Of a stretch of DNA of 64,000 nt, positions 1 through 64,000 are shown one piece after another. Positions within the stretch are counted from its first letter, which is position 1; each line of letters begins with the position of its first letter. The notes beneath the pieces were generated by a model. It saw only the letters and a list, made by a program, of their open reading frames with translations. It was not told the origin of the DNA and made no database searches. Source of the stretch: Mytilus galloprovincialis (lineage: Eukaryota; Mollusca; Bivalvia; Mytilida; Mytilidae); contig NC_134847.1 of the NCBI RefSeq assembly GCF_965363235.1, positions 57,568,439 through 57,632,438 of the forward strand, in the 5' to 3' direction. A program made the translations under genes and the position numbers.

Positions 1-1469
1 ACTGGATTTTATACTGAATAAAATTAGTTAGTTAGTTAGTTAGTTACTAAGATTAAAAAACCGCAACAGATTTTTAGTTTGCTATCGTTATGACGACTCC
101 GCAGCTTTAACATTATGGAACCGTATACTAGTACATTTGTCCTATATTCTGGAGTTACTTTCCCATGTTTCCCATTCAGTTTTTGAATTTTCATTGTTGA
201 AAGAAGACTTCGAATTAGAGGATATAACAAACAGAGTTTAATCTTTTCATATTTTCAACTATGCTTTCAAAAGTTTTTTCAAAACGACAAATGCACCGAA
301 AATCAAATGTTCATAGACAAAGTTGACGGTGCATTTAAATGCACGCCATGATATTATCACAGCAGCGTGTCTACACATTTATCACCATTAATGATGATCA
401 GAAAAGGGCTTAAATAGAACGCAGGCTACAAGTGTACTTCAAACAAAATTCAATATAGAACATAATGCTATGATCTTAACCCGCATATAAAAACAGATAT
501 ATGATTGCCAGCAATCTGCAGATTGAATAAAATTTTGATAAGTGAAACCAGCCAAAAAGAACTGCAGCGTGTAGGTGCATATAGCATTCTATAAACTTTG
601 CAACAAATAAGAATATTGAATTACCACTTACACGAGAAATGGTTCTGACTTCAGATGAAAAACAGACATCGGCAGTGTCGATTTCAAAATTATATCTAAA
701 AGAACCGATGCCAAAGCGAAACTGATATGATTCATAAACATACTACAAGTTTATAGCTTTGCAATCACGGAAGATGTTTTCGGTTTCATTGCTATAATTA
801 CGATACAGTATTGAGAGGTGGCTTTCGGGACATATCCGTATTTAAGGAACTTTCCAAAGATTTACGAGTATAAACTGACATTTGATTATATCAGACAAAG
901 TTTTAATTATGTAATTGATCCTCCTATCTCGGGATTTTATCCTGAATTGCTGAGATTTGAGAAAGTAAAAGCTATTGATTCCTTCTTGAATTTCGCTTAT
1001 CTGTCAGAATTCTAGCTGTTGCACGCATATCCTCGTCGGTGTCACGTTACTCAGCATTCCTAAGAGACCGTTCATACCGCCATCTTTTCTTTGATTTTAT
1101 CATTACTTTGGCATATCACGATTGTTTAGGGATAGGTTTCCTTTTTTCTATTTTTCTCTCTGGTCACTTTTATTTTCTTTGGAAAAAGCAATGTATAAAT
1201 GCAGGACACAATTTACAGAAGAAAATGAAAAGACTGGCAATTAGGATTAACTAGCTTTTCTTCAATTGTACTTTCTTAGAATATTAACAAAAATTTTTAA
1301 GAATAAACAGGTAAAAATGCAAGTCTCTCAAATATGCAAAATTGCGGATAAGATGTTATTCGCAATTAGAAAATGATTGGAATGATTACATTGTGTAAAA
1401 CGCTTGTTTCTAAAATATGCTTCAACAGGTACAACAACAAAACGTTTGGGTCGAGGTTAAGAATATAAA
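1..1469. other. Gene-free AT-rich stretch
   Basis: No coding region with recognisable protein features is visible on either strand. Short open frames at 818-1015 and 1039-1254 are Phe/Tyr-rich translations typical of AT-rich non-coding DNA. A short run of the tetranucleotide TTAG occupies about 24-46. Nothing else stands out. Confidence 0.6.
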
Positions 1470-1571
1470 GAGTCGTAAATGCCAAAAATTTAAAACACTG
1501 AAAGACAAAAAACAATATACGAGTCGTAAATGCCAAAAATTGAAAACACTGAAAGACAAAAAACAATATAC
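1470..1571. repeat. Two-copy tandem repeat, 51-bp unit
   Basis: A 51-bp unit beginning GAGTCGTAAATGCC occurs twice head to tail, the second copy starting at 1521, with only one or two differences. The open frames seen here on the minus strand (Phe/Cys-rich) are translations of this duplication and are not genes. Confidence 0.85.
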
Positions 1572-2189
1572 AAACTTGAAAGCGCTGTAAAATTTCAAAA
1601 CCAACACAAAAAAGAAGAACAGCTAAATTCTTTAAAGGAATTTTGTGTGAATGAGCCTATATTATTTTTTAACAGAAATTTAGCAGTAGAAATACAATGA
1701 TTTTTTTTTAAATCAGGCTAGTGTCGAAGCCTAGCGCACTGATGGAACTGGTGATATAGGTTAAATGACTGAGCGAATACAAACAGATATAAACAGTGAT
1801 TTGAGTCTACTTTTAATCATATCTATCATTATATATGTTCCTGGTTTGACAAAGGTAAGTAGGTAGATATCATCTGTTGAACAAAACTACTAAGATTTGA
1901 TCACCCTTTAGGGTGGCCCTGAATTAGAAAACACAGGTTAATATATATAGGCAATTAGATCTAGGTTTCATAAGCTGTAAGCATTATTTGATGCATTATA
2001 ATATAAATTATTGTCTACTTAGTTGTGTTTTCGAGGTTGTGTTCTGACGTTTGTAATATTTAGGGAGTACAATGGTTTTCTTGTTTCATTTTATTTTACT
2101 AATTGAAATTAAAAAGAGCAAGGTTTGATTACTAAAAAGGCAATAATTTTAACCTCGCCATGTGTACTTCATTGTCTGGTCCATTCAGG

Positions 2190-2319
2190 ACCCGGATCCA
2201 CTTACGACCGGATCTACATGAAGCGACACAAATTTGGACGAATCACCGTGGTGACGGATCGAATGGGACTGGAACGACCTGATACCTTCAGAAGCAACCT
2301 TTGCGATACAATTCGCTGA
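2190..2319 (+). pseudogene. Coding-looking orphan terminal exon
   Basis: A GC-rich island in AT-rich surroundings. A pyrimidine-rich tract ending in CAG (to 2189) is followed by an open frame of 42 complete codons to a TGA at 2317-2319. The translation is rich in charged residues (for example KRHKFGRITVVTDRMG) and uses many G/C-ending codons, unlike the random frames nearby. I do not recognise the protein and see no upstream partner exon in the window, so it may be an exon fragment or a captured piece. It stops 11 bp before the composite repeat at 2331. Confidence that it is coding is low. Confidence 0.25.
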
Positions 2320-2330
2320 TTATATCTTAT

Positions 2331-3103
2331 TTTTATACGACCGCAAACATTTTTTTGGGATCGTATAATGGTATGATGACGTCGTCTGAGTCGTCGTCCT
2401 TCGGTCGTCCGAAGATAATTTGGTTTCCGAACAATAACTTTAGTTTACGTGAATGGATCTCCTTGAAATTTAATAAGAAGAAAGTTCAATACCATAAAAG
2501 GAAGGTTGGGATTGATTTTGGGGATGATGGTTCCAACAATTTAGGAATTAGGGGCCAAAAATGTGCCAAAAACAAGTTTTTTTTGTAGTTTCTGGACAAT
2601 AACTTCTGTTAGTGTATGGATCTCTCTGACATTGTACAACATAGTTCCATAGCACAAAAGGAAAGCTGTGATTGAGTTTGAGGGTTATTGCCCCATTCAT
2701 GCAGGAATTAGGAGCCAAAAAAAAGGGTCAAAAACCAGCATAATTCTAGTTTCTGGAAAATAATTTGTGTTTGAGTGTATGGATATCTCTGGAATTGCAC
2801 TACTACAATGTTCCATACTACAAAGGAAAGGCTGGGACTGACTCAGTTTGCTTGCTCCAAGGAGGGTTCAAATTTTTTTTTAAAAATTTACTGTCACGAA
2901 AAGTTTCAAGAAGAAATTTTTAATTGCACAGTATTGAGCAATATATTTCTAAGATCTTGACATTTGTTTTGTGTTAGAAACCTATATAATGTCAAAAATT
3001 TGATCACAATCCAAATTCAGACAGTATAAATCTTAAATATGGTGTCCAAATTTGCCCCAACTGTTCAACTTCAACGGTCGTATCAGGATGCGCTCAGCGA
3101 AGC
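2331..3103 (+). repeat. Composite repeat copy A (short, diverged)
   Basis: Begins with the terminal motif TTTTATACGACCGC, followed by a GTC-rich tract (about 2378-2415), then three diverged modules starting near 2425, 2590 and 2750 (each containing a form of ACAATAACTTTAG and then AAAAGGAAGGTTGGGATTG). It ends in a terminal segment containing TGTCAAAAATTTGATCACAA and a diverged GTCGTATCAGGATGCGC. The same parts in the same order make up the copies at 21.57-28.51 kb (minus) and 47.80-51.03 kb (plus). It has no protein-coding capacity. Confidence 0.75.
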
Positions 3104-3500
3104 ATTTATTTAAAATCCTAGAATATTGACCTCTTAAATCTTTTGTTTGTTATATATATTTTGTATTGCATGGTTGATGTCTCATTTACATAAACAATAC
3201 ATCATTTTTCTTCATGAAGATGATCCTCTAGAATTAAGAGGTTCGCTAAATTGAAAAATCAGCAAGTCAATAGGAGCTCTAGTCATATACATAGTACACG
3301 ATATAATAAAACAAGAGACCAGAACAACAATTAAAAAGTCACATACAATTGAACTAATAGGAGACCAAGGCACCTTGAAAGAACAGATGGAAGATGGATG
3401 GTACATATGTCCTGCCCAAATAGTACTAGCATTGTCATAGTACTATGTGCAATAAAAGACACGAGAATAATTTTACAAGAAGAACAAGATAGCCCATGAA

Positions 3501-3610
3501 ATAAAATATCTGGTATAATAGATCAAAAATTGGATATCTGATATCATTCATTAGATATCTGATATGATAAATAAGATATCTGATATAATACATACGATAT
3601 CTTATAATTA
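3501..3610. repeat. Short tandem tract of GATATC-centred units
   Basis: Five or so units of the form AGATATCTGATAT, spaced roughly 25 bp apart. The GATATC core is self-complementary, so the tract can fold on itself. It looks like a simple-sequence expansion. Confidence 0.7.
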
Positions 3611-3678
3611 TGCAAATCTTTGGAAAAAAAAGTATAGTTTATGGAATGAAAACAACACTATATTTGATGCGTCTACAT

Positions 3679-3834
3679 CAGGGGCGGATGCAGGAATTTT
3701 CGAAAGGGGGGGTGCTAACCCAGGGCGCAGGGGGGGGGGGGTGCAAAACATATGTCCTGATACAAATGCATTGATCGGCAAAAATAAAGGGGGGGTGCGC
3801 ACCCCCGGAACCCCCCCCCCTGGATCCGCCACTG
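3679..3834. mobile_element. 156-bp miniature inverted-repeat element, copy 1 (5-bp target duplication)
   Basis: Terminal inverted repeats CAGGGGCGGATGCAGG and CCTGGATCCGCCACTG enclose G-rich and C-rich runs. The direct repeat TACAT flanks both sides (3674-3678 and 3835-3839) and fits a 5-bp target-site duplication. A sister copy of 155 bp lies at 35172-35326 and end fragments at 37466-37512 and 43572-43680. Non-autonomous, no coding capacity. I do not assign a superfamily. Confidence 0.85.
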
Positions 3835-3839
3835 TACAT

Positions 3840-5639
3840 ACATCGGGTTGTTGGATTCACCTTCATCAAGGTCGTTAAAAAAATCGATAATAAATGATTT
3901 TGTTTGCCTATTGTTTTTTAACGTATTCTTGAAAAAGAATGTTCAGGAATTCCACTTGTATCGTCAAGATGGTTAGTTTAGTTTTAAAGCAAATTTCAGT
4001 GGAATTTTGTTACAAACAGTACAGCCCATCTTTCATGTTAAGTATGAACATGAAAGAAATGACATACTGGATGTTCGTAGATGATACAAAGGACACCTTC
4101 TTTTGGGTGTGGAACACTAGCGGTGGAGACGTCAAATATATACACTGTTGCTGTCTTATTGATTTTTTTCTCTTAACATTTTCTTTTATCCGCTCACCTG
4201 GACATAAATGGTCAATGTGGGATATTGCCATCACTTTGCGTTCGTAATCTGTCAGCTAATACAGTCCTTTATCTTTGACAATTCTTCTTTTCTGAAACTA
4301 CAAGGTCTATTGCAACCAAACGCAACAACCATCATTTGGATATCCAGTTTAACCAAATCTGTTTAAAATTCCAGCCAATCTAAACTACTAGCCTTTTTTT
4401 GCTACTGTAAGCTTAAGCTTAAATGACCGTGCAGTTACGATCATTTACGAGTCCGCGTACCAACCAAAATGGCCGACATGGCTTAAAGAAGATTTTGTCT
4501 ATTATCTTGGAAATCTTTATATATAGATAGAGAAAATCTGACGAGTGTAAATATTCATTATTTCAAAGCATAACTTCTGTCCAATTTGAGATAACTTGTA
4601 TGACGACTTAAAAAAGAATAAGAATCATAAAATGACAAATATCGTCCTTTTTTCTTCTCTTTCTATGTTTTTTTTTTTTATTTTGACCACTATTAAGATT
4701 GAGAAAGCTAGAAGCTAAACCAGTCAACAAGACGAGATATACAAATAAGGCAACAAAGCAGCGTGTGTAATTAGCAGTTAATGCTGATTTTCAAGCTTTG
4801 TTTCACATTTTTGCTCAAACCACAGTAGGCAAAGATATTTGTAAAAAACGGAGCGAGATAAAACCTCCCTATATTCTGAAATATCAGTTGACTTTTATTT
4901 TTGATACAAGTGAGTGTTTAAAAAACAGGAATATAAAAGATACCAAATCATATGTCAAAGAATAATGGAAACCACTATAAAAAGTTATATTAATTAATAT
5001 CATTATAACATTGCATTGTTAGGCCGTGAGGTTTCTCGTTTGAATTGTTTTTGGTCTTGTCCGGGCAAATTTTCTTATTCCATACTACTAACAAGAGTTA
5101 CAGTTACACCAATGTATGCTTAACAAAAATTTCAGAAAATCTCTGGCTATAGAATTATCATTGTACTTATTCTGTCAATTCCTATACTTTTTGTTCACTG
5201 AGGTTATGGACTTCTTGATTTAACTTAAATATAATACTCTTCTTATATTAAAAGACTTGTTTTTCAATTATTTCAGAAATATGAAACTTGCATCGATTTT
5301 CTTTTATTACTGATTGAAATAGATATATTATTAATTAAGCATTGTCTGTCATTCTACAATTTCAAGATGATATGTTCGGTTTTCTTAAGTAATTTCCAGA
5401 GAATATTTAGATATACCGTATATAGAACATGTTTCGGTGTTGATTTCTCAATTATATACAATGTAGCACCTGACTCCTGGGATTGTATTGCAAACTCTTT
5501 CGGAATTTCATGATGGATTGTTATTTCAGTTATATTTGAAGAGGCAGCAGATTTTATAATTTTATGAAATGTTTATGTACTAAATATTACACAGAATGTT
5601 CCTATGTGTTTTCTCTTCCAATAAATGCAATGTAAAATA
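3840..5639. other. Gene-free AT-rich stretch
   Basis: No convincing coding region, RNA gene or clear repeat is seen. An open frame at 3939-4247 (102 residues) has no recognisable domain and is matched by an overlapping open frame on the other strand, so I treat it as chance. Confidence 0.5.
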
Positions 5640-5775
5640 AAATTGAGAATGGAAATGGGGAATATGTCAAAGAGACAACAACCCGACCAAAGAGCCGACA
5701 ACAGCCGAAGGCCACCAATGGGTCTTCAACGCAGTACAATGTATTCGTACGCTCGGGCTGTTTCAGTTGTATGAT
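5640..5775 (-). repeat. SINE-like repeat family G fragment
   Basis: Contains AAATGGGGAATATGTCAAAG and GACAACAACCCGACCAAAGA, which recur with changes at 42292-42550 (same orientation) and, reversed, at 31960-32125 and 39935-40010. It is a dispersed, truncated family with no coding capacity. Confidence 0.7.
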
Positions 5776-7690
5776 ACCAAAACTTCTGCCACAACTAAGA
5801 AGTTGAGTCCTTTTGAACAGTGTTACATCTGACCACAGGCAAATTGTATTTGTAAAAGCTATAGCTATATATACCTTTATTGTAAAGTAAATTTATAGGT
5901 ATATGTATGATGCAAAGTAAGATATATCTTTATAGAGACTGCCACACTGTCCAGTATACGCTACTTTTGCTTTAAGGTACCGCCACACTTTTTGTTGTCA
6001 TTCGGTCGGACTCGATCTTAAAATGTTTTATTTTGATAGATAAATTGTAAATACAATGTTTTTAAAACTCCGGTTTATTAAAATTTATTCACAAGTTCCG
6101 TTGTTGGTGGTCTATAAAAAAATCAGGAGATGAGACCAAAGTTCAAATGAAGTTTGAAGAATTGTCTGTGTTATATTGACTCTCAGTTTGGATTTTTGGC
6201 ATATAAATTTCACAAGTTATTAAATATGAACTTGTAAAGATACTATAGGGGATAGACTATTCCACGCTTTGTATCTAATACACGGTTTAAATTCAATCCA
6301 TGATATATTACACGAACCAGAAATTGAATAACATTTAACATTAAAAAATGGTTTAAAATAGTTGCATTGTTAGTTGCATTTAGATTCAAATTACCTCGCA
6401 ATTGTATGTTTTACATTTAAAAATATATAAAATTAACAAGAAGTAATATTGATGTCTGTCAAGTGGAAGAAATTACAATTCGGACTTTGTTTATTTTTGT
6501 TATTGTGTCAATGCAACTTGACATGGCTGTACTCCTCTTGTTTCAGACGTTGGCGACTGAGGTCTCAAATGAAGCAATCAGAGATTCTTGGGAATACAAA
6601 ATATAACAATTTAAACGAATTATTCATATTTTGTTTCAAAAAATTACAGTGAATTTCTGCATGGTGTTTTAAACTTTTAAAGAGTCAAATTTCATCTATA
6701 TCAATATACACAAGTTCTCTTGTCATATCCTGTAATTTGAATTTTGAAATACATTGATTACACGTTTGTATGTCTTGTTCGTAATGATTTTCAAACAATC
6801 CTTATGCATTACATTTTGACTTAATATAGAATTTCAATGTCACAATAAATCATTATTTGAACATGCAATTCAAATTGGCATAAAATCAAAGATGGGAGAG
6901 AGAAAATGAAGAGAAGCATTGTAAAATCAAGAGTTATTTTAAAAAAACCCATGTAGAACAAAGAATGCTTAAAACTGAACAGAATAGGTTCAAATAAAAC
7001 AATAGATACCAAATTACTGGCTGTTTAGGACGATTGACAAGAAACACAGTATAAGTCGGGTTTGAAAAAAAAATTACGCCGAGTTAATTAATGCACATCA
7101 GCATACCATTCCCGCACAAACTGACTTTCATCATTAAATTTCATATAGTCGTACTTTACAGTTTCTGAGAAAAAAAAATGGACATATGGACGGACATATG
7201 CAAAGCAGCAGGGTATAGTTGAAACACATGCCGAGCATATAGACACAGAAAGCACAAATCAATCGACAAAAACAGAAGGACAAAAACGTCAGATTAAAGA
7301 CTGAAGAAATAGATAGTACAGATACAAAGACAAGACAGACTAAATATCAAAACAAGAGTATCTCACCTGCGAAACTTATAATAATTGTAATATATGTTGC
7401 AAATATTAAAGGTGAAATGGAACTAAGTGTTTTTTAAAAAATTATTATTTTCAACTTGTTTCATATGTTAATCAGTTACCCAAAAAATTAATGTGACAAA
7501 ATGTATTACTAGTACTTGTCATTTGTGTGTTCTTGTATTACCTATTAGCACAGATATAACATCAATGATCGCCTGCAAATGGTGCCGAGGTCAATTGAAA
7601 CAAAACAGACGGCTGGCAGGCTTATAAACATACTAGACATCTGATTTAGTTAAGCTTTTTTCGAACAGTACCTAAAAATCAGGGATAATC
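5776..7690. other. Gene-free AT-rich stretch
   Basis: I see no supported gene here. Short open frames at 6449-6652 and 6821-7012 lack domains and a coding-like composition. Confidence 0.5.
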
Positions 7691-7699
7691 TATAATTTT

Positions 7700-8200
7700 G
7701 TTAACTAACTAATGAACCATGAAAATAAGGTCAAAGTCAGAAGATGAAACCTGTCAAACAGATCTTTAAACCTTGGTTACATTAATTGTATACACAAAAA
7801 TAAAGATGAGCTCTTGCGAATAGGGTCTAGAAAACAAACCGAATCGCGATAAGCTACTGATAACCAAAGTACAGTTAACTCTCGTTGTCTCGAACTCGGT
7901 TGACTCGAAATTTCGGATGAGTCGAAGTTTTCACGTGGTCCCGAAATTTGTTCCATATAAATGTATGTAATTCGACTCCTGATGAGTCGAAATTGGATGA
8001 GTCGAAATTTCGGTTGAGTCGAACTAAATTTACGGTCCCAAGGTTAAAAAAAGCATTCAAAAATTCATTTTTTATCTCGAACTAATACACATTTGTCAAA
8101 ACATGACCTCCGGGATTTAAATGGATTGAAGAGTTGATCTGATAACCAAAGTACATGTATAATGAAAATAGGGTCAAGGGCATGTTCTTCCCTGACTGTT
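7700..8200. repeat. Dispersed repeat tract with GAGTCGAAATTTCGG motifs
   Basis: At 7715 and again near 8160 are relatives of the ACCATGAAAATGAGGTCAAGG repeat that fills 11.4-12.6 kb. Between them (7876-8045) is a tract in which GACTCGAAATTTCGG and its relatives appear at least four times in both orientations. The tract looks like a decayed inverted-repeat element, but I could not define termini or a target duplication. Confidence 0.45.
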
Positions 8201-8279
8201 TATGACGTCTTTACACTAAGTCTATTGAATGTTGGATGTGAACTGATTGATAGTTAAGTTTTAGATGCACGATTTTTTT

Positions 8280-8826
8280 TTCATTAGTTGTTATTTGCTT
8301 TAAACTAGCTGTCAGTAGCTGCGAGTACTCTTAGATCTGTACTTGTGTCTTTTTACTGTTGGGATGTTTAAGTACCCGGCCACGTCCACTCAGTGTTTTT
8401 GATAGATGTGTTTTATTGGTTTTCATCTGAGGAGTTAAATCATTTTCAACTGATTTTTATAATTCGTTCTTAGGTTGTACTTTATCACCACTGTCCCAGG
8501 TTAGGGGAGGGTTTGGATCCCGCTAACATGTTTGACTTCGCCTCATTCTGTATTTATGTGCCTGTCCCAAGTCAGGAGCCTTAAAATCAGTGGTTGTCGT
8601 TTGCTGCTGTGTTACATAATTTCTTTTCGTTCATCTTTTTTGTACATAAATCAGGCCATTAGTTTTCTCGTTTAAATTGTTTTACTTTTGTAATTTCGTG
8701 GCTCTTTAAAGCTGACTATGCGGTATGGGCTTTGCTGATTGTCATTGTTGAAGACCTTACGGTGACCAATAGCTTTTAATGTGTGTGTCATTAAATCTCT
8801 TGTGGAGAGTTGTCTCATTTGACATG
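8280..8826 (+). repeat. SINE-like interspersed repeat family F, near full length
   Basis: About 550 bp, running from AACTAGCTGTCAGTAGCTGC to a 3' end with TGTGGAGAGTTGTCTCATTT. The reverse complement of the whole unit recurs at 55498-56078. Partial copies lie at 38712-39130, 58040-58290 and 8872-8975. The shared 3' end is also found alone at 46838-46910, 53165-53255 and 63240-63360. I remember this sequence type as very common in mussel and oyster genomes. No coding capacity and no clear tRNA-like promoter boxes were seen. Confidence 0.75.
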
Positions 8827-8871
8827 TTGTTATAATTATCCAAGAAACGGACCTTTACAACTAGTGCTTAC

Positions 8872-8975
8872 ATTTTGTTCTTATGTTGTACTGTTAAACC
8901 ACTGTTCCAAGTTGGGGGAAGGTTTTAGCGGTAACAAACATGTTTAACCCGCCACATAAGTTATGTGCTTGTTCA
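8872..8975 (+). repeat. Family F repeat, internal fragment
   Basis: A diverged second copy of the middle of family F (TTCTTATGTTGTACTGTTAA, then CACTGTTCCAAGTTGGGG), only about 50 bp downstream of the longer copy. A similar small fragment occurs at 53741-53800. Confidence 0.6.
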
Positions 8976-9591
8976 AAAACAATATGTCTATTTCCTCCTG
9001 TTCCATTAAAGGTGACAAACACTTGTGCACTGTAATATGACTAAGATGATATTCACAATAATCTCTGTAAGTTGAAATGCAAAAAGAAATATCCAAAATG
9101 TCAATGTCAAGATTGTTAATCTATGTTATAATCTGAATGCCAAGCAAGTGGTCTACTAAAACGAATTGATTTACGTTGTGTAGTAAGTCCTGTTGGAGCA
9201 ATAATCAACTGAGGAGTGTTGGTGGAGCACTCGCGTTAGAAGGTGCTATCCGATTACAATGGTTGCATCCAGCTCTTTGTGTTGAAATAGCGGGGTGATA
9301 CCTGGCCAAATACCGACGACTCTGCTCTAGAAATCATTGATGTTACTCCTTTGTGGGCTGCGTGCAAAGCCGAAAAAACTTCCTCTCAGAGACTGGGGGA
9401 TGATGATTCTATCCTTGTATATTATAATACCATCAAGAGTGTCAAGGTGTTCACGGAATTGGAAATTATCTGGCAAGTGAAGAGGAAATTCATGTCGAAA
9501 TGTACGAACTCTGTCCCAATTAAAATATCTGACTGCAAGCGAATGAGGGAGGATACGGCTGATATAAAGAATAAAGACATTGTTATCTATT

Positions 9592-11160
9592 TTAGAAGCA
9601 TCTGATTCTAAATCTGAATGATGTATATCTGATAAAAAGATTTGTGCTATTCTTGATGGCTGCTATGTCATCTGAGAGAATAAATCTTTCAGGGTTCGCA
9701 GTTGGATGACGTGTCACACCGTTAGCGGAATGATGTTTGACGCCATGTACATACATCATCCGGAAATGATATCTTGGTGTTTTCTCTTTCAAATTTCGAA
9801 GGCATAAATTCGAGATATCTTCTAAAGAAATGTCACTGAATACTTTCAGGGGCGGTTTATGGTCATCATCTATAATAAGATCGTCGCATCTCAGTTCAAA
9901 ATACAACGCTTTATCCAAAGCGTCGACAACGGCTAGAGCTTCGCCTTTTAATGACGCATACCGGGATTCAATTGGATGTGTAAATCTACTCCCGACAAGC
10001 GTTATTCGCTATCCTGTGTTACAACAAATTGGTTCACTACCTTTGCAGGAACATATTTCTGAAATAGCCAAAAGCCAATATCTGTTTTAGACGAATCTGT
10101 AGCAAGACATGTCAGTTTACTTTTATCAAAGATGCGAACGCCCTCTTCTATTTCGCTTATGATAGCAGCTTTTAATTCCTCGAACAGTCTGTTAATGTGT
10201 TCTTCCCAGATTTCAATGACTGTCTGAAGGGAAGCATCTGATCAGCCATGCTGAAGTCGTAGGACACTTGATTAACGAGACCGTACCATGAACGTATATT
10301 CATGATATTTCTAAGAGTTGGAAAATCTAAGATTGCTCTTAGGTATTATATGCAAGGTTTGACAGTGTTGGACGTGATTTCAAATCCAGTAAACTCTACT
10401 ACATCTTGACCTAATATGAACATATAAGGATCAAGGAAAAGGTCATGACGATCTCATATATCGAGCCATTGTGCAACTTGTAAAATTTTTCCCTCAATTG
10501 AATCAGCTCATAGGATGACGTCATCTACACATCGGGTTTGTTCGGAATGTCAGCAACAATTTCATCATATCGTCTTGTATAGGCGTCGTCTGAAGCTATG
10601 AAGCCTTGTGGAGCCGTCTTGATCAAACCAGCTTTGACTGCCTCTTTCCAGTTGATTGGTACTGGTACTGGAGTGTGATGAGCAACATGTTCAGCTTCGG
10701 GATCCACCATCAATCGCATTTGTAGTCCCTCCGAATTGCTGGTAATCACATGTATTGAAGGTACTAGATTTGTAATAGTCTATGCGAGGTTGTCTTCAGT
10801 TGCTGGATAAGGTAAGTTCATCGGCATTGGAGGCGGCAGCTTCTGTTGAGGAAAGTTACAGTTGGTATCTAGACCGTTAACACTTCCGATGTTGTTTGTA
10901 ATGTTTTGAGGATTATCAGTACCGGGAGTATGTTGCGTATCGTCCATTTCACCAATTGTTGGAAAGCTGTCGGAGATCATTCGAAGAGCAATACAAGCTT
11001 CTCGTCTGATAAATAGCTTATCAGAGTTGTCAATTACATACGACATTTATCTCGTTTCGACATGCATACATTGACCAACTTGCCGGAGATGCGGAGTATG
11101 GTTGCATCAAGGATTGTGATACCTTTGTTGGTGGCAGCAGGTAGCAGCATGCATTTTCAT
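9592..11160 (-). pseudogene. Decayed Ty3/Gypsy-type pol remnant (protease end to RNase H)
   Basis: Read on the minus strand, four broken pieces follow the usual order of a Gypsy-type pol gene. 11160-10780 looks like the end of the protease and the spacer (residues such as DNSDKLFIRREAC and LPYPATEDNLA). 10749-10525 resembles the start of reverse transcriptase (AEHVAHHTPVPVPINW). About 10510-10240 reads through at least three stop codons as the middle of RT, with CVDDVIL in place of the usual catalytic F/YxDD box, then connection residues such as IRSWYGLVNQVSY. 9918-9592 is the end of RNase H (DHKPPLKVFSD, then LRNLKEKTPRYHF). Frameshifts separate the pieces, so no intact protein is made. Long terminal repeats, gag and integrase were not found, so boundaries are only those of recognisable coding remains. 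It is richer in G+C than its flanks. Confidence 0.75.
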
Positions 11161-11449
11161 ATTGACAGGGATTAATTCAGTCTGATTTATTCTTAGTCGT
11201 TGGATGACCTCGATACAGGCAAGGCAGCTCTGTCATCCTGTTTTTGCCATAGCAGAGATTGCAACAATATGTGTTCTGTTTGTCATGTTGAAACCAAATG
11301 CTTTATAATCTTCCGGTTATATTCAAGACAAAGTTCCTGGTTCACGTCTGCCATATTTTGTTTTTTTGTTAAAAACAATTCTTATAAATTAGGATGTTAG
11401 TTTTCTAAATTGAATTACGACCTATTCGAATAAGTTTCCAGTTGACCCA

Positions 11450-12590
11450 ATAATATTGAAAATGAGGTCTAGGTGAGATGAATATCGACCAAAAAGACCA
11501 TGAGAATGAGGTCAAAATCAGGCCAAGTAAATCCTGTCAGATAAGAATGTACACTACAATCATTGTCCATATATAGTATAGTTGACATATTTCTCAAAAC
11601 ATCGGATTGAGCTTATTACCAAAAAATCTTAAAATTGAACATTCATCCTTGAAATAAGGTCAAGGCCAAGTGAGCCCTGAAAGACATTTATACCTTGCAA
11701 CGATTTTATATATCAAACACAGTTGTCTTATTACGACCAAGGATAACAAGATAACAGAAATATACCGGACAGAAACACCAGGCTGTGGGGCATCTGTATA
11801 CAATATATGAAATATCTAGCAGTTAAATCTTCTGAATTTAAGAGATTTATAACTCAGTGGCAGGGTAGTTGAAGTAGTTGAAGTCTTAAAGATAAAGTTT
11901 TACTACAGGTATCGCAATAACATTATCAATGCTCTATGGAATTGAGACCAAAGTCAGAAAATACAAGCCAAACGGACATGTTTACTTTACATACATCAAA
12001 TATAGTTGACCGATTGATATTGGTAAACAAGAAACAGATCAAACCTTGAAATCTTAATATTACAAATGAACCATTGAAATGAGGTCAATATTTACTTAGA
12101 TGAACCTTGCCAGCCAGACATATGTATCTTACAACCATTCCATACATAATATATATTTGACCTTGTTGCTTAAAGTATCATAGAAACATTATATTAAGAG
12201 TAAATATTGAACAGTGAACCATGAAAATGAGGTCAAGGTCAGATGAACCCTGCCAGACTGACATGAACCCCTTACAACACTATACATAAAATAAAGTTGA
12301 CTTATAGAATCTTAGGAAAAAATCTTATTGCTAAAATTCAAAATTGAATTTAACTAATGAATCATGAAAATGAGGTCAAGGACAGATAATACCCGCCAGA
12401 CAGATGTGTACACCTTACAATTATCCATACACCAAACATACAAGTAATCCACCAATTGCTTGTAGTATTAGAAAAACACCAAAAACACAGACACTTAATA
12501 TTAACCAACGAACCGTGAAAATGAGGCCAAGGTCAGATGAAACCAGCCAAACTGACATGCCGAAGTAGTAATACTTTTTTCAAAAGTAAA
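11450..12590. repeat. Degenerate ~150-bp repeat field
   Basis: Variants of CATGAAAATGAGGTCAAGG recur near 11500, 11648, 11938, 12072, 12220, 12363 and 12513, each followed by a form of AGATGAACCCTGCCAGAC and then a CTTACAA-TATACA segment. Most intervals are 135-150 bp, with one double interval. This is an old tandem array that has diverged. Two related monomers lie at 7.7-8.2 kb. Confidence 0.75.
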
Positions 12591-12615
12591 TTTTTCTAGA
12601 AAACTTAAAATTTGT

Positions 12616-14680
12616 ACAGGCTATTGATCTCTATAGATGATTTACAGAAGACAAACTACTAAGGCCACTCAGCCACAGATGCATCCCAACCCAACCACAG
12701 CCCCGACAGGCTAGTATTCTCTGTGGATGATTAACAGAAGATAAACTTTTAAGGCCACTCAGTCACAGACGCCTCACAATCACAGTCCTGACAGGCTAGT
12801 GATCTCTATACATGTTTCACAGAATACAAGCTACCAAGGCCACTCAGCCACAGAGGCCTCACAACTCAACACAGTCCTGACAGGCTAGTGATCTCTATAC
12901 ATGATTCACAGAAGACAAGCTACTAAGGCCACTCAGCCACAGAGGCCTCACAACTCAACACAGTCCTGACAGGCTATGATTTACAGAAGACAAACTACTA
13001 AAGCCACTCAGCCACAGAGGCCTCCCAATTAAACACAGTCATGACAGGCTAGTGATCTCTGTAGATGATTAACAGAAGACAAACTACTAAGGCCACTCAG
13101 CCACAGAGGCCTCCCAATTAAACACAGTCATGACAGGCTAGTGATCTCTGTAGATGATCAACAGAAGACAAACTACTAAGGCCACTTAGCCACAGAGGCC
13201 TTCCAATTAAACAGTCATGACAGGCTAGTGATCTCTGTAGATGATTTACAGAAGACAAACTACTAAGGCCACTCAGCCACAGAGGCCTCACAACTCAACA
13301 CAGTCCTGACAGGCTAGTGATCTCTGTACATAATTTACAGAAGACTAACTACTAAGGCCACTCAGCCACAGAGGCCTCCCAATTAAACACAGTCATGACA
13401 GGCCAGTGATCTCTGTAGATGATTAACAGAAGACAACTTCTAAGGCCACTCAGCCACATAGGCCTTCCAATTAAACAGTCATGATAGGCTAGTGACCTCT
13501 GTAGATGATTAACAGAAGACAAACTACTAAGGCCACTCAGCCACAGAGGCCTCCCAATTAAACACAGTCATGACAGGCTAGTGATCTCTGTAGATGATTA
13601 ACAGAAGACAAAATACTAAGGCCACTCAGCCACAGAGGCCTCCCAATTAAACACAGTCATGACAGGCTAGTGATCTCTGTAGATGATTAACAGAAGACAA
13701 ACTACTAAGGCCACTCAGCCACAGAGGCCTCCCAATTAAACACAGTCATGATAGGCTAGTGATCTCTGTAGATGATTAACAGAAGACAAAATACTAAGGC
13801 CACTCAGCCACAGAGGCCTCCCAATTAAACACAGTCATGACAGGCTAGTGATCTCTGTAGAAGATTAACAGAAGACAAACTACTAAGGCCACTCAGCCAC
13901 AGAGGCCTCCCAATTAAACACAGTCATGACAGGCTAGTGACCTCTGTAGATGATTAACAGAAGACAAACTACTAAGGCCACTAGCCACAGAGGCGTCCCA
14001 ATTAAACACAGTCATGACACGCTAGTGATCTCTGCAGATGATTAACAGAAGACAAACTACTAAGGCCACTCAGCCACAGAGGCCTCCCAATTAAACACAG
14101 TCATGACAGGCTAGTGATCTCTGTAGATGATTAACAGAAGACAAACTACTAAGGCCACTTAGCCACAGAGGCCTTCCAATTAAACAGTCATGACAGGCTA
14201 GTGATCTCTGTAGATGATTTACAGAAGACAAACCACTAAGGCCACTCAGCCACAGAGGCCTCACAACTCAACACAGTCCTGACAGGCTAGTGATCTCTGT
14301 ACATAATTTACAGAAGACAAACTACTAAGGCCACTCAGCCACAGAGGCCTCCCAATTAAACACAGTCATGACAGGCTAGTGATCTCTGTAGATGATTAAC
14401 AGAAGACAAACTACTAAGGCCACTCAGCCACAGAGGCCTCCCAATTAAACACAGTCATGACAGGCTAGTGATCTCTGTAGATGATTAACAGAAGACAAAC
14501 TACTAAGGCCACTCAGCCACAGAGGCATCCCAATTAAACACAGTCATGATAGGCTAGTGATCTCTGTAGATGATTAACAGAAGACAAACTACTAAGGCCA
14601 CTCAGCCACAGAGGCCTCCCAATTAAACACAGTCATGACAGGCCAGTGATCTCTGTAGATAATTTACAGAAGACAAACTT
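12616..14680. repeat. 89-bp satellite array, about 23 units
   Basis: Unit starts of GGCCACTCAGCCACAGAGGC at 13531, 13620 and 13709 give an exact 89-bp period. Two main variants exist: one with CCCAATTAAACACAGTCATG and GTAGATGATTAAC, the other with ACAACTCAACACAGTCCTG and GTACATAATTTAC. The first units (12616-12780) are the most diverged, as expected at the edge of an array. A distinctive block of variants (CACTTAGCC unit, then second-type unit) appears at 13180 and again at 14153, 973 bp apart, which shows a higher-order duplication of about eleven units. It carries no open frame of note. Confidence 0.95.
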
Positions 14681-14689
14681 CAAAACTGT

Positions 14690-16699
14690 TCATCGTTATA
14701 TTCAACAAAACAAAATTTAATATTTTAGTTGTATCATTTTAAATATTTGTTTTATTTTCCACATATTTATAATAAATCATTTACACAATGCTGATTATGT
14801 TAACATACATGTAAGCACATTTTATTAATCAATATAAATTAATGTTTCTCTACAAAGAACTTCCAACACCCATGTACATGATCTGCCTTAAAACAAGCTA
14901 AATGAGTTATAGTCTTGACAAAAATAAAAGAAAACACAATAAATTTGTGTGATATTTAAGTCCTGAATAAGATCTCAACATCTCCTTTCTTTTGTGTAAA
15001 GTATACATACCCGTATACAATACATTGGTGTAATCTTAACATAAATTACACAAATAGGGGAGGTAATCTACTAAGTTTTTTTTTAATTCATGTAACAACT
15101 CATTACAATATTCAACAGTCTTTTCTTGAGAAAAAAAAAATTCTAGAAGGGAACGGTTCTAGAATTTATGTTTTTAGACTCAGCAATTCAACTTTGTTTG
15201 TCACTGGGTTTTAGTTAAACCTAACCAAACGAAAAGGTAGTTTGCGAATTAAGAATAATTTTATAGAATTATTTAATATTGACTGATTTTTTTTCAAAAT
15301 TGCATTTCGTTTGGAAAAATACATATTTGATTCATATAGATTAATATATAATAAACACTTCAAACCTAACAAACTCTATTCACTTTGAATATAGTCATTC
15401 AAATATATACAGTTTGTTTATATTATGCATTTTTCTATAAAAAACAAAAAAAATCACCAAAATGGGAGAACTTTTGAGGAATTCAAGTTCAACATTTTAT
15501 AAACTTATAGGCTGCTAATGTACACAAACAGAGTAACTTGTATGATATATTATTTGATCGAAACTGACCATTATGTCATATCCCATTTAAAGCTGCGCAA
15601 AGCATGCAGTAACAATAAGTTAAGAGTTAATATGTTTACCCCAACTAGACTGTTTTCCTTTGACCATTTTCATTTATTCCCTTTTGTTTATTTATCTATC
15701 AACATAATTTCTAGAGAGCACAATAAATCCAGATGGTTTTCCAAACTTTCTATTATATTTCAAGCTAAGCAAAAGAACATAAAATAAAGTCACTTTAAAA
15801 TGTATTTAAATGGATTTTTATAGATCCCTATGTTTAAAAATGACAACTGCATATAAATTTTGTTTTCTTTCCAAAACTGTTCTTGGCTATTATGCAAACA
15901 TTTTCCCTATAAAGTCTAATGTTGGTGTGAGATATAAGTATCATTTACAGATTTAAATAAATATACACCACATCTTCTGTACATTCCTACAATTGTCATA
16001 TCATTATACAAAGTAATCTTAAAAAACTCTATTTTCATACAAAAGGAATAATGTACTTTATATATAACAGATGAAAATAAAACATGGAATATTCAATAAA
16101 GGGCAAGGTATAAAAGGCAAGGCAAAGCATAGAATGCCAAAACCATAGTAAGTCTACATGACATTTTACTTGTCAAATTGTTTATCAAAAGATCTACATT
16201 TTTTCTCAGTTCCCTTATAGCTTCAAGTAGATATAATAAGACAAAATTTGATTGAAAAACTACCCATTGTAAAGTAATTTCTGGCTACATAACACATAGT
16301 TCACATAGACTTGTATTTTCATTAGTATTATAAAAAACATAAACTTTAAACTCACATTTAAACAAGACTTTCAGATAGGAATTGTTAAAATGTTAATTAA
16401 TGTATTCATTATTTGTCATTAAAGTATAACTCTTTTAATAAAAACAATGAAGACCTGAATACAATTATTGCATTTTGAATTGTCATGGACAACAGTGATT
16501 TATATGGCACATCTTTAGAACAAGCATAATTGTAAAAATTTTCAACTTAACATTGAGCTGGTGTTAAATCTGGGTACACATTTTGTCGATCCAATTTGTG
16601 TCATGAGATAAGGTGTTTCTGCTTTTTAACACTGTTTCATAAAATCATGTACAGCATCATTCTCATTCTCAGTACAACATTTTCCTAGACTATCAATAA
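14690..16699. other. Gene-free AT-rich stretch
   Basis: Very AT-rich with no convincing coding frame. A short hairpin lies at 15137-15167. Part of 14.7-18.6 kb could be a long 3' untranslated region of TOLLIP, since that gene ends at 18600 on the minus strand, but I cannot place the polyadenylation site from sequence alone. Confidence 0.4.
15137..15167. promoter_or_regulatory. Hairpin of two TTCTAGAA boxes
   Basis: AATTCTAGAA and TTCTAGAATT flank an 11-bp loop. Each arm contains the palindrome TTCTAGAA, which fits the consensus of inverted GAA units bound by heat-shock factor. It is not next to a known promoter, so a regulatory role is only a possibility. Confidence 0.25.
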
Positions 16700-16860
16700 A
16701 ATGCTTTGCAGAGCGCAGCCTGATACGACTGCAGAGGTAAAACCCTGAACAGTTGGTGCAAGTTTGGACTCAATATTCAACCTTGATATTGTTTGAACTT
16801 GGATTGTGATCAAATTTTTAAAATAATATAGGTTTCTAACACAATATTTATCTGACACAA
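16700..16860 (-). repeat. Composite repeat terminal fragment (copy D)
   Basis: Contains GCAGAGCGCAGCCTGATACG and then ACTGCAGAGG, CCCTGAACAGTTGGTGCAAG and the TTGTGATCAAATTTTTAAAA block. This is the terminal segment seen at the ends of the composite repeats near 21.57 kb and 51.03 kb. Only this end is present. Confidence 0.7.
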
Positions 16861-17368
16861 CACATACAAATAATTCTGGAATAGCCCTTAAACAATATCC
16901 TTAAATAAAAAAATGTAGATAAAACCCCAAAAAAACAGAAAAATATTTTAAGGATTCATAATTTTGCGGATGAGAATATACAATGAATTTAAAATAGAAA
17001 CAAAGATTGCAACCACACTGATCACAGTGATGAATCTCTGTCCACAATATATCAGTTTGATTACTCAAAGCAAACAGAATAATATACATCTCCACATTGT
17101 CTATATATGAATTACTTAAAACACCATGATCAAAATGTCCTTCGTCAACTACCAGTAATTTAAAAAAAAAATAACTACAGCAAGAAATATCATTTCATTA
17201 CAGTTAAACTAGTAGAGTGTGTAAGTTAAACATATTGAAATTATAAGTCTGTTTTAAGAACCAAATATTTTTTATCATAAGATATTTGTGTAACTAGATT
17301 TCCGCAGTTAAAAAATTAAAGAATAGCTCATCGAAGAATAATAATGAATAACACAACTCTTTTCTAAG

Positions 17369-17430
17369 GTAGTAAACAAAGTAGTTAACAAAGTAGTAAA
17401 CAAAGTAGTAAACAAAGTAGTAAACAAAGT
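17369..17430. repeat. 12-bp tandem repeat
   Basis: Five units of GTAGTAAACAAA or near relatives in a row. The minus-strand translation gives a YFVYYFV repeat, which is not a protein signature. Confidence 0.85.
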
Positions 17431-18599
17431 TCATATTAGTTTTAGATTCCACATAGAAAAAGGTTAACTTAATTTCCATTGCACTTTTTACACACTCTAG
17501 TAGATTAGCTGTAAAAGGAAGACAACATAATACATACAGAGTTATATATTTAGATAAAGTACTACACACAATACCTATTAATATTGATATATTAGAAATA
17601 TTGGTACACAGCTTATAAATGATTTAGCACAAATGGTAAGACTGGTGCTTTATTTTCTCACATTTTATGTTGAAAGATATCATATCTGAGGCATGTCATT
17701 TGGAACTGCAACAAGTTTCATTTAAGTATACATATAAAGTCAAAGATTACTATTCAATTACCAAAGGTACCCCTCTTACAAATTATAATTTGATGAAGCA
17801 TTTTTCATTTTTAAAATTTTATTGATATCGTTTACAATAATCTTTGATTTTGGTGTGCTTTTTATATTGTATACATGTATGTGTGAGATTTTACTTTCTT
17901 TAATTATTAAAACGATCTGAATAATGTACAATATGCACAGTATTTCCATATCTCTGTATTGTTGGACAAAAAATAGTGACCACAACCTGAATTTCACTTG
18001 ATATACAATTTCTCTATAGATATTAGATATTCTAGTTTACCTAAGAATTAGAAAACCATCACAATAATGACATAAATGTATATTGTATATCGTGATGCTT
18101 GATGCCTTGAATAATAGGAATATTTACATGTTAACCATAAAGGTTTGTGCTTACTTTGACAAATAGTAGGAGATCTAATAAGATTTCAGTATAACTCTTT
18201 ACATCTTATTTATATATATTAATAACTAACTAGAACAATTCTTCATGTTTCTTTATGAAGACTCACATTTTACATGTATTATCTTATGATTGTATAACCA
18301 TGTTAATAGGAGTATATTCTATTTTTTCTAATAAAAAACACATTCACAAAGAAATGTTTTTTAAACAATCATCTTATTTCTTAATAAAATGTGCCTATAA
18401 ATTTGAATACCGGGTAGTAAACTTTCTCAGTATTTATCCTCGAATTTTGAGAGGTTAATTCAAGTTAATAAATTTTAGCATTAAATAATTTACATTTACA
18501 ATAACAGAATTCCTACATTTGATTAACATAATGTAAGATAACAAAGATACAAATGTAGTACAGAGCATATATAAATAAACAAAAAGTACGGGAAATGTC

Positions 18600-18802
18600 C
18601 TAATCACTGTTCATCTGAAGTAATGCGTTGATTGTAGACTCTTTATTCCCTCTGTTGGCTTCCAACACTGATTTGATAACTTCTTCCTCCATATTTGGAA
18701 ATAATTCTTTGATTTGTGTTAAGTCTTCATCTGTAAAAAGTGGTCTTTGTGGCTGTTGTTGTTGTTGTAATTGCTGTGGCTGACAGGGCATTTGTTGGTA
18801 TA
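18600..18802 (-). CDS. TOLLIP: TOLLIP coding exon 7 (CUE domain)
   Basis: Residues 218-284 and a TAG stop at 18602-18600. A glutamine-rich lead-in (CAA/CAG run) is followed by the CUE domain with LFPNM and ALLQM motifs. Acceptor ATTGCAG|TA. Very close to the C-terminal end of vertebrate TOLLIP. Confidence 0.95.
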
Positions 18803-21800
18803 CTGCAATTGTTAAAATCAAATAAATAGTTTATTAGATTAGATCCAATGAATTACATAGATTTTCCAGTGAAATAAAAACCAATAATTTCAGGTTATTT
18901 TACTCCTCAGAGTCATACAACAATCGGTGTTGCCAAGACGTTGTCTATGACGTGGAATCAAAACAAATTGTGAAAACGTAGAAAAAGATATAGTTCTTTA
19001 AATTTTTTACTTTAATTTCAGAAAAAGCCATCTTTCAATGTAATAAAAAGAATAACTAAACAAAGAATTCTAATATCTAAAAATATTCAACTTGTGACAG
19101 AAAAACACTGATAATGAACTCATGCATTATTCCCATTTGTACATTGATGTGTTGTTCGGTCACACTTAGAATATTTTTTATATTTGAATTCTTCAATTAA
19201 CTATTCTATATATTAATGTTTTACTGTCATACAAATTGATGTAAATCTATTAGGTATATCATTAAAAATAAAAATAAAATTTTAATTCAAATCAATTCCA
19301 ATAATTTATGTGTCCCTTGTCATTTTTTTCTTAGCATTTCAAATATTGTTTATATATTCAATAAAATGATTCTGAGATATAAATAGATTGTAAGAATTGA
19401 ATGTGTGTTCATTGAAACTGAATTAGGATGGTAAAACTGGAGCATGATCAATGCCATTATGGGTTGTGCTTTGGCTGGTATGAAATAGATTACATAGAAC
19501 ACAATGGCAGTGTCTGTCTTGGTATATATCAGATTTATATACATATTGCACTGCTAATAAACTGCTATCCACCAGAGACCAAATATATTCATCATGGTTG
19601 ATAATAATGGTAGCATTAAAATTAGAATAAGTCTTACCAAATGTGGTTTATCACAAAATAAACTAAACATGAAAATATTATTTTTTTTAAAATATTGATT
19701 AAATGTGTTTTCTGTTTATTTTGTCATGAAATACTGTGGATTCTTTTATTTTCGTGGGTACCAATTTTGGATCAAGAAAAAGTTTCATTTTCATGGTAAG
19801 GTGATTTCCTGGCTTTGCAGAAAACCTGATAGACAATTTGTATTAAGTAGTTGAACATTAAAATTCCTGGTTAACCTGTACCCAAGATGAAACAACGAAA
19901 ATTGGTATTCAAAGAATAATAATGAATCTACAGTAAGAAACAAAAAAGATTAATGTTTGTTCTGTTTTAGTTTTCATGTTTCAAGTATAATTTTTCTCAG
20001 TCGTCTTTTTTTTAATTTATAAAACTTCTTTTGTCCCATGATATATCATACCTAATTGTGGAGCGTAGCCAGGACCTAACTGTGGAGGATAACTTGATGG
20101 GATGACTTGTACAGATTGTTGTGGATATACTACTGGCGGCTGTTCTACTTTCTACAATATCAAAACAGTAATTAAGATTTAAAAAAACTCACAACATTCT
20201 CTTGATCTTTCAAAATGTAATGTATCAAATTGTATTCAAATAAAGATCAGCAATAATAGATTGTTAATTGAACAAGGATAATTTCAAAAGTCCTTTTGAA
20301 GAGATGAGTACTTCCTGCAAAGCGGCAGCCATTGAAAATGAATTTCATTTTGCAATGAAATAAAAAGAATAAGAACGGAATAAGAAAAATATTGTCCAAA
20401 AAAAATAGTTTAGAGAAATAAGTCTTTTAATGATGTTCTTGACCTAGACTGTTACTGTAAATGTTCATCTTAAAAGATTCAAAGGTTTGAAAATGTAATC
20501 TGCAAACTTAAAACCTAATCAATAATTAAGTTAAGCAGATGAAATGCTAACAAATTATGATCCTGGTATCTTTGATAATTTATAACAGAAATATTCCTGC
20601 TACTCACTGTCATAGTCATAACTAAATTGATCATGCCTTCCTTTTCATCTCCTTGTTTACCACTAAGAGGGAACCAGTCATCAGCTGTATCCCCATTGAA
20701 TGTTGACTGTGGGATAGTGATATAGGCCCAGGCTATTCTCTCATCCATTGTTAACTGCCTCTGTATAACATCAATTTAGATGAGTAAACATGTCATAACA
20801 AAAATTAGTTTTGCAATATAAAGTTGGAATAATGGCTGATTTTATGAATGACTTTTAAAAAATAAATAAGAGAAATTGTATTGATGTAAAGTTGAAGTTG
20901 TCTCTTTTGGGAAAGGGAGGGGTCAATAATATACATTGGACTGTGAAAGCAGTTTTGCTGCATCTATTTAATATGAATGGTTCTTTTATTCTAGTTTTAA
21001 TTTTTGTTGACATTTACTCATTTAACAATATTTTTATTTACATGCATTCTTTCACTAGGTTACAAGAGCGCAATTATTTGTTTACATTTTACCGGCAGGT
21101 TTTTTACCCCAAGATGGTACTCAGAATAGAATCCTACACAGCTTCTGATTGGTTGATGCAAGAATGGAATTATATTTTATCGAAAGCTTATCCAATTAGG
21201 TTAAAAAATTGCTGAAAATAATATTTACATTTTACGAAGTATAGAAAATATCTTCCATTTCTGCACGTAGAAGCCATTAAAAATTTTCCTTTTTCTTTAA
21301 GCGAAAAAAGTAGACGTACTTTTTCAACTGCATTTTAAGTCAATTTGAGCTGCATGACCCTATATATTTTTTTGGTTGTAATGCAACACTGGCATTTCTA
21401 GTCACAGGAACTGCTACCCGTTTTTCCCTAGTTTGTGTAGTCTTCGAGAACAAAAATATGGAACACTAGTGGTACCCTATGGAAAATGCATTACAAATAA
21501 TTGCGCTCTTGTAACCACTAAAAGGCATAAAGGGGAGATAATCCATACAAGAAAATGTAATGATGTACAAACCAGAGGCTCCGCAGGGCGCAGCTTTATA
21601 CGACCGCAGAGGTTGAACTCTGAACAGTTGGGGCAAGTATGGACACAACATTCAAGCTGGATTCAGCTCTAAATTTGAATTGTGATTAAATAGTTGACAC
21701 AGCATAGGTTTCTGACACAGAATGAATGTGGTCTAATGAACTTAAAATACTTTTTTTTCCTTTGAGCAATTCACTATGCTGTTGAATATTAATCCTTTCA

Positions 21801-24800
21801 AAAAAATGTTTGAAGAAATTTCTTTTTATTTTTTTATTTATGAAATCTGAAATGAGAAAAATTTAACCCCCCCCCCCCCCCCCATTTTCTTTTTCACATC
21901 CCCCTTTCCCTTTTTCCAAAACTGATCTCAATTCAAATTTCTAATGGAGTTTGCAGATTCAGATTCAGATTCAATAGTTTATTAAAGTCTCACCACATAC
22001 AACATGATTAAAACAAAGATACAATTATAAAATTAATTATACAGTAAACATAGTTAAAACAATTAAATACATGTATGTGCCATTCTTAAAAGAATTATGA
22101 GAGACTATTAAAATACAAATAATACTTATTCATTTTATAAAAAACTACAAATACAGTAGTTAATGATATAAAATACTGTTTCTCCTTGTTAAAATGTTAT
22201 TGCAGGTTTTGGCAACAATATTACAAATATTGGTATTTTTAAACATATATATAAATTTTTCTTCATCAGACAAGTTTAAAAACATATCATTATGACACAA
22301 TATATCAATAAAAAGAGCATGTCTTAGATCTTCATACAAGGGACAATTTAAAAGTACATGTTTTTCATCCTCTAAAACATTGCAGTTAAAACAGACTCTT
22401 TCGTCTAGATTTTTTCTTTCATATCGACCAGTTTCAATTTTTAATGGTGCTACACCACATCTAAACTTTGAAAAAGCACTACGATGGCGCAGTGGCATTT
22501 TTTGTAGCAAATATTGCTCAGTGTTATAAGTATGTTTAAAAAGTTTATATGTTCTCAATTTACAACCGGTACTATATGAAAAAATTCTGGTACACCAGTC
22601 TTTTTTATATTTATCAAACATTTTCTCTTCTAACTGAGATATACTATAACTATCAAGAAAATTTTCATTTATTTTACAATATCTTTCAAAATCAAATGAT
22701 TTCAACATCTCCATAACTTTGTAGCACCAATTTTTTAATTTACAACTACCTTTCATCACTGACCATTTAAAAACTTTATAATTAATTCTATTATTGTCCA
22801 TTTTTGTACATTTGGACCAGTGTCTAAAAATATTTATCCACTGTTTAACACATGGTGGTTTCCAGCCCATGTCACCTGACACAGCATCGTTTGGGGTATA
22901 TTTACCCACACCCATGTAGAAACGCATGGCGCGATTCTGTACTGCAGTGATGCACGAGAAATCTCTCGTGCCCCAAATAGACGAGCCATAATTTATGACT
23001 GACCAAACCATCGTATCAAATAGCTTTGTGTAGATATTGTGCTGAAAACCACCATGTGCTTTACATTTAACAATAAGTAAACCTAATGCCCTACTTGCTG
23101 ACCTGGCTACAGCTTTTGCCATTAATTGGTAGTCTAAAAACTCTGTTAACAATAAACCTAAGTATTGGTAATTTGAAGCATACTCAATATTTTCATCATT
23201 TAAACTAAAATGAAAATCTGATCTGGCTATAGAAGGATTTCTAAAATGTATAATATTTGATTTTCTCAAATTTACTTTTAAACTATTATGATTACACCAT
23301 ACATTTAAAACATCTAATAATTTTTGTAAATCCTCAGCATTTTCTGCTAATAAAACTATGTCATCGGCATACAGCAAGATAGATAATTTTTCACCATCAA
23401 TATTAATACCAATGTCTAACAACTTTATATCATCAATTAAATCATTAATAAATATATTAAACATTACTGTTGACAATACACAGCCTTGTTTTAAACCAGT
23501 ATTTACATTGAACCATTCAGTCATGTTACCATTTAATCTGACACTGCATTCTACATTAGAATAAATAGCCTTTAAAGCATACATAAATTTTGTACTAACA
23601 CCCAATTTTCCTAATTTATTAAATAACAAAACTCTATCAATAGAATCATAGGCTTTCTTAAAATCAATGAAAGATACAAAAGTTGACAGCTTACATTTTT
23701 TTCTAGTTTCAATAACAGATGTTAATGTACTGATATGATCTATTGTACTTCTACCTTTAATAAACCCGTTTTGTTCATCATTTATTATATCCCTATTGTC
23801 TAACCACTCAGTTAACCTTTTATTTAAAACGCCACAATAAAGCTTATATGCACAAGGTGCTAAGGTAATACCTCTATATGATAATGGATCTCTAGGATCT
23901 GTAGTTGAACATTTAGGTATAGGAGTAATAATACCTTTGTTCCACATATTTGGAACTTTGCCAAATTTAAAACAAATATTAAACAATTTAGTTAAAGTAA
24001 AAATAACTGCATAATTTTTGCATAATTCTGCCTGAATACAATCTACACCTGGGCTTTTCCCATTTTTGGCTGCCATTGCTACCTTATAAACTTCATCAAA
24101 AGATATATAATCATCTAAATCATTACAAACAATATCATTCTTTACAATTAAATTTTCAACACCAAAATTATTGTTGTTATCTGGATCGGAATTCAACAAA
24201 CCATGAAAACTGTCTTTCCATTTTTGTAAAACATCGTCAATGTTATTTGTAACGGATCCATCACTTCGCAACACCTCATTTGGAATTTTCGATTGTCTGT
24301 CATTACCAATACCAATATTGCCTATTTTACGCCAAAATTGTCTTGGATCACTTTTGTTTAAATTTACAAGTTCCTCTTGACAACTGTGCCAATATTGTCG
24401 TTTACTTTGTTGAACTAGTTTATCAAATTCTTTTCGCTTATTAACATACATTTGTCGTAAATGTGTGTTACTGTTAACTTTGGTACAATGTAAATACTGC
24501 TTTTCTGCTAGGCATACCTGATTCCATTTTACAGTTAGTTCATCGGTCCACCATCGTTTTTTAAAGCGGCGCTTTTTGTTATTTACACTGTTCATAATTT
24601 TTATCTTTTTGTCTAATTTATCATTCATCTCATTATGTATAACATTAATAAATTCACTATATATATTATCTAATTCAACTTGAATTCCATTACAACTTTC
24701 TATATTTGCAATACATGAATTAATAAGATTAATACTATTTTCATCATTCATCCAAGTATCAGGAATATTTTTCACATTATAAACAATATGATTACTTCTA

Positions 24801-27800
24801 TTATCATGAATATTTACACTTTGCTTATTGGTATTTTCACATATTGCAGTTTCAAATTCCCAGCATAAAACTGAATGATCCTGGATATATTTTGGCTCTA
24901 TTGATCCTGTTGTTAAACTTTTATTTGCCAGGTCACTTGCACGAATGACTTCAAATTTTTTAAAACTATTTATATTTTCAAATGGGGTAATACAAAAATC
25001 AACTACTGAGGATCCTCTTGTAGATACATATGTGTAATCGTTACTTATGTGATTACGACCATTCAGAACACAACAATTTACATTTGATAAAAATTCACAG
25101 AAAATTTCTCCGTAGCTATTTGCCTTAAAATCAATTACTTCACGTTCAGGCAAATTATCTACCCCTAGAATATAATCCTCCATATCTCCAATCCTGCTAT
25201 TAAAATCCCCACAAATATAAAACGGACATCCATTCGGAATAGAGTATATTTGAGACATAAGTGTATCAAAAAATTCATAAGCATTTGTTGAACGTGCAGA
25301 AAATTCAGGCGGTAAATACACAACACTAACATAAAATTTATTACTATCGTTGTTTTTTTCTACAAATTTTATCCAGATTATCCCATCCGTTGACTCGTCT
25401 TCAATATCAATGTTGAAAGTAGTTAGTAATTCCTCTTTCACTAAAAGGCCAACCCCGCCTGAGCCTGTCTTTGCACGGGTATGAATTAGCTTGCGGTTGT
25501 TACCATACCATTTATAATTATCAATGCAAATACTATGATTCACCAAATGTGTTTCTACTATCCCTATCATATGAAGATCTAAGTTCTTTAAACATGCATC
25601 AATTAAAATATTTTTGTCACTATTTACATTCTTTGACCATCCATTTATGTTCCATAACCCGCATCGGTATTACCATGTCCTACCACGAACAGGGGCGCAC
25701 CATTGATCTCTTTGATTGTTTTGTGTTTTTCTCTTACTAACATTGCTTTTAGCTGTAGAACCATTCTGTCTATACCCTGACCCACGGGAGTAGTTTTGAG
25801 TGTAACTTTCATTGTAGTTGTCTTTCCTATAGCTGTCATTTGAATCATTTTTATTAAAATTTACAGCTCCCCGTTTCTTAATGTGACCTGAAACCGATAC
25901 AAACTCCTCTTCCTTCCCTACTGCTTTCAAGAGATTATAATTGTTCCGATCTATCAACCTTTTTTCGTAGGGTATGTGGTTTTCAATGTACACGGATCTG
26001 TATTTGACTGTTTCTCTTAACACCCTTTTTACCTTCATTACAGATTGTTTACTGTTCAAGTCTCCGAATTCAATTACCACAATACCAGGCCTTGCTTCAT
26101 TGTAACTGGACTTACGTTCAACTGATTTAATGTTTATGTTTTGGAGTTTCAATCCGTCCTTGACCATCGTTTCAATGCGTGACCTTAAGGCGGTGTCATG
26201 TGAATTTTCGTTCTTGTCACACGGAAGATTTTTCACTACTGCGATAAATACTTTACTAGTGTCTTTTTCTTCTTTTTTACTCAAGCCTTTTTTGACAATT
26301 TCACTATATGATTTATCTAATTGTTCATATTTTTCTTTCATAGTGTCTAATTCTATCTTTAGTTCAGAGCGAACCTGCTCGACCTCCCCTTTTATCCGGT
26401 CTGTTATTACAGTGTTAAATTTAACAGTTAGTTTGCGTTCAACATTACTTTCAATATCACATATTCTCTTTTCAAGTCTTTCTGCCATATTATCGAGGTT
26501 GTTTGATAGTTTACTGATCATTGTTATCAATATATTGTTTTCGGGAAAAGGGGGGTGCTCGATGCCATTTTTACTCTTTTTGCTTTGACAGGATCTTTCT
26601 TCCTCATTTTCTGATTCTGAAAGTTGACGTTTTCTTGGTGTTTGTATAATTGTTCGTTGTTGTTCAATAATTGCTGTTGTACTCACCAGGTTTAACTTTT
26701 CTTCAACTGGGAAAAGGGGGTTTACCGCCATTACGTTTTGAACAAAGTCTACAGCACAACTCTGACTGAGTGGATCGTCCCCGGTATCAACAATATCAAC
26801 TAATTCTTGATGATTCTGGGCTAACTTACTCAAAATCATACTTTGAATACTCTTTCAAACTTTTTCTTCAACTTTAGGATGTAGTAAATTACACTTTTAT
26901 AAGATATTTAGGAGCACAGGAAAATACGTCCGTCCTGGTTAAAACTGCTCAATAACAATAACCACTCATTTAAATACATCATAAAATATTAAAATGTAAC
27001 AAAAGGTGCTTGTTATCACTGAATGGTAAAGATTGTTTTAATTTATCAGTTGGTAGTAAAAGTGAATATACATTGTATATTGTATAAAACAATGATTTAA
27101 GTTGATTCAACTACTATTCTGGACAAAGAAAGATAACTTCAATCAATTGAAAATTTCTTGCTATTGCACAATATTGTGCAAGTAAATATTTCTTGCTATT
27201 GCGCAATACTGTGCAATTGAAAATATTTGCTATTGCACAATACTGTGCAATTGAAGATTTCTTGCTATTGCGCAATACTGTGCAATTGAAAATTTCTTGC
27301 TATTGCACAATATACAATTGAAGATTTCTTGCTATTGCTGAATACTGTGCAATTGAAAATTTCTTGCTATTGCACAATACTTAATATAATAATTTTGGAT
27401 CCTGATTTGAACCAACTTGAAAACTGGGCACACAATCAAAAATCTAAGTACATGTTTAGATTCAGCATATCAAAAAAGCTCAAGAATTCAATTTTTGTTA
27501 AAATCAAACTTAGTTTAATTTTGGACCCTTTGGACTTTAATGTAGACCAATTTGAAAATGGGACTAAAAATCAAGAATCTACATACACAGTAAGATTTGG
27601 CATATCAAAGAACCCCAATTATTCAATTTTTGATGAAATCAAACAAAGTTTAATTTGGACCAGATTTGGACCAACTTGAAAACTGGGCCAATAATCAAAA
27701 ATCTAAGTACATTTTTAGATTCTGCATATCAAAGAACCCCAAGGATTCAATTTTTGTTAAAATCAAACTAAGTTTAATTTTAAACCCTTTTGACCTTAAT

Positions 27801-30800
27801 GTAGACCAATTTGAAAACGGGACCAAAAATTAAGAATCTACATACACAGTTAGATTCGGCATATCAAAGAACCCCAATTATTCAATTTTTGATGAAATCA
27901 AACTAAGTTCAATTTTGGACCCTTTGGGCCCCTTATTCCTAAACTGTTCGGACCAAAACTCCCAAAATCAAACCCAACCTTCCTTTAGTGGTCATAAACC
28001 TTGTGTTTAAATTTCATAGATTTCTATTTACTTAAACTAAAGTTATGGTGCGAAAACCAAGAATAATGCTTACTTGGGCCCCTTTTTGGCCCCTAATTCC
28101 TAAACTGTTCAGACCTCAACTTCCAAAATCAATACCAACCTTCCTTTTGTGGTCATAAACCTTGTGTTTAAATTTCATTGATTTCTATTTACTTAAACTA
28201 AAGTTATTGTGCGAAAAAACCAAGAATAATGCTTATTTGGGCCCTTTTTTGGTCCCTAATTCCTAAACTGTTAGAACCAAAACTCCCAAAATCAATCCCA
28301 ACCTTTCTTTTGTGGTCATAAACCTTGTGTCAAAATTTCATAGATTTCTATTTACTTAAACTTAAGTTATTGTGCGAAAACCAAGAAAATGCTTATTTGG
28401 GCCCTTTTTGGCCCCTTAGTAATTCCTAAAATGTTGGGATCAAAACTCCCAAAATCAATCCCAACCTTCCTTTTGTGGTCATAAACCTTGTGTCAAAATT
28501 TCATAGATTTCATCTCAAAAAGGTTTCTGAAGTGGAAAGGAACTGTTTGTGTAACACTTAGTATTTAAATTTCGTTTCTTACCTCATCAAAAATCTCTAA
28601 ATACATGGAGTCTACACCATGAGGTAAATATCTGAAAGTCAAAATCAAAAATTAAATTTTTTGATATTTGATTTTTTAATACTAAATTGCTATACTATAT
28701 TCTCTAATTTTCATGCTATTTTCATGATTCTTGATCAGTGTGAGAAATTATTTCTCATCTCTAGAGATATATTTTTTTCTCATCTAATGCTTGGTACAAA
28801 TCAACTATGATGTCAAATATTCCTGATTCCTACTGAATTTCCTATTGTGATGTCACATATAAAGAACACATCTTTCTTCAAATCTTTAAAAAGGAAGGAA
28901 AAGTTTTTTTTAGATATCGTCTTTAAAAATCATTAGAGAAACAAATTCCACCCCTATTATCTATATCTTGTCTATCATGTCTATTATGATATTTCTTCAC
29001 TCTTAACAGTTAAATTTCAAATATTCAAAAATCTTGGCATGTCTCACTTTCTTTATTTCAAATTTAACTGTCTCAAGTTGAAAATACAGTAACAAACTTA
29101 ATGCAGTGGTGAGATCTATATTTCCAGCACATAGAATTACTTTGAAGTCGTTTTAAAATCTAACAAAGCAATATTTGTTTTCTATTGACCTCATACAAAT
29201 TTGCTTTTTAGAGCTTTGAAAAAATGTTACACATCTAATGATTTAATACTTCTTTAAGGTGGTACCTAACACTACAGGGAGATAACTCTGTAAAGTCAGC
29301 TAAACGTTTTAATTACGTTGTGTTGTAAAAGAAATATTAAGCTTCTAAATGATCAAAATTGATGTTTGTCAAATTGCTATATAACCAGTGTATTTTTTCT
29401 GACAAAACGGTTGGTTCAAAAAATTTTAAATTTTTATATTTTTATTAAAGTCTCAAAGTAAATACTTTGACAAAATTTTATAGAAATTAAACGAGACAAA
29501 TTAATTTTAGTGAAAGTGTTGGGTACCACCTTAATTTCTTAATGTCTTTTTGGTAATTTGTGTCATGTACGGTAATTTTAGAACTAATTGTTAAATATTG
29601 AAAATCGCAGTTGAAGGACTGAATATCTAGAAAATTGTACATTTCTTTAATGTGTATGTATTCAGCTTCTTTTAAAGTAAATAAATGATGTTACTTTGGT
29701 TTGAGAGAAAATTATTTTTAATCAAAATCAAACAGTCAATTGGTTATTGTTTTTTATAGAAATCATTAAGGACGTTAGAATACTGATGGACATGTACAAG
29801 TTTTACAAATTTACTTCTGATTTACTATAAGTCATTAGTTATTATACATTTGTAGATGTACATCTATATCAGCGATTTATATAGTTCTTTCATAACATGC
29901 AAAATAAGTTGTGTTTTTTTCTTCTTCATATTTATGAAATGGATTCCTTTTCATCAGACCTTTTTGTAACCTTTTGAATTTGCAATGAAAATATTCAATC
30001 AAATAGTAGTTGAAATTCACAGCACTGTTCTTGCAATTTTAGCTTCCATTAAAGACATTGTCTATATCTAGGACAACACACTCATATCTTACACATTAAC
30101 ATTTCTGTTCCATCTAGGAGTTTTGGCACCATTATAATCTGTAGGTGTCTCAAACACGGAGTGACCAATTCTCATTCTAACATACGGATCCATCTTTGTT
30201 AGCCCATAGTTCTTATTCAACTTGGCCTGAAAACGTGAAATTTCAATTAAACACATTTTACTTTGCTAGAAAACTGAGCCATTTTAATGAATTGTAGTGA
30301 TGAAGCCCCTGTTTCTATATCCAGCTAACAGCTTGATTTTATTTCATGTTTACAGTACTTGTTGAAGAAAGTTAAAGATGATTGAGTTGAGAAACCTATA
30401 TACATGTATTTTACCTGTGCAACGGTTATAGTAAGTCTACCAACAGTATTTGCTGGAATAGCAACAAATCCCCCCTGTTGCTGTGCTTGTACAAGCCTTG
30501 CAACTCTTTCATCTGCCATTACTTGAGCTTGTGCTACATCTACAGGTACTCTCAGGAAATCTTCTGGTAATTCTCCAACCATAACCTAAAATTGAACAAA
30601 GTATTTCTGTATGCATGTATATATTTCATTATGTTTCTTGTTCATGAATTCTGATTATTCATCTGTAAAACAGCTTATTCTAGTGAATACTTTTTTCCAG
30701 GTTTATAGCTTTGCTTGTATGCCAATTTATCATTAACTGAGTTTTGTAATTTGTAATTTGGATAATGCATTAATGTAACCCTTTCCTCCATAATGACGCC

Positions 30801-32391
30801 TTTTGACGCCACCCCCTTTACTACATAATGACGCCTTTTGACGCCTGTGTAGTGCTGTACTTGAAAAATCTCACCTATGAAAAAACTTCATCAGACTTAA
30901 TAAAATTTGTATCTAATATAAAAAGGATATTCCTGAGAATCTATGACTGGAATTTCATTGATGAAATATTTGTTTTCGCAATGCATTAATACATCAAACC
31001 TGATGAATCTTTTTTTATTGAAAAAATCCTATACGAATCAAGTATTTAAAAAAAAAGTATCCATGGAGGAAAGGGATATTCAGAAGTACAATATGACATA
31101 AACAGACAAGTAGGCAAACTGTATGTGCTACATGTACAAATAATACATTCAAAATGATAAAAAGAACACTTTCACACTGAAAAAATTCATGACATAGTAA
31201 TCTGTTAATTTTTAAATGGTATAAATTTTGCAGCATTTCTGTGTGCAATGTTTTTAACTCTAGATATAGTCTCCTATTTCTTCTTTATTTTTTGTTGGTA
31301 AACTAATGATGAGCTACTAAACCCAGTTTTCTTCTATTTCTTGTTCTTTAATATTGATTGGCAGATTAATTTAAGAATAGAAGAAAAAGGCCTGATGGAT
31401 ATATAAAGAAATACAAAACACAGAGAAACAGATAACTTGTAACAACAAACTATGACACCTGTTATACGAATACAATGTACGAAAGTTTTATTTTGATTCG
31501 GTTCACATACATGTATTCATAACAAGACAAAAATAAGTTCTTAACCCTTTCCTCCATGGATTTTCTTTTACATTCTTGATTAGCATAAGATTTTTCTTAC
31601 TAAAAATAATTATCAACATAAGTTTTAATGTATTGCAAAAACGAATATTTCATAAATGAAAATCCAGTCAGATCTTCTCATGAATATCCTTGTTATATTA
31701 GATACAAATTAATTTTATTAAGTCTGATAATTTTTTCGTAGGTAAGACGGTTAAACTGAGGCACTACACTGGTGTCATTATGAAGAAAAGGGGGTGGCGT
31801 CAAAAGGCGTCATAATGGATCCGTAAAGGGGGTGGCATCAAAAGGCAACATAACGGAGGAAAGGGTTAAGAGATTGTTGAGCTAGGGTCATAAATTTGCC
31901 ATTAAAATGACGCGTGGTTAAATTATAGATTTATAAAATTGAACAGACGAACTTCAAAATTGGTAACCTTGGGGTGCTGGATTTTCTCGATGCATTGAAG
32001 ACCCATTGGAGGGCTATGGCTGCTATTTGCTCTTTGGTCAGGTTGTTGTCTCTTTGACTTGAGACTACTATAACACATAGTAGTCTTAGCTTTGACACAT
32101 TCCCCATTTCCATTCTCATTTTATTTTTAAATAAAGAATGAATTGACAAATATGTTCAGCATCAATAGTTCTTCATTTTTTTTTTTTTTTTTGCTTTTAT
32201 TACTTCCAATAAATATTAGACATGTAAGACAGTTCTAAGCAGGAATTAAAAAATGGTAAAAAAAATACATGTCCATTTTCGACCTATTAAAACGAATTTT
32301 CTATATATGTAATCTGTAAAAATGTTGACTTTATTTAATAACATACCTGATTTCTTCGAGTCGCAGAGGTGGTATCATTTGTTGAAGCCAT
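18600..32391 (-). CDS. TOLLIP: Toll-interacting protein TOLLIP, seven coding exons, 284 residues
   Basis: Joined exons 32391-32347, 30585-30415, 30226-30093, 28631-28583, 20760-20608, 20151-20052 and 18802-18600 form one open frame of 855 nt with consensus GT/AG at every junction. Order of parts: N-terminal tail, [10 protein letters not shown] element (residues ~18-27) as in the Tom1-binding region, C2 domain (~65-182, with [13 protein letters not shown] and FDE..MDERIAW), Pro/Gln-rich linker (185-240), and C-terminal CUE ubiquitin-binding domain (~241-283, LFPNM and ALLQM). The human protein is 274 residues, so length fits. The family is an endosomal ubiquitin adaptor that damps IL-1/Toll receptor signalling and takes part in selective autophagy. 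W-x-x-I/L pairs (WAYI, residue 144; WFPL, residue 162) match positions discussed as LC3-binding in the human protein. The start faces RABL3. Intron 4 (28582-20761) holds a LINE. Confidence 0.95.
19734..19933. mobile_element. Tc1/mariner-like miniature element, copy 1, in TOLLIP intron 6
   Basis: A 200-bp unit with imperfect inverted ends CTGTGGATTCTTTTATTTTC and the complement of TGAATCTACAG, flanked by TA on both sides. Internal GTACCAATTTT and AAAATTGGT blocks are part of the inverted repeats. The sister copy is at 42808-43024. No coding capacity. Confidence 0.75.
20052..20151 (-). CDS. TOLLIP: TOLLIP coding exon 6 (linker)
   Basis: Residues 185-217 plus one base. Pro/Gln/Val/Tyr-rich linker ([16 protein letters not shown], then [13 protein letters not shown]) between the C2 and CUE domains. 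Acceptor TTGTAG|AAA, donor TTAG|GTATGA. Low sequence conservation is expected here, and the frame match on both sides supports it. Confidence 0.88.
20608..20760 (-). CDS. TOLLIP: TOLLIP coding exon 5
   Basis: Residues 134-184, from [17 protein letters not shown] through [17 protein letters not shown], the end of the C2 domain. Acceptor ATACAG|AGG, donor ACA|GTGAGT, phase 0 at both ends. Confidence 0.95.
21955..21978 (-). repeat. LINE 3' tail of GAATCT units
   Basis: Three units of GAATCT close the element after ACTTTAATAAACTATT. A short simple-repeat tail instead of poly(A) is typical of several LINE clades and probably marks where reverse transcription starts. Confidence 0.75.
22160..25669 (-). 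CDS. LINE ORF2: AP endonuclease and reverse transcriptase
   Basis: The open frame starts right after the ORF1 stop; the first ATG is at 25570, giving 1136 residues. Numbering from that ATG: endonuclease 1-240 with GIVETH (3-8), [10 protein letters not shown] (120-129), [10 protein letters not shown] (187-196) and QDHSVL (230-235). The LWNINGW motif that normally opens this domain lies upstream of the ATG (codons 5-11 after the stop). Reverse transcriptase ~500-800 has [35 protein letters not shown] and the catalytic YADD (734-737). A C-terminal Cys/His motif CFNCN...HVLLNCP lies near residue 1060, followed by about 60 residues. All catalytic motifs are present and there are no internal stops. 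Length is normal for a LINE ORF2. It nicks target DNA and copies its own RNA there. Confidence 0.92.
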   Translation of the reverse strand, partial: YRCGLWNINGWSKNVNSDKNILIDACLKNLDLHMIGIVETHLVNHSICIDNYKWYGNNRKLIHTRAKTGSGGVGLLVKEELLTTFNIDIEDESTDGIIWIKFVEKNNDSNKFYVSVVYLPPEFSARSTNAYEFFDTLMSQIYSIPNGCPFYICGDFNSRIGDMEDYILGVDNLPEREVIDFKANSYGEIFCEFLSNVNCCVLNGRNHISNDYTYVSTRGSSVVDFCITPFENINSFKKFEVIRASDLANKSLTTGSIEPKYIQDHSVLCWEFETAICENTNKQSVNIHDNRSNHIVYNVKNIPDTWMNDENSINLINSCIANIESCNGIQVELDNIYSEFINVIHNEMNDKLDKKIKIMNSVNNKKRRFKKRWWTDELTVKWNQVCLAEKQYLHCTKVNSNTHLRQMYVNKRKEFDKLVQQSKRQYWHSCQEELVNLNKSDPRQFWRKIGNIGIGNDRQSKIPNEVLRSDGSVTNNIDDVLQKWKDSFHGLLNSDPDNNNNFGVENLIVKNDIVCNDLDDYISFDEVYKVAMAAKNGKSPGVDCIQAELCKNYAVIFTLTKLFNICFKFGKVPNMWNKGIITPIPKCSTTDPRDPLSYRGITLAPCAYKLYCGVLNKRLTEWLDNRDIINDEQNGFIKGRSTIDHISTLTSVIETRKKCKLSTFVSFIDFKKAYDSIDRVLLFNKLGKLGVSTKFMYALKAIYSNVECSVRLNGNMTEWFNVNTGLKQGCVLSTVMFNIFINDLIDDIKLLDIGINIDGEKLSILLYADDIVLLAENAEDLQKLLDVLNVWCNHNSLKVNLRKSNIIHFRNPSIARSDFHFSLNDENIEYASNYQYLGLLLTEFLDYQLMAKAVARSASRALGLLIVKCKAHGGFQHNIYTKLFDTMVWSVINYGSSIWGTRDFSCITAVQNRAMRFYMGVGKYTPNDAVSGDMGWKPPCVKQWINIFRHWSKCTKMDNNRINYKVFKWSVMKGSCKLKNWCYKVMEMLKSFDFERYCKINENFLDSYSISQLEEKMFDKYKKDWCTRIFSYSTGCKLRTYKLFKHTYNTEQYLLQKMPLRHRSAFSKFRCGVAPLKIETGRYERKNLDERVCFNCNVLEDEKHVLLNCPLYEDLRHALFIDILCHNDMFLNLSDEEKFIYMFKNTNICNIVAKTCNNILTRRNSILYH
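25670..25672 (-). promoter_or_regulatory. Single TAA joining ORF1 and ORF2 in one frame
   Basis: The ORF1 stop reads TGG TAA TAC CGA. The frame then stays open through the whole of ORF2. The first in-frame ATG of ORF2 is 34 codons downstream and would omit LWNINGW. This fits stop-codon readthrough or non-AUG reinitiation for ORF2. It is equally what one would see if an ORF1-ORF2 fusion had acquired one stop. Confidence 0.6.
25670..26839 (-). CDS. LINE ORF1 protein, 389 residues
   Basis: Likely RNA-binding chaperone of the retrotransposon. Residues ~1-95 are polar with a basic [16 protein letters not shown] stretch. About 95-185 is predicted coiled coil by its heptad-like Leu/Ile/Met and charged pattern ([19 protein letters not shown], then [19 protein letters not shown]), which suggests self-association. 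About 192-310 has an RRM-like pattern ([41 protein letters not shown]). The C-terminal ~60 residues are rich in Asn, Ser, Gly, Tyr and Arg and probably disordered. No CCHC knuckle is seen. The start is the first ATG of the frame. The stop TAA is in the same frame as ORF2. I assign the domains by pattern only. Confidence 0.85.
   Translation of the reverse strand: MILSKLAQNHQELVDIVDTGDDPLSQSCAVDFVQNVMAVNPLFPVEEKLNLVSTTAIIEQQRTIIQTPRKRQLSESENEEERSCQSKKSKNGIEHPPFPENNILITMISKLSNNLDNMAERLEKRICDIESNVERKLTVKFNTVITDRIKGEVEQVRSELKIELDTMKEKYEQLDKSYSEIVKKGLSKKEEKDTSKVFIAVVKNLPCDKNENSHDTALRSRIETMVKDGLKLQNINIKSVERKSSYNEARPGIVVIEFGDLNSKQSVMKVKRVLRETVKYRSVYIENHIPYEKRLIDRNNYNLLKAVGKEEEFVSVSGHIKKRGAVNFNKNDSNDSYRKDNYNESYTQNYSRGSGYRQNGSTAKSNVSKRKTQNNQRDQWCAPVRGRTW
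27145..27380. repeat. Hairpin-forming ~35-bp tandem modules
   Basis: About seven copies of a unit with TATTGCACAATACTGTGCAA followed by TTGAAAATTTCTTGC. Each unit contains the self-complementary TTGCACAATATTGTGCAA, so every repeat can fold into a stem. It is part of composite repeat B. Three related units occur at 50025-50115. Confidence 0.85.
28583..28631 (-). CDS. TOLLIP: TOLLIP coding exon 4 (49-bp small exon)
   Basis: A small exon coding for [16 protein letters not shown] (residues 118-133). It is confirmed by alignment to the PPGVDSFYLEIFDE segment of vertebrate TOLLIP, by acceptor TTTCAG|A and by donor GAG|GTAAGA. Repeat-derived sequence begins only about 70 bp downstream in the intron. 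Confidence 0.92.
29258..29530. mobile_element. 273-bp miniature element with TTAA target duplication, TOLLIP intron 3
   Basis: Inverted ends GGTGGTACCTAACACT and AGTGTTGGGTACCACC. TTAA flanks both sides (29254-29257 and 29531-29534), as in piggyBac- or Kolobok-type elements. I remember the sequence as common in bivalve genomes. Non-coding. Confidence 0.85.
30093..30226 (-). CDS. TOLLIP: TOLLIP coding exon 3
   Basis: Residues 73-116 plus two bases of the next codon. It encodes [17 protein letters not shown] and [17 protein letters not shown], the most conserved part of the TOLLIP C2 domain. The donor GT|GTAAG is set by the reading frame of exon 4. Confidence 0.92.
30415..30585 (-). CDS. TOLLIP: TOLLIP coding exon 2
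   Basis: Residues 16-72, phase 0 at both ends. Acceptor TTTTAG|GTTATG, donor GCACAG|GTAAAA. Contains [10 protein letters not shown] and ends in [10 protein letters not shown], the first strand of the C2 domain. The spacer between them is Ala/Gln/Val-rich and diverges from vertebrates. Confidence 0.92.
30779..31075 (+). mobile_element. Miniature element with CCCTTTCCTCCA ends, copy 1, TOLLIP intron 1
   Basis: 297 bp with ends CCCTTTCCTCCAT and ATGGAGGAAAGGG. The left part has a duplicated CATAATGACGCCTTTTGACG block. A reversed sister copy lies at 31545-31865. No clear flanking duplication is seen here. Confidence 0.75.
31545..31865 (-). mobile_element. Miniature element with CCCTTTCCTCCA ends, copy 2 (reversed), TOLLIP intron 1
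   Basis: 321 bp with the same termini as copy 1 but in the opposite orientation. TTAA flanks both sides (31541-31544 and 31866-31869). The two copies are about 470 bp apart in one intron and could pair in the TOLLIP pre-mRNA. Confidence 0.8.
31960..32125 (+). repeat. SINE-like repeat family G fragment
   Basis: Reverse complement of the family seen at 5640 and 42292: TTTGGTCAGGTTGTTGTCTC, then CATTCCCCATTTCCATTCTC. It includes a small inverted pair GACTACTAT...ATAGTAGTC. It sits just inside TOLLIP intron 1. Confidence 0.65.
32347..32391 (-). CDS. TOLLIP: TOLLIP coding exon 1
   Basis: Codes residues 1-15 ([15 protein letters not shown]). The first ATG is at 32391 and the donor is CAG|GTATGT. 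It ends in phase 0. The start is chosen because the next exon continues directly into the conserved GELPEDFLR element. Confidence 0.85.
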
Positions 32392-32731
32392 AACGAACTG
32401 CTAAAAGTCTTATATTTTTTTGTTGACAGTCACAAGTTATGAGTAATGGAAAACTAAAGACCGAAAATTTTATGCAACGGCCAGTATGAAAAAAAGACTA
32501 CACTGTTAACAAAGTGATTAATCATGGTATAACATATTCTTGTAAAAGAGATAGCAAAATAATATATATCAGGACTTTATAACTTTAAAAGTTGAAATAA
32601 AATGTTGACAATTTTGAAACTACGCACGACAAACTGGTATCTAGACGTATCAAGAGCAGATAACCCTTCATTAATCTATTTTCGTTTTGGTTGGACACAT
32701 CACTCAAAGTTGGAAGACTTGGAAATGGACC
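32392..32731. promoter_or_regulatory. Probable bidirectional promoter of TOLLIP and RABL3
   Basis: 340 bp separate the two start codons, which face away from each other. The interval must hold both 5' untranslated regions and the promoters unless there are remote non-coding exons. It is AT-rich, is not a CpG island, and shows no canonical TATA box at an obvious place for either gene. Transcription starts cannot be placed from sequence alone. Confidence 0.6.
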
Positions 32732-32786
32732 ATGGCAGGGTTTCAAGCTTATGATAAAATAAAGATCATAGTCGTTGGCGATTCTG
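32732..32786 (+). CDS. RABL3: RABL3 coding exon 1
   Basis: Residues 1-18 ([18 protein letters not shown]) plus the first base of the Gly codon. Donor TCTG|GTAAAA. A nearby upstream ATG (32726) is out of frame. Confidence 0.88.
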
Positions 32787-35700
32787 GTAAAATTTCTGAA
32801 TATGATATTTACATGACAAGCTTTTTTAAAGTTCATTTATCACATATCGGATGTATACCTGTATAATTACACCTAAACTTTCTGTATGGGGCCAAACAAA
32901 AAAGTATGCGTGTGTTTACTGTCACATGCGGAATTTTTTAGGGTAGGTAGGTAGGGAATTGTTTTTTATCTAATTTTTTTTTTTACATTGAGTCTATGGG
33001 AGCAACATTGTGATTTTAACAGTGCTTTATCAAAAATGGTCAAACAAACTTTACGGTATGGGCCGGTAGTTTTAATAGTTATGATGTCTTTCCAGACGTC
33101 ATAATTATTTGGACTAGGGTATGGGATAAAAATTAGGATGAGGTAGGGGTACAGTAAACACACATACTTTTTTGTTTGGCCTCATACCAACAATGTCTAC
33201 AGTAAGATTGACATGGAAACGGGATAGTGCACAATGGAATTTTACAGTATGCAATAAGGAAGTGCACAATGCTGCATCTTTGGTTTGTGATTACTGCTTG
33301 GAGTGGTTTCACCAAAAATGCCTTGGACTAAAACCATGAAAACATGCCCGAAAAAACAACTTACTAAATTTGTAGAAACTGTCATTGTAAATAAAAGTTT
33401 AAAAAATCATGTGCAATATTGTGTAAATATCAAACAAAAGTTAATACATTTTCTCAGTCCCATTATACATTGCAGTCTTTCATGTTACAATATATTATAT
33501 AATGCAATGTAACTGTAGACACAAATATTATTGTTACATTCATAATTAATCGGTTCCTTACCCAATCCTGTACGTATTCTGGCAATTAAGTCACTACTGT
33601 AACAATAATTTTTTTATTATTGGTACATAATTTCCATGTAACTGTAGCCAGTGCCTACAAAAAATACTCTCCAACATACAAATAATATTTATTGTCCTCT
33701 TTTGTCTAAATAATCAAATATATCTATGGCATTTTTTTTCAGAGACAAGTGTGTGTAATTTCTATAGTTCAGAGATAAGGCCAACTAAAATTAATTAGTA
33801 GATTTTCATCCAAAGTTTTGAAAAAAATGGGGCGGGTGGGAGTATCTTATTTTTTAAATTTTATTCAATTTGAAACCTTCTTGTGGCGTGAACTTCATAT
33901 ATATGCAAGTGTTATAATTACAAAATTTAGCTTATACCATGTAAATGTTTAAACATGTATAAAGAATCGTACATAATTCTTGAATAAACATCTCTGATTT
34001 GCAACACGGACTGTTCTACATGCAATTGCTACTTTAGAAACATATTTTCAGCAAACAGTAAAACCATGGAGAAATTCTCTATTCATTTGACTACCAACCC
34101 CAAATTTATTTTGCTCTCTAAGCGATGGTTTGTAGTCCCCATAAACTTATGCAAATGCAATGGTATGCAGCACAAGTATTATGAATAAAATGAACACTCA
34201 AACAAGTGTTGCCAGGAATAGTAAAGTTGGCGCTTTTAAGATTCTCAAGTTATGCAAGAAGTGACACATATATAATTACATTGTAAATGGTATTTTGTGT
34301 TTTTAAACAAAAACAATAGCCATAGGTACATCTAAGGCAGCAACCATTTGATTTTCTGGGGGGGGGGCTATGGTTTTTTTTTTTCTGGACAAATTTTTTT
34401 TTTCGCCTGTGGCGAAAAACAATCTATTTTTTTCGCGACAAGTCGAAAACAATTTTTTTCTTTCAATTTTAGCATTACATATAGTGGCAGCTGAGGGTGA
34501 AACAAACAATTTTTTTTCTCAGAATCAATAACAAATTATTTTTTTTTCCAAAAACTGGAAACAAACTTTTTTTCTCCGAAAAAAACCATAGCCCCCCCCC
34601 CCCCCCCCCCGAAAATCAAATGGTTGCTGCCTAAGGGTTTTCTAGTACACAATGTGTATGTTTGCTGACTTTTTGAACTCTTTTTTTTCTACCAATTTGT
34701 TCCACGATTCTTGCACTTTGGAAATCATTCACAGCCCAAATTTGCTTACACAAAGCCAATGTATTATTAAATAAATCCACAATTTTCTGATGAAAGAAAT
34801 TTCCAATTTGTGACATACCGCGATTTGCGTTGGACACAGCGTATTTAATACTCGTAACCCGAATATTTCATGCCCTTCTGGTAATCTTTCTATATTCTCC
34901 GTAGATGATACTGTCATCATTGAGCAGCAGATTTTGTCAACATAATTGTTTTAAAGTACTCGAAACAAGAAATATGAAAACCGAAATTTTATAAACAGGA
35001 AGTTCGAATGAAACAAAATTATTGACGGTTACCGGTAACGGAAATGAATAAAATCCGGAAATCGTAAATTTTGCAAAATAAAAAAAAATCGGGGCGGGAC
35101 GATTTCAGAGGGGCTGGCGGGGATGAAAATCTATCAATTAATTTTAATTGGCCTAATGTGAAAAAAAGATCCAGTGGCGGATCCAGTGGGGGGGGGGGGG
35201 GTTCCGGGGTTGGAACCCCCCTTTTTTTGGCCTATCAATGCATTTGAATGGGGACATATGGTTGGAACCCACCCTTTTATCCTGGGTTGGGACCCCCCAT
35301 TTTTCAAATGGCTGGATCCACCCCTGAGATCTGTCTTAATACCAAATCCTGACAGGATAATCACAGTATATTTATCATTTTCATAACAGTGTGAACAAGC
35401 CCATTTCTTTGCACACTGAGGATATCAATTGACTGGGTCATATTACATGTAGGTGAACTTTATGTAATGCCCATTTGTTCAATCCTACATGTTATAAACA
35501 TTTAAAATGTGGGTTCACCAAAGGTTCTAAAAGCTAAATCACATAATACGAATAAATAGCAGAGGACTACACCTTGTGGATTGATTTAAAAATATTGAAT
35601 ACTTAAACTTTATTTTTTTTCTTATTGTGCACCTGCATATACTTTACTCTTTTATTCTATTTAAATCCTAATTGGCAGGCCTCTGACAGACTGAGTGAGC

Positions 35701-38700
35701 GTAAAATCACTGTTATTGGTAGCCTATGACAAACAAGTTAAAGATAAATGATTCAGAATTGTTATCAACATAAGTATTCATCCATAGCGGTTGTCCATGC
35801 TGTTATGAAAACAATTTTATATATTGGTAGAAGAATGTGAAATCATTACAGTAAAAGACAACTTAGTCATACATACAAACAAAACAATTGAGCTCCTTTT
35901 AATTTGTGGGGCCAGTTTGTTAATATTGATGGGACAAGTATGTAGAAAGTAGGCCTAGTTTGTCTGGGGAAATTTGGTTGTGAGTGAGTTTTTCAGCTTC
36001 ACCATGCAATTCATATGTCATATTACATGCTTTATATCTTTTACATATATATTTTACATTTAGGTGTTGGAAAGACTTCACTGGTACATTTAATGTGTCA
36101 TAATGAACCAAATTCTAATCCAGGTTATACTATTGGTTGTTCAGTAGAGGTCAAGGTAAGGATTCGAGACTACTTTTTGGGTAAAGATTGCATGAAAATG
36201 CAATATAAACCCTATAGCTATGTTACTGACTTGACATCTAAATCTTCCAAGGCTTATCACTACCTTTTTGATACACAATATAGTGCATTGATCATAACAA
36301 TCTATACATTCTATCTATGAACATTTCCAGATATTTATCAATCTAATATCTGTTCTGAAGATATACATTTGTAAATTATGTCATTGTTAAAGTCATCTTC
36401 AAAAATTGAGTTATCTCCCATTATCCAGAAATTTAGTTGAATCAACTACAACCAATACTTTATACAATGCAATATTTAATTTAACTTCCAACGGATAAAT
36501 TAACGCAATATTTACCGTTCAGTGCTTACAAGCAATTTGATTAAATGTTATTGTTGGTTAGTTTGTTGGTTAGTTTGTTTTTGTCTTGTAAAGCAAAATG
36601 AAGAAGAAATGTTTTCTGAAGCTTTAACATTAATAATATATATGACTCCCACTGATTAAAGTTCCATTTCTCTTCATAATGGTTTAAATAATCTCACTTT
36701 ATAGAAGTGAATCTAGAAATCTTTTTAAAATATGATATACATAAATTATGTTTTATATGAATGATTATATTTTATAGCTTCACGACTATAAAGCAGGAAC
36801 TCCATCAGAGAAAACTTACTTTACAGAATTATGGGATATAGGTGGATCATCCAGTCATCAGAACAGTAGATCAATATTTTACAATAATGTAAATGGTTAG
36901 TTTCTTCTTAAAAGTCTTCTCTTACACTAAAAATTTGTTGAGTTGTGAAATAAAATAATATAAACATTAAATGAAATTGAAAAAAGTGTCCTGTTTAACA
37001 GGATTTAAACTTATACAGTTTACTATGCTACCAGTGCTGAACAACATTTTGTCAATATTAAACACTATACATGTTTATCTGCATAAATTCTATGATTTCC
37101 CAAATCACTCACATCCAAGGCATAATTACTTATTAGCAGATAATTTATCCATACTGACAAACAACCGTTTTCAATCCCTTAGAAATTTTTAAATGAAATT
37201 TGAAAATAAAAAAAAAAATCTTGAGATTTTATACTTGTTGTGGTCACTTTGACATTCAGCTAAGATATTTATATATCAATGAGACAGCAAAAATCAAGAA
37301 GAATTTGTAAATTTTCCCTGTTTGATATTCCAGAGTTATGGACCTTAAAAGTTTTTTTCAGTCTTGCAACAATTTCACACAAAGGGTGTGTCTTATGCTA
37401 CTCCCTTCCCAAAGCTGTTTTTTCATACGTTTTTTTTATTACTATCATTGCATTTTTTAATAGAGCCATATGGTTTGACCCCCCCTTTTGAAAATGACTT
37501 GATCCGCCCCTGATAATTTAGCCTATTTACTTGTATTACTTAATTGTTAGTGAAAGGATTTAACTATTATTTTGATATTTTACTGCAGGTATAATTCTAG
37601 TCCATGACTTGACCAACAGAAAATCTCATCAAAACCTCAGAAAATGGCTTGGTGAGGTTCTCAATAAAAATGATGCAAAAGATTTCAACAATGGGTAAGA
37701 AATATTTATATGACTCCTCTTTAGTAGTGACATAAGAAGATTGTTATTATACCTCAAATCAATTATTGGATGGTAAACTGCAATTAACTTGGAAAACTAA
37801 AAAAATATATGAATTTATCTTAACCATGTTACACAGCTTTAAAAAAAACAAGTCACAATATTTTAAATTACTTTCCCTAATTTTACAACATGTACAACCA
37901 ACATTTATTCGTTATCTTCTATAATACACGTACTAGCTGACATGCAAAAACAGTCATCGGATGCCATTATCAGGGATTGAAATTATTGTTGGTCAGCCCC
38001 CATATTTGAAACCTTTCTTTTCTTGGAGGAAACTGTTGATTTTTTAAATTGAAAACTCCAGATCTTACAATTACAAAACTTGAGTATGATAATCATACTA
38101 AGTCTCCGAAATCTAAATACTGGATTTTAGTGTTTTTAGCACTAATATTTACTCTGTGTACTCAGTAAAAATTTATGAATGGATGGTCAGGACCTCCATA
38201 TCTTTACATTGACACTTTAAGCAAATTTGAACCCTTGATTATTGGCTTGACTATTACAGTTTTGAAAAAGATAGAAATGCTGATTTTGAATGTTGGTCAT
38301 TTTCTAAAGCCAATCCCCCTTAGTCAATATCTCTGATCATTTCATTTGAAACTGCTATTAAAATGAGAGACTAAAAATAATAACTTTTTATCTATCTGTT
38401 CTGATCTTTTATAGGTATGATTTTGACCCAGAACAGTTTGCTGGTAACCAGATCCCTATACTGGTAGTAGGAACTAAGGCTGACCTTGCCCAGACCTTGA
38501 GAGAAAAGGTCATATCAAGGTCATCTTCCATAGCAGAAGAATGTGGTGCTGATGAAATGAACTTGGTGAGAAAAATTGATGAAAAATGATTTAAATTAAA
38601 TGTTAAAATCAAACACTTGGACTAAAATAAATGTGGCTCTTTAAGTTTCATAACATTTTGTCAAAATCTTTACTTTGTCATATGACAAAAATATAAAAAT

Positions 38701-41700
38701 TTCAAACAATAGATATAGGAAGATGTGGTGTGAGTGCCAATGAGACAACTCTCCATCCAAATAACAATGTTAAAAAAGTAAACCATTATAGGTCAATGTA
38801 CGGCCTTCAACACAGAGCCTTGGCTCACACCAAACAACAAGCTATAAAGGGCCCCAAAATTACTAGTGTAAAACCATTCAAACGGGAAAACCAAGGTCTA
38901 ATCTATATAATATAAAAAAACGAGAAACGAGAACATGTATAAATTACATAAACAAACGACAACTACTGTACATCAGATTCCTGACTTAGTGCAAACATTT
39001 GCATTGGGATTAAACGTTTTAATGGATCCAAACCTTCTTCCTTTTTCTGAAACAATAGTAAAACACACGATAAAATATCAATTGACAGGCTTAACTCAAT
39101 CAAAAAACGTACATTTATACACTATGAACGAATAAATTTGATCTGCGATAACTGAATGCAAATGCACAGTTATTAAAATATTAGGGACAAACATTCAAGG
39201 CCAAAAAGCAAACAAACAAGTCCAAACAAAGCCATGTCAAGACAACACTTCGAAGTATTTAACCTTTCGAAAATATTCACATTAGAAAAAAAAAACGGTT
39301 AAAAAAAAATACAGTTAAATCTTGAAGTTTATACAAATGTAGTAAGAAGAAGTGAAGCTTAGAAAATATTACATATTTTATCAGAAATCATTTAATTGGA
39401 TATATATAGCAATTAAATGAGTTTGACCAACTCTTATTTTGATCATTGAGAAGCTAAATGCAGTCTGATTCAAACCAACTCTCACTATCCACTTGCACTT
39501 ACATACACATGTGGAAAGTGAGGGCAGGTTTTAATCAGACTGAGCTTAGTATTTTCCATCAGTAAAATGTAATTAAAAATTTTATTTTATCTCCCTTTAG
39601 TCTTATGTACCACATTGAATTGCATTTATGTGCTAAATAATATCATGGTTTCCCAGCTTCTTAGGGTTATTTGTTTTGATGGGTTACTTTCTCACTTATT
39701 TATGTCATAAATCTTCTTTTATTCATACCTTTAATAATTATAATAAAGCCTACCTAAATTCATTTTCGTACTTTATCTATACATGTTATATTTGCAGTAA
39801 CTTACTTCTAGTAAATACACTTGTATAATACTAAGTATCTGCTCAACGTATTTGACGTCACAAAGACATGATACGGAATAATATTAAGAGCTGAACAGAG
39901 TGATATAGACGGAGGGACGACCGATAATACTAAGTATCTGCTCTTTGGTTGGGTTGTTATCTCTTTAAAATATTCCCCATTTCCAAATTCAGTTTTATAA
40001 GTTATCTATTATTACTTTTTTTGTTGGTTATTATTATTATCAGAGGTACTTTACGGTTGTGATATGATATACTATTTATTTTCAAGTAAAGAATTCACAA
40101 TTGCATGTTTTATTTTTCAGGATTGCAACGACTGTAAATGTCTATCACCAGGTTCAACAAATGCTGTAAAAATGTCCAGATTTTTTGATAAGGTATGAAG
40201 CTAAAATGCAATTGAAACTACCCAGTACAGAGCAGAGCCTTGATTTATTGATAATGCAAATAGCTATATTACAGTAAACAATGTAAAACAGTTTTGCAGT
40301 TAATCTTAACCTGAAAAAGTGTTCTGATAGAGAATTGTCTAACCTAGCTTGATAATTAAAAAAAAAATGCCAGGTGAGGTCATCTGTGACCTATTTTTTC
40401 ATTGTTCAATTAATGACTAAATTGAATTCTAAGTACTTTTTCCTAGTCTAGGTTAAGTTCAGCTATATTTGGTATATAGAATCATTGGAAGATAAACATG
40501 TGTGTCTGATGGGGTACCTGAACGTGACCTGTTCATTGTTCAATGATCAATATACAATTGTTTTCTCAGTCATATGCATATATGTTTACTTTCTTTGTGC
40601 TACAATAGATACATGTCTGTCTGGCAATGATCAGCATTTGGTTTACATGATTATGTCAGTTCATGTATCACAGCTAAGGTGATTTTAAAATTGGTCAACT
40701 ATATTTAATTTGAAGAATTATTGTGAGGTTCACATGTCAGTATAGAAATATTTACACTTGTTACCAAATTTGTCCACCAGTACTTAAAATTGCACACATT
40801 CCCTTAAAATTTGACATCACAATTTTTAAAAGTTTGACTTCATAATCAAAAAGTGATTGTTGCTTGACGTGAAAAGGTTATTCATAGACAGATCATAGGT
40901 CATTTGGAGACAAAGTTCAGCTTAATACCAAAATACAATTTAAGTTTTAAAATTAAGTTCCGGAATAGGATGAATAATCATCATCAAATCTCAGGAAATA
41001 AGCGTAATGCCGAAAAATTGCAGGCAATAACTTAATGCCTAGGCGTTAGCTTATTGCCTAGGATTTAAGCTTAATGCCTAATTTCATTTATTGCCGCTAA
41101 CATATACATGTCTATTCTTGAACTGTAAGACTTCCAACCTATTATTCAGTCATGATCTTTGAAGTAGGCTAGAATACTGGAGTGAAGTTTAAAATATGAA
41201 AAGGAAACAAAATGTTCATGATTTATAAATATAGTCTTACAATATATATTTGCAGGTCACTGAAAGGAGATTCTACAGTCATCAAATGTCACATAATCAG
41301 GTACTTAAAGTTAGAATTATTTAGATGTTATAAGTGTAAGAAAAGTTATATACCATCATGACATATAACAACATAATACCTCCCCCCTATAAATGAAATA
41401 TTAGACATGTCCTGAAGTTGCTGATATTACATGTGGACAATATTTCTGTCTCTGTTGCACGAGATATTATATCTTAATTTTCAAAAACATAAATTAAAGA
41501 CTTCAACAGTTCTAAATAGGGATAAAATTATTTGCTGTCTAAATAGACATAAGTATGCACATGTATTTTGTAAAGGAACATCAGCTGAAAGTCCAACATC
41601 AAACAGCCAGTGGATGTGACCTTTCTATTTTAGTGAGGGACACAATGACCAAGTGGTTTAAGTTTTTTATCCTCAGTGAACCACTTGTAACATAAATTTG

Positions 41701-44700
41701 AAGTATTGCGTAAACAAAGCCCTCTTGGTGAGGTATTTTTTACCTTTATCTAAATGACAAGCAGTGCCAATTTTCTTGCAGAAGGTCCCTGGTTATCTCA
41801 AGGTACCATGGTTTCCTCTATCAATAAAAAGTAGCCACAATGATGTGACCAAGTTTAATGAATGTGGCATTTAACACCAGCAAACTTACAATTCATTTTA
41901 TTTCAAGAACTAAAGTCATTTAAATTAGTTTTCACAATTATCCTAATTAAAATTGACATGGTAACAAAACAAACTTTTTTATTTAGATATTTTTTAATCA
42001 GTTATATTTAAAACAGATGAAAGTACTTTAATCTGTAATAAAATGATGGAAATTTCAGTTAGCAATTGTGATATCAAAAAGAAGATAATTAAATTATTGC
42101 ACATGCTTATTTAAAAAAATGTTTACTTTTATCAATACTGACTGTTCATTAGATGTTCTTTAGCAAGATTTCAAATAGACAAGGGCTAGGCTTGCAGAAA
42201 ATACCACATTCATGGTTTTAGTCCTAAACTTATATTCACAAAACAAAGTTTTAAATACATAAATCTTGGTTGTTCAAAAAAAAATCCAAATAAAATTGAG
42301 AATGTAAATGGGTAATGTGTAAAAGAGACAACAACTCGACCAAAGAGCAGACAACAGCCAAAGGGTCTTCAATGCTGCAAGAAACTCCTGCACCCGGATG
42401 CATACTTAACCTGGCCCCTAAACAAAAATGTATACTAGTTCAGTGATAATGGACCTCATACTAAACCCTGAAATATACACAAGAAACTAAAATTAAGAAT
42501 CATACAAGACTAACGAAGGCCAGGTGCTCCTGACTTGGGACAGGTGTGGAAACCTGCTTTTTCGGTCATTCAATAATTCCTACTGAGTGTCAATAATTGA
42601 TAGAATTAAATTTTCAACTGTCTAGTAACTTGTTTTTCATGATAAAATCTAGACTTTGATCATTAACTTTTAAAAAACACTCGAAGCAATAAGGAATTAC
42701 ATTACCGTTGCAGTTTGGCAATGTTATTAAAAGTAAGTATGTTAATAAACATTTTATGTATATCTATAGTACTTGTGGTAAAACTGTCATATTTGTTTGT
42801 ACAACTACTGTGGAATCATTTATTTTAGTGTGTACCAATTTTCATGAATTGAAGAAAATTTTGTTTTTAGTGGATATTTAATGTCATTGTAATATTTTAG
42901 TCTGCCGACACTCTCATTAAAATTTGTACCTCTTTAAGCATTAAAACTTTTGTTCACCTGAATGACACATTTACCCACGAAACCCATGAAAATTGGTTTA
43001 TCATGAATAATATTGAATCCACAGTAAACAAATAAAATCCTAGATTTTCAAATTCATTAATTATTTGAGATTTCAGATGATTTTGACCTAGAATCCTTTA
43101 CAATTTTAACCAAAAGAAATTGAAGGCCCAGTGCCAATTGGGCTTTGTCTAAAATAAAGCTATATATTCAACAGAAATATCCCTTTTTAGAATAACCTTT
43201 CAAAATCTTACTCATAAATTGTTCCTTTTTTATCCATTTAACAAATATGACAGTAACACCACGGGTACATGTATGTGTGAAGATAAAGAGCTTATAAGAT
43301 CTAGAGTGTGAGATTTTATTTTTATTTTTTACAACAGCCAGAATATCGTCGTAAGAATTTATTTATTGCATTTACTCTGCATAAGACTATTGTGAAAGTT
43401 TACTCTAATGGAAAATAACATAATACTTCCCAAACACTAGCCTTTTTAGTTTGTTTCTTGAATAGTCTTTTGAATTTTAGTTATCCATAATATACAGTTA
43501 GTGTTGGTTGCTTTGCAAGACATTACTTTGTTGTACTTGTTCAGAAATTCAGCTCACCCCAAAATAGGTGGCAGGGGCGGATCAAGCCATTTTAAAAAGG
43601 GGGGGTCCCAACCCAGTATTTGTCCCCACTGAAATGCATTGATCTGCCAAAAAAAAAGGGTGTTCACACCCCTGGAACTTTAAACATACAATGTGGTGCC
43701 TTTTGAAGCTAATCAAACAAGCCACTTTGAGATATTGTTTTCCTGAAGAAAAAAAAGTTATTTTACAATTTAACCTAAAATGCAAAATCATCTATTTTTA
43801 AATTACAAATATTTTGTCCAGTGACTTTCTGTTCTTGTTTAACCATAATGACACCAAAAAATTGACAAGACAAACAACTGATATATTGTAACACATAAAA
43901 GGGAAAAATAAAATAAAGAAATTTTTAAGATAAAATAGCATTTGGTTATTCAGTATCAAAAATGAGGTTGGTACCAGTATTCAAGCTCTCCTCTTGTTCA
44001 AAAATTTCTGAATATAGATCTTTTTCTAATTATTAAAATAATTGGATTTTGGTAAGATCTGACTTTCAAATCAATTTTTTACTACAATATGTACATGTAC
44101 AGTTGAAATATTCTGTGAGGATAAATCTATTTATAGCATTATGTCCTGCTGATTTTAATACTAAGTGTGCATGTCAACAGGCATGAATTGGTTATGGTGT
44201 GTTGTGTGTATGTATGTGTAGTGCATGTATTTTAGTGTGGAATTCTCACAAATAAAATATATTTGTTTTTATGTGTAATTATATATAAGTTCACCTGATA
44301 CTCAGATTTAGACTTATATAAATAATTTTAAAATTTACCAATTAGGTACATACCGGTATGTATATAAGCATGTTTTATCCGAGATATATATGTCTCTGGT
44401 ATTATACAACAGATTCTCTCAAATACATTTCAATATAGCCTTTTTGTGCTGATGCAGCATAAAACAATCACCTATCAATCAAATAGTCAACATATATCAG
44501 TTATGATAAAACATTAACCCTACAGATAATTATTGGTTTTGTAGAGGTCACAATCATAGGTTGGAGAATTTGTATGGGGAGGTCCAAATAATCATCGACC
44601 AAACCCACAATGACACACAAACTTTTCAGCCAAAGTTAAAGATTATGTTGTTATTCATTCTATATGGAGAATTCTTATTGTGTGATCAGAGATTTAATAG

Positions 44701-44786
44701 CTTACAATATTCATTTTGTGTTTCAGGGACACCTTGCACCTACAGAGAGAAGGCGGGGACATATGAAGATGTTTCATAATGATTGA
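32732..44786 (+). CDS. RABL3: Rab-like protein 3 (RABL3), eight coding exons, 232 residues
   Basis: Joined exons 32732-32786, 36064-36155, 36778-36895, 37589-37694, 38415-38565, 40121-40192, 41256-41300 and 44727-44786 give 699 nt in one frame with GT/AG junctions throughout. The Ras-type GTPase fold shows G1 GDSGVGKT (16-23), the family motif [10 protein letters not shown] around switch I, WDIGG (68-72) at G3, VGTKAD (142-147) at G4 and SPGSTNAVK (183-191) near G5. The glutamine usual after G3 in Rabs is replaced, as in RABL3 generally. There is no C-terminal prenylation cysteine motif: the protein ends in basic [12 protein letters not shown], also typical. Human RABL3 has 236 residues. The family is linked to Ras-pathway regulation and cell proliferation. 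The ATG is chosen because the frame runs directly into KIIVVGDSG. Confidence 0.95.
33225..33346 (+). pseudogene. PHD-finger-like coding fragment in RABL3 intron 1
   Basis: About 40 codons ending in TGA read like the second half of a PHD zinc finger: [20 protein letters not shown], then [10 protein letters not shown]. The C-x2-C, W-F-H-x2-C spacing is right, but the first ligand pair keeps only one Cys. Similar PHD-like modules occur in mobile-element proteins of molluscs. No continuation is seen on either side, so it is treated as a relict. Confidence 0.4.
34336..34631. mobile_element. PIF/Harbinger-like miniature element 1, 296 bp
   Basis: Inverted ends GGCAGCAACCATTTGATTTT and its near-perfect complement, each followed by a run of G (or C on the other side). 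TAA flanks both sides (34333-34335 and 34632-34634). The interior is T-rich with repeated AACAATTTTTTTC-type units. The ends resemble those of the element at 52607-52905. Confidence 0.85.
34819..34920 (-). pseudogene. Coding-looking first exon inside an inverted-repeat element
   Basis: Minus strand: ATG ATG at 34920, 34 codons with coding-like composition ([20 protein letters not shown] and onwards), then a strong donor GCG|GTATGT. A second frame directly downstream (34837-34680) also reads like protein, for example [20 protein letters not shown]. The two could be joined by a frameshift or by splicing. I do not recognise either. It lies in RABL3 intron 1, antisense to RABL3, and within an element that has a target duplication, so it may be a gene piece captured by a transposon. 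Confidence 0.35.
35172..35326. mobile_element. 155-bp miniature inverted-repeat element, copy 2
   Basis: Same family as 3679-3834: ends CAGTGGCGGATCCAG and CTGGATCCACCCCTG, with long G and C runs inside. AGATC flanks both sides (35167-35171 and 35327-35331), again 5 bp. Confidence 0.88.
36064..36155 (+). CDS. RABL3: RABL3 coding exon 2
   Basis: Residues 19-49, completing [15 protein letters not shown] and [10 protein letters not shown]. Acceptor ATTTAG|GTG, donor AAG|GTAAGG. The preceding intron (3.3 kb) holds several mobile elements. Confidence 0.95.
36778..36895 (+). CDS. RABL3: RABL3 coding exon 3
   Basis: Residues 50-88 plus one base: [20 protein letters not shown], then [18 protein letters not shown]. 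Acceptor TTATAG|CTT, donor AATG|GTTAGT. Confidence 0.95.
37466..37512. mobile_element. 5-bp-duplication miniature element, end fragment
   Basis: Only one end survives: CCCCCCTTTTGAAAATGACT followed by TGATCCGCCCCTG. In RABL3 intron 3. Confidence 0.6.
37589..37694 (+). CDS. RABL3: RABL3 coding exon 4
   Basis: Residues 89 (shared codon) to 123, with [19 protein letters not shown], matching the human [18 protein letters not shown]. Acceptor CTGCAG|GT, donor ATGG|GTAAGA. Confidence 0.95.
38415..38565 (+). CDS. RABL3: RABL3 coding exon 5
   Basis: Residues 124 (shared codon) to 174, with [20 protein letters not shown] and KADL, the nucleotide-specificity segment. Acceptor TTATAG|G, donor TTG|GTGAGA. 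Confidence 0.95.
38712..39130 (-). repeat. Family F repeat, diverged copy in RABL3 intron 5
   Basis: Reverse orientation, from GTGAGTGCCAATGAGACAAC through GTACGGCCTTCAACACAGAG to AACAAACGACAACTACTG and beyond. Open frames across it are repeat translations. Confidence 0.75.
39935..40010 (+). repeat. Family G repeat fragment in RABL3 intron 5
   Basis: CTGCTCTTTGGTTGGGTTGT followed by ATTCCCCATTTCCAAATTCA, as at 31960-32125. Confidence 0.6.
40121..40192 (+). CDS. RABL3: RABL3 coding exon 6
   Basis: Residues 175-198, with a Cys-rich DCNDCKC start and [16 protein letters not shown], matching human SSNAVKLSRFFDK. Acceptor TTTCAG|GAT, donor AAG|GTATGA. Confidence 0.93.
40990..41095. repeat. Short repeat of TTAATGCCTAGG units
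   Basis: Alternating TTAATGCC, GCCTAGGC-like and GGCATTA-like words in both orientations within 100 bp of RABL3 intron 6. Self-complementary, so it can fold. Confidence 0.6.
41256..41300 (+). CDS. RABL3: RABL3 coding exon 7 (45 bp)
   Basis: Residues 199-213 ([15 protein letters not shown]), matching the human VIEKRYFLREGNQ region. Acceptor TTGCAG|GTC, donor CAG|GTACTT. Confidence 0.85.
42292..42550 (-). repeat. Family G repeat in RABL3 intron 7
   Basis: The longest copy in the window: AAATGGGTAATGTGTAAAAG, GACAACAACTCGACCAAAGA, then about 190 bp ending near GCTCCTGACTTGGGACAGG. Confidence 0.7.
42808..43024. mobile_element. Tc1/mariner-like miniature element, copy 2, RABL3 intron 7
   Basis: 217 bp with inverted ends CTGTGGAATCATTTATTTTA and the complement of ATATTGAATCCACAG, flanked by TA on both sides. 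Same family as 19734-19933. Confidence 0.78.
43572..43680. mobile_element. 5-bp-duplication miniature element, truncated copy
   Basis: Starts CAGGGGCGGATCAAG, has the GGGGGGGTCCCAACCC and GATCTGCCAAAA blocks, but lacks the right terminal repeat. In RABL3 intron 7. Confidence 0.65.
44727..44786 (+). CDS. RABL3: RABL3 coding exon 8 with stop
   Basis: Residues 214-232 ([19 protein letters not shown]) and TGA at 44784-44786. Acceptor TTTCAG|GGA. The C-terminus is poorly conserved across animals, so this exon rests on frame, splice signal and length. A possible poly(A) signal AATAAA follows at about 45642. Confidence 0.75.
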   Translation, partial: GHLAPTERRRGHMKMFHND

Positions 44787-44867
44787 TTGTTATATATGAT
44801 GCTGAATGATACATGTAAAATGTTTACATTTGTCAAGGCCTCAAGGCACATTATTTTTTTGTTTTTG

Positions 44868-45530
44868 TCGAGCCTTCGACTTTAGTCGAAAAAGCAAGAC
44901 TAAGCGATCCTACATTCCGTCGTCGTCGGTGTCGGCGTCGGCGTCGTCCACAAATATTCACTCTGTGGTTAAAGTTTTTGAAATTTTAATAACTTTCTTA
45001 AACTATACTGGATTTCTACCAAACTTGGACAGAAGCTTGTTTATGATCATAAGATAGTATCCAGAAGTAAATTTTGTAAAAATAAAATTCCATTTTTTCC
45101 TTATTTTACTTATAAATGGACTTAGTTTTTTCTGCGGGGAAACATTACATTCACTCTGTGGTTAAAGTTTTTAAAGTTTTAATAACTTTCTTAAACTATC
45201 CTGGGTTTGTACCAAACTTTGACAGAAGCTTATTTATGATCATAAGATAGTATCCAGAAGTAAATTTTGTAAAAGATAACTCCATTTTTTCTGTATTTTA
45301 CTTTTAAATGGACTTAGATTTTCTTCCAGTTAACATTACAGTCTGCAGTTAAAGTTTTCAAAACATTTATTAGATTCATTAACTATCCTAAATTTTTACC
45401 AAACTTGGACAGAAGCTTTTTACAATCATAAGATAGTATCAAGAGGAATATTTTTATTGATTTTTTTCCTCATTTTTGTTGAGCCTGCGATTTACAGCAA
45501 AAGTAGGCGAGACACTGGGTTCGGCAGAAC
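44868..45530 (+). repeat. Second composite repeat (GTCGAGCC type)
   Basis: Opens with GTCGAGCCTTCGACTTTAGT, then a GTC/GGCGTC tract (44920-44948), then three ~190-bp modules starting near 44959, 45152 and 45339 (CACTCTGTGGTTAAAGTTTT). It closes with TTGAGCCTGCGATTTACAGC and GGCGAGACACTGGGTTCGGC. The closing segment repeats the opening one in the same orientation. It lies just after the RABL3 stop and may be part of its 3' untranslated region. Confidence 0.75.
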
Positions 45531-46600
45531 CCTTACAAATTTTTTAGTTATTGAAATTAATGAAGGTTAAATGAATGCAGTTTTTCTGTTGACATTTATG
45601 ATTGTGAAACATTTATGATTTATTTATAACTGGGTAAATCTGCAATAAAAATTGAAGGCTATGTTGTCCTGTTCTATTCTTAAGTCAAAACTATATGTAT
45701 TTGATGTAGACACCCTACCTAGAGAAAAAGAGGTTTTACCTATTGCAAAATTATGTAAACACCTCTTCTTTGAATCTTTATATCATATTTTTATAACCTG
45801 TAACATATTATTGCAACCATTCAGGCTACACCCCATTGATATGCAAGACATGATAGCTGATTTCCACAGTATAAACTTAATAAAGACACCATATATATAA
45901 AGTAAACAATAAGTGGTGTTGACTTTAAAATAAAAATTTAAAAAAATAAAATTTCAGTTTTAAATTGCTTATATTTGATTGGATGTTGATTAGAAATTCA
46001 TTCATAATAAGAAGGGAGAGAGTTCAAAACAAGCTCTGGGTCAGTACAACAATGAAACAACCCTGAAACTTAAGAGTGCACACATGATGTGTTTGTTTTT
46101 ATTATTCACTGTTCCGTTCTTCTTCTTCTTCAATGGAAATTGTGACGCCAAAATGCATTCTTAATAGCATGAAAACCTATGAGAAGAGTTTTATGTCAAC
46201 CAAAAGAATCATCATGGACTATTCTTTATAGCAATTTATCCATTTAGAGGTCTTTTGCATTCAAAGTTCGTTTATTTTGCTCAATTTCGAGATCATAGTT
46301 AACGTACATTTTCTTTATATTTTGTAGTGTCAAAATGACCTAAATATAAAGGACAGTATATAGACCCAAAAAAAGGTATATCACATTCTTCACATGACAT
46401 TTTAGTAGGAAAGACTGCCATTGGAGTATATCACCACTGTGACTTTTTAATTCGATCTCATCCACTAAAGTCATTCAAGTAAAATATTTGATGTAGGTTT
46501 GTCCACATTTTGGAATATATTAATACATGTATAGAAATAATGTTGAGACTGCTCCCAGATGCCTGACTTCATTATTTATTATTTATTGAAAATAAGTGGA
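45531..46600. other. Gene-free AT-rich stretch
   Basis: No supported coding region. Possible polyadenylation signals for RABL3 lie near 45642. An open frame at 45652-45900 has no recognisable domain. Confidence 0.45.
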
Positions 46601-46621
46601 ATCATCTTTCAGACAGTTTTT

Positions 46622-47120
46622 TTCTATGGTAATAAATCCCCCTTTTATAAGTTAAAAAGGCTACATTTCCCCCCTTATTTTAAAACCACCAAATATCCCT
46701 CTTTTTTTTTAGGGGTGGGTTGGGGGGGGGGGGGGTTCCCAACCTGTTTATAAGTGGAATTGTGAATCAGGCCATTACTCTTCTCAATTGTATTAATGCA
46801 TACTTTTCATGTCGGGACAGTTTTCCTCATTTATGAAGAAGGCTGTATGGTTGCCTATAATTGCTTTGTCATTTGAACCTCTGTGGATAGTTGTCTCATT
46901 GGCAATCATATTACATATTTTAATTTTTATATGTATCCATCCTTTAGAAAAGTTGTTTTGGATGTAATGAATCCCCTCCAGATCCCCATTTATAAGTTAA
47001 AAAGGGTTCATCTTCTATCTTCATTAGAACATAATTTTGGGGGAAGGGGGAGGGTTCCAAACCTGTTGTTTATAAGTTGTAAATCAGGCCATTACTTTTC
47101 TTAATTTAATTGTTGCATTC
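46622..47120. repeat. Direct duplication of ~170 bp around a family F 3' end
   Basis: 46622-46805 and 46964-47120 share TTTATAAGTTAAAAAGG, a G-rich run with GGTTCCCAACCTG or GGTTCCAAACCTG, and AATCAGGCCATTACT. Between them (46838-46910) is the family F 3' end, GGTTGCCTATAATTG and AGTTGTCTCATTGGCAATCA. Confidence 0.7.
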
Positions 47121-47790
47121 TTAGACGTTACGCACGATATTGCGCCTCAAATGGTAATGTATTTGTACGTTTTACGGCGATTAATGATTATTGGGAATAT
47201 TTTGTTTATTTCGCTTACAATTTTTGTTTTGTACATCAATATGGATACTTCTTAATGTTTGGTTGTACTGAATATGCATGAAATATTTTCCACTGAAAGT
47301 AACATAAGCAACAAACAACAAAATGTATCGTATTTGGGTAATGCATTAGTATATATATTTTACAAAATACCCATATTTATCCCAAATATCCAATAGTAAT
47401 CTGCTTATTTGGTTCATGTCAAACGATAGCCTTCATCAAGTTTAACTCTAAATTATGTGAATTGCTATCCTCATTTTACACATTGAGAAACTAAATATTT
47501 GCTTAACTGAAACTTATAAAACTTATTTATAGTCTTCACCAGTTCATTGTCACATTATACTTGAATTGTTTTTTTTTCTTTTCTGGGCAGTAAGAGTTAT
47601 CTTTCGTTCCACATATACAATGTAGGAAACTGACTCTCTTCATAAAAAAAAAATAAAATAAAAATACATTTGTGTTTGTATTTTTATCTGTATTTTATTT
47701 TTCATTTACATTTTGTACTGTTAAATCAATCATCCTTAATCAGAACGATAGTTGTATGTGTGAGTGTATGCGAGTGGGAGAGAAAGGCTT
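47121..47790. other. Gene-free stretch
   Basis: No gene or clear repeat seen, apart from T-rich and A-rich runs. Confidence 0.45.
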
Positions 47791-47795
47791 TTTAT

Positions 47796-50700
47796 TTTTA
47801 TACGACCGCAGAATTTGAAAAATTTTTCGTCGTATATTGCTATCACGTTGGCGTCGTCGTCTGCGTCGGCGTCGTCGTCGTCGTCGGCGTCGTAGTCGTC
47901 GTCGTCGTCTGTATACTTTTAGTTTTCGCACTCTAACTTTAGTAAAAGTGAATAGAAATCTATGAAATTTTAACACAAGGTTGATGACCACAAAAGGAAG
48001 GTTGGGATTGATTTTGGGAGTTTTAGTCCCAACATTTTAGGAATTAGGGGCCAAAAAGGGCCCAAATAAGCATTTTCTTGGTTTTCGCACTATAACTTTA
48101 GTTTAAGTAAATAGAAATCTATGAAATTTTGACATAAGGTTTATGACCACAAAAGAAAGGTTGGGATTGATTTTGGGAGTTTTGGTTCCAACAGTTTAGG
48201 AATTAGGGGCCAAAAAAGGGCCCAAATAAGCATTATTCTTGGTTTTCGCACAATAACTTTAGTTTAAGTAAATAGAAATCAATGAAATTTAAACACAATG
48301 TTTATGACCACAAAAGGAAGGTTGGTATTGATTTTGGGAGTTTAGGTCCCAACAGTTTAGGAATTAGGGGCCAAAAAGGGACCCAAATAAGCATTTTTTT
48401 TGGTTTTCGCACCATAACTTTAGTATAAGTAAATAGAAATCTATGAAATTTAAACACAAGGTTTATGACCATAAAAGGAAGGTTGGTATTGATTTTGGGA
48501 GTTTTGGTCCCAACAGTTTAGGAATAAAGGGCCCAAAGGGTCCAGATTTAAACTTTGTTTGATTTTATCAAAAATTGAATAATTGGGGTTCTTTGATATG
48601 CCGAATCTAACTGTGTATGTAGATTCTTAATTTTTGGTCCCATTTTCAAATTGGTCTACATTAAGGTCCAAAGGGTCCAAAATTAAACTTAGTTTGATTT
48701 TAACAAAAATTGAATCCTTGGGGTTCTTTGATATGCTGAATCTAAAAATGTACTTAGATTTTTATACGACCGCAAAAATTTTAATTTTTTGGTCGTATAT
48801 TGCTATCACGTTGGCGTCGTCGTCTGCGTCGTCGTCGTCCTCGTTGTCGTCCGAATACTTTTAGTTTTCGCACTCTAACTTTAGTTAAAGTGAATAGAAA
48901 TCAATGAAATTTTAACACAAGGTTTATGACCACAAAAGGAAGGTTGGGATTGATTTTGGGAGTTTTGGTCCCAACATTTTAGGAATTAGGGGCCAAAAAG
49001 GGCCCAAATAAGCATTTTCTTGGTTTTCGCACTATAACTTTAGTTTAAGTGAATAGAAATCTATGAAATTTCGACACAAGGTTTATGACCACAAAAGGAA
49101 GGTTGGGATTGATTTTGGGAGTTTTGGTTCCAACAGTTTAGGAAATAAGGGCCAAAAAAGGGCCCAAATAAGCATTATTCTTGGTTTTCGCACAATAACT
49201 TTAGTATAAGTAAATAGAAATCAATGAAATTTTAACACAAGGTTTATGACCACAAAAGGAAGGTTGGGATTGATTTTTGGAGTTGAGGTCACAACAGTTT
49301 ATGAATTAGGGGCCAAAAAGGGGCCCAAATAAGCATTATTTTTGGTTTTTGCACCATAACTTTAGTATAAGTAAATAGAAATCTATGAAATTTAAACACA
49401 AGGTTTATGACCATAAAAGGAAGGTTGGGTTTGATTTTGGGAGTTTTGGTCCTAACAGTTTAGGAATAAGGGGCCCAAAGGGTCCAAAATTGAACTTTGT
49501 GTGATTTCATCAAAAATTGAATAATTGGGGTTCTTTGATATGCCGAATCTAACTATGTATGTATATTCTTAATTTTTGGTCCCGTTTTCAAATTGGTCTA
49601 CATTAAGGTCCAAAGGGTCCAAAATTAAACTTAGTTTGATTTTAACAAAAATTGAATCCTTGGGGTTCTTTGATATGCTGAATTTAAAAATGTACTTAGA
49701 TTTTTAATTATTGGCCTAGTTTTCAAGTTGGTCCAAATGGGGGTCCAAAATTAAACTTTGTTTGATTTCATCAAAAATTGAATAAATGGGTTCTTTGATA
49801 TGCCAAATCTAACTGTGTATGTAGATTCTTAAATTTTGGTTCAGTTTTCAAATTGGTGTACATTAAGGTCCAAAGGGTCCAAAATTAAACTAAGTTTGAT
49901 TTTAACAAAAATTAAATTCTTGGGCTTATTTGATATGCTTTATCTAAATATGTACTTTGATTTTTGATTATGGGCCCAGTTTTCAAGTTGGTCCAAATCA
50001 GGATTCCATATCAAGTATTGTGCAATAGCAATAAATTTTCAATTGCACAGTATTGCACAATAGCAAGAAATATCTAATTGCACAATATTGTGCAATAGCA
50101 ATTAATTTTCAATTGGAGTTATCTTTCTTTGTATAGAATAGTAGTTGATAATATATGTTGGAAATTTGCCAGACATGACTATGATGTCATTTTCTATTTT
50201 TATTTGCCAATAACTTTATGTAAATAACTTCATTGGAAATTTTCCAATATAAAATGTTGCTGATGAAGCTTTTTTTCCTTATCTTATCTAAAATGTTTTA
50301 GATAATGTATGTTGGACATTTGCCAGACATGACTATGATGTCATTTTCTATTTTTATTTGCCAATAACTTTATGTAAATAACTTCATTGGAAATTTGCCA
50401 ATATAAAATGTTGCTGATGAAGTTTTTTTTATTGTTTTATACAATAAACAATGTATATTCACTTTTACTACCAACCAATCTTTACCATTCAGTGATAACA
50501 AGCACTTTATTTTACATTTTAATATTTTATGATGTATTTAAAAGAGTAGTTATTGTTGCAAACTCCATTAGAAATTTGAATTGATATCAGTTTTGGAAAA
50601 AGGGAAACGGGGATGTGAAAAAAAGGGGGGGGGGTTTAAATTTTTCTCATTTCAGATTTCATAAATAAAAAGAAAATTTCTTCAAACATTTTTTTGAGAG

Positions 50701-51031
50701 GATTAATATTCAACAGCATAGTGAATTGCTCAAAGGCAAAAACAAACTTTTAAGTTCATTAGACCACATTCGTTCTGTGTCAGAAACCTATGCTGTGTCA
50801 TGATCAACTATTTAATTTAAGATTTAAAAAGTTTGAAGAAGAAATCTTTAATTGATTTGTAAAATCTTGACATTTGTTTTGTGTAAAAAAAAACCCATGT
50901 AATGTCAAAAATTTGATCACAATCCAAATTCAGAACTGTATCACGCTTGAATGTTTTGTCCATACTTGCCCCAATTGTTCAGGGTTCGACCTCTGCGGTC
51001 ATATAAAGCTGCGCCCTGCGGAGCACCTGGT
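47796..51031 (+). repeat. Composite repeat copy C (one truncated plus one long unit)
   Basis: Two starts are present. C1: TTTATACGACCGCAGA at 47797, GTC-rich tract 47837-47920, 161-bp modules (TTTTCGCACTATAACTTTAG) starting near 47922, 48085, 48242 and 48403, and a second module type to about 48763. C2: TTTTATACGACCGC at 48760, GTC-rich tract, 161-bp modules near 48861, 49025, 49186 and 49347, second-type modules 49490-50000, hairpin modules 50025-50115, a ~165-bp direct duplication (50140-50430), the uninterrupted LINE target (about 50552), and the terminal segment with CTGCGGTCATATAAAGCTGC to 51031. No protein is encoded; the Arg-rich frame is a translation of the GTC tract. Confidence 0.88.
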
Positions 51032-51079
51032 TACTTTATGTGATTACATGCTTGTTTTGAGCCCTATGATTAGGAAATA

Positions 51080-52216
51080 AAATATCTCTGAATATATGAA
51101 ATGAGAAGATATATACGATATGATGAGTGCCAATGAGACAGCTCTCTACCAGAAACCAATTGACATAAAACGTAATAAAATGCAATGTTTCCCCATTTAG
51201 ATCCGAACAGGAAGAATTAAGATATATATTTTGTTTTAATGAAAAAAAAAGTTTGTCGTGAATAACAAGTTAAACGGGTCTTGCTTATAAAATTCACTTT
51301 ACTTTCTTTAATAACGGAAAAATATAGGTTAAGAAATGAAACAATTGTCAGAAAAAAAGGTTAATTATATATATCTCACAGGTTTACAAGCTTTGTATGA
51401 TATGGAGAGGTATATAACCACGCTTCAGGCCCTATTTTATTTTGACTTTCAAGTTCTTTATTTATATGAATATTGTTGCAGAGAAATTAAAAAAAATCGC
51501 AGTTTAACGTTTCCAAAATTTGAAAATTTGAAAAAGATGATTTTTCCTCTCGTAATACACATTTTTTTTTAAAACTTAAGAACCTCATCAAAATGAACAA
51601 CTCCAGTCATTGGATTTTTTTTATACTGTGTGACCTTGTTGATAGTAACTGACTATCAGGAAAATTCTATCTGAGGAAATATATACAGATGATCCATCAT
51701 AAATAGCGTCCCAAATCGACAACGTTGAAAAGGTACGAAAATCGTCCAGTGGACAAACTTGCAAGACATTTCATTTCTTTGAAAACGAAATCGTTTTGAC
51801 TACGCAAGTTATCAAAAAGTGTTTAGCTGTTTTGTAGAGTTAAAGTACAATTACGAAAAAGCACTATTTTGCATGCAACAAATCTAAATTTTTAATAAAT
51901 AACGTCGAAAATGACAGTTTATCCGACATTGGACATCTTGCAAGACATTTGCTTAAAGCCATTACATTTTTATATGTGGTGTGAGTGCTGCAAAAATTGG
52001 ATTTTGATATGGTCTATCTATGTACTTTTGTGAGCATAATTTACACAAACGAAATTTCATGTAATCTTATATTTAAAAAAAAACCTATAAATTTTGATAA
52101 CTTAACATTTTCCTAAATCTGACCATTAAATGAACACTATTTGTTTTTGCCAAAAAAATAGCATTGATCGTAACAGGAACGCATATTCAGTAATATGGTA
52201 ATACTTTAATAATATA
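51080..52216. other. Gene-free stretch
   Basis: A small family F 3'-end relic (GAGTGCCAATGAGACAGCTC) lies at 51120-51150. The rest shows no supported gene. The phrase ACTTGCAAGACATTT or CTTGCAAGACATTTG appears at about 51759 and 51938 and hints at an old duplication. Confidence 0.45.
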
Positions 52217-52335
52217 GGGTTATTGCATGAATATTGGGGAATATTGTCCCGAGTAGAATTTTATATTGCACGAGCTTGCGAGTGCAATATATGTTCTACG
52301 AGGGACAATATTCCCCAATATTCATGCAATAACCC
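52217..52335. repeat. 119-bp near-perfect palindrome
   Basis: Arms beginning GGGTTATTGCATGAATATTG match over about 34 bp without a mismatch and a further few bases imperfectly. The centre holds a second small stem, ATATTGCAC...GTGCAATAT. A further inverted pair, TATTGTATAGCAATATAATA (52339-52360 and 52485-52506), lies to the right. In DNA or RNA this would form a long stem. Confidence 0.9.
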
Positions 52336-52606
52336 TTTTATTGTATAGCAATATAATATTTGAAAGTAAAAATTGGTTTAAACTAAGATTTTGTCGTTAA
52401 TGACGTCATGCATTTTAAAGATTTATTGCACTAGTGCAATATTAGAATTTATTACACGCTAACTTTTGGTTACGTTCTGTGGAAAATATTATATTGCTAT
52501 ACAATAATACAGCATATCATTCATTCGAATTTTCGCGGATATAACACTGTTTTGAAGAACACAAACACCCGCGGCCTGCTAAAGTTATTATGCGTATAGT
52601 CTGTTA

Positions 52607-52905
52607 GGGAGCTACCATTTGATTTTTATGGGGGGGGGGGGGGGGGGGGGCTAGGATGAAAAATTGTGTCCTGCATTTTTTTTTAGCTGTAATCTCTGTC
52701 CTGCCTTTTTATTTTTCACTCTGTTCGGTCCTGCCTTTTTTTTTTTTTTTTAGTTTATCCTGACTTTTTTACCTAAATTGTCGTCCTGACTTTTTTTTTG
52801 CAATTAAGTGTCTCATCCTGCCATTTTTTTTTACTCAAAACTCCCGTCCTGCCTATTTTTTTCAAATTTGTCCTAGCCCCCCATAAAAATTAAATGGTAG
52901 CTCCC
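52607..52905. mobile_element. PIF/Harbinger-like miniature element 2, 299 bp
   Basis: Inverted ends GGGAGCTACCATTTGATTTT and its near complement, each followed by a long G or C run. TTA flanks both sides (52604-52606 and 52906-52908). The T-rich interior has five or six GTCCTGCCTTTTT-type repeats. Confidence 0.85.
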
Positions 52906-53164
52906 TTACGTCTGACACGCATATTTTTGACGTTTTGTCAACATGTTGTCCTTATTTTAGACTATTGTAAAATATGATAAAACAATTTGCACTTTTTTTC
53001 GAAAAAGTATTTACCTGTCTTGTCTATGGATATAAATTTTATATAACTTTAACTGTTCTGATTTTATAGAAAAGCTGTTTATTAGTGTAGACTGGTTGAT
53101 TACACGGTATTGACGCAATAACGTGCGTAACGTCACAACATGTCTGGACTGGTTTTTTTTTCTC

Positions 53165-53255
53165 ATTTTTTAAGGCTGTATGGTTGCCTATAATTAGTTT
53201 GTTATTTAATACTCTGTGGAAAGTTGTCTCATTGGCAATTATACCGCATTTATAT
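53165..53255 (+). repeat. Family F 3' end alone
   Basis: GGCTGTATGGTTGCCTATAA, then GTTGTCTCATTGGCAATTAT. Matches 46838-46910. Confidence 0.65.
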
Positions 53256-53260
53256 GTTAG

Positions 53261-53450
53261 ACTCAGATCGACGTCCGGTCTCTAATCGACGTCTGTTCCA
53301 CAAGACGACGTCCAAATCTGACGTCACATTCTCAAATCGAGTCGACGTCCATATATTTGATTCTCTAATCGACGTCTAAAGGGACTTCGCGTATGTTCAA
53401 AACGACGTCCGATTGATTGAAGTCTTCTCTAATCGATATCCAATATCAAT
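53261..53450. repeat. Cluster of AATCGACGTC units
   Basis: About nine GACGTC or near-identical palindromes in 190 bp, most preceded by TCTAATC or CAAATC, plus one TGACGTCA. Spacing is irregular (roughly 15-35 bp). Either a simple repeat or a binding-site cluster; no gene is nearby. Confidence 0.7.
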
Positions 53451-54395
53451 TAATAATAAAATAATAACTTGCTGCACTTAAACATGTACTTCGGCATATT
53501 GATAAATGGCATTTGAGTATACGTAAATAAGTACCATAAGACACAGAAAACAAAACGACATATATTCATCCCACAGGTATAGGGCAACACTCAGTCTTCA
53601 ACAATGGACAACATAAAGAAGTAAAGCCAACTGTTTTGAGAGTACCGCCGGGTATAATAATTTGGACTCTGTAAGATATTTTTTAACAGATTCATTCGTT
53701 TTACAACTAGAGTGAAACATATACAAAAGAAATTGGGATTATGTTTTCATGTTGTGCTGTTACACCACTGTTCCAGGTTAGCATGGTTAGGGGAGGGTTC
53801 AGGGCTCACAAAAATGTAAAATCCAGCAAAATATTGTTTGTGCCTGGAACCTTTGTATATAGGAATTTTTTTTCTGAGACCGAGTGCCTGTGTATACAGT
53901 CTCGAACAAAAGACAAAAAAAGGAAAAATATAGCGAACTTTTCAGAATTTATATTATAACATGTACATGTATTTGAAATATTTAATATAGATTGTTTCAA
54001 TTTTTTTATTTTTAGGTTCCACCTACCATTTTAGAAAACTTGGATTTCAATGCTAGTCTATTAGAGGGGTATTTCATTGGTTGTAGATATGGAATTTTAT
54101 TTTATCATGAAGTCAGATTTGAACACGACGTGGGGAATGAATATGTAGTAAAGACCGAATGTCAGTTTTAGTCTGATATATGTACCTTAATTTTAGTCTT
54201 ACATGTATGTAACATATATTATTGATTCCGTGGTAATTGTAAATACAAATGTAGACACTGACAAGTCTTAGATAACATTTTATAGTTTTGAATGTTTCTG
54301 CATCAGTTGACTAAAATTAGGTGAAGGTATGTTCTATTTTGACAGAGGGGCAATTAACTCTACGGAACGCCATGACTGCCTTATGTTGATGATCA

Positions 54396-54575
54396 GCATT
54401 ACATGCAGTGGTCACAACATTATATGCAGTGCTCACACCATTATATGCAGTTGTCTCACCATTATATGCAGTGGTCACAACATTATATGCAGTGCTCACA
54501 ACATTATACGCAGTGGTCCAAACATAATATGCAGTTGTCGGGACATTATATAAAGTGGTCACAACATTATACGTT
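54396..54575 (+). repeat. 21-bp minisatellite, left arm
   Basis: Eight units of ACATTATATGCAGTGGTCAC-A with point changes (CTCAC, TTGTC, GTCCA variants). Confidence 0.9.
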
Positions 54576-55497
54576 TTTTGTTGATGAAGGTGATGATCAC
54601 TCAGTGATGATGATGATGATGATTGGTGTATGTGATGATGATGATGATGATTGGTGTATGTGATGGTGGTGGTTCGTTCATTCGATAAACTTCGGAATTT
54701 TTTATCGGAAATTACCGAATACAGTCATAATTGACAGTGCCCCGCAACAGTTGTTGAAGTCATGTTATCAAGGCAATTCGATTGAAAACTAAATCAGAAA
54801 AAATATAGCCTGTTATTGTCTGCAATTGGACAGACATAATTTTATTATTTTATTGGAATTTCATTCAAGGAAAAAGATGAAACTAAGAGGTGAATGAATG
54901 AACTAGTTCTGTTCGTCGTAAGAAATACGCATGGCATAATGTAAGTTAGGTAATGAAACTTTTAGTTAATGAAACATTGAAGGAAAATTTGTATGATACA
55001 TGCCTCGAGTTCATTTCCTACTGAAGAACTTTAGCAAGATTCCACTTTATAGTCAGTACGTATACTCAGTTTTAAAAAGCTTAATTACATTTTAAATAAA
55101 ATAGACGGCTTTCTATAAGACCTAAGTGCCATATTACGCTAGCTTATATATGTCATGATAGAGTCATTATTTGGCATCGATTTTCAGACTTTGACATTTT
55201 TACATGAATAAGTATCTAACAGATATGGAAAATGCAGTTTAAAGCATTTCATTGTAGGTGTTTAACATAACTTTACATAAATTATTTCATTTTTTTACCT
55301 GAAGCTTTTTAGCACGTCAAGCAGTTTGTCTTCTAAATACGAGCATCAGCCTTATATAGAGATATAAACTTTCATAAGAAAAAATTAACCTTTTTAACAT
55401 TTTTATTTATAGTTATCATCTCTTATGAAAACTGAGTTTGTTGAGATGAATAAAACGTTTACTACGTTTGTTCGTCAGTCTGTACGGTTAATATATG

Positions 55498-56078
55498 AAA
55501 AAATGGTATGGTTGCCAATGAAACAACTTTCCACAAGAGACCAAAATGACAAAGAAAATACTAGTAAAAACTATACTAGGTCACAGTACGGCCTTCAACA
55601 ATGAGCAAAGCCCATACCGCATAGTCAGCTATAGAAGGCCCCGAAATGATAAACGTAAAACATTCCAAACGAGAAAACTAACGGCCTAATGTATGTACAA
55701 ACAAACGAACGAAAAACAAACCTGTAACACATCAAGAAACGACAACCACTGAAATACAGGCTCCTGACTTAGGACAGACACATACATACAGAATGGCGGG
55801 TTTTAACATGTTAGCGGGATCCCAACCTCCCTCTAACCTGGGACAGCGGTGTACAGAACAACATAAGAACGAACTATGAAAATCAGTTGAAAAAGGCTTA
55901 ATTCATTAGATGGATACAAATATAAATACATCTAACAAAAAAACAGAGAGGACGGGGCCGGGTACTTGTATATCCAAACAACAAAAAGACACTAAGTACT
56001 GATCTGAGAGTACTCGCATATACTGACAGCTAGTTCAAAGCCACTAACAACTTATAAAAAAAATCATGCATCTAAGTT
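55498..56078 (-). repeat. Family F repeat, full-length reversed copy
   Basis: Reverse complement of the 8280-8826 unit across its whole length, from GGTTGCCAATGAAACAACTT to TACTGACAGCTAGTTCAAAG. It lies in the loop of the fold-back element and so inserted there or was carried with it. Confidence 0.8.
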
Positions 56079-56305
56079 TTGCATTTAGGTAAAGATTGAA
56101 ACAAACTGTGAGTAAAAAAATGATGATGTACTATTATTGGATAGTAACGATTGTCCATGAAAAAGAGTCATCTTGACCTAAATTAATTCTGGTTAAGATA
56201 CATTCCGCTAGAAAAAACCCGAAGTTTACCGAATCTGAACCACCACCATCACATACATCAATCATCATCATCACCATCACTGATCATCACTTGCATCAAC
56301 AAAAA

Positions 56306-56445
56306 ACGTATAATGTTGTGACCACTGCATATAATGTCCCGACAACTGCATATAATGTTGGGACCACTGCATATAATGTCCCGACAACAGCATATAATGG
56401 TGTGATCACTGCATATAATGGTGTGACCACTGCATATAATGCTGA
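56306..56445 (-). repeat. 21-bp minisatellite, right arm
   Basis: About seven units in the opposite orientation (ACCACTGCATATAATGTC and variants). Confidence 0.9.
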
Positions 56446-57229
56446 TCATCAGCATAAGGCAGTCATGGCGTTCCATACAACTCAACCTATATCAATTTGT
56501 GCATGAAGCGATTGATAGTTGCTAGATACTGAATGATTTTACCACAAATTTGTGAATGTTTTAACCTTTGTATATATACTTAAAATACGATAATAAAATT
56601 TATGTCTTTTTCAGGACTTCTGATCCAACCATGTAGTATGGCATGTTTGTGAGATATGGTTTCGGTGGATAACAAAGGGTGTTCATGAAGGACCTGTAGT
56701 ACAAAGTATATCACTGGATTGCTGAGCTCTTTGTCGAAGTGTATTATTAAAGTGCTTTGCTTTGAGCTCATTTCATTGTTATGCAATTCATTCTTTGTGA
56801 AATAAAGATTTTGACATACAACTCTTATGTACAAGGATTTGTCAAAGTAGTATCCATTTTAGGTACAATGTAAGTAATATAGGGAGATAAAAGCATTTCA
56901 TTTCGATTTGAACCAAACATTGTTTGTCCATTAACCCAATTTAAAAAAAAAAGAACAAATTAACCGACAATGTTACTCTCGCTACTAGCAATATGATGCT
57001 AGGTCGTTTCAATACATCTGTAATGCCTACTAATGACTCGGTCCTGAGTGTAAATGGTCATTCAGTATGTTAAAAGAAGAACAAATTTATTAGGCTTATC
57101 CTGGCCTAAATTGGCCTAATTGATTTCTAGAACTATATTTCATAATATATTGATATATTTTAAATCTTAGATATGTGTAGTTTTAAAATTGTATAAATTT
57201 TGTATATAATTAATCCTTTAAGATTAGTC

Positions 57230-57425
57230 TCTCATAATTCTTAATAGAATGGCACTTGTATATGTTTTAGTATTTAAGCTAATGATATTTTACTGTTAGT
57301 TTTAATATACAATATGTTTTATAAATGTTATCCAATATTTCATGTTATACGCAATGTTTTATATGTTTATTGGAATGTATAATGTTATACAAGTGGTGAG
57401 ACTTTAATAAAATATTGATTCTTGT
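57230..57425 (+). mobile_element. LINE 3'-end relict
   Basis: AGTCTCTCATAATTCTTAA, then AGAATGGCAC, and GTGGTGAGACTTTAATAAAA at the end, match the 3' untranslated end of the intact LINE (22110-21980 read on minus). No ORF2 sequence precedes it, so it is a 5'-truncated or decayed copy. It ends in ATTGATTCTTG instead of the GAATCT tail. Confidence 0.75.
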
Positions 57426-57429
57426 ACAT

Positions 57430-58035
57430 GCTCAACATTTTTCATGCATTTGTTTATTTCTTAATTTGTGTGAATTAACAATGTTACAGTAAATGTTAAT
57501 TACTACACTTTCACACCACAACAAATACTGTAATTGGTATCACTTATATCTGTATCCATGTAACAAAAAAAATTGAAAAAGAGAATAATTTTGCAATTAT
57601 AATACCTTTTTCATATTGAATACTGTCACTTTTTAGATATTTAGACATATTAAGTTGATGTTCATAATATTCACTTGACATGCTTAAAATTCTATCAGAT
57701 TACTTTTGGAGCCGTTATGAGTCTTTAAAGCATGCTCACAAAGGTTCTTTTGTTGATATCATTTTCATATTGGTCAAAACTTTGTTTTGCTTTGACCAGC
57801 TTTAGAGGAGATATTATCAAAGAATTGATAACAAAAACCCCACAGAAGTTTACTTTCTAGCTCGTCTAGCCCCAGGCATCATGACAGGCATTGTCATTAC
57901 TAAAAAAAAACAATAAATGTCTTCTAATCTGAGAAACAATTTCGACATTTTAACAAAATCTTTTACCTATGATACTGACGATCCACCACAAAATAATATA
58001 AATAGAACCATACAAATAGTAAGCAAATACATATA
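57430..58035. other. Gene-free stretch
   Basis: No supported gene or repeat recognised. Confidence 0.4.
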
Positions 58036-58039
58036 AAAC

Positions 58040-58290
58040 AAGTGTGGTATGAGGCAAATGAGATAATCTCTCCACAAGAGACCAAAATGACACAGAAATT
58101 AACAACTACAGGTCACCGTGCGGCCTTCAACAATGAGCAAAGCCCATACCACATAGTCAGCTATAAAAGGCCCCGAAATGACAACGTAAGACATTTTAAA
58201 CGAGAAAATTAACGGCCTTATTTATGTACAAAATATAAACGAAAAACAAATATGTAACACATAAACAAACGACAACCACTGAATTACAGG
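58040..58290 (-). repeat. Family F repeat, partial reversed copy
   Basis: GAGACCAAAATGACACAGAA, CGGCCTTCAACAATGAGCAA, AACAAACGACAACCACTGAA: the 3' half of family F. Confidence 0.8.
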
Positions 58291-58408
58291 CTATATCATG
58301 TTCTCGGATATCATCTCTCATTAAAATAAAAATCACATGAAATAATGAACCTATTATGCGTTGCTCTCCTGGCTACAAAATGTATCCAAAATCAAAGATG
58401 TGAGACTA

Positions 58409-59170
58409 AGACCCCCGTTCACACTAGCATTTTTTTTTATCGATCTAATTTGAATCGATCTAAATAAAACCAGTAAGCGTTCACATTGTCTTTAATCATA
58501 ACTATCTCTATCGGTCTAATCTGAACCACTGCGTTCACACTACAATTAAAAACGCAATCGAACTAACCTTTTTACCCGTAAAACTGTGAACACTGTGTAT
58601 AAATAGAACTGATTTATCAAATTCATGTGTCGATACACCGATACACACACTTGAAAAAAAAAATTGGATAAAGTTAAAATTGTGATACTGGTCGGTTATT
58701 GCAATTTTTTTTAATTTTGAAAAAAAAAAAATAACTAGAACAACGAAGTTACAACTCGACGCCGGAAATACTGCGGTTCCTGCAAAGAAAATAAACCAAC
58801 ATAAGAAAAGAAGACACAGGTTTTGCAATTCTATGCAACGGCGAAGACAACATGTTTTCAGTTTGTTTTAAAGGTCTTTTAACAGAGAAATATGGGTTAA
58901 ACAACGAACCTCTGAGATAGTTTTGCCACTATACATGCGCATACGTTAACTTGTTTTCATTTCAATCGTACTAGTTTAAACCGATCTCTGCGTTCACATT
59001 TAAAGTAAGATCGGTTTACTTTAGATCGATTCAAACTAAACTACCTCTTTTGGTGTTTTAGTTTAGACCGATTGAAGATCGATTCAAAGCGTTCATATTA
59101 GCCCTTAAACCGATCTAAAGTGAACCGGTCTAGTTTAAACCGATAAAACGGCCTAGTGTGAACGGGGTCT
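58409..59170. mobile_element. 762-bp inverted-repeat element with CGATCTAAA words
   Basis: Ends AGACCCCCGTTCACACTAG and CTAGTGTGAACGGGGTCT. CTA flanks both sides (58406-58408 and 59171-59173), compatible with a 3-bp duplication. Near both ends the words CGATCTAA, GAATCGATC and AACCGATCT recur many times, together with GCGTTCACA. No coding capacity. Confidence 0.7.
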
Positions 59171-59199
59171 CTATCATAATGATTTGGTAATTAATGCAG

Positions 59200-61100
59200 G
59201 CCCGTCTTGAACATAAAAACTAAATATTAAATATTCAACACTTCTAATGCTCAGGTTGGTTGTCATCGTGCAACACAGTTAATAACTCCTTTTGTCATAT
59301 AAAATAGATCAAAATACTGTCAAAAATCCAAACATACTATCCACACTAATCTGTGTCCACACTTGTATATATTGATATATAAACATGTACAGTTTGTGAC
59401 GTAAAAATATAATATGTCTGCCCGGCTTTATATTGAAGATTGTAATTTGAGGTTTTATGTAGGAGAGTGTACATGTATTATCATTTAAATAATCTGCACA
59501 GTAATCAGATCTGACCAGCTGGTAATGTGCAATACAAAACAATATAGATAACCACTCGTACTGCATAGTTATTCACGAGAATCGCCGAGAATTTACGATT
59601 GCGAAAGTCCCCAATGCTAAAAATAACGCTTTGGAAATAACCTAGCCTTTCCGGCACTCCTGACATCGAGTAAGCAGGTATATAAAATATCTCTCGATAT
59701 AAGTGAATTATTTTTAATGTTATTTATTTTCTTATGAGATTTTAAAACTTGAAAGGCCTTCATTTAACTTTCATGTTTAGATTCAGGTTTGTAATTACTA
59801 ACTTTCGATTAGTTTAGCCTGAGGCGTAATTTATGTTCCTTCAGTACTGTCTCTGTGTACATCAAAGTGTTGTTCCTAAAGACATCAGTTCATGACTTTG
59901 TATCATGAAAATTTGTCCCAATTTTTGAAATATTGTTCAGAGTGGGACAAATTTCCACATGGAAATTTTGTCCTGTTGAAGGGAGATTATCCAAGGTTAC
60001 ATTCTTTTATCTGATGGCATATTGGCAAAATGTTGTTATGTCAGTATTCAAATAATCATATTTGTAATGTTCAACTTCCAGCTGCAGTTAAATCAACTTC
60101 ATATTGTATATATGTTTGTTCATGCATTAATTTTATTTGTTGTTAAATTTATTGTACTATTATATATATATAAATGCCTCATGCTTAATAAGTGAAGTAA
60201 CTTGAAAGTTTTAAAGATTCAACATGTTCAAAGTGAGACCATCTATTTCTAAAAGGAATGTCTTAAAAATGTTGTCTTATGGAAAGGAGGTTATAAACTA
60301 TACATTTTCGAATGTTTTCAGGTTTTGGATAATGATAACATTTAAATTTTTTATTTGGGTAATTATTTCAAACATACCTGCACGACTATATTTTTAAATT
60401 AGCATTTTTTGGGTTAATTATTAAACTTTCATGAAAAATATTTAAAAAGAATTCCAGAAACATTTCCAAATATTTAGAACAATTTGACATTAGTCCAATC
60501 TAAACTATTCATTTTTACAGAAATTGATTCTCAACATGTTTCATTTGCTCTGAGACTACTATAAGTAGTCTCATATTTGCTCTAAATGTTAAAAGATGAC
60601 ATATTGTGGAAATTGCATGGCAATTTTAAATCAGTCAAGTTTATTTTTTTCTTGTTAATACTTCATCTGTTGATAAATGTGCATTAGTTATGAAGAGAAC
60701 CATCTCTTAACATGCTTAATATCTGTCGCTAGTTCTGAATGATGTCCCCTTGATGACCTTTGCATTGTTGTGATGTGAAGTCCCTCATTGCTGTGCACTG
60801 GTCATGAGGAGAACTACTACAAAATGAGAAACTATATTTCTGGTTCTGTTATTTTCTGTTATAAATAAATTTTATATCTTAATTTTCTTTTTAAAGGAGT
60901 ACGTCTGGTAAGGGCAGACTTTGGCCTCAAATTTCAAGTTCATCTGACGAAAGATTTTAGACACTTTTTAAACACTTAAGTGTCTATTTCAGTTGATTCA
61001 ATTAGTTTATTTGAAAGATATAAACTGATTTACTCATTAAAAACGGTCCGATTCTAGCTTAAATATGAAATATCTATCAAATATGCCAAAAAATGTCACT
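59200..61100. other. Gene-free AT-rich stretch
   Basis: No supported gene. A perfect 21-bp palindrome (GAGACTACTA...TAGTAGTCTC) lies at 60551-60571. Confidence 0.45.
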
Positions 61101-61120
61101 TTTCAGATGGTTTTTGTCAA

Positions 61121-61234
61121 AAATGAAAGTGGCCGCATCCGTGTTCATCCTCAACCTTTATATATGATATGTATTATCATCAACAACTTACATTTCAATA
61201 TTAGGAATGAACACAAATGCAGCCACTTTCATTT
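61121..61234. repeat. Inverted repeat with ~31-bp arms
   Basis: AAATGAAAGTGGCCGCATCC and onward pairs with GCAGCCACTTTCATTT at the right; the loop is about 53 bp. Four or so mismatches in the arms. Confidence 0.75.
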
Positions 61235-62059
61235 AAGACGGAAACCGTCTGTGTATTTTGGGGCCAAAAAGGGGTCTTACTGAACCTACTCTTTTTTTTC
61301 TTTTTTTTTTTTTTTACAAAACCCGACCTTATTTTATAACTTAACGATCATACTGTAATAGTTCCTACATTGCTCATATGATCACTTTTTTTCTAAGTGT
61401 ATATTACAAATAACTTGTTTAATAATAATCATTGTATTATCTTGTCCGACAAAGTCCCATCATTGGTAAAATAAAATAATGGCTAATATCTATCATGTCA
61501 TATACTGTGAACATTTTAGCCGAGACATATATAATACAATTGTAGCTTATATTTCTCTGGTTTTATGAAAAACTATTTGAATGATGTGCATTATTTATGT
61601 CAAATAATAAAAAAAAAATACTAATTGTGTAGTCCCTATAGAGAAACTTGTTGCTCAATAGGTGCAATTAATACTGTGATGTTAGGAAGCAGGAGGCCAT
61701 ATTTAGAGTTCAAACTCTCAACCTTAGGCAGGCCAATGATTGCTGTAGATGGGCTACTTAGACCATTTGGTCACTCCAATGATATGGACACTAAATTTCT
61801 AATCAAGGTTAAATTTGATTCAATAAAAAAAAAAATCTTTAAAGTATTGTTTGCCCTTCTCAACAGGTTAATGAAGACATCTATGCACAGAGCATTTAAT
61901 TTGTGTCATACTTGGTCTGTACTCAACTGTCATTACTCTAAGCATGAAACTTTCTTTCTCATCAGTATTTTAACTAAGATCTCATACACATCAGGTACTT
62001 TATGCTAATTTTGAATAAAAATTGGAAAAAAATATTTAACATGTGATTTAATATGTGAT

Positions 62060-62300
62060 TTGTACTTTGCACATGTGGAGCAGAATCTGCTTACCCTTCC
62101 GGAGCACCTGAGATCACCAGACACCCCTAGTTTTTGGTGGGGTTCGTGTTGCTTATTCTTTAGTTTTCTATGTTGGGTCATGTGTACTATTGTTTGTCTG
62201 TTTGTCTTTTTCATTTTTAGCCATGGAATTGTCAGTTTATTTTTGATTTATGAGTTTGACTGTCCCTCTGGTATCTTTTTCCCCTCTTTTACATGAAATC
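62060..62300 (+). repeat. Interspersed repeat with GGTGGGGTTCGTGTTGC
   Basis: CTTCCGGAGCACCTGAGATC, TGGTGGGGTTCGTGTTGC, TTTTTCATTTTTAGCCATGG and TTTGACTGTCCCTCTGGTAT. I recall this unit as very abundant in bivalve genomes. It has only one copy in this window, so the call rests on memory. Confidence 0.45.
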
Positions 62301-62372
62301 GAAAATACTCATTTTTTTATTTTTTTTATTTGCATAGTCATTGATAGTTGAAAAGATTGTAATCCATCCAGA

Positions 62373-63018
62373 ATGCTTTCAACAATGAACACAACAATGA
62401 ACAGACTGAATATACATGATCACCATAGGGGATATGATGAGGTACCACAACATCCCTTAGACCGATTAGAACCTCTGAGAAATAGTGAAACCAGAAGAAA
62501 AAACACTTTTAATAGCTGGCCTAAAGATGCTTTAATCGATTGTAAGGATTTATGTAAAGATGGATTTTACTACATGGGACAGAGTGACAAAGTTCAGTGT
62601 GCATATTGTGGGGGAGTATTAAGTGGGTGGAAGAGAGGTGATAATGTTCATGACCAACATAAAAGACATTTTGGGAAGTGTCCAATGGTAACAGATATTC
62701 AGATAGATGGAAGTGATGAGTATGATGACAGTGACCTTGAGACTGATGGTCAGGGATATGACAGCGATTATAACAAACACATAAACTCAATTCCAACAAC
62801 AAACCAGCAAGTCGCCCCTAAAGATTTACATCAACCACATAATTTTGGAGATTTAAATCATGACATTAATGAAAGATCTATACCTGAAAGCATGGTACCA
62901 AAGGTTTACAATACAAAATATTCCTTGTACAGTCAACGAATGGAAAGTTATGAAAAATGGCCAAAAGATCATTTTTTAAAACCTGATGAACTTGCATCTG
63001 CAGGGCTATATTACAAAG
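62373..63018 (+). CDS. BIR-domain gene coding exon 1
   Basis: Residues 1-215 plus one base: whole BIR1, linker and the first half of BIR2 up to GLYYK. Two further in-frame Mets (5 and 9) could also serve as start. Confidence 0.85.
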
Positions 63019-63751
63019 GTTTGTTTGATTTATTACGGTTAAATATTATGATAACCTTTCCCTTGTTAAGATACTGGAATCATACTCACTACAGTCTGTC
63101 TGTTAAATGCTGTTTTAGTTTTCTCGTTTTCTTATACATGTTAAAAATGTTATATCAACTGTTTAAACTATTTTGTTGAAATTCTTTAAAGAGTACATGT
63201 ATAACCATGATAATTGAATATCATAGAAGTATACCTGCTGTTTGATATGAGCCAAGGCTCTGTGTAGAAGGTCGTACTTTGACCTATAATGGTTTACTTT
63301 TAACTAATTGTGACTTGAATGAAGAGATCTCATTGGCAGCTCATACCACATCTTCTTATAATTATTCATAAATGTGTTAACAACTAGGCTCAAGATGATT
63401 TATGTGTTATTATTAAATTATGTCGTAAAATAGTTTTCTCTCAGATCATTAAATAAAAACATGTCAAATATATTTGTTCAAAATTTAGCATTTATTTCTT
63501 ATGTTGTAAAAATGGTTCCTTATAAGATTCATTAATCAGTATGTACATGTAATTCATATTGAAATTGAGATTAATACAAAGTTTTAATGTTCTTATATAA
63601 TGGTATTATGTTTTTAGATTCAGAGGATAAGTGCCAATGTTTCCTGTGTGGAGGCATACTAGCAGAATGGGATGAGGGAGATATACCAAAAGATGAGCAC
63701 AAAAGATGGTTTCCAAAGTGTTATAACAGCATGAACAATGAGTCAGAGTGA
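62373..63751 (+). CDS. BIR-domain (IAP family) protein, two BIRs, no RING, 259 residues
   Basis: Two exons, 62373-63018 and 63618-63751, joined at AAAG|GTTTGT and TTTTAG|ATTC, give 780 nt. BIR1 is residues ~41-105 with ligands Cys76, Cys79, His96 and Cys103 (C-x2-C-x16-H-x6-C) and the YYMGQSDKVQCAYCGG core. An acidic, disordered linker (110-180, SDEYDDSDLETDG) follows. BIR2 is ~183-252, split by the intron, with Cys223, Cys226, His243 and Cys250 at the same spacing and WFPKC. The protein ends nine residues later, so it has no RING and probably no ubiquitin-ligase activity. Relatives bind caspases or IAP antagonists. The ATG follows a likely acceptor (TTTGCATAG at ~62337), so a 5' untranslated exon may lie upstream. 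Bivalves carry many such genes; I cannot assign orthology. Confidence 0.88.
63240..63360 (+). repeat. Family F-related 3' end in the BIR gene intron
   Basis: ATGAGCCAAGGCTCTGTGT, CTTTGACCTATAATGGTTTA and CTCATTGGCAGCTCATACC, the reverse of the 38712-39130 copy's end. Confidence 0.65.
63618..63751 (+). CDS. BIR-domain gene coding exon 2 with stop
   Basis: Residues 216-259: DSEDKCQCFLCGGILAEW through HKRWFPKCYNSMNNESE, then TGA at 63749-63751. Splicing at GTTTGT/TAG restores the BIR2 zinc ligands exactly. Confidence 0.9.
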
Positions 63752-64000
63752 AGAAATCTGTCACAACTAAGTCCTATTTATTTACAATATAACTAACTGT
63801 TGGATTCATAATTATTTCTGGGTAACCAATTTTCATGGATTTTGTAGGTTCATGTATATGTAAACTACCGTACCAATTACTTATGTTGTCTATTTACAAG
63901 TGTAAATTTTCTATAGGCATATATGGAGACTTACGTAAATACATGTATCAATCAGGGCTTCCAAAACGGTCATATGTCCGGTCATTTGTATAATGTCCGG
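63752..64000. other. Downstream of the BIR gene; repeat-like edge
   Basis: Contains a partial Tc1/mariner-type end (TGTTGGATTCATAATTATTT and ACCAATTTTCATGG, 63799-63850) and, at the window edge, two TGTCCGG words (ATGTCCGGTCATTTG and AATGTCCGG). Confidence 0.35.

Follow-up and report, generated by a model that had tools for sequence, protein, structure and literature searches.

A paralogous empty site places the ends of a LINE insert within a TOLLIP-like intron, with at most one base of target-site duplication

In LINE integration, the position of the second nick leads to a duplication, a blunt insertion, or a deletion, as set out in the available part of PMC2881922, and blunt-end joining is defined as the 0-bp class in the available part of PMC4245944. 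The latter source also describes ZfL2-1 inserts in HeLa-RC cells, of which 1 of 30 was blunt and 21 of 30 had short duplications, ZfL2-1 inserts in DT40 cells, 93% of which had duplications of 1-8 bp, and ZfL2-2 copies in zebrafish, about half of which had extra bases at the 5′ junction. Among bivalve LINE clades, the mean consensus length is 4937 bp for RTE-X and 5204 bp for CR1-Zenon in the excerpt available from PMC10294476. To judge from the accessible parts of the respective sources, neither the paralogous-empty-site method (PMC4067079) nor blunt joining (PMC2881922, PMC4245944) is new.

The window analyzed here, that is, the whole stretch of DNA with a length of 64 kb, contained both a filled and an empty site. 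Very probably, a near-full-length APE-type LINE was inserted by TPRT into one copy of a host repeat (copy A) within an intron of a TOLLIP-like gene, and a second copy (copy B), about 23 kb away in the same window, was kept uninterrupted. The elements of this comparison were as follows.

47919-51049, plus strand: host repeat copy B, empty, with arrays of ~160-, ~135-, and ~35-bp units followed by an end segment.
21555-28511, minus strand: host repeat copy A, ~1.96 kb plus the LINE.
50549-50566, plus strand: empty site with the junction 50557/50558, where GTTATTGTT is directly followed by GCAAACTCC (BLASTN, global alignment).
26954-27095, minus strand: filled site, left flank (LINE 5′ side), corresponding to 50429-50557 (BLASTN, global alignment).
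21555-21954, minus strand: filled site, right flank (LINE 3′ side), corresponding to 50558-51049 with gaps (BLASTN, global alignment).
21955-26953 (or 21956-26954), minus strand: LINE insertion of 4999 bp, seen as a single gap against the empty copy.

When positions 50000-51200 were compared with the window by BLASTN, the left match, placed at 50431-50557 = 27093-26954, closed at 50557 = 26954 (E 2.4e-45), and the right match opened at 50557 = 21955 (E 5.2e-98), with both E values far beyond chance level. A global alignment of 27135-21560 (minus strand) with 50118-51040 (plus strand), in which long gaps were made cheap, gave one long gap of 4999 bp at the junction. The whole matching stretch was 50429-50814 (plus strand) against both insert flanks, 27095-21687 (minus strand), and the joined 18-mer GTTATTGTTGCAAACTCC occurred a single time on the two strands of the window, at 50549. 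The alignment of the 50-kb copy with the intron region, which the original prediction had proposed as its check, thus returned the filled and empty sites that it had described, with copy B uninterrupted at 50557/50558. The single long gap falls exactly between the ORF-bearing DNA and the flanks, which supports a LINE insertion.

The gap could be shifted by one base (T) leftward and by none rightward, and the placements 21955-26953 and 21956-26954 are equivalent because the insert and the left flank end in the same base, T. Since this one T is common to the insert end and the left flank, no more than 1 bp of the target can have been duplicated; should the G that follows TGAATCT derive from the LINE, the target would instead have lost 1 bp. 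The predicted coordinates of 21955-26953 and the predicted absence of a target-site duplication therefore stood in both BLASTN and the global alignment, to within this one base. A hidden target duplication was sought by comparing the 5′ junction (15 + 15 bases) with the 3′ junction (30 + 15 bases), which gave nine shared words of at least 4 bases, none of them in the right flank; on the 3′ side, all nine lay inside the LINE's own end, the longest being TATTGA.

Copies A and B were identical for 9 bases to the left and 27 bases to the right of the junction. The flanks, which had been called the same sequence, are homologous but not identical, with differences at 32 of 496 aligned positions (6.45% over seven blocks, a figure that omits blocks shorter than 11 bp as well as 27135-27107, an isolated block of 29 bp) and additional differences in length. 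In the global alignment, the extra lengths were 13, 10, 7, and 3 bp in copy A, and 6 bp, 101 bp, and ~270-280 bp in copy B. The predicted left flank does abut the junction, but begins only at ~50429-50431 = 27095-27093, and 27107-27135 pairs with 50120-50148, on the far side of a stretch present only in copy B. As a separate observation, positions 50147-50430 of copy B held a 130-nt segment in tandem (154-bp spacing, 97% identical) with no counterpart in copy A.

Several length changes thus lie within the aligned stretch, and a small indel in either paralogous copy at the junction could mimic a blunt joint: a short target duplication or deletion would have been made, and a separate small indel would have arisen here in copy B or, ahead of the insertion, in copy A. 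However, the length changes nearest to the junction in the global alignment were 81 bp to the left and 67 bp to the right, and a coincidence of both position and length would be needed. Such mimicry is unlikely because exact runs of 9 and 27 bases flank the junction, and we regard this explanation as very improbable.

It is more improbable still that copy B lost the LINE exactly, or that the two copies arose as a segmental duplication, and no evidence was found for either event. We know of no route by which LINEs are excised, which speaks against exact loss. When 47000-52500 was compared with 20500-30000, no match between A and B was seen outside 47919-51049 and 21555-28511; because the match does not go beyond these repeat limits, the pair is better read, from the pattern of similarity, as two repeats of one dispersed family than as the same locus in duplicate. 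The host repeat was also present as two more partial copies (2329-3104 and 16835-16702), in keeping with such a dispersed family. Copy A had the same unit order as copy B, with fewer 160-bp and more 35-bp units. With the dispersed-family reading, copy B is to be taken as a stand-in for the pre-insertion site that is ~6% diverged from it.

The two partial copies were also considered as extra empty sites and were rejected, having no match to the target segment 50431-50815. Around TGCGCCCTGCGGAGC, the end segment of these two (2329-3104, 16702-16835) is similar to, though not the same as, the one in copies A and B. When the ~160-bp units were checked against BIV160, represented by two D. trunculus PCR primers (PMC5139131) and not by the full consensus monomer, 46 to 191 of 200 shuffles scored as high across eight comparisons, and the primers thus lent this identity no support. 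Two exact patterns from the host repeat had 0 matches in viral_contigs.

The gene context was examined with a human TOLLIP protein sequence as the query, which matched the minus strand at five places (30585-30349, 30247-30092, 28627-28583, 20763-20605, and 18734-18609). The LINE had been placed within a TOLLIP intron, and it does lie between two TOLLIP-like exon matches, at 28627-28583 (E 0.009, weak) and 20763-20605 (E 1e-16); it occupies part of the interval from 28583 to 20763 in the same orientation as the TOLLIP-like gene. The weak exon match is only ~72 bp from the start of repeat copy A (28511-28583). Elsewhere in the window, an open frame at 62352-63179 (plus strand) had a BIR (inhibitor of apoptosis) domain in two stretches (83.4 bits), and two overlapping open frames were present at 9327-10008 (minus strand), one of which had a weak RT_RNaseH match (E 0.0028) below the cut-off.

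Read on the minus strand, the insert was organized as follows.

26950-26953, minus strand: ATTG, the four bases with which the insert opens; they carry on the TTATTG of the target and may be filler.
25670-26839, minus strand: LINE ORF1, 389 aa, with the stop TAA at 25672-25670.
22160-25669, minus strand: LINE ORF2 frame, 1169 codons directly after the ORF1 stop, with the first ATG at 25570 and with endonuclease and RT domains.
21955-22159, minus strand: LINE 3′ UTR, ending AATAAACTATTGAATCTGAATCTGAATCT.

In the Pfam search, ORF2 had Exo_endo_phos followed by RVT_1 (125.8 bits, 2.5e-36), the order expected of a LINE, and RNase H families were absent at E ≤ 1. The best match of the RT among solved chains was one named only RNA-directed DNA polymerase (1.8e-29), followed by chains of human L1 ORF2p (E 7e-29 to 3e-28) and of R2, while a sequence search with a 240-aa endonuclease piece gave no solved relative at E ≤ 1. 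Long terminal repeats were absent, as BLASTN of the insert against the window gave only the full-length self-match. The tail consists of ~3 units of TGAATC at 21955-21973, and the last 150 nt of the LINE had an RNA fold no better than that of shuffles (z -0.14). The insert is an APE-type LINE by its APE-like endonuclease, the non-LTR-type RT downstream in the same ORF, the lack of LTRs, and the short tandem tail. ORF1 had no Pfam family at its cut-off, and its two matches among solved chains were at chance level (E 0.55 and 0.95). When its C-terminal 272 residues were folded as a single sequence (mean pLDDT 53.8, pTM 0.27), the model contained a confident long helix at residues 2-69 and then a low-confidence strand-helix-strand-strand-helix-strand, which we take to be the order of an RRM; the model thus offers a hint of a putative RRM-like part in ORF1.

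For the insertion by TPRT, the endonuclease would have nicked the bottom strand within ~1 base of GGAGTTTGC/AACAATAAC, if the first nick was at the junction, and from this nick the RNA would have been copied, starting at its (TGAATC)n-like 3′ end. A second cut in line with the first, or the trimming of an overhang, would then have given a joint without a duplication, and, when the 5′ end was joined, the target would have been duplicated by 0 or 1 base, while 3-4 bases of filler may or may not have been added. The filler is a variant of this mechanism and compatible with it: instead of the LINE starting ATTGAGCAG, its true 5′ end may be GAGCAG or AGCAG, with ATT or ATTG being copied from the target TTATTG, which we hold to be a real, if tentative, possibility. 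The 5′ junction reads TTATTG-TTATTG-AGCAG, the 12-mer TTATTG-TTATTG was unique in the window on either strand, the probability of ATTG at the insert start was 0.0069 by the base composition of the LINE (with the motif chosen after the junction had been seen), and the zebrafish ZfL2-2 copies with extra 5′-junction bases (about half, in the available part of PMC4245944) provide a precedent. On the other hand, the pattern was noticed after the fact in one copy and in AT-rich DNA, and ATTG could simply be the LINE's own first bases. The exact ends that had been claimed consequently hold for the insert, whereas they are not proven as the ends of the LINE family, being known here from one copy, with 3-4 bp at the 5′ junction possibly filler.

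ORF1 stops at a TAA that shares the frame of ORF2, and the next 33 codons contain no ATG (25571-25672, minus strand). These 33 codons belong to the endonuclease domain: the ORF2 protein from its first ATG had an Exo_endo_phos match of 25.5 bits from profile position 34, and a 256-aa piece from right after the ORF1 stop had one of 37.2 bits (3.4e-09, cut-off 24.5) from profile position 3, with the two pieces differing in length. As read from these frames, either readthrough or reinitiation without an ATG would be required for an active ORF2, or a mutation lies in this copy. An overlapping stop-start is described for SART1 in the available part of PMC5972666. The RNA fold of 140 nt around the ORF1 stop was no better than that of shuffles (z 1.67). 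It is doubtful that this LINE makes its endonuclease-RT by stop readthrough or ATG-less reinitiation and that near-blunt joining is the rule for its family.

BLASTN (E 1e-6) showed the LINE only once in the 64-kb window. A pattern search with ORF2 gave 1 match in viral_contigs and 3 in genome_contigs, none of which was confirmed, and the 24-base tail pattern had 0 exact matches in viral_contigs; these collections comprise viral, bacterial, and archaeal contigs and say little on the spread of the LINE.

One LINE thus gains base-level ends, with the absence of a duplication beyond one base checked, which helps annotation. The case is correct and useful in this respect, but it is of a well-known kind and by itself leaves the knowledge of LINE integration unchanged. 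Base-level ends would also let the target preference of the LINE family be examined when further copies come to light. The most interesting lead is the ORF1 stop lying in frame ahead of an endonuclease that starts without an ATG; if conserved in other copies, it would raise a testable question of translation.

Compared with known systems, this LINE resembles APE-type LINEs in having two ORFs, an endonuclease followed by an RT in ORF2, no RNase H, and a repeat-like 3′ end. At ~5.0 kb, it is near the RTE-X and CR1-Zenon consensus lengths in the excerpted data, a likeness in length. Its 0-bp change of the target, within one base, is like that of the blunt-joined LINE inserts in the available parts of PMC4245944 and PMC2881922. 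For ZfL2-1, of the L2 clade, blunt joining was a minority outcome next to mostly short duplications in the accessible part of PMC4245944, and the single insert described here has no family-wide value. The logic of the paralogous empty site is that of PMC4067079, in which, as far as the available text goes, an uninterrupted copy of the flanks defines the ends of an element; it was applied there to Helentrons, whereas here it served for a LINE whose filled and empty sites share one 64-kb window.
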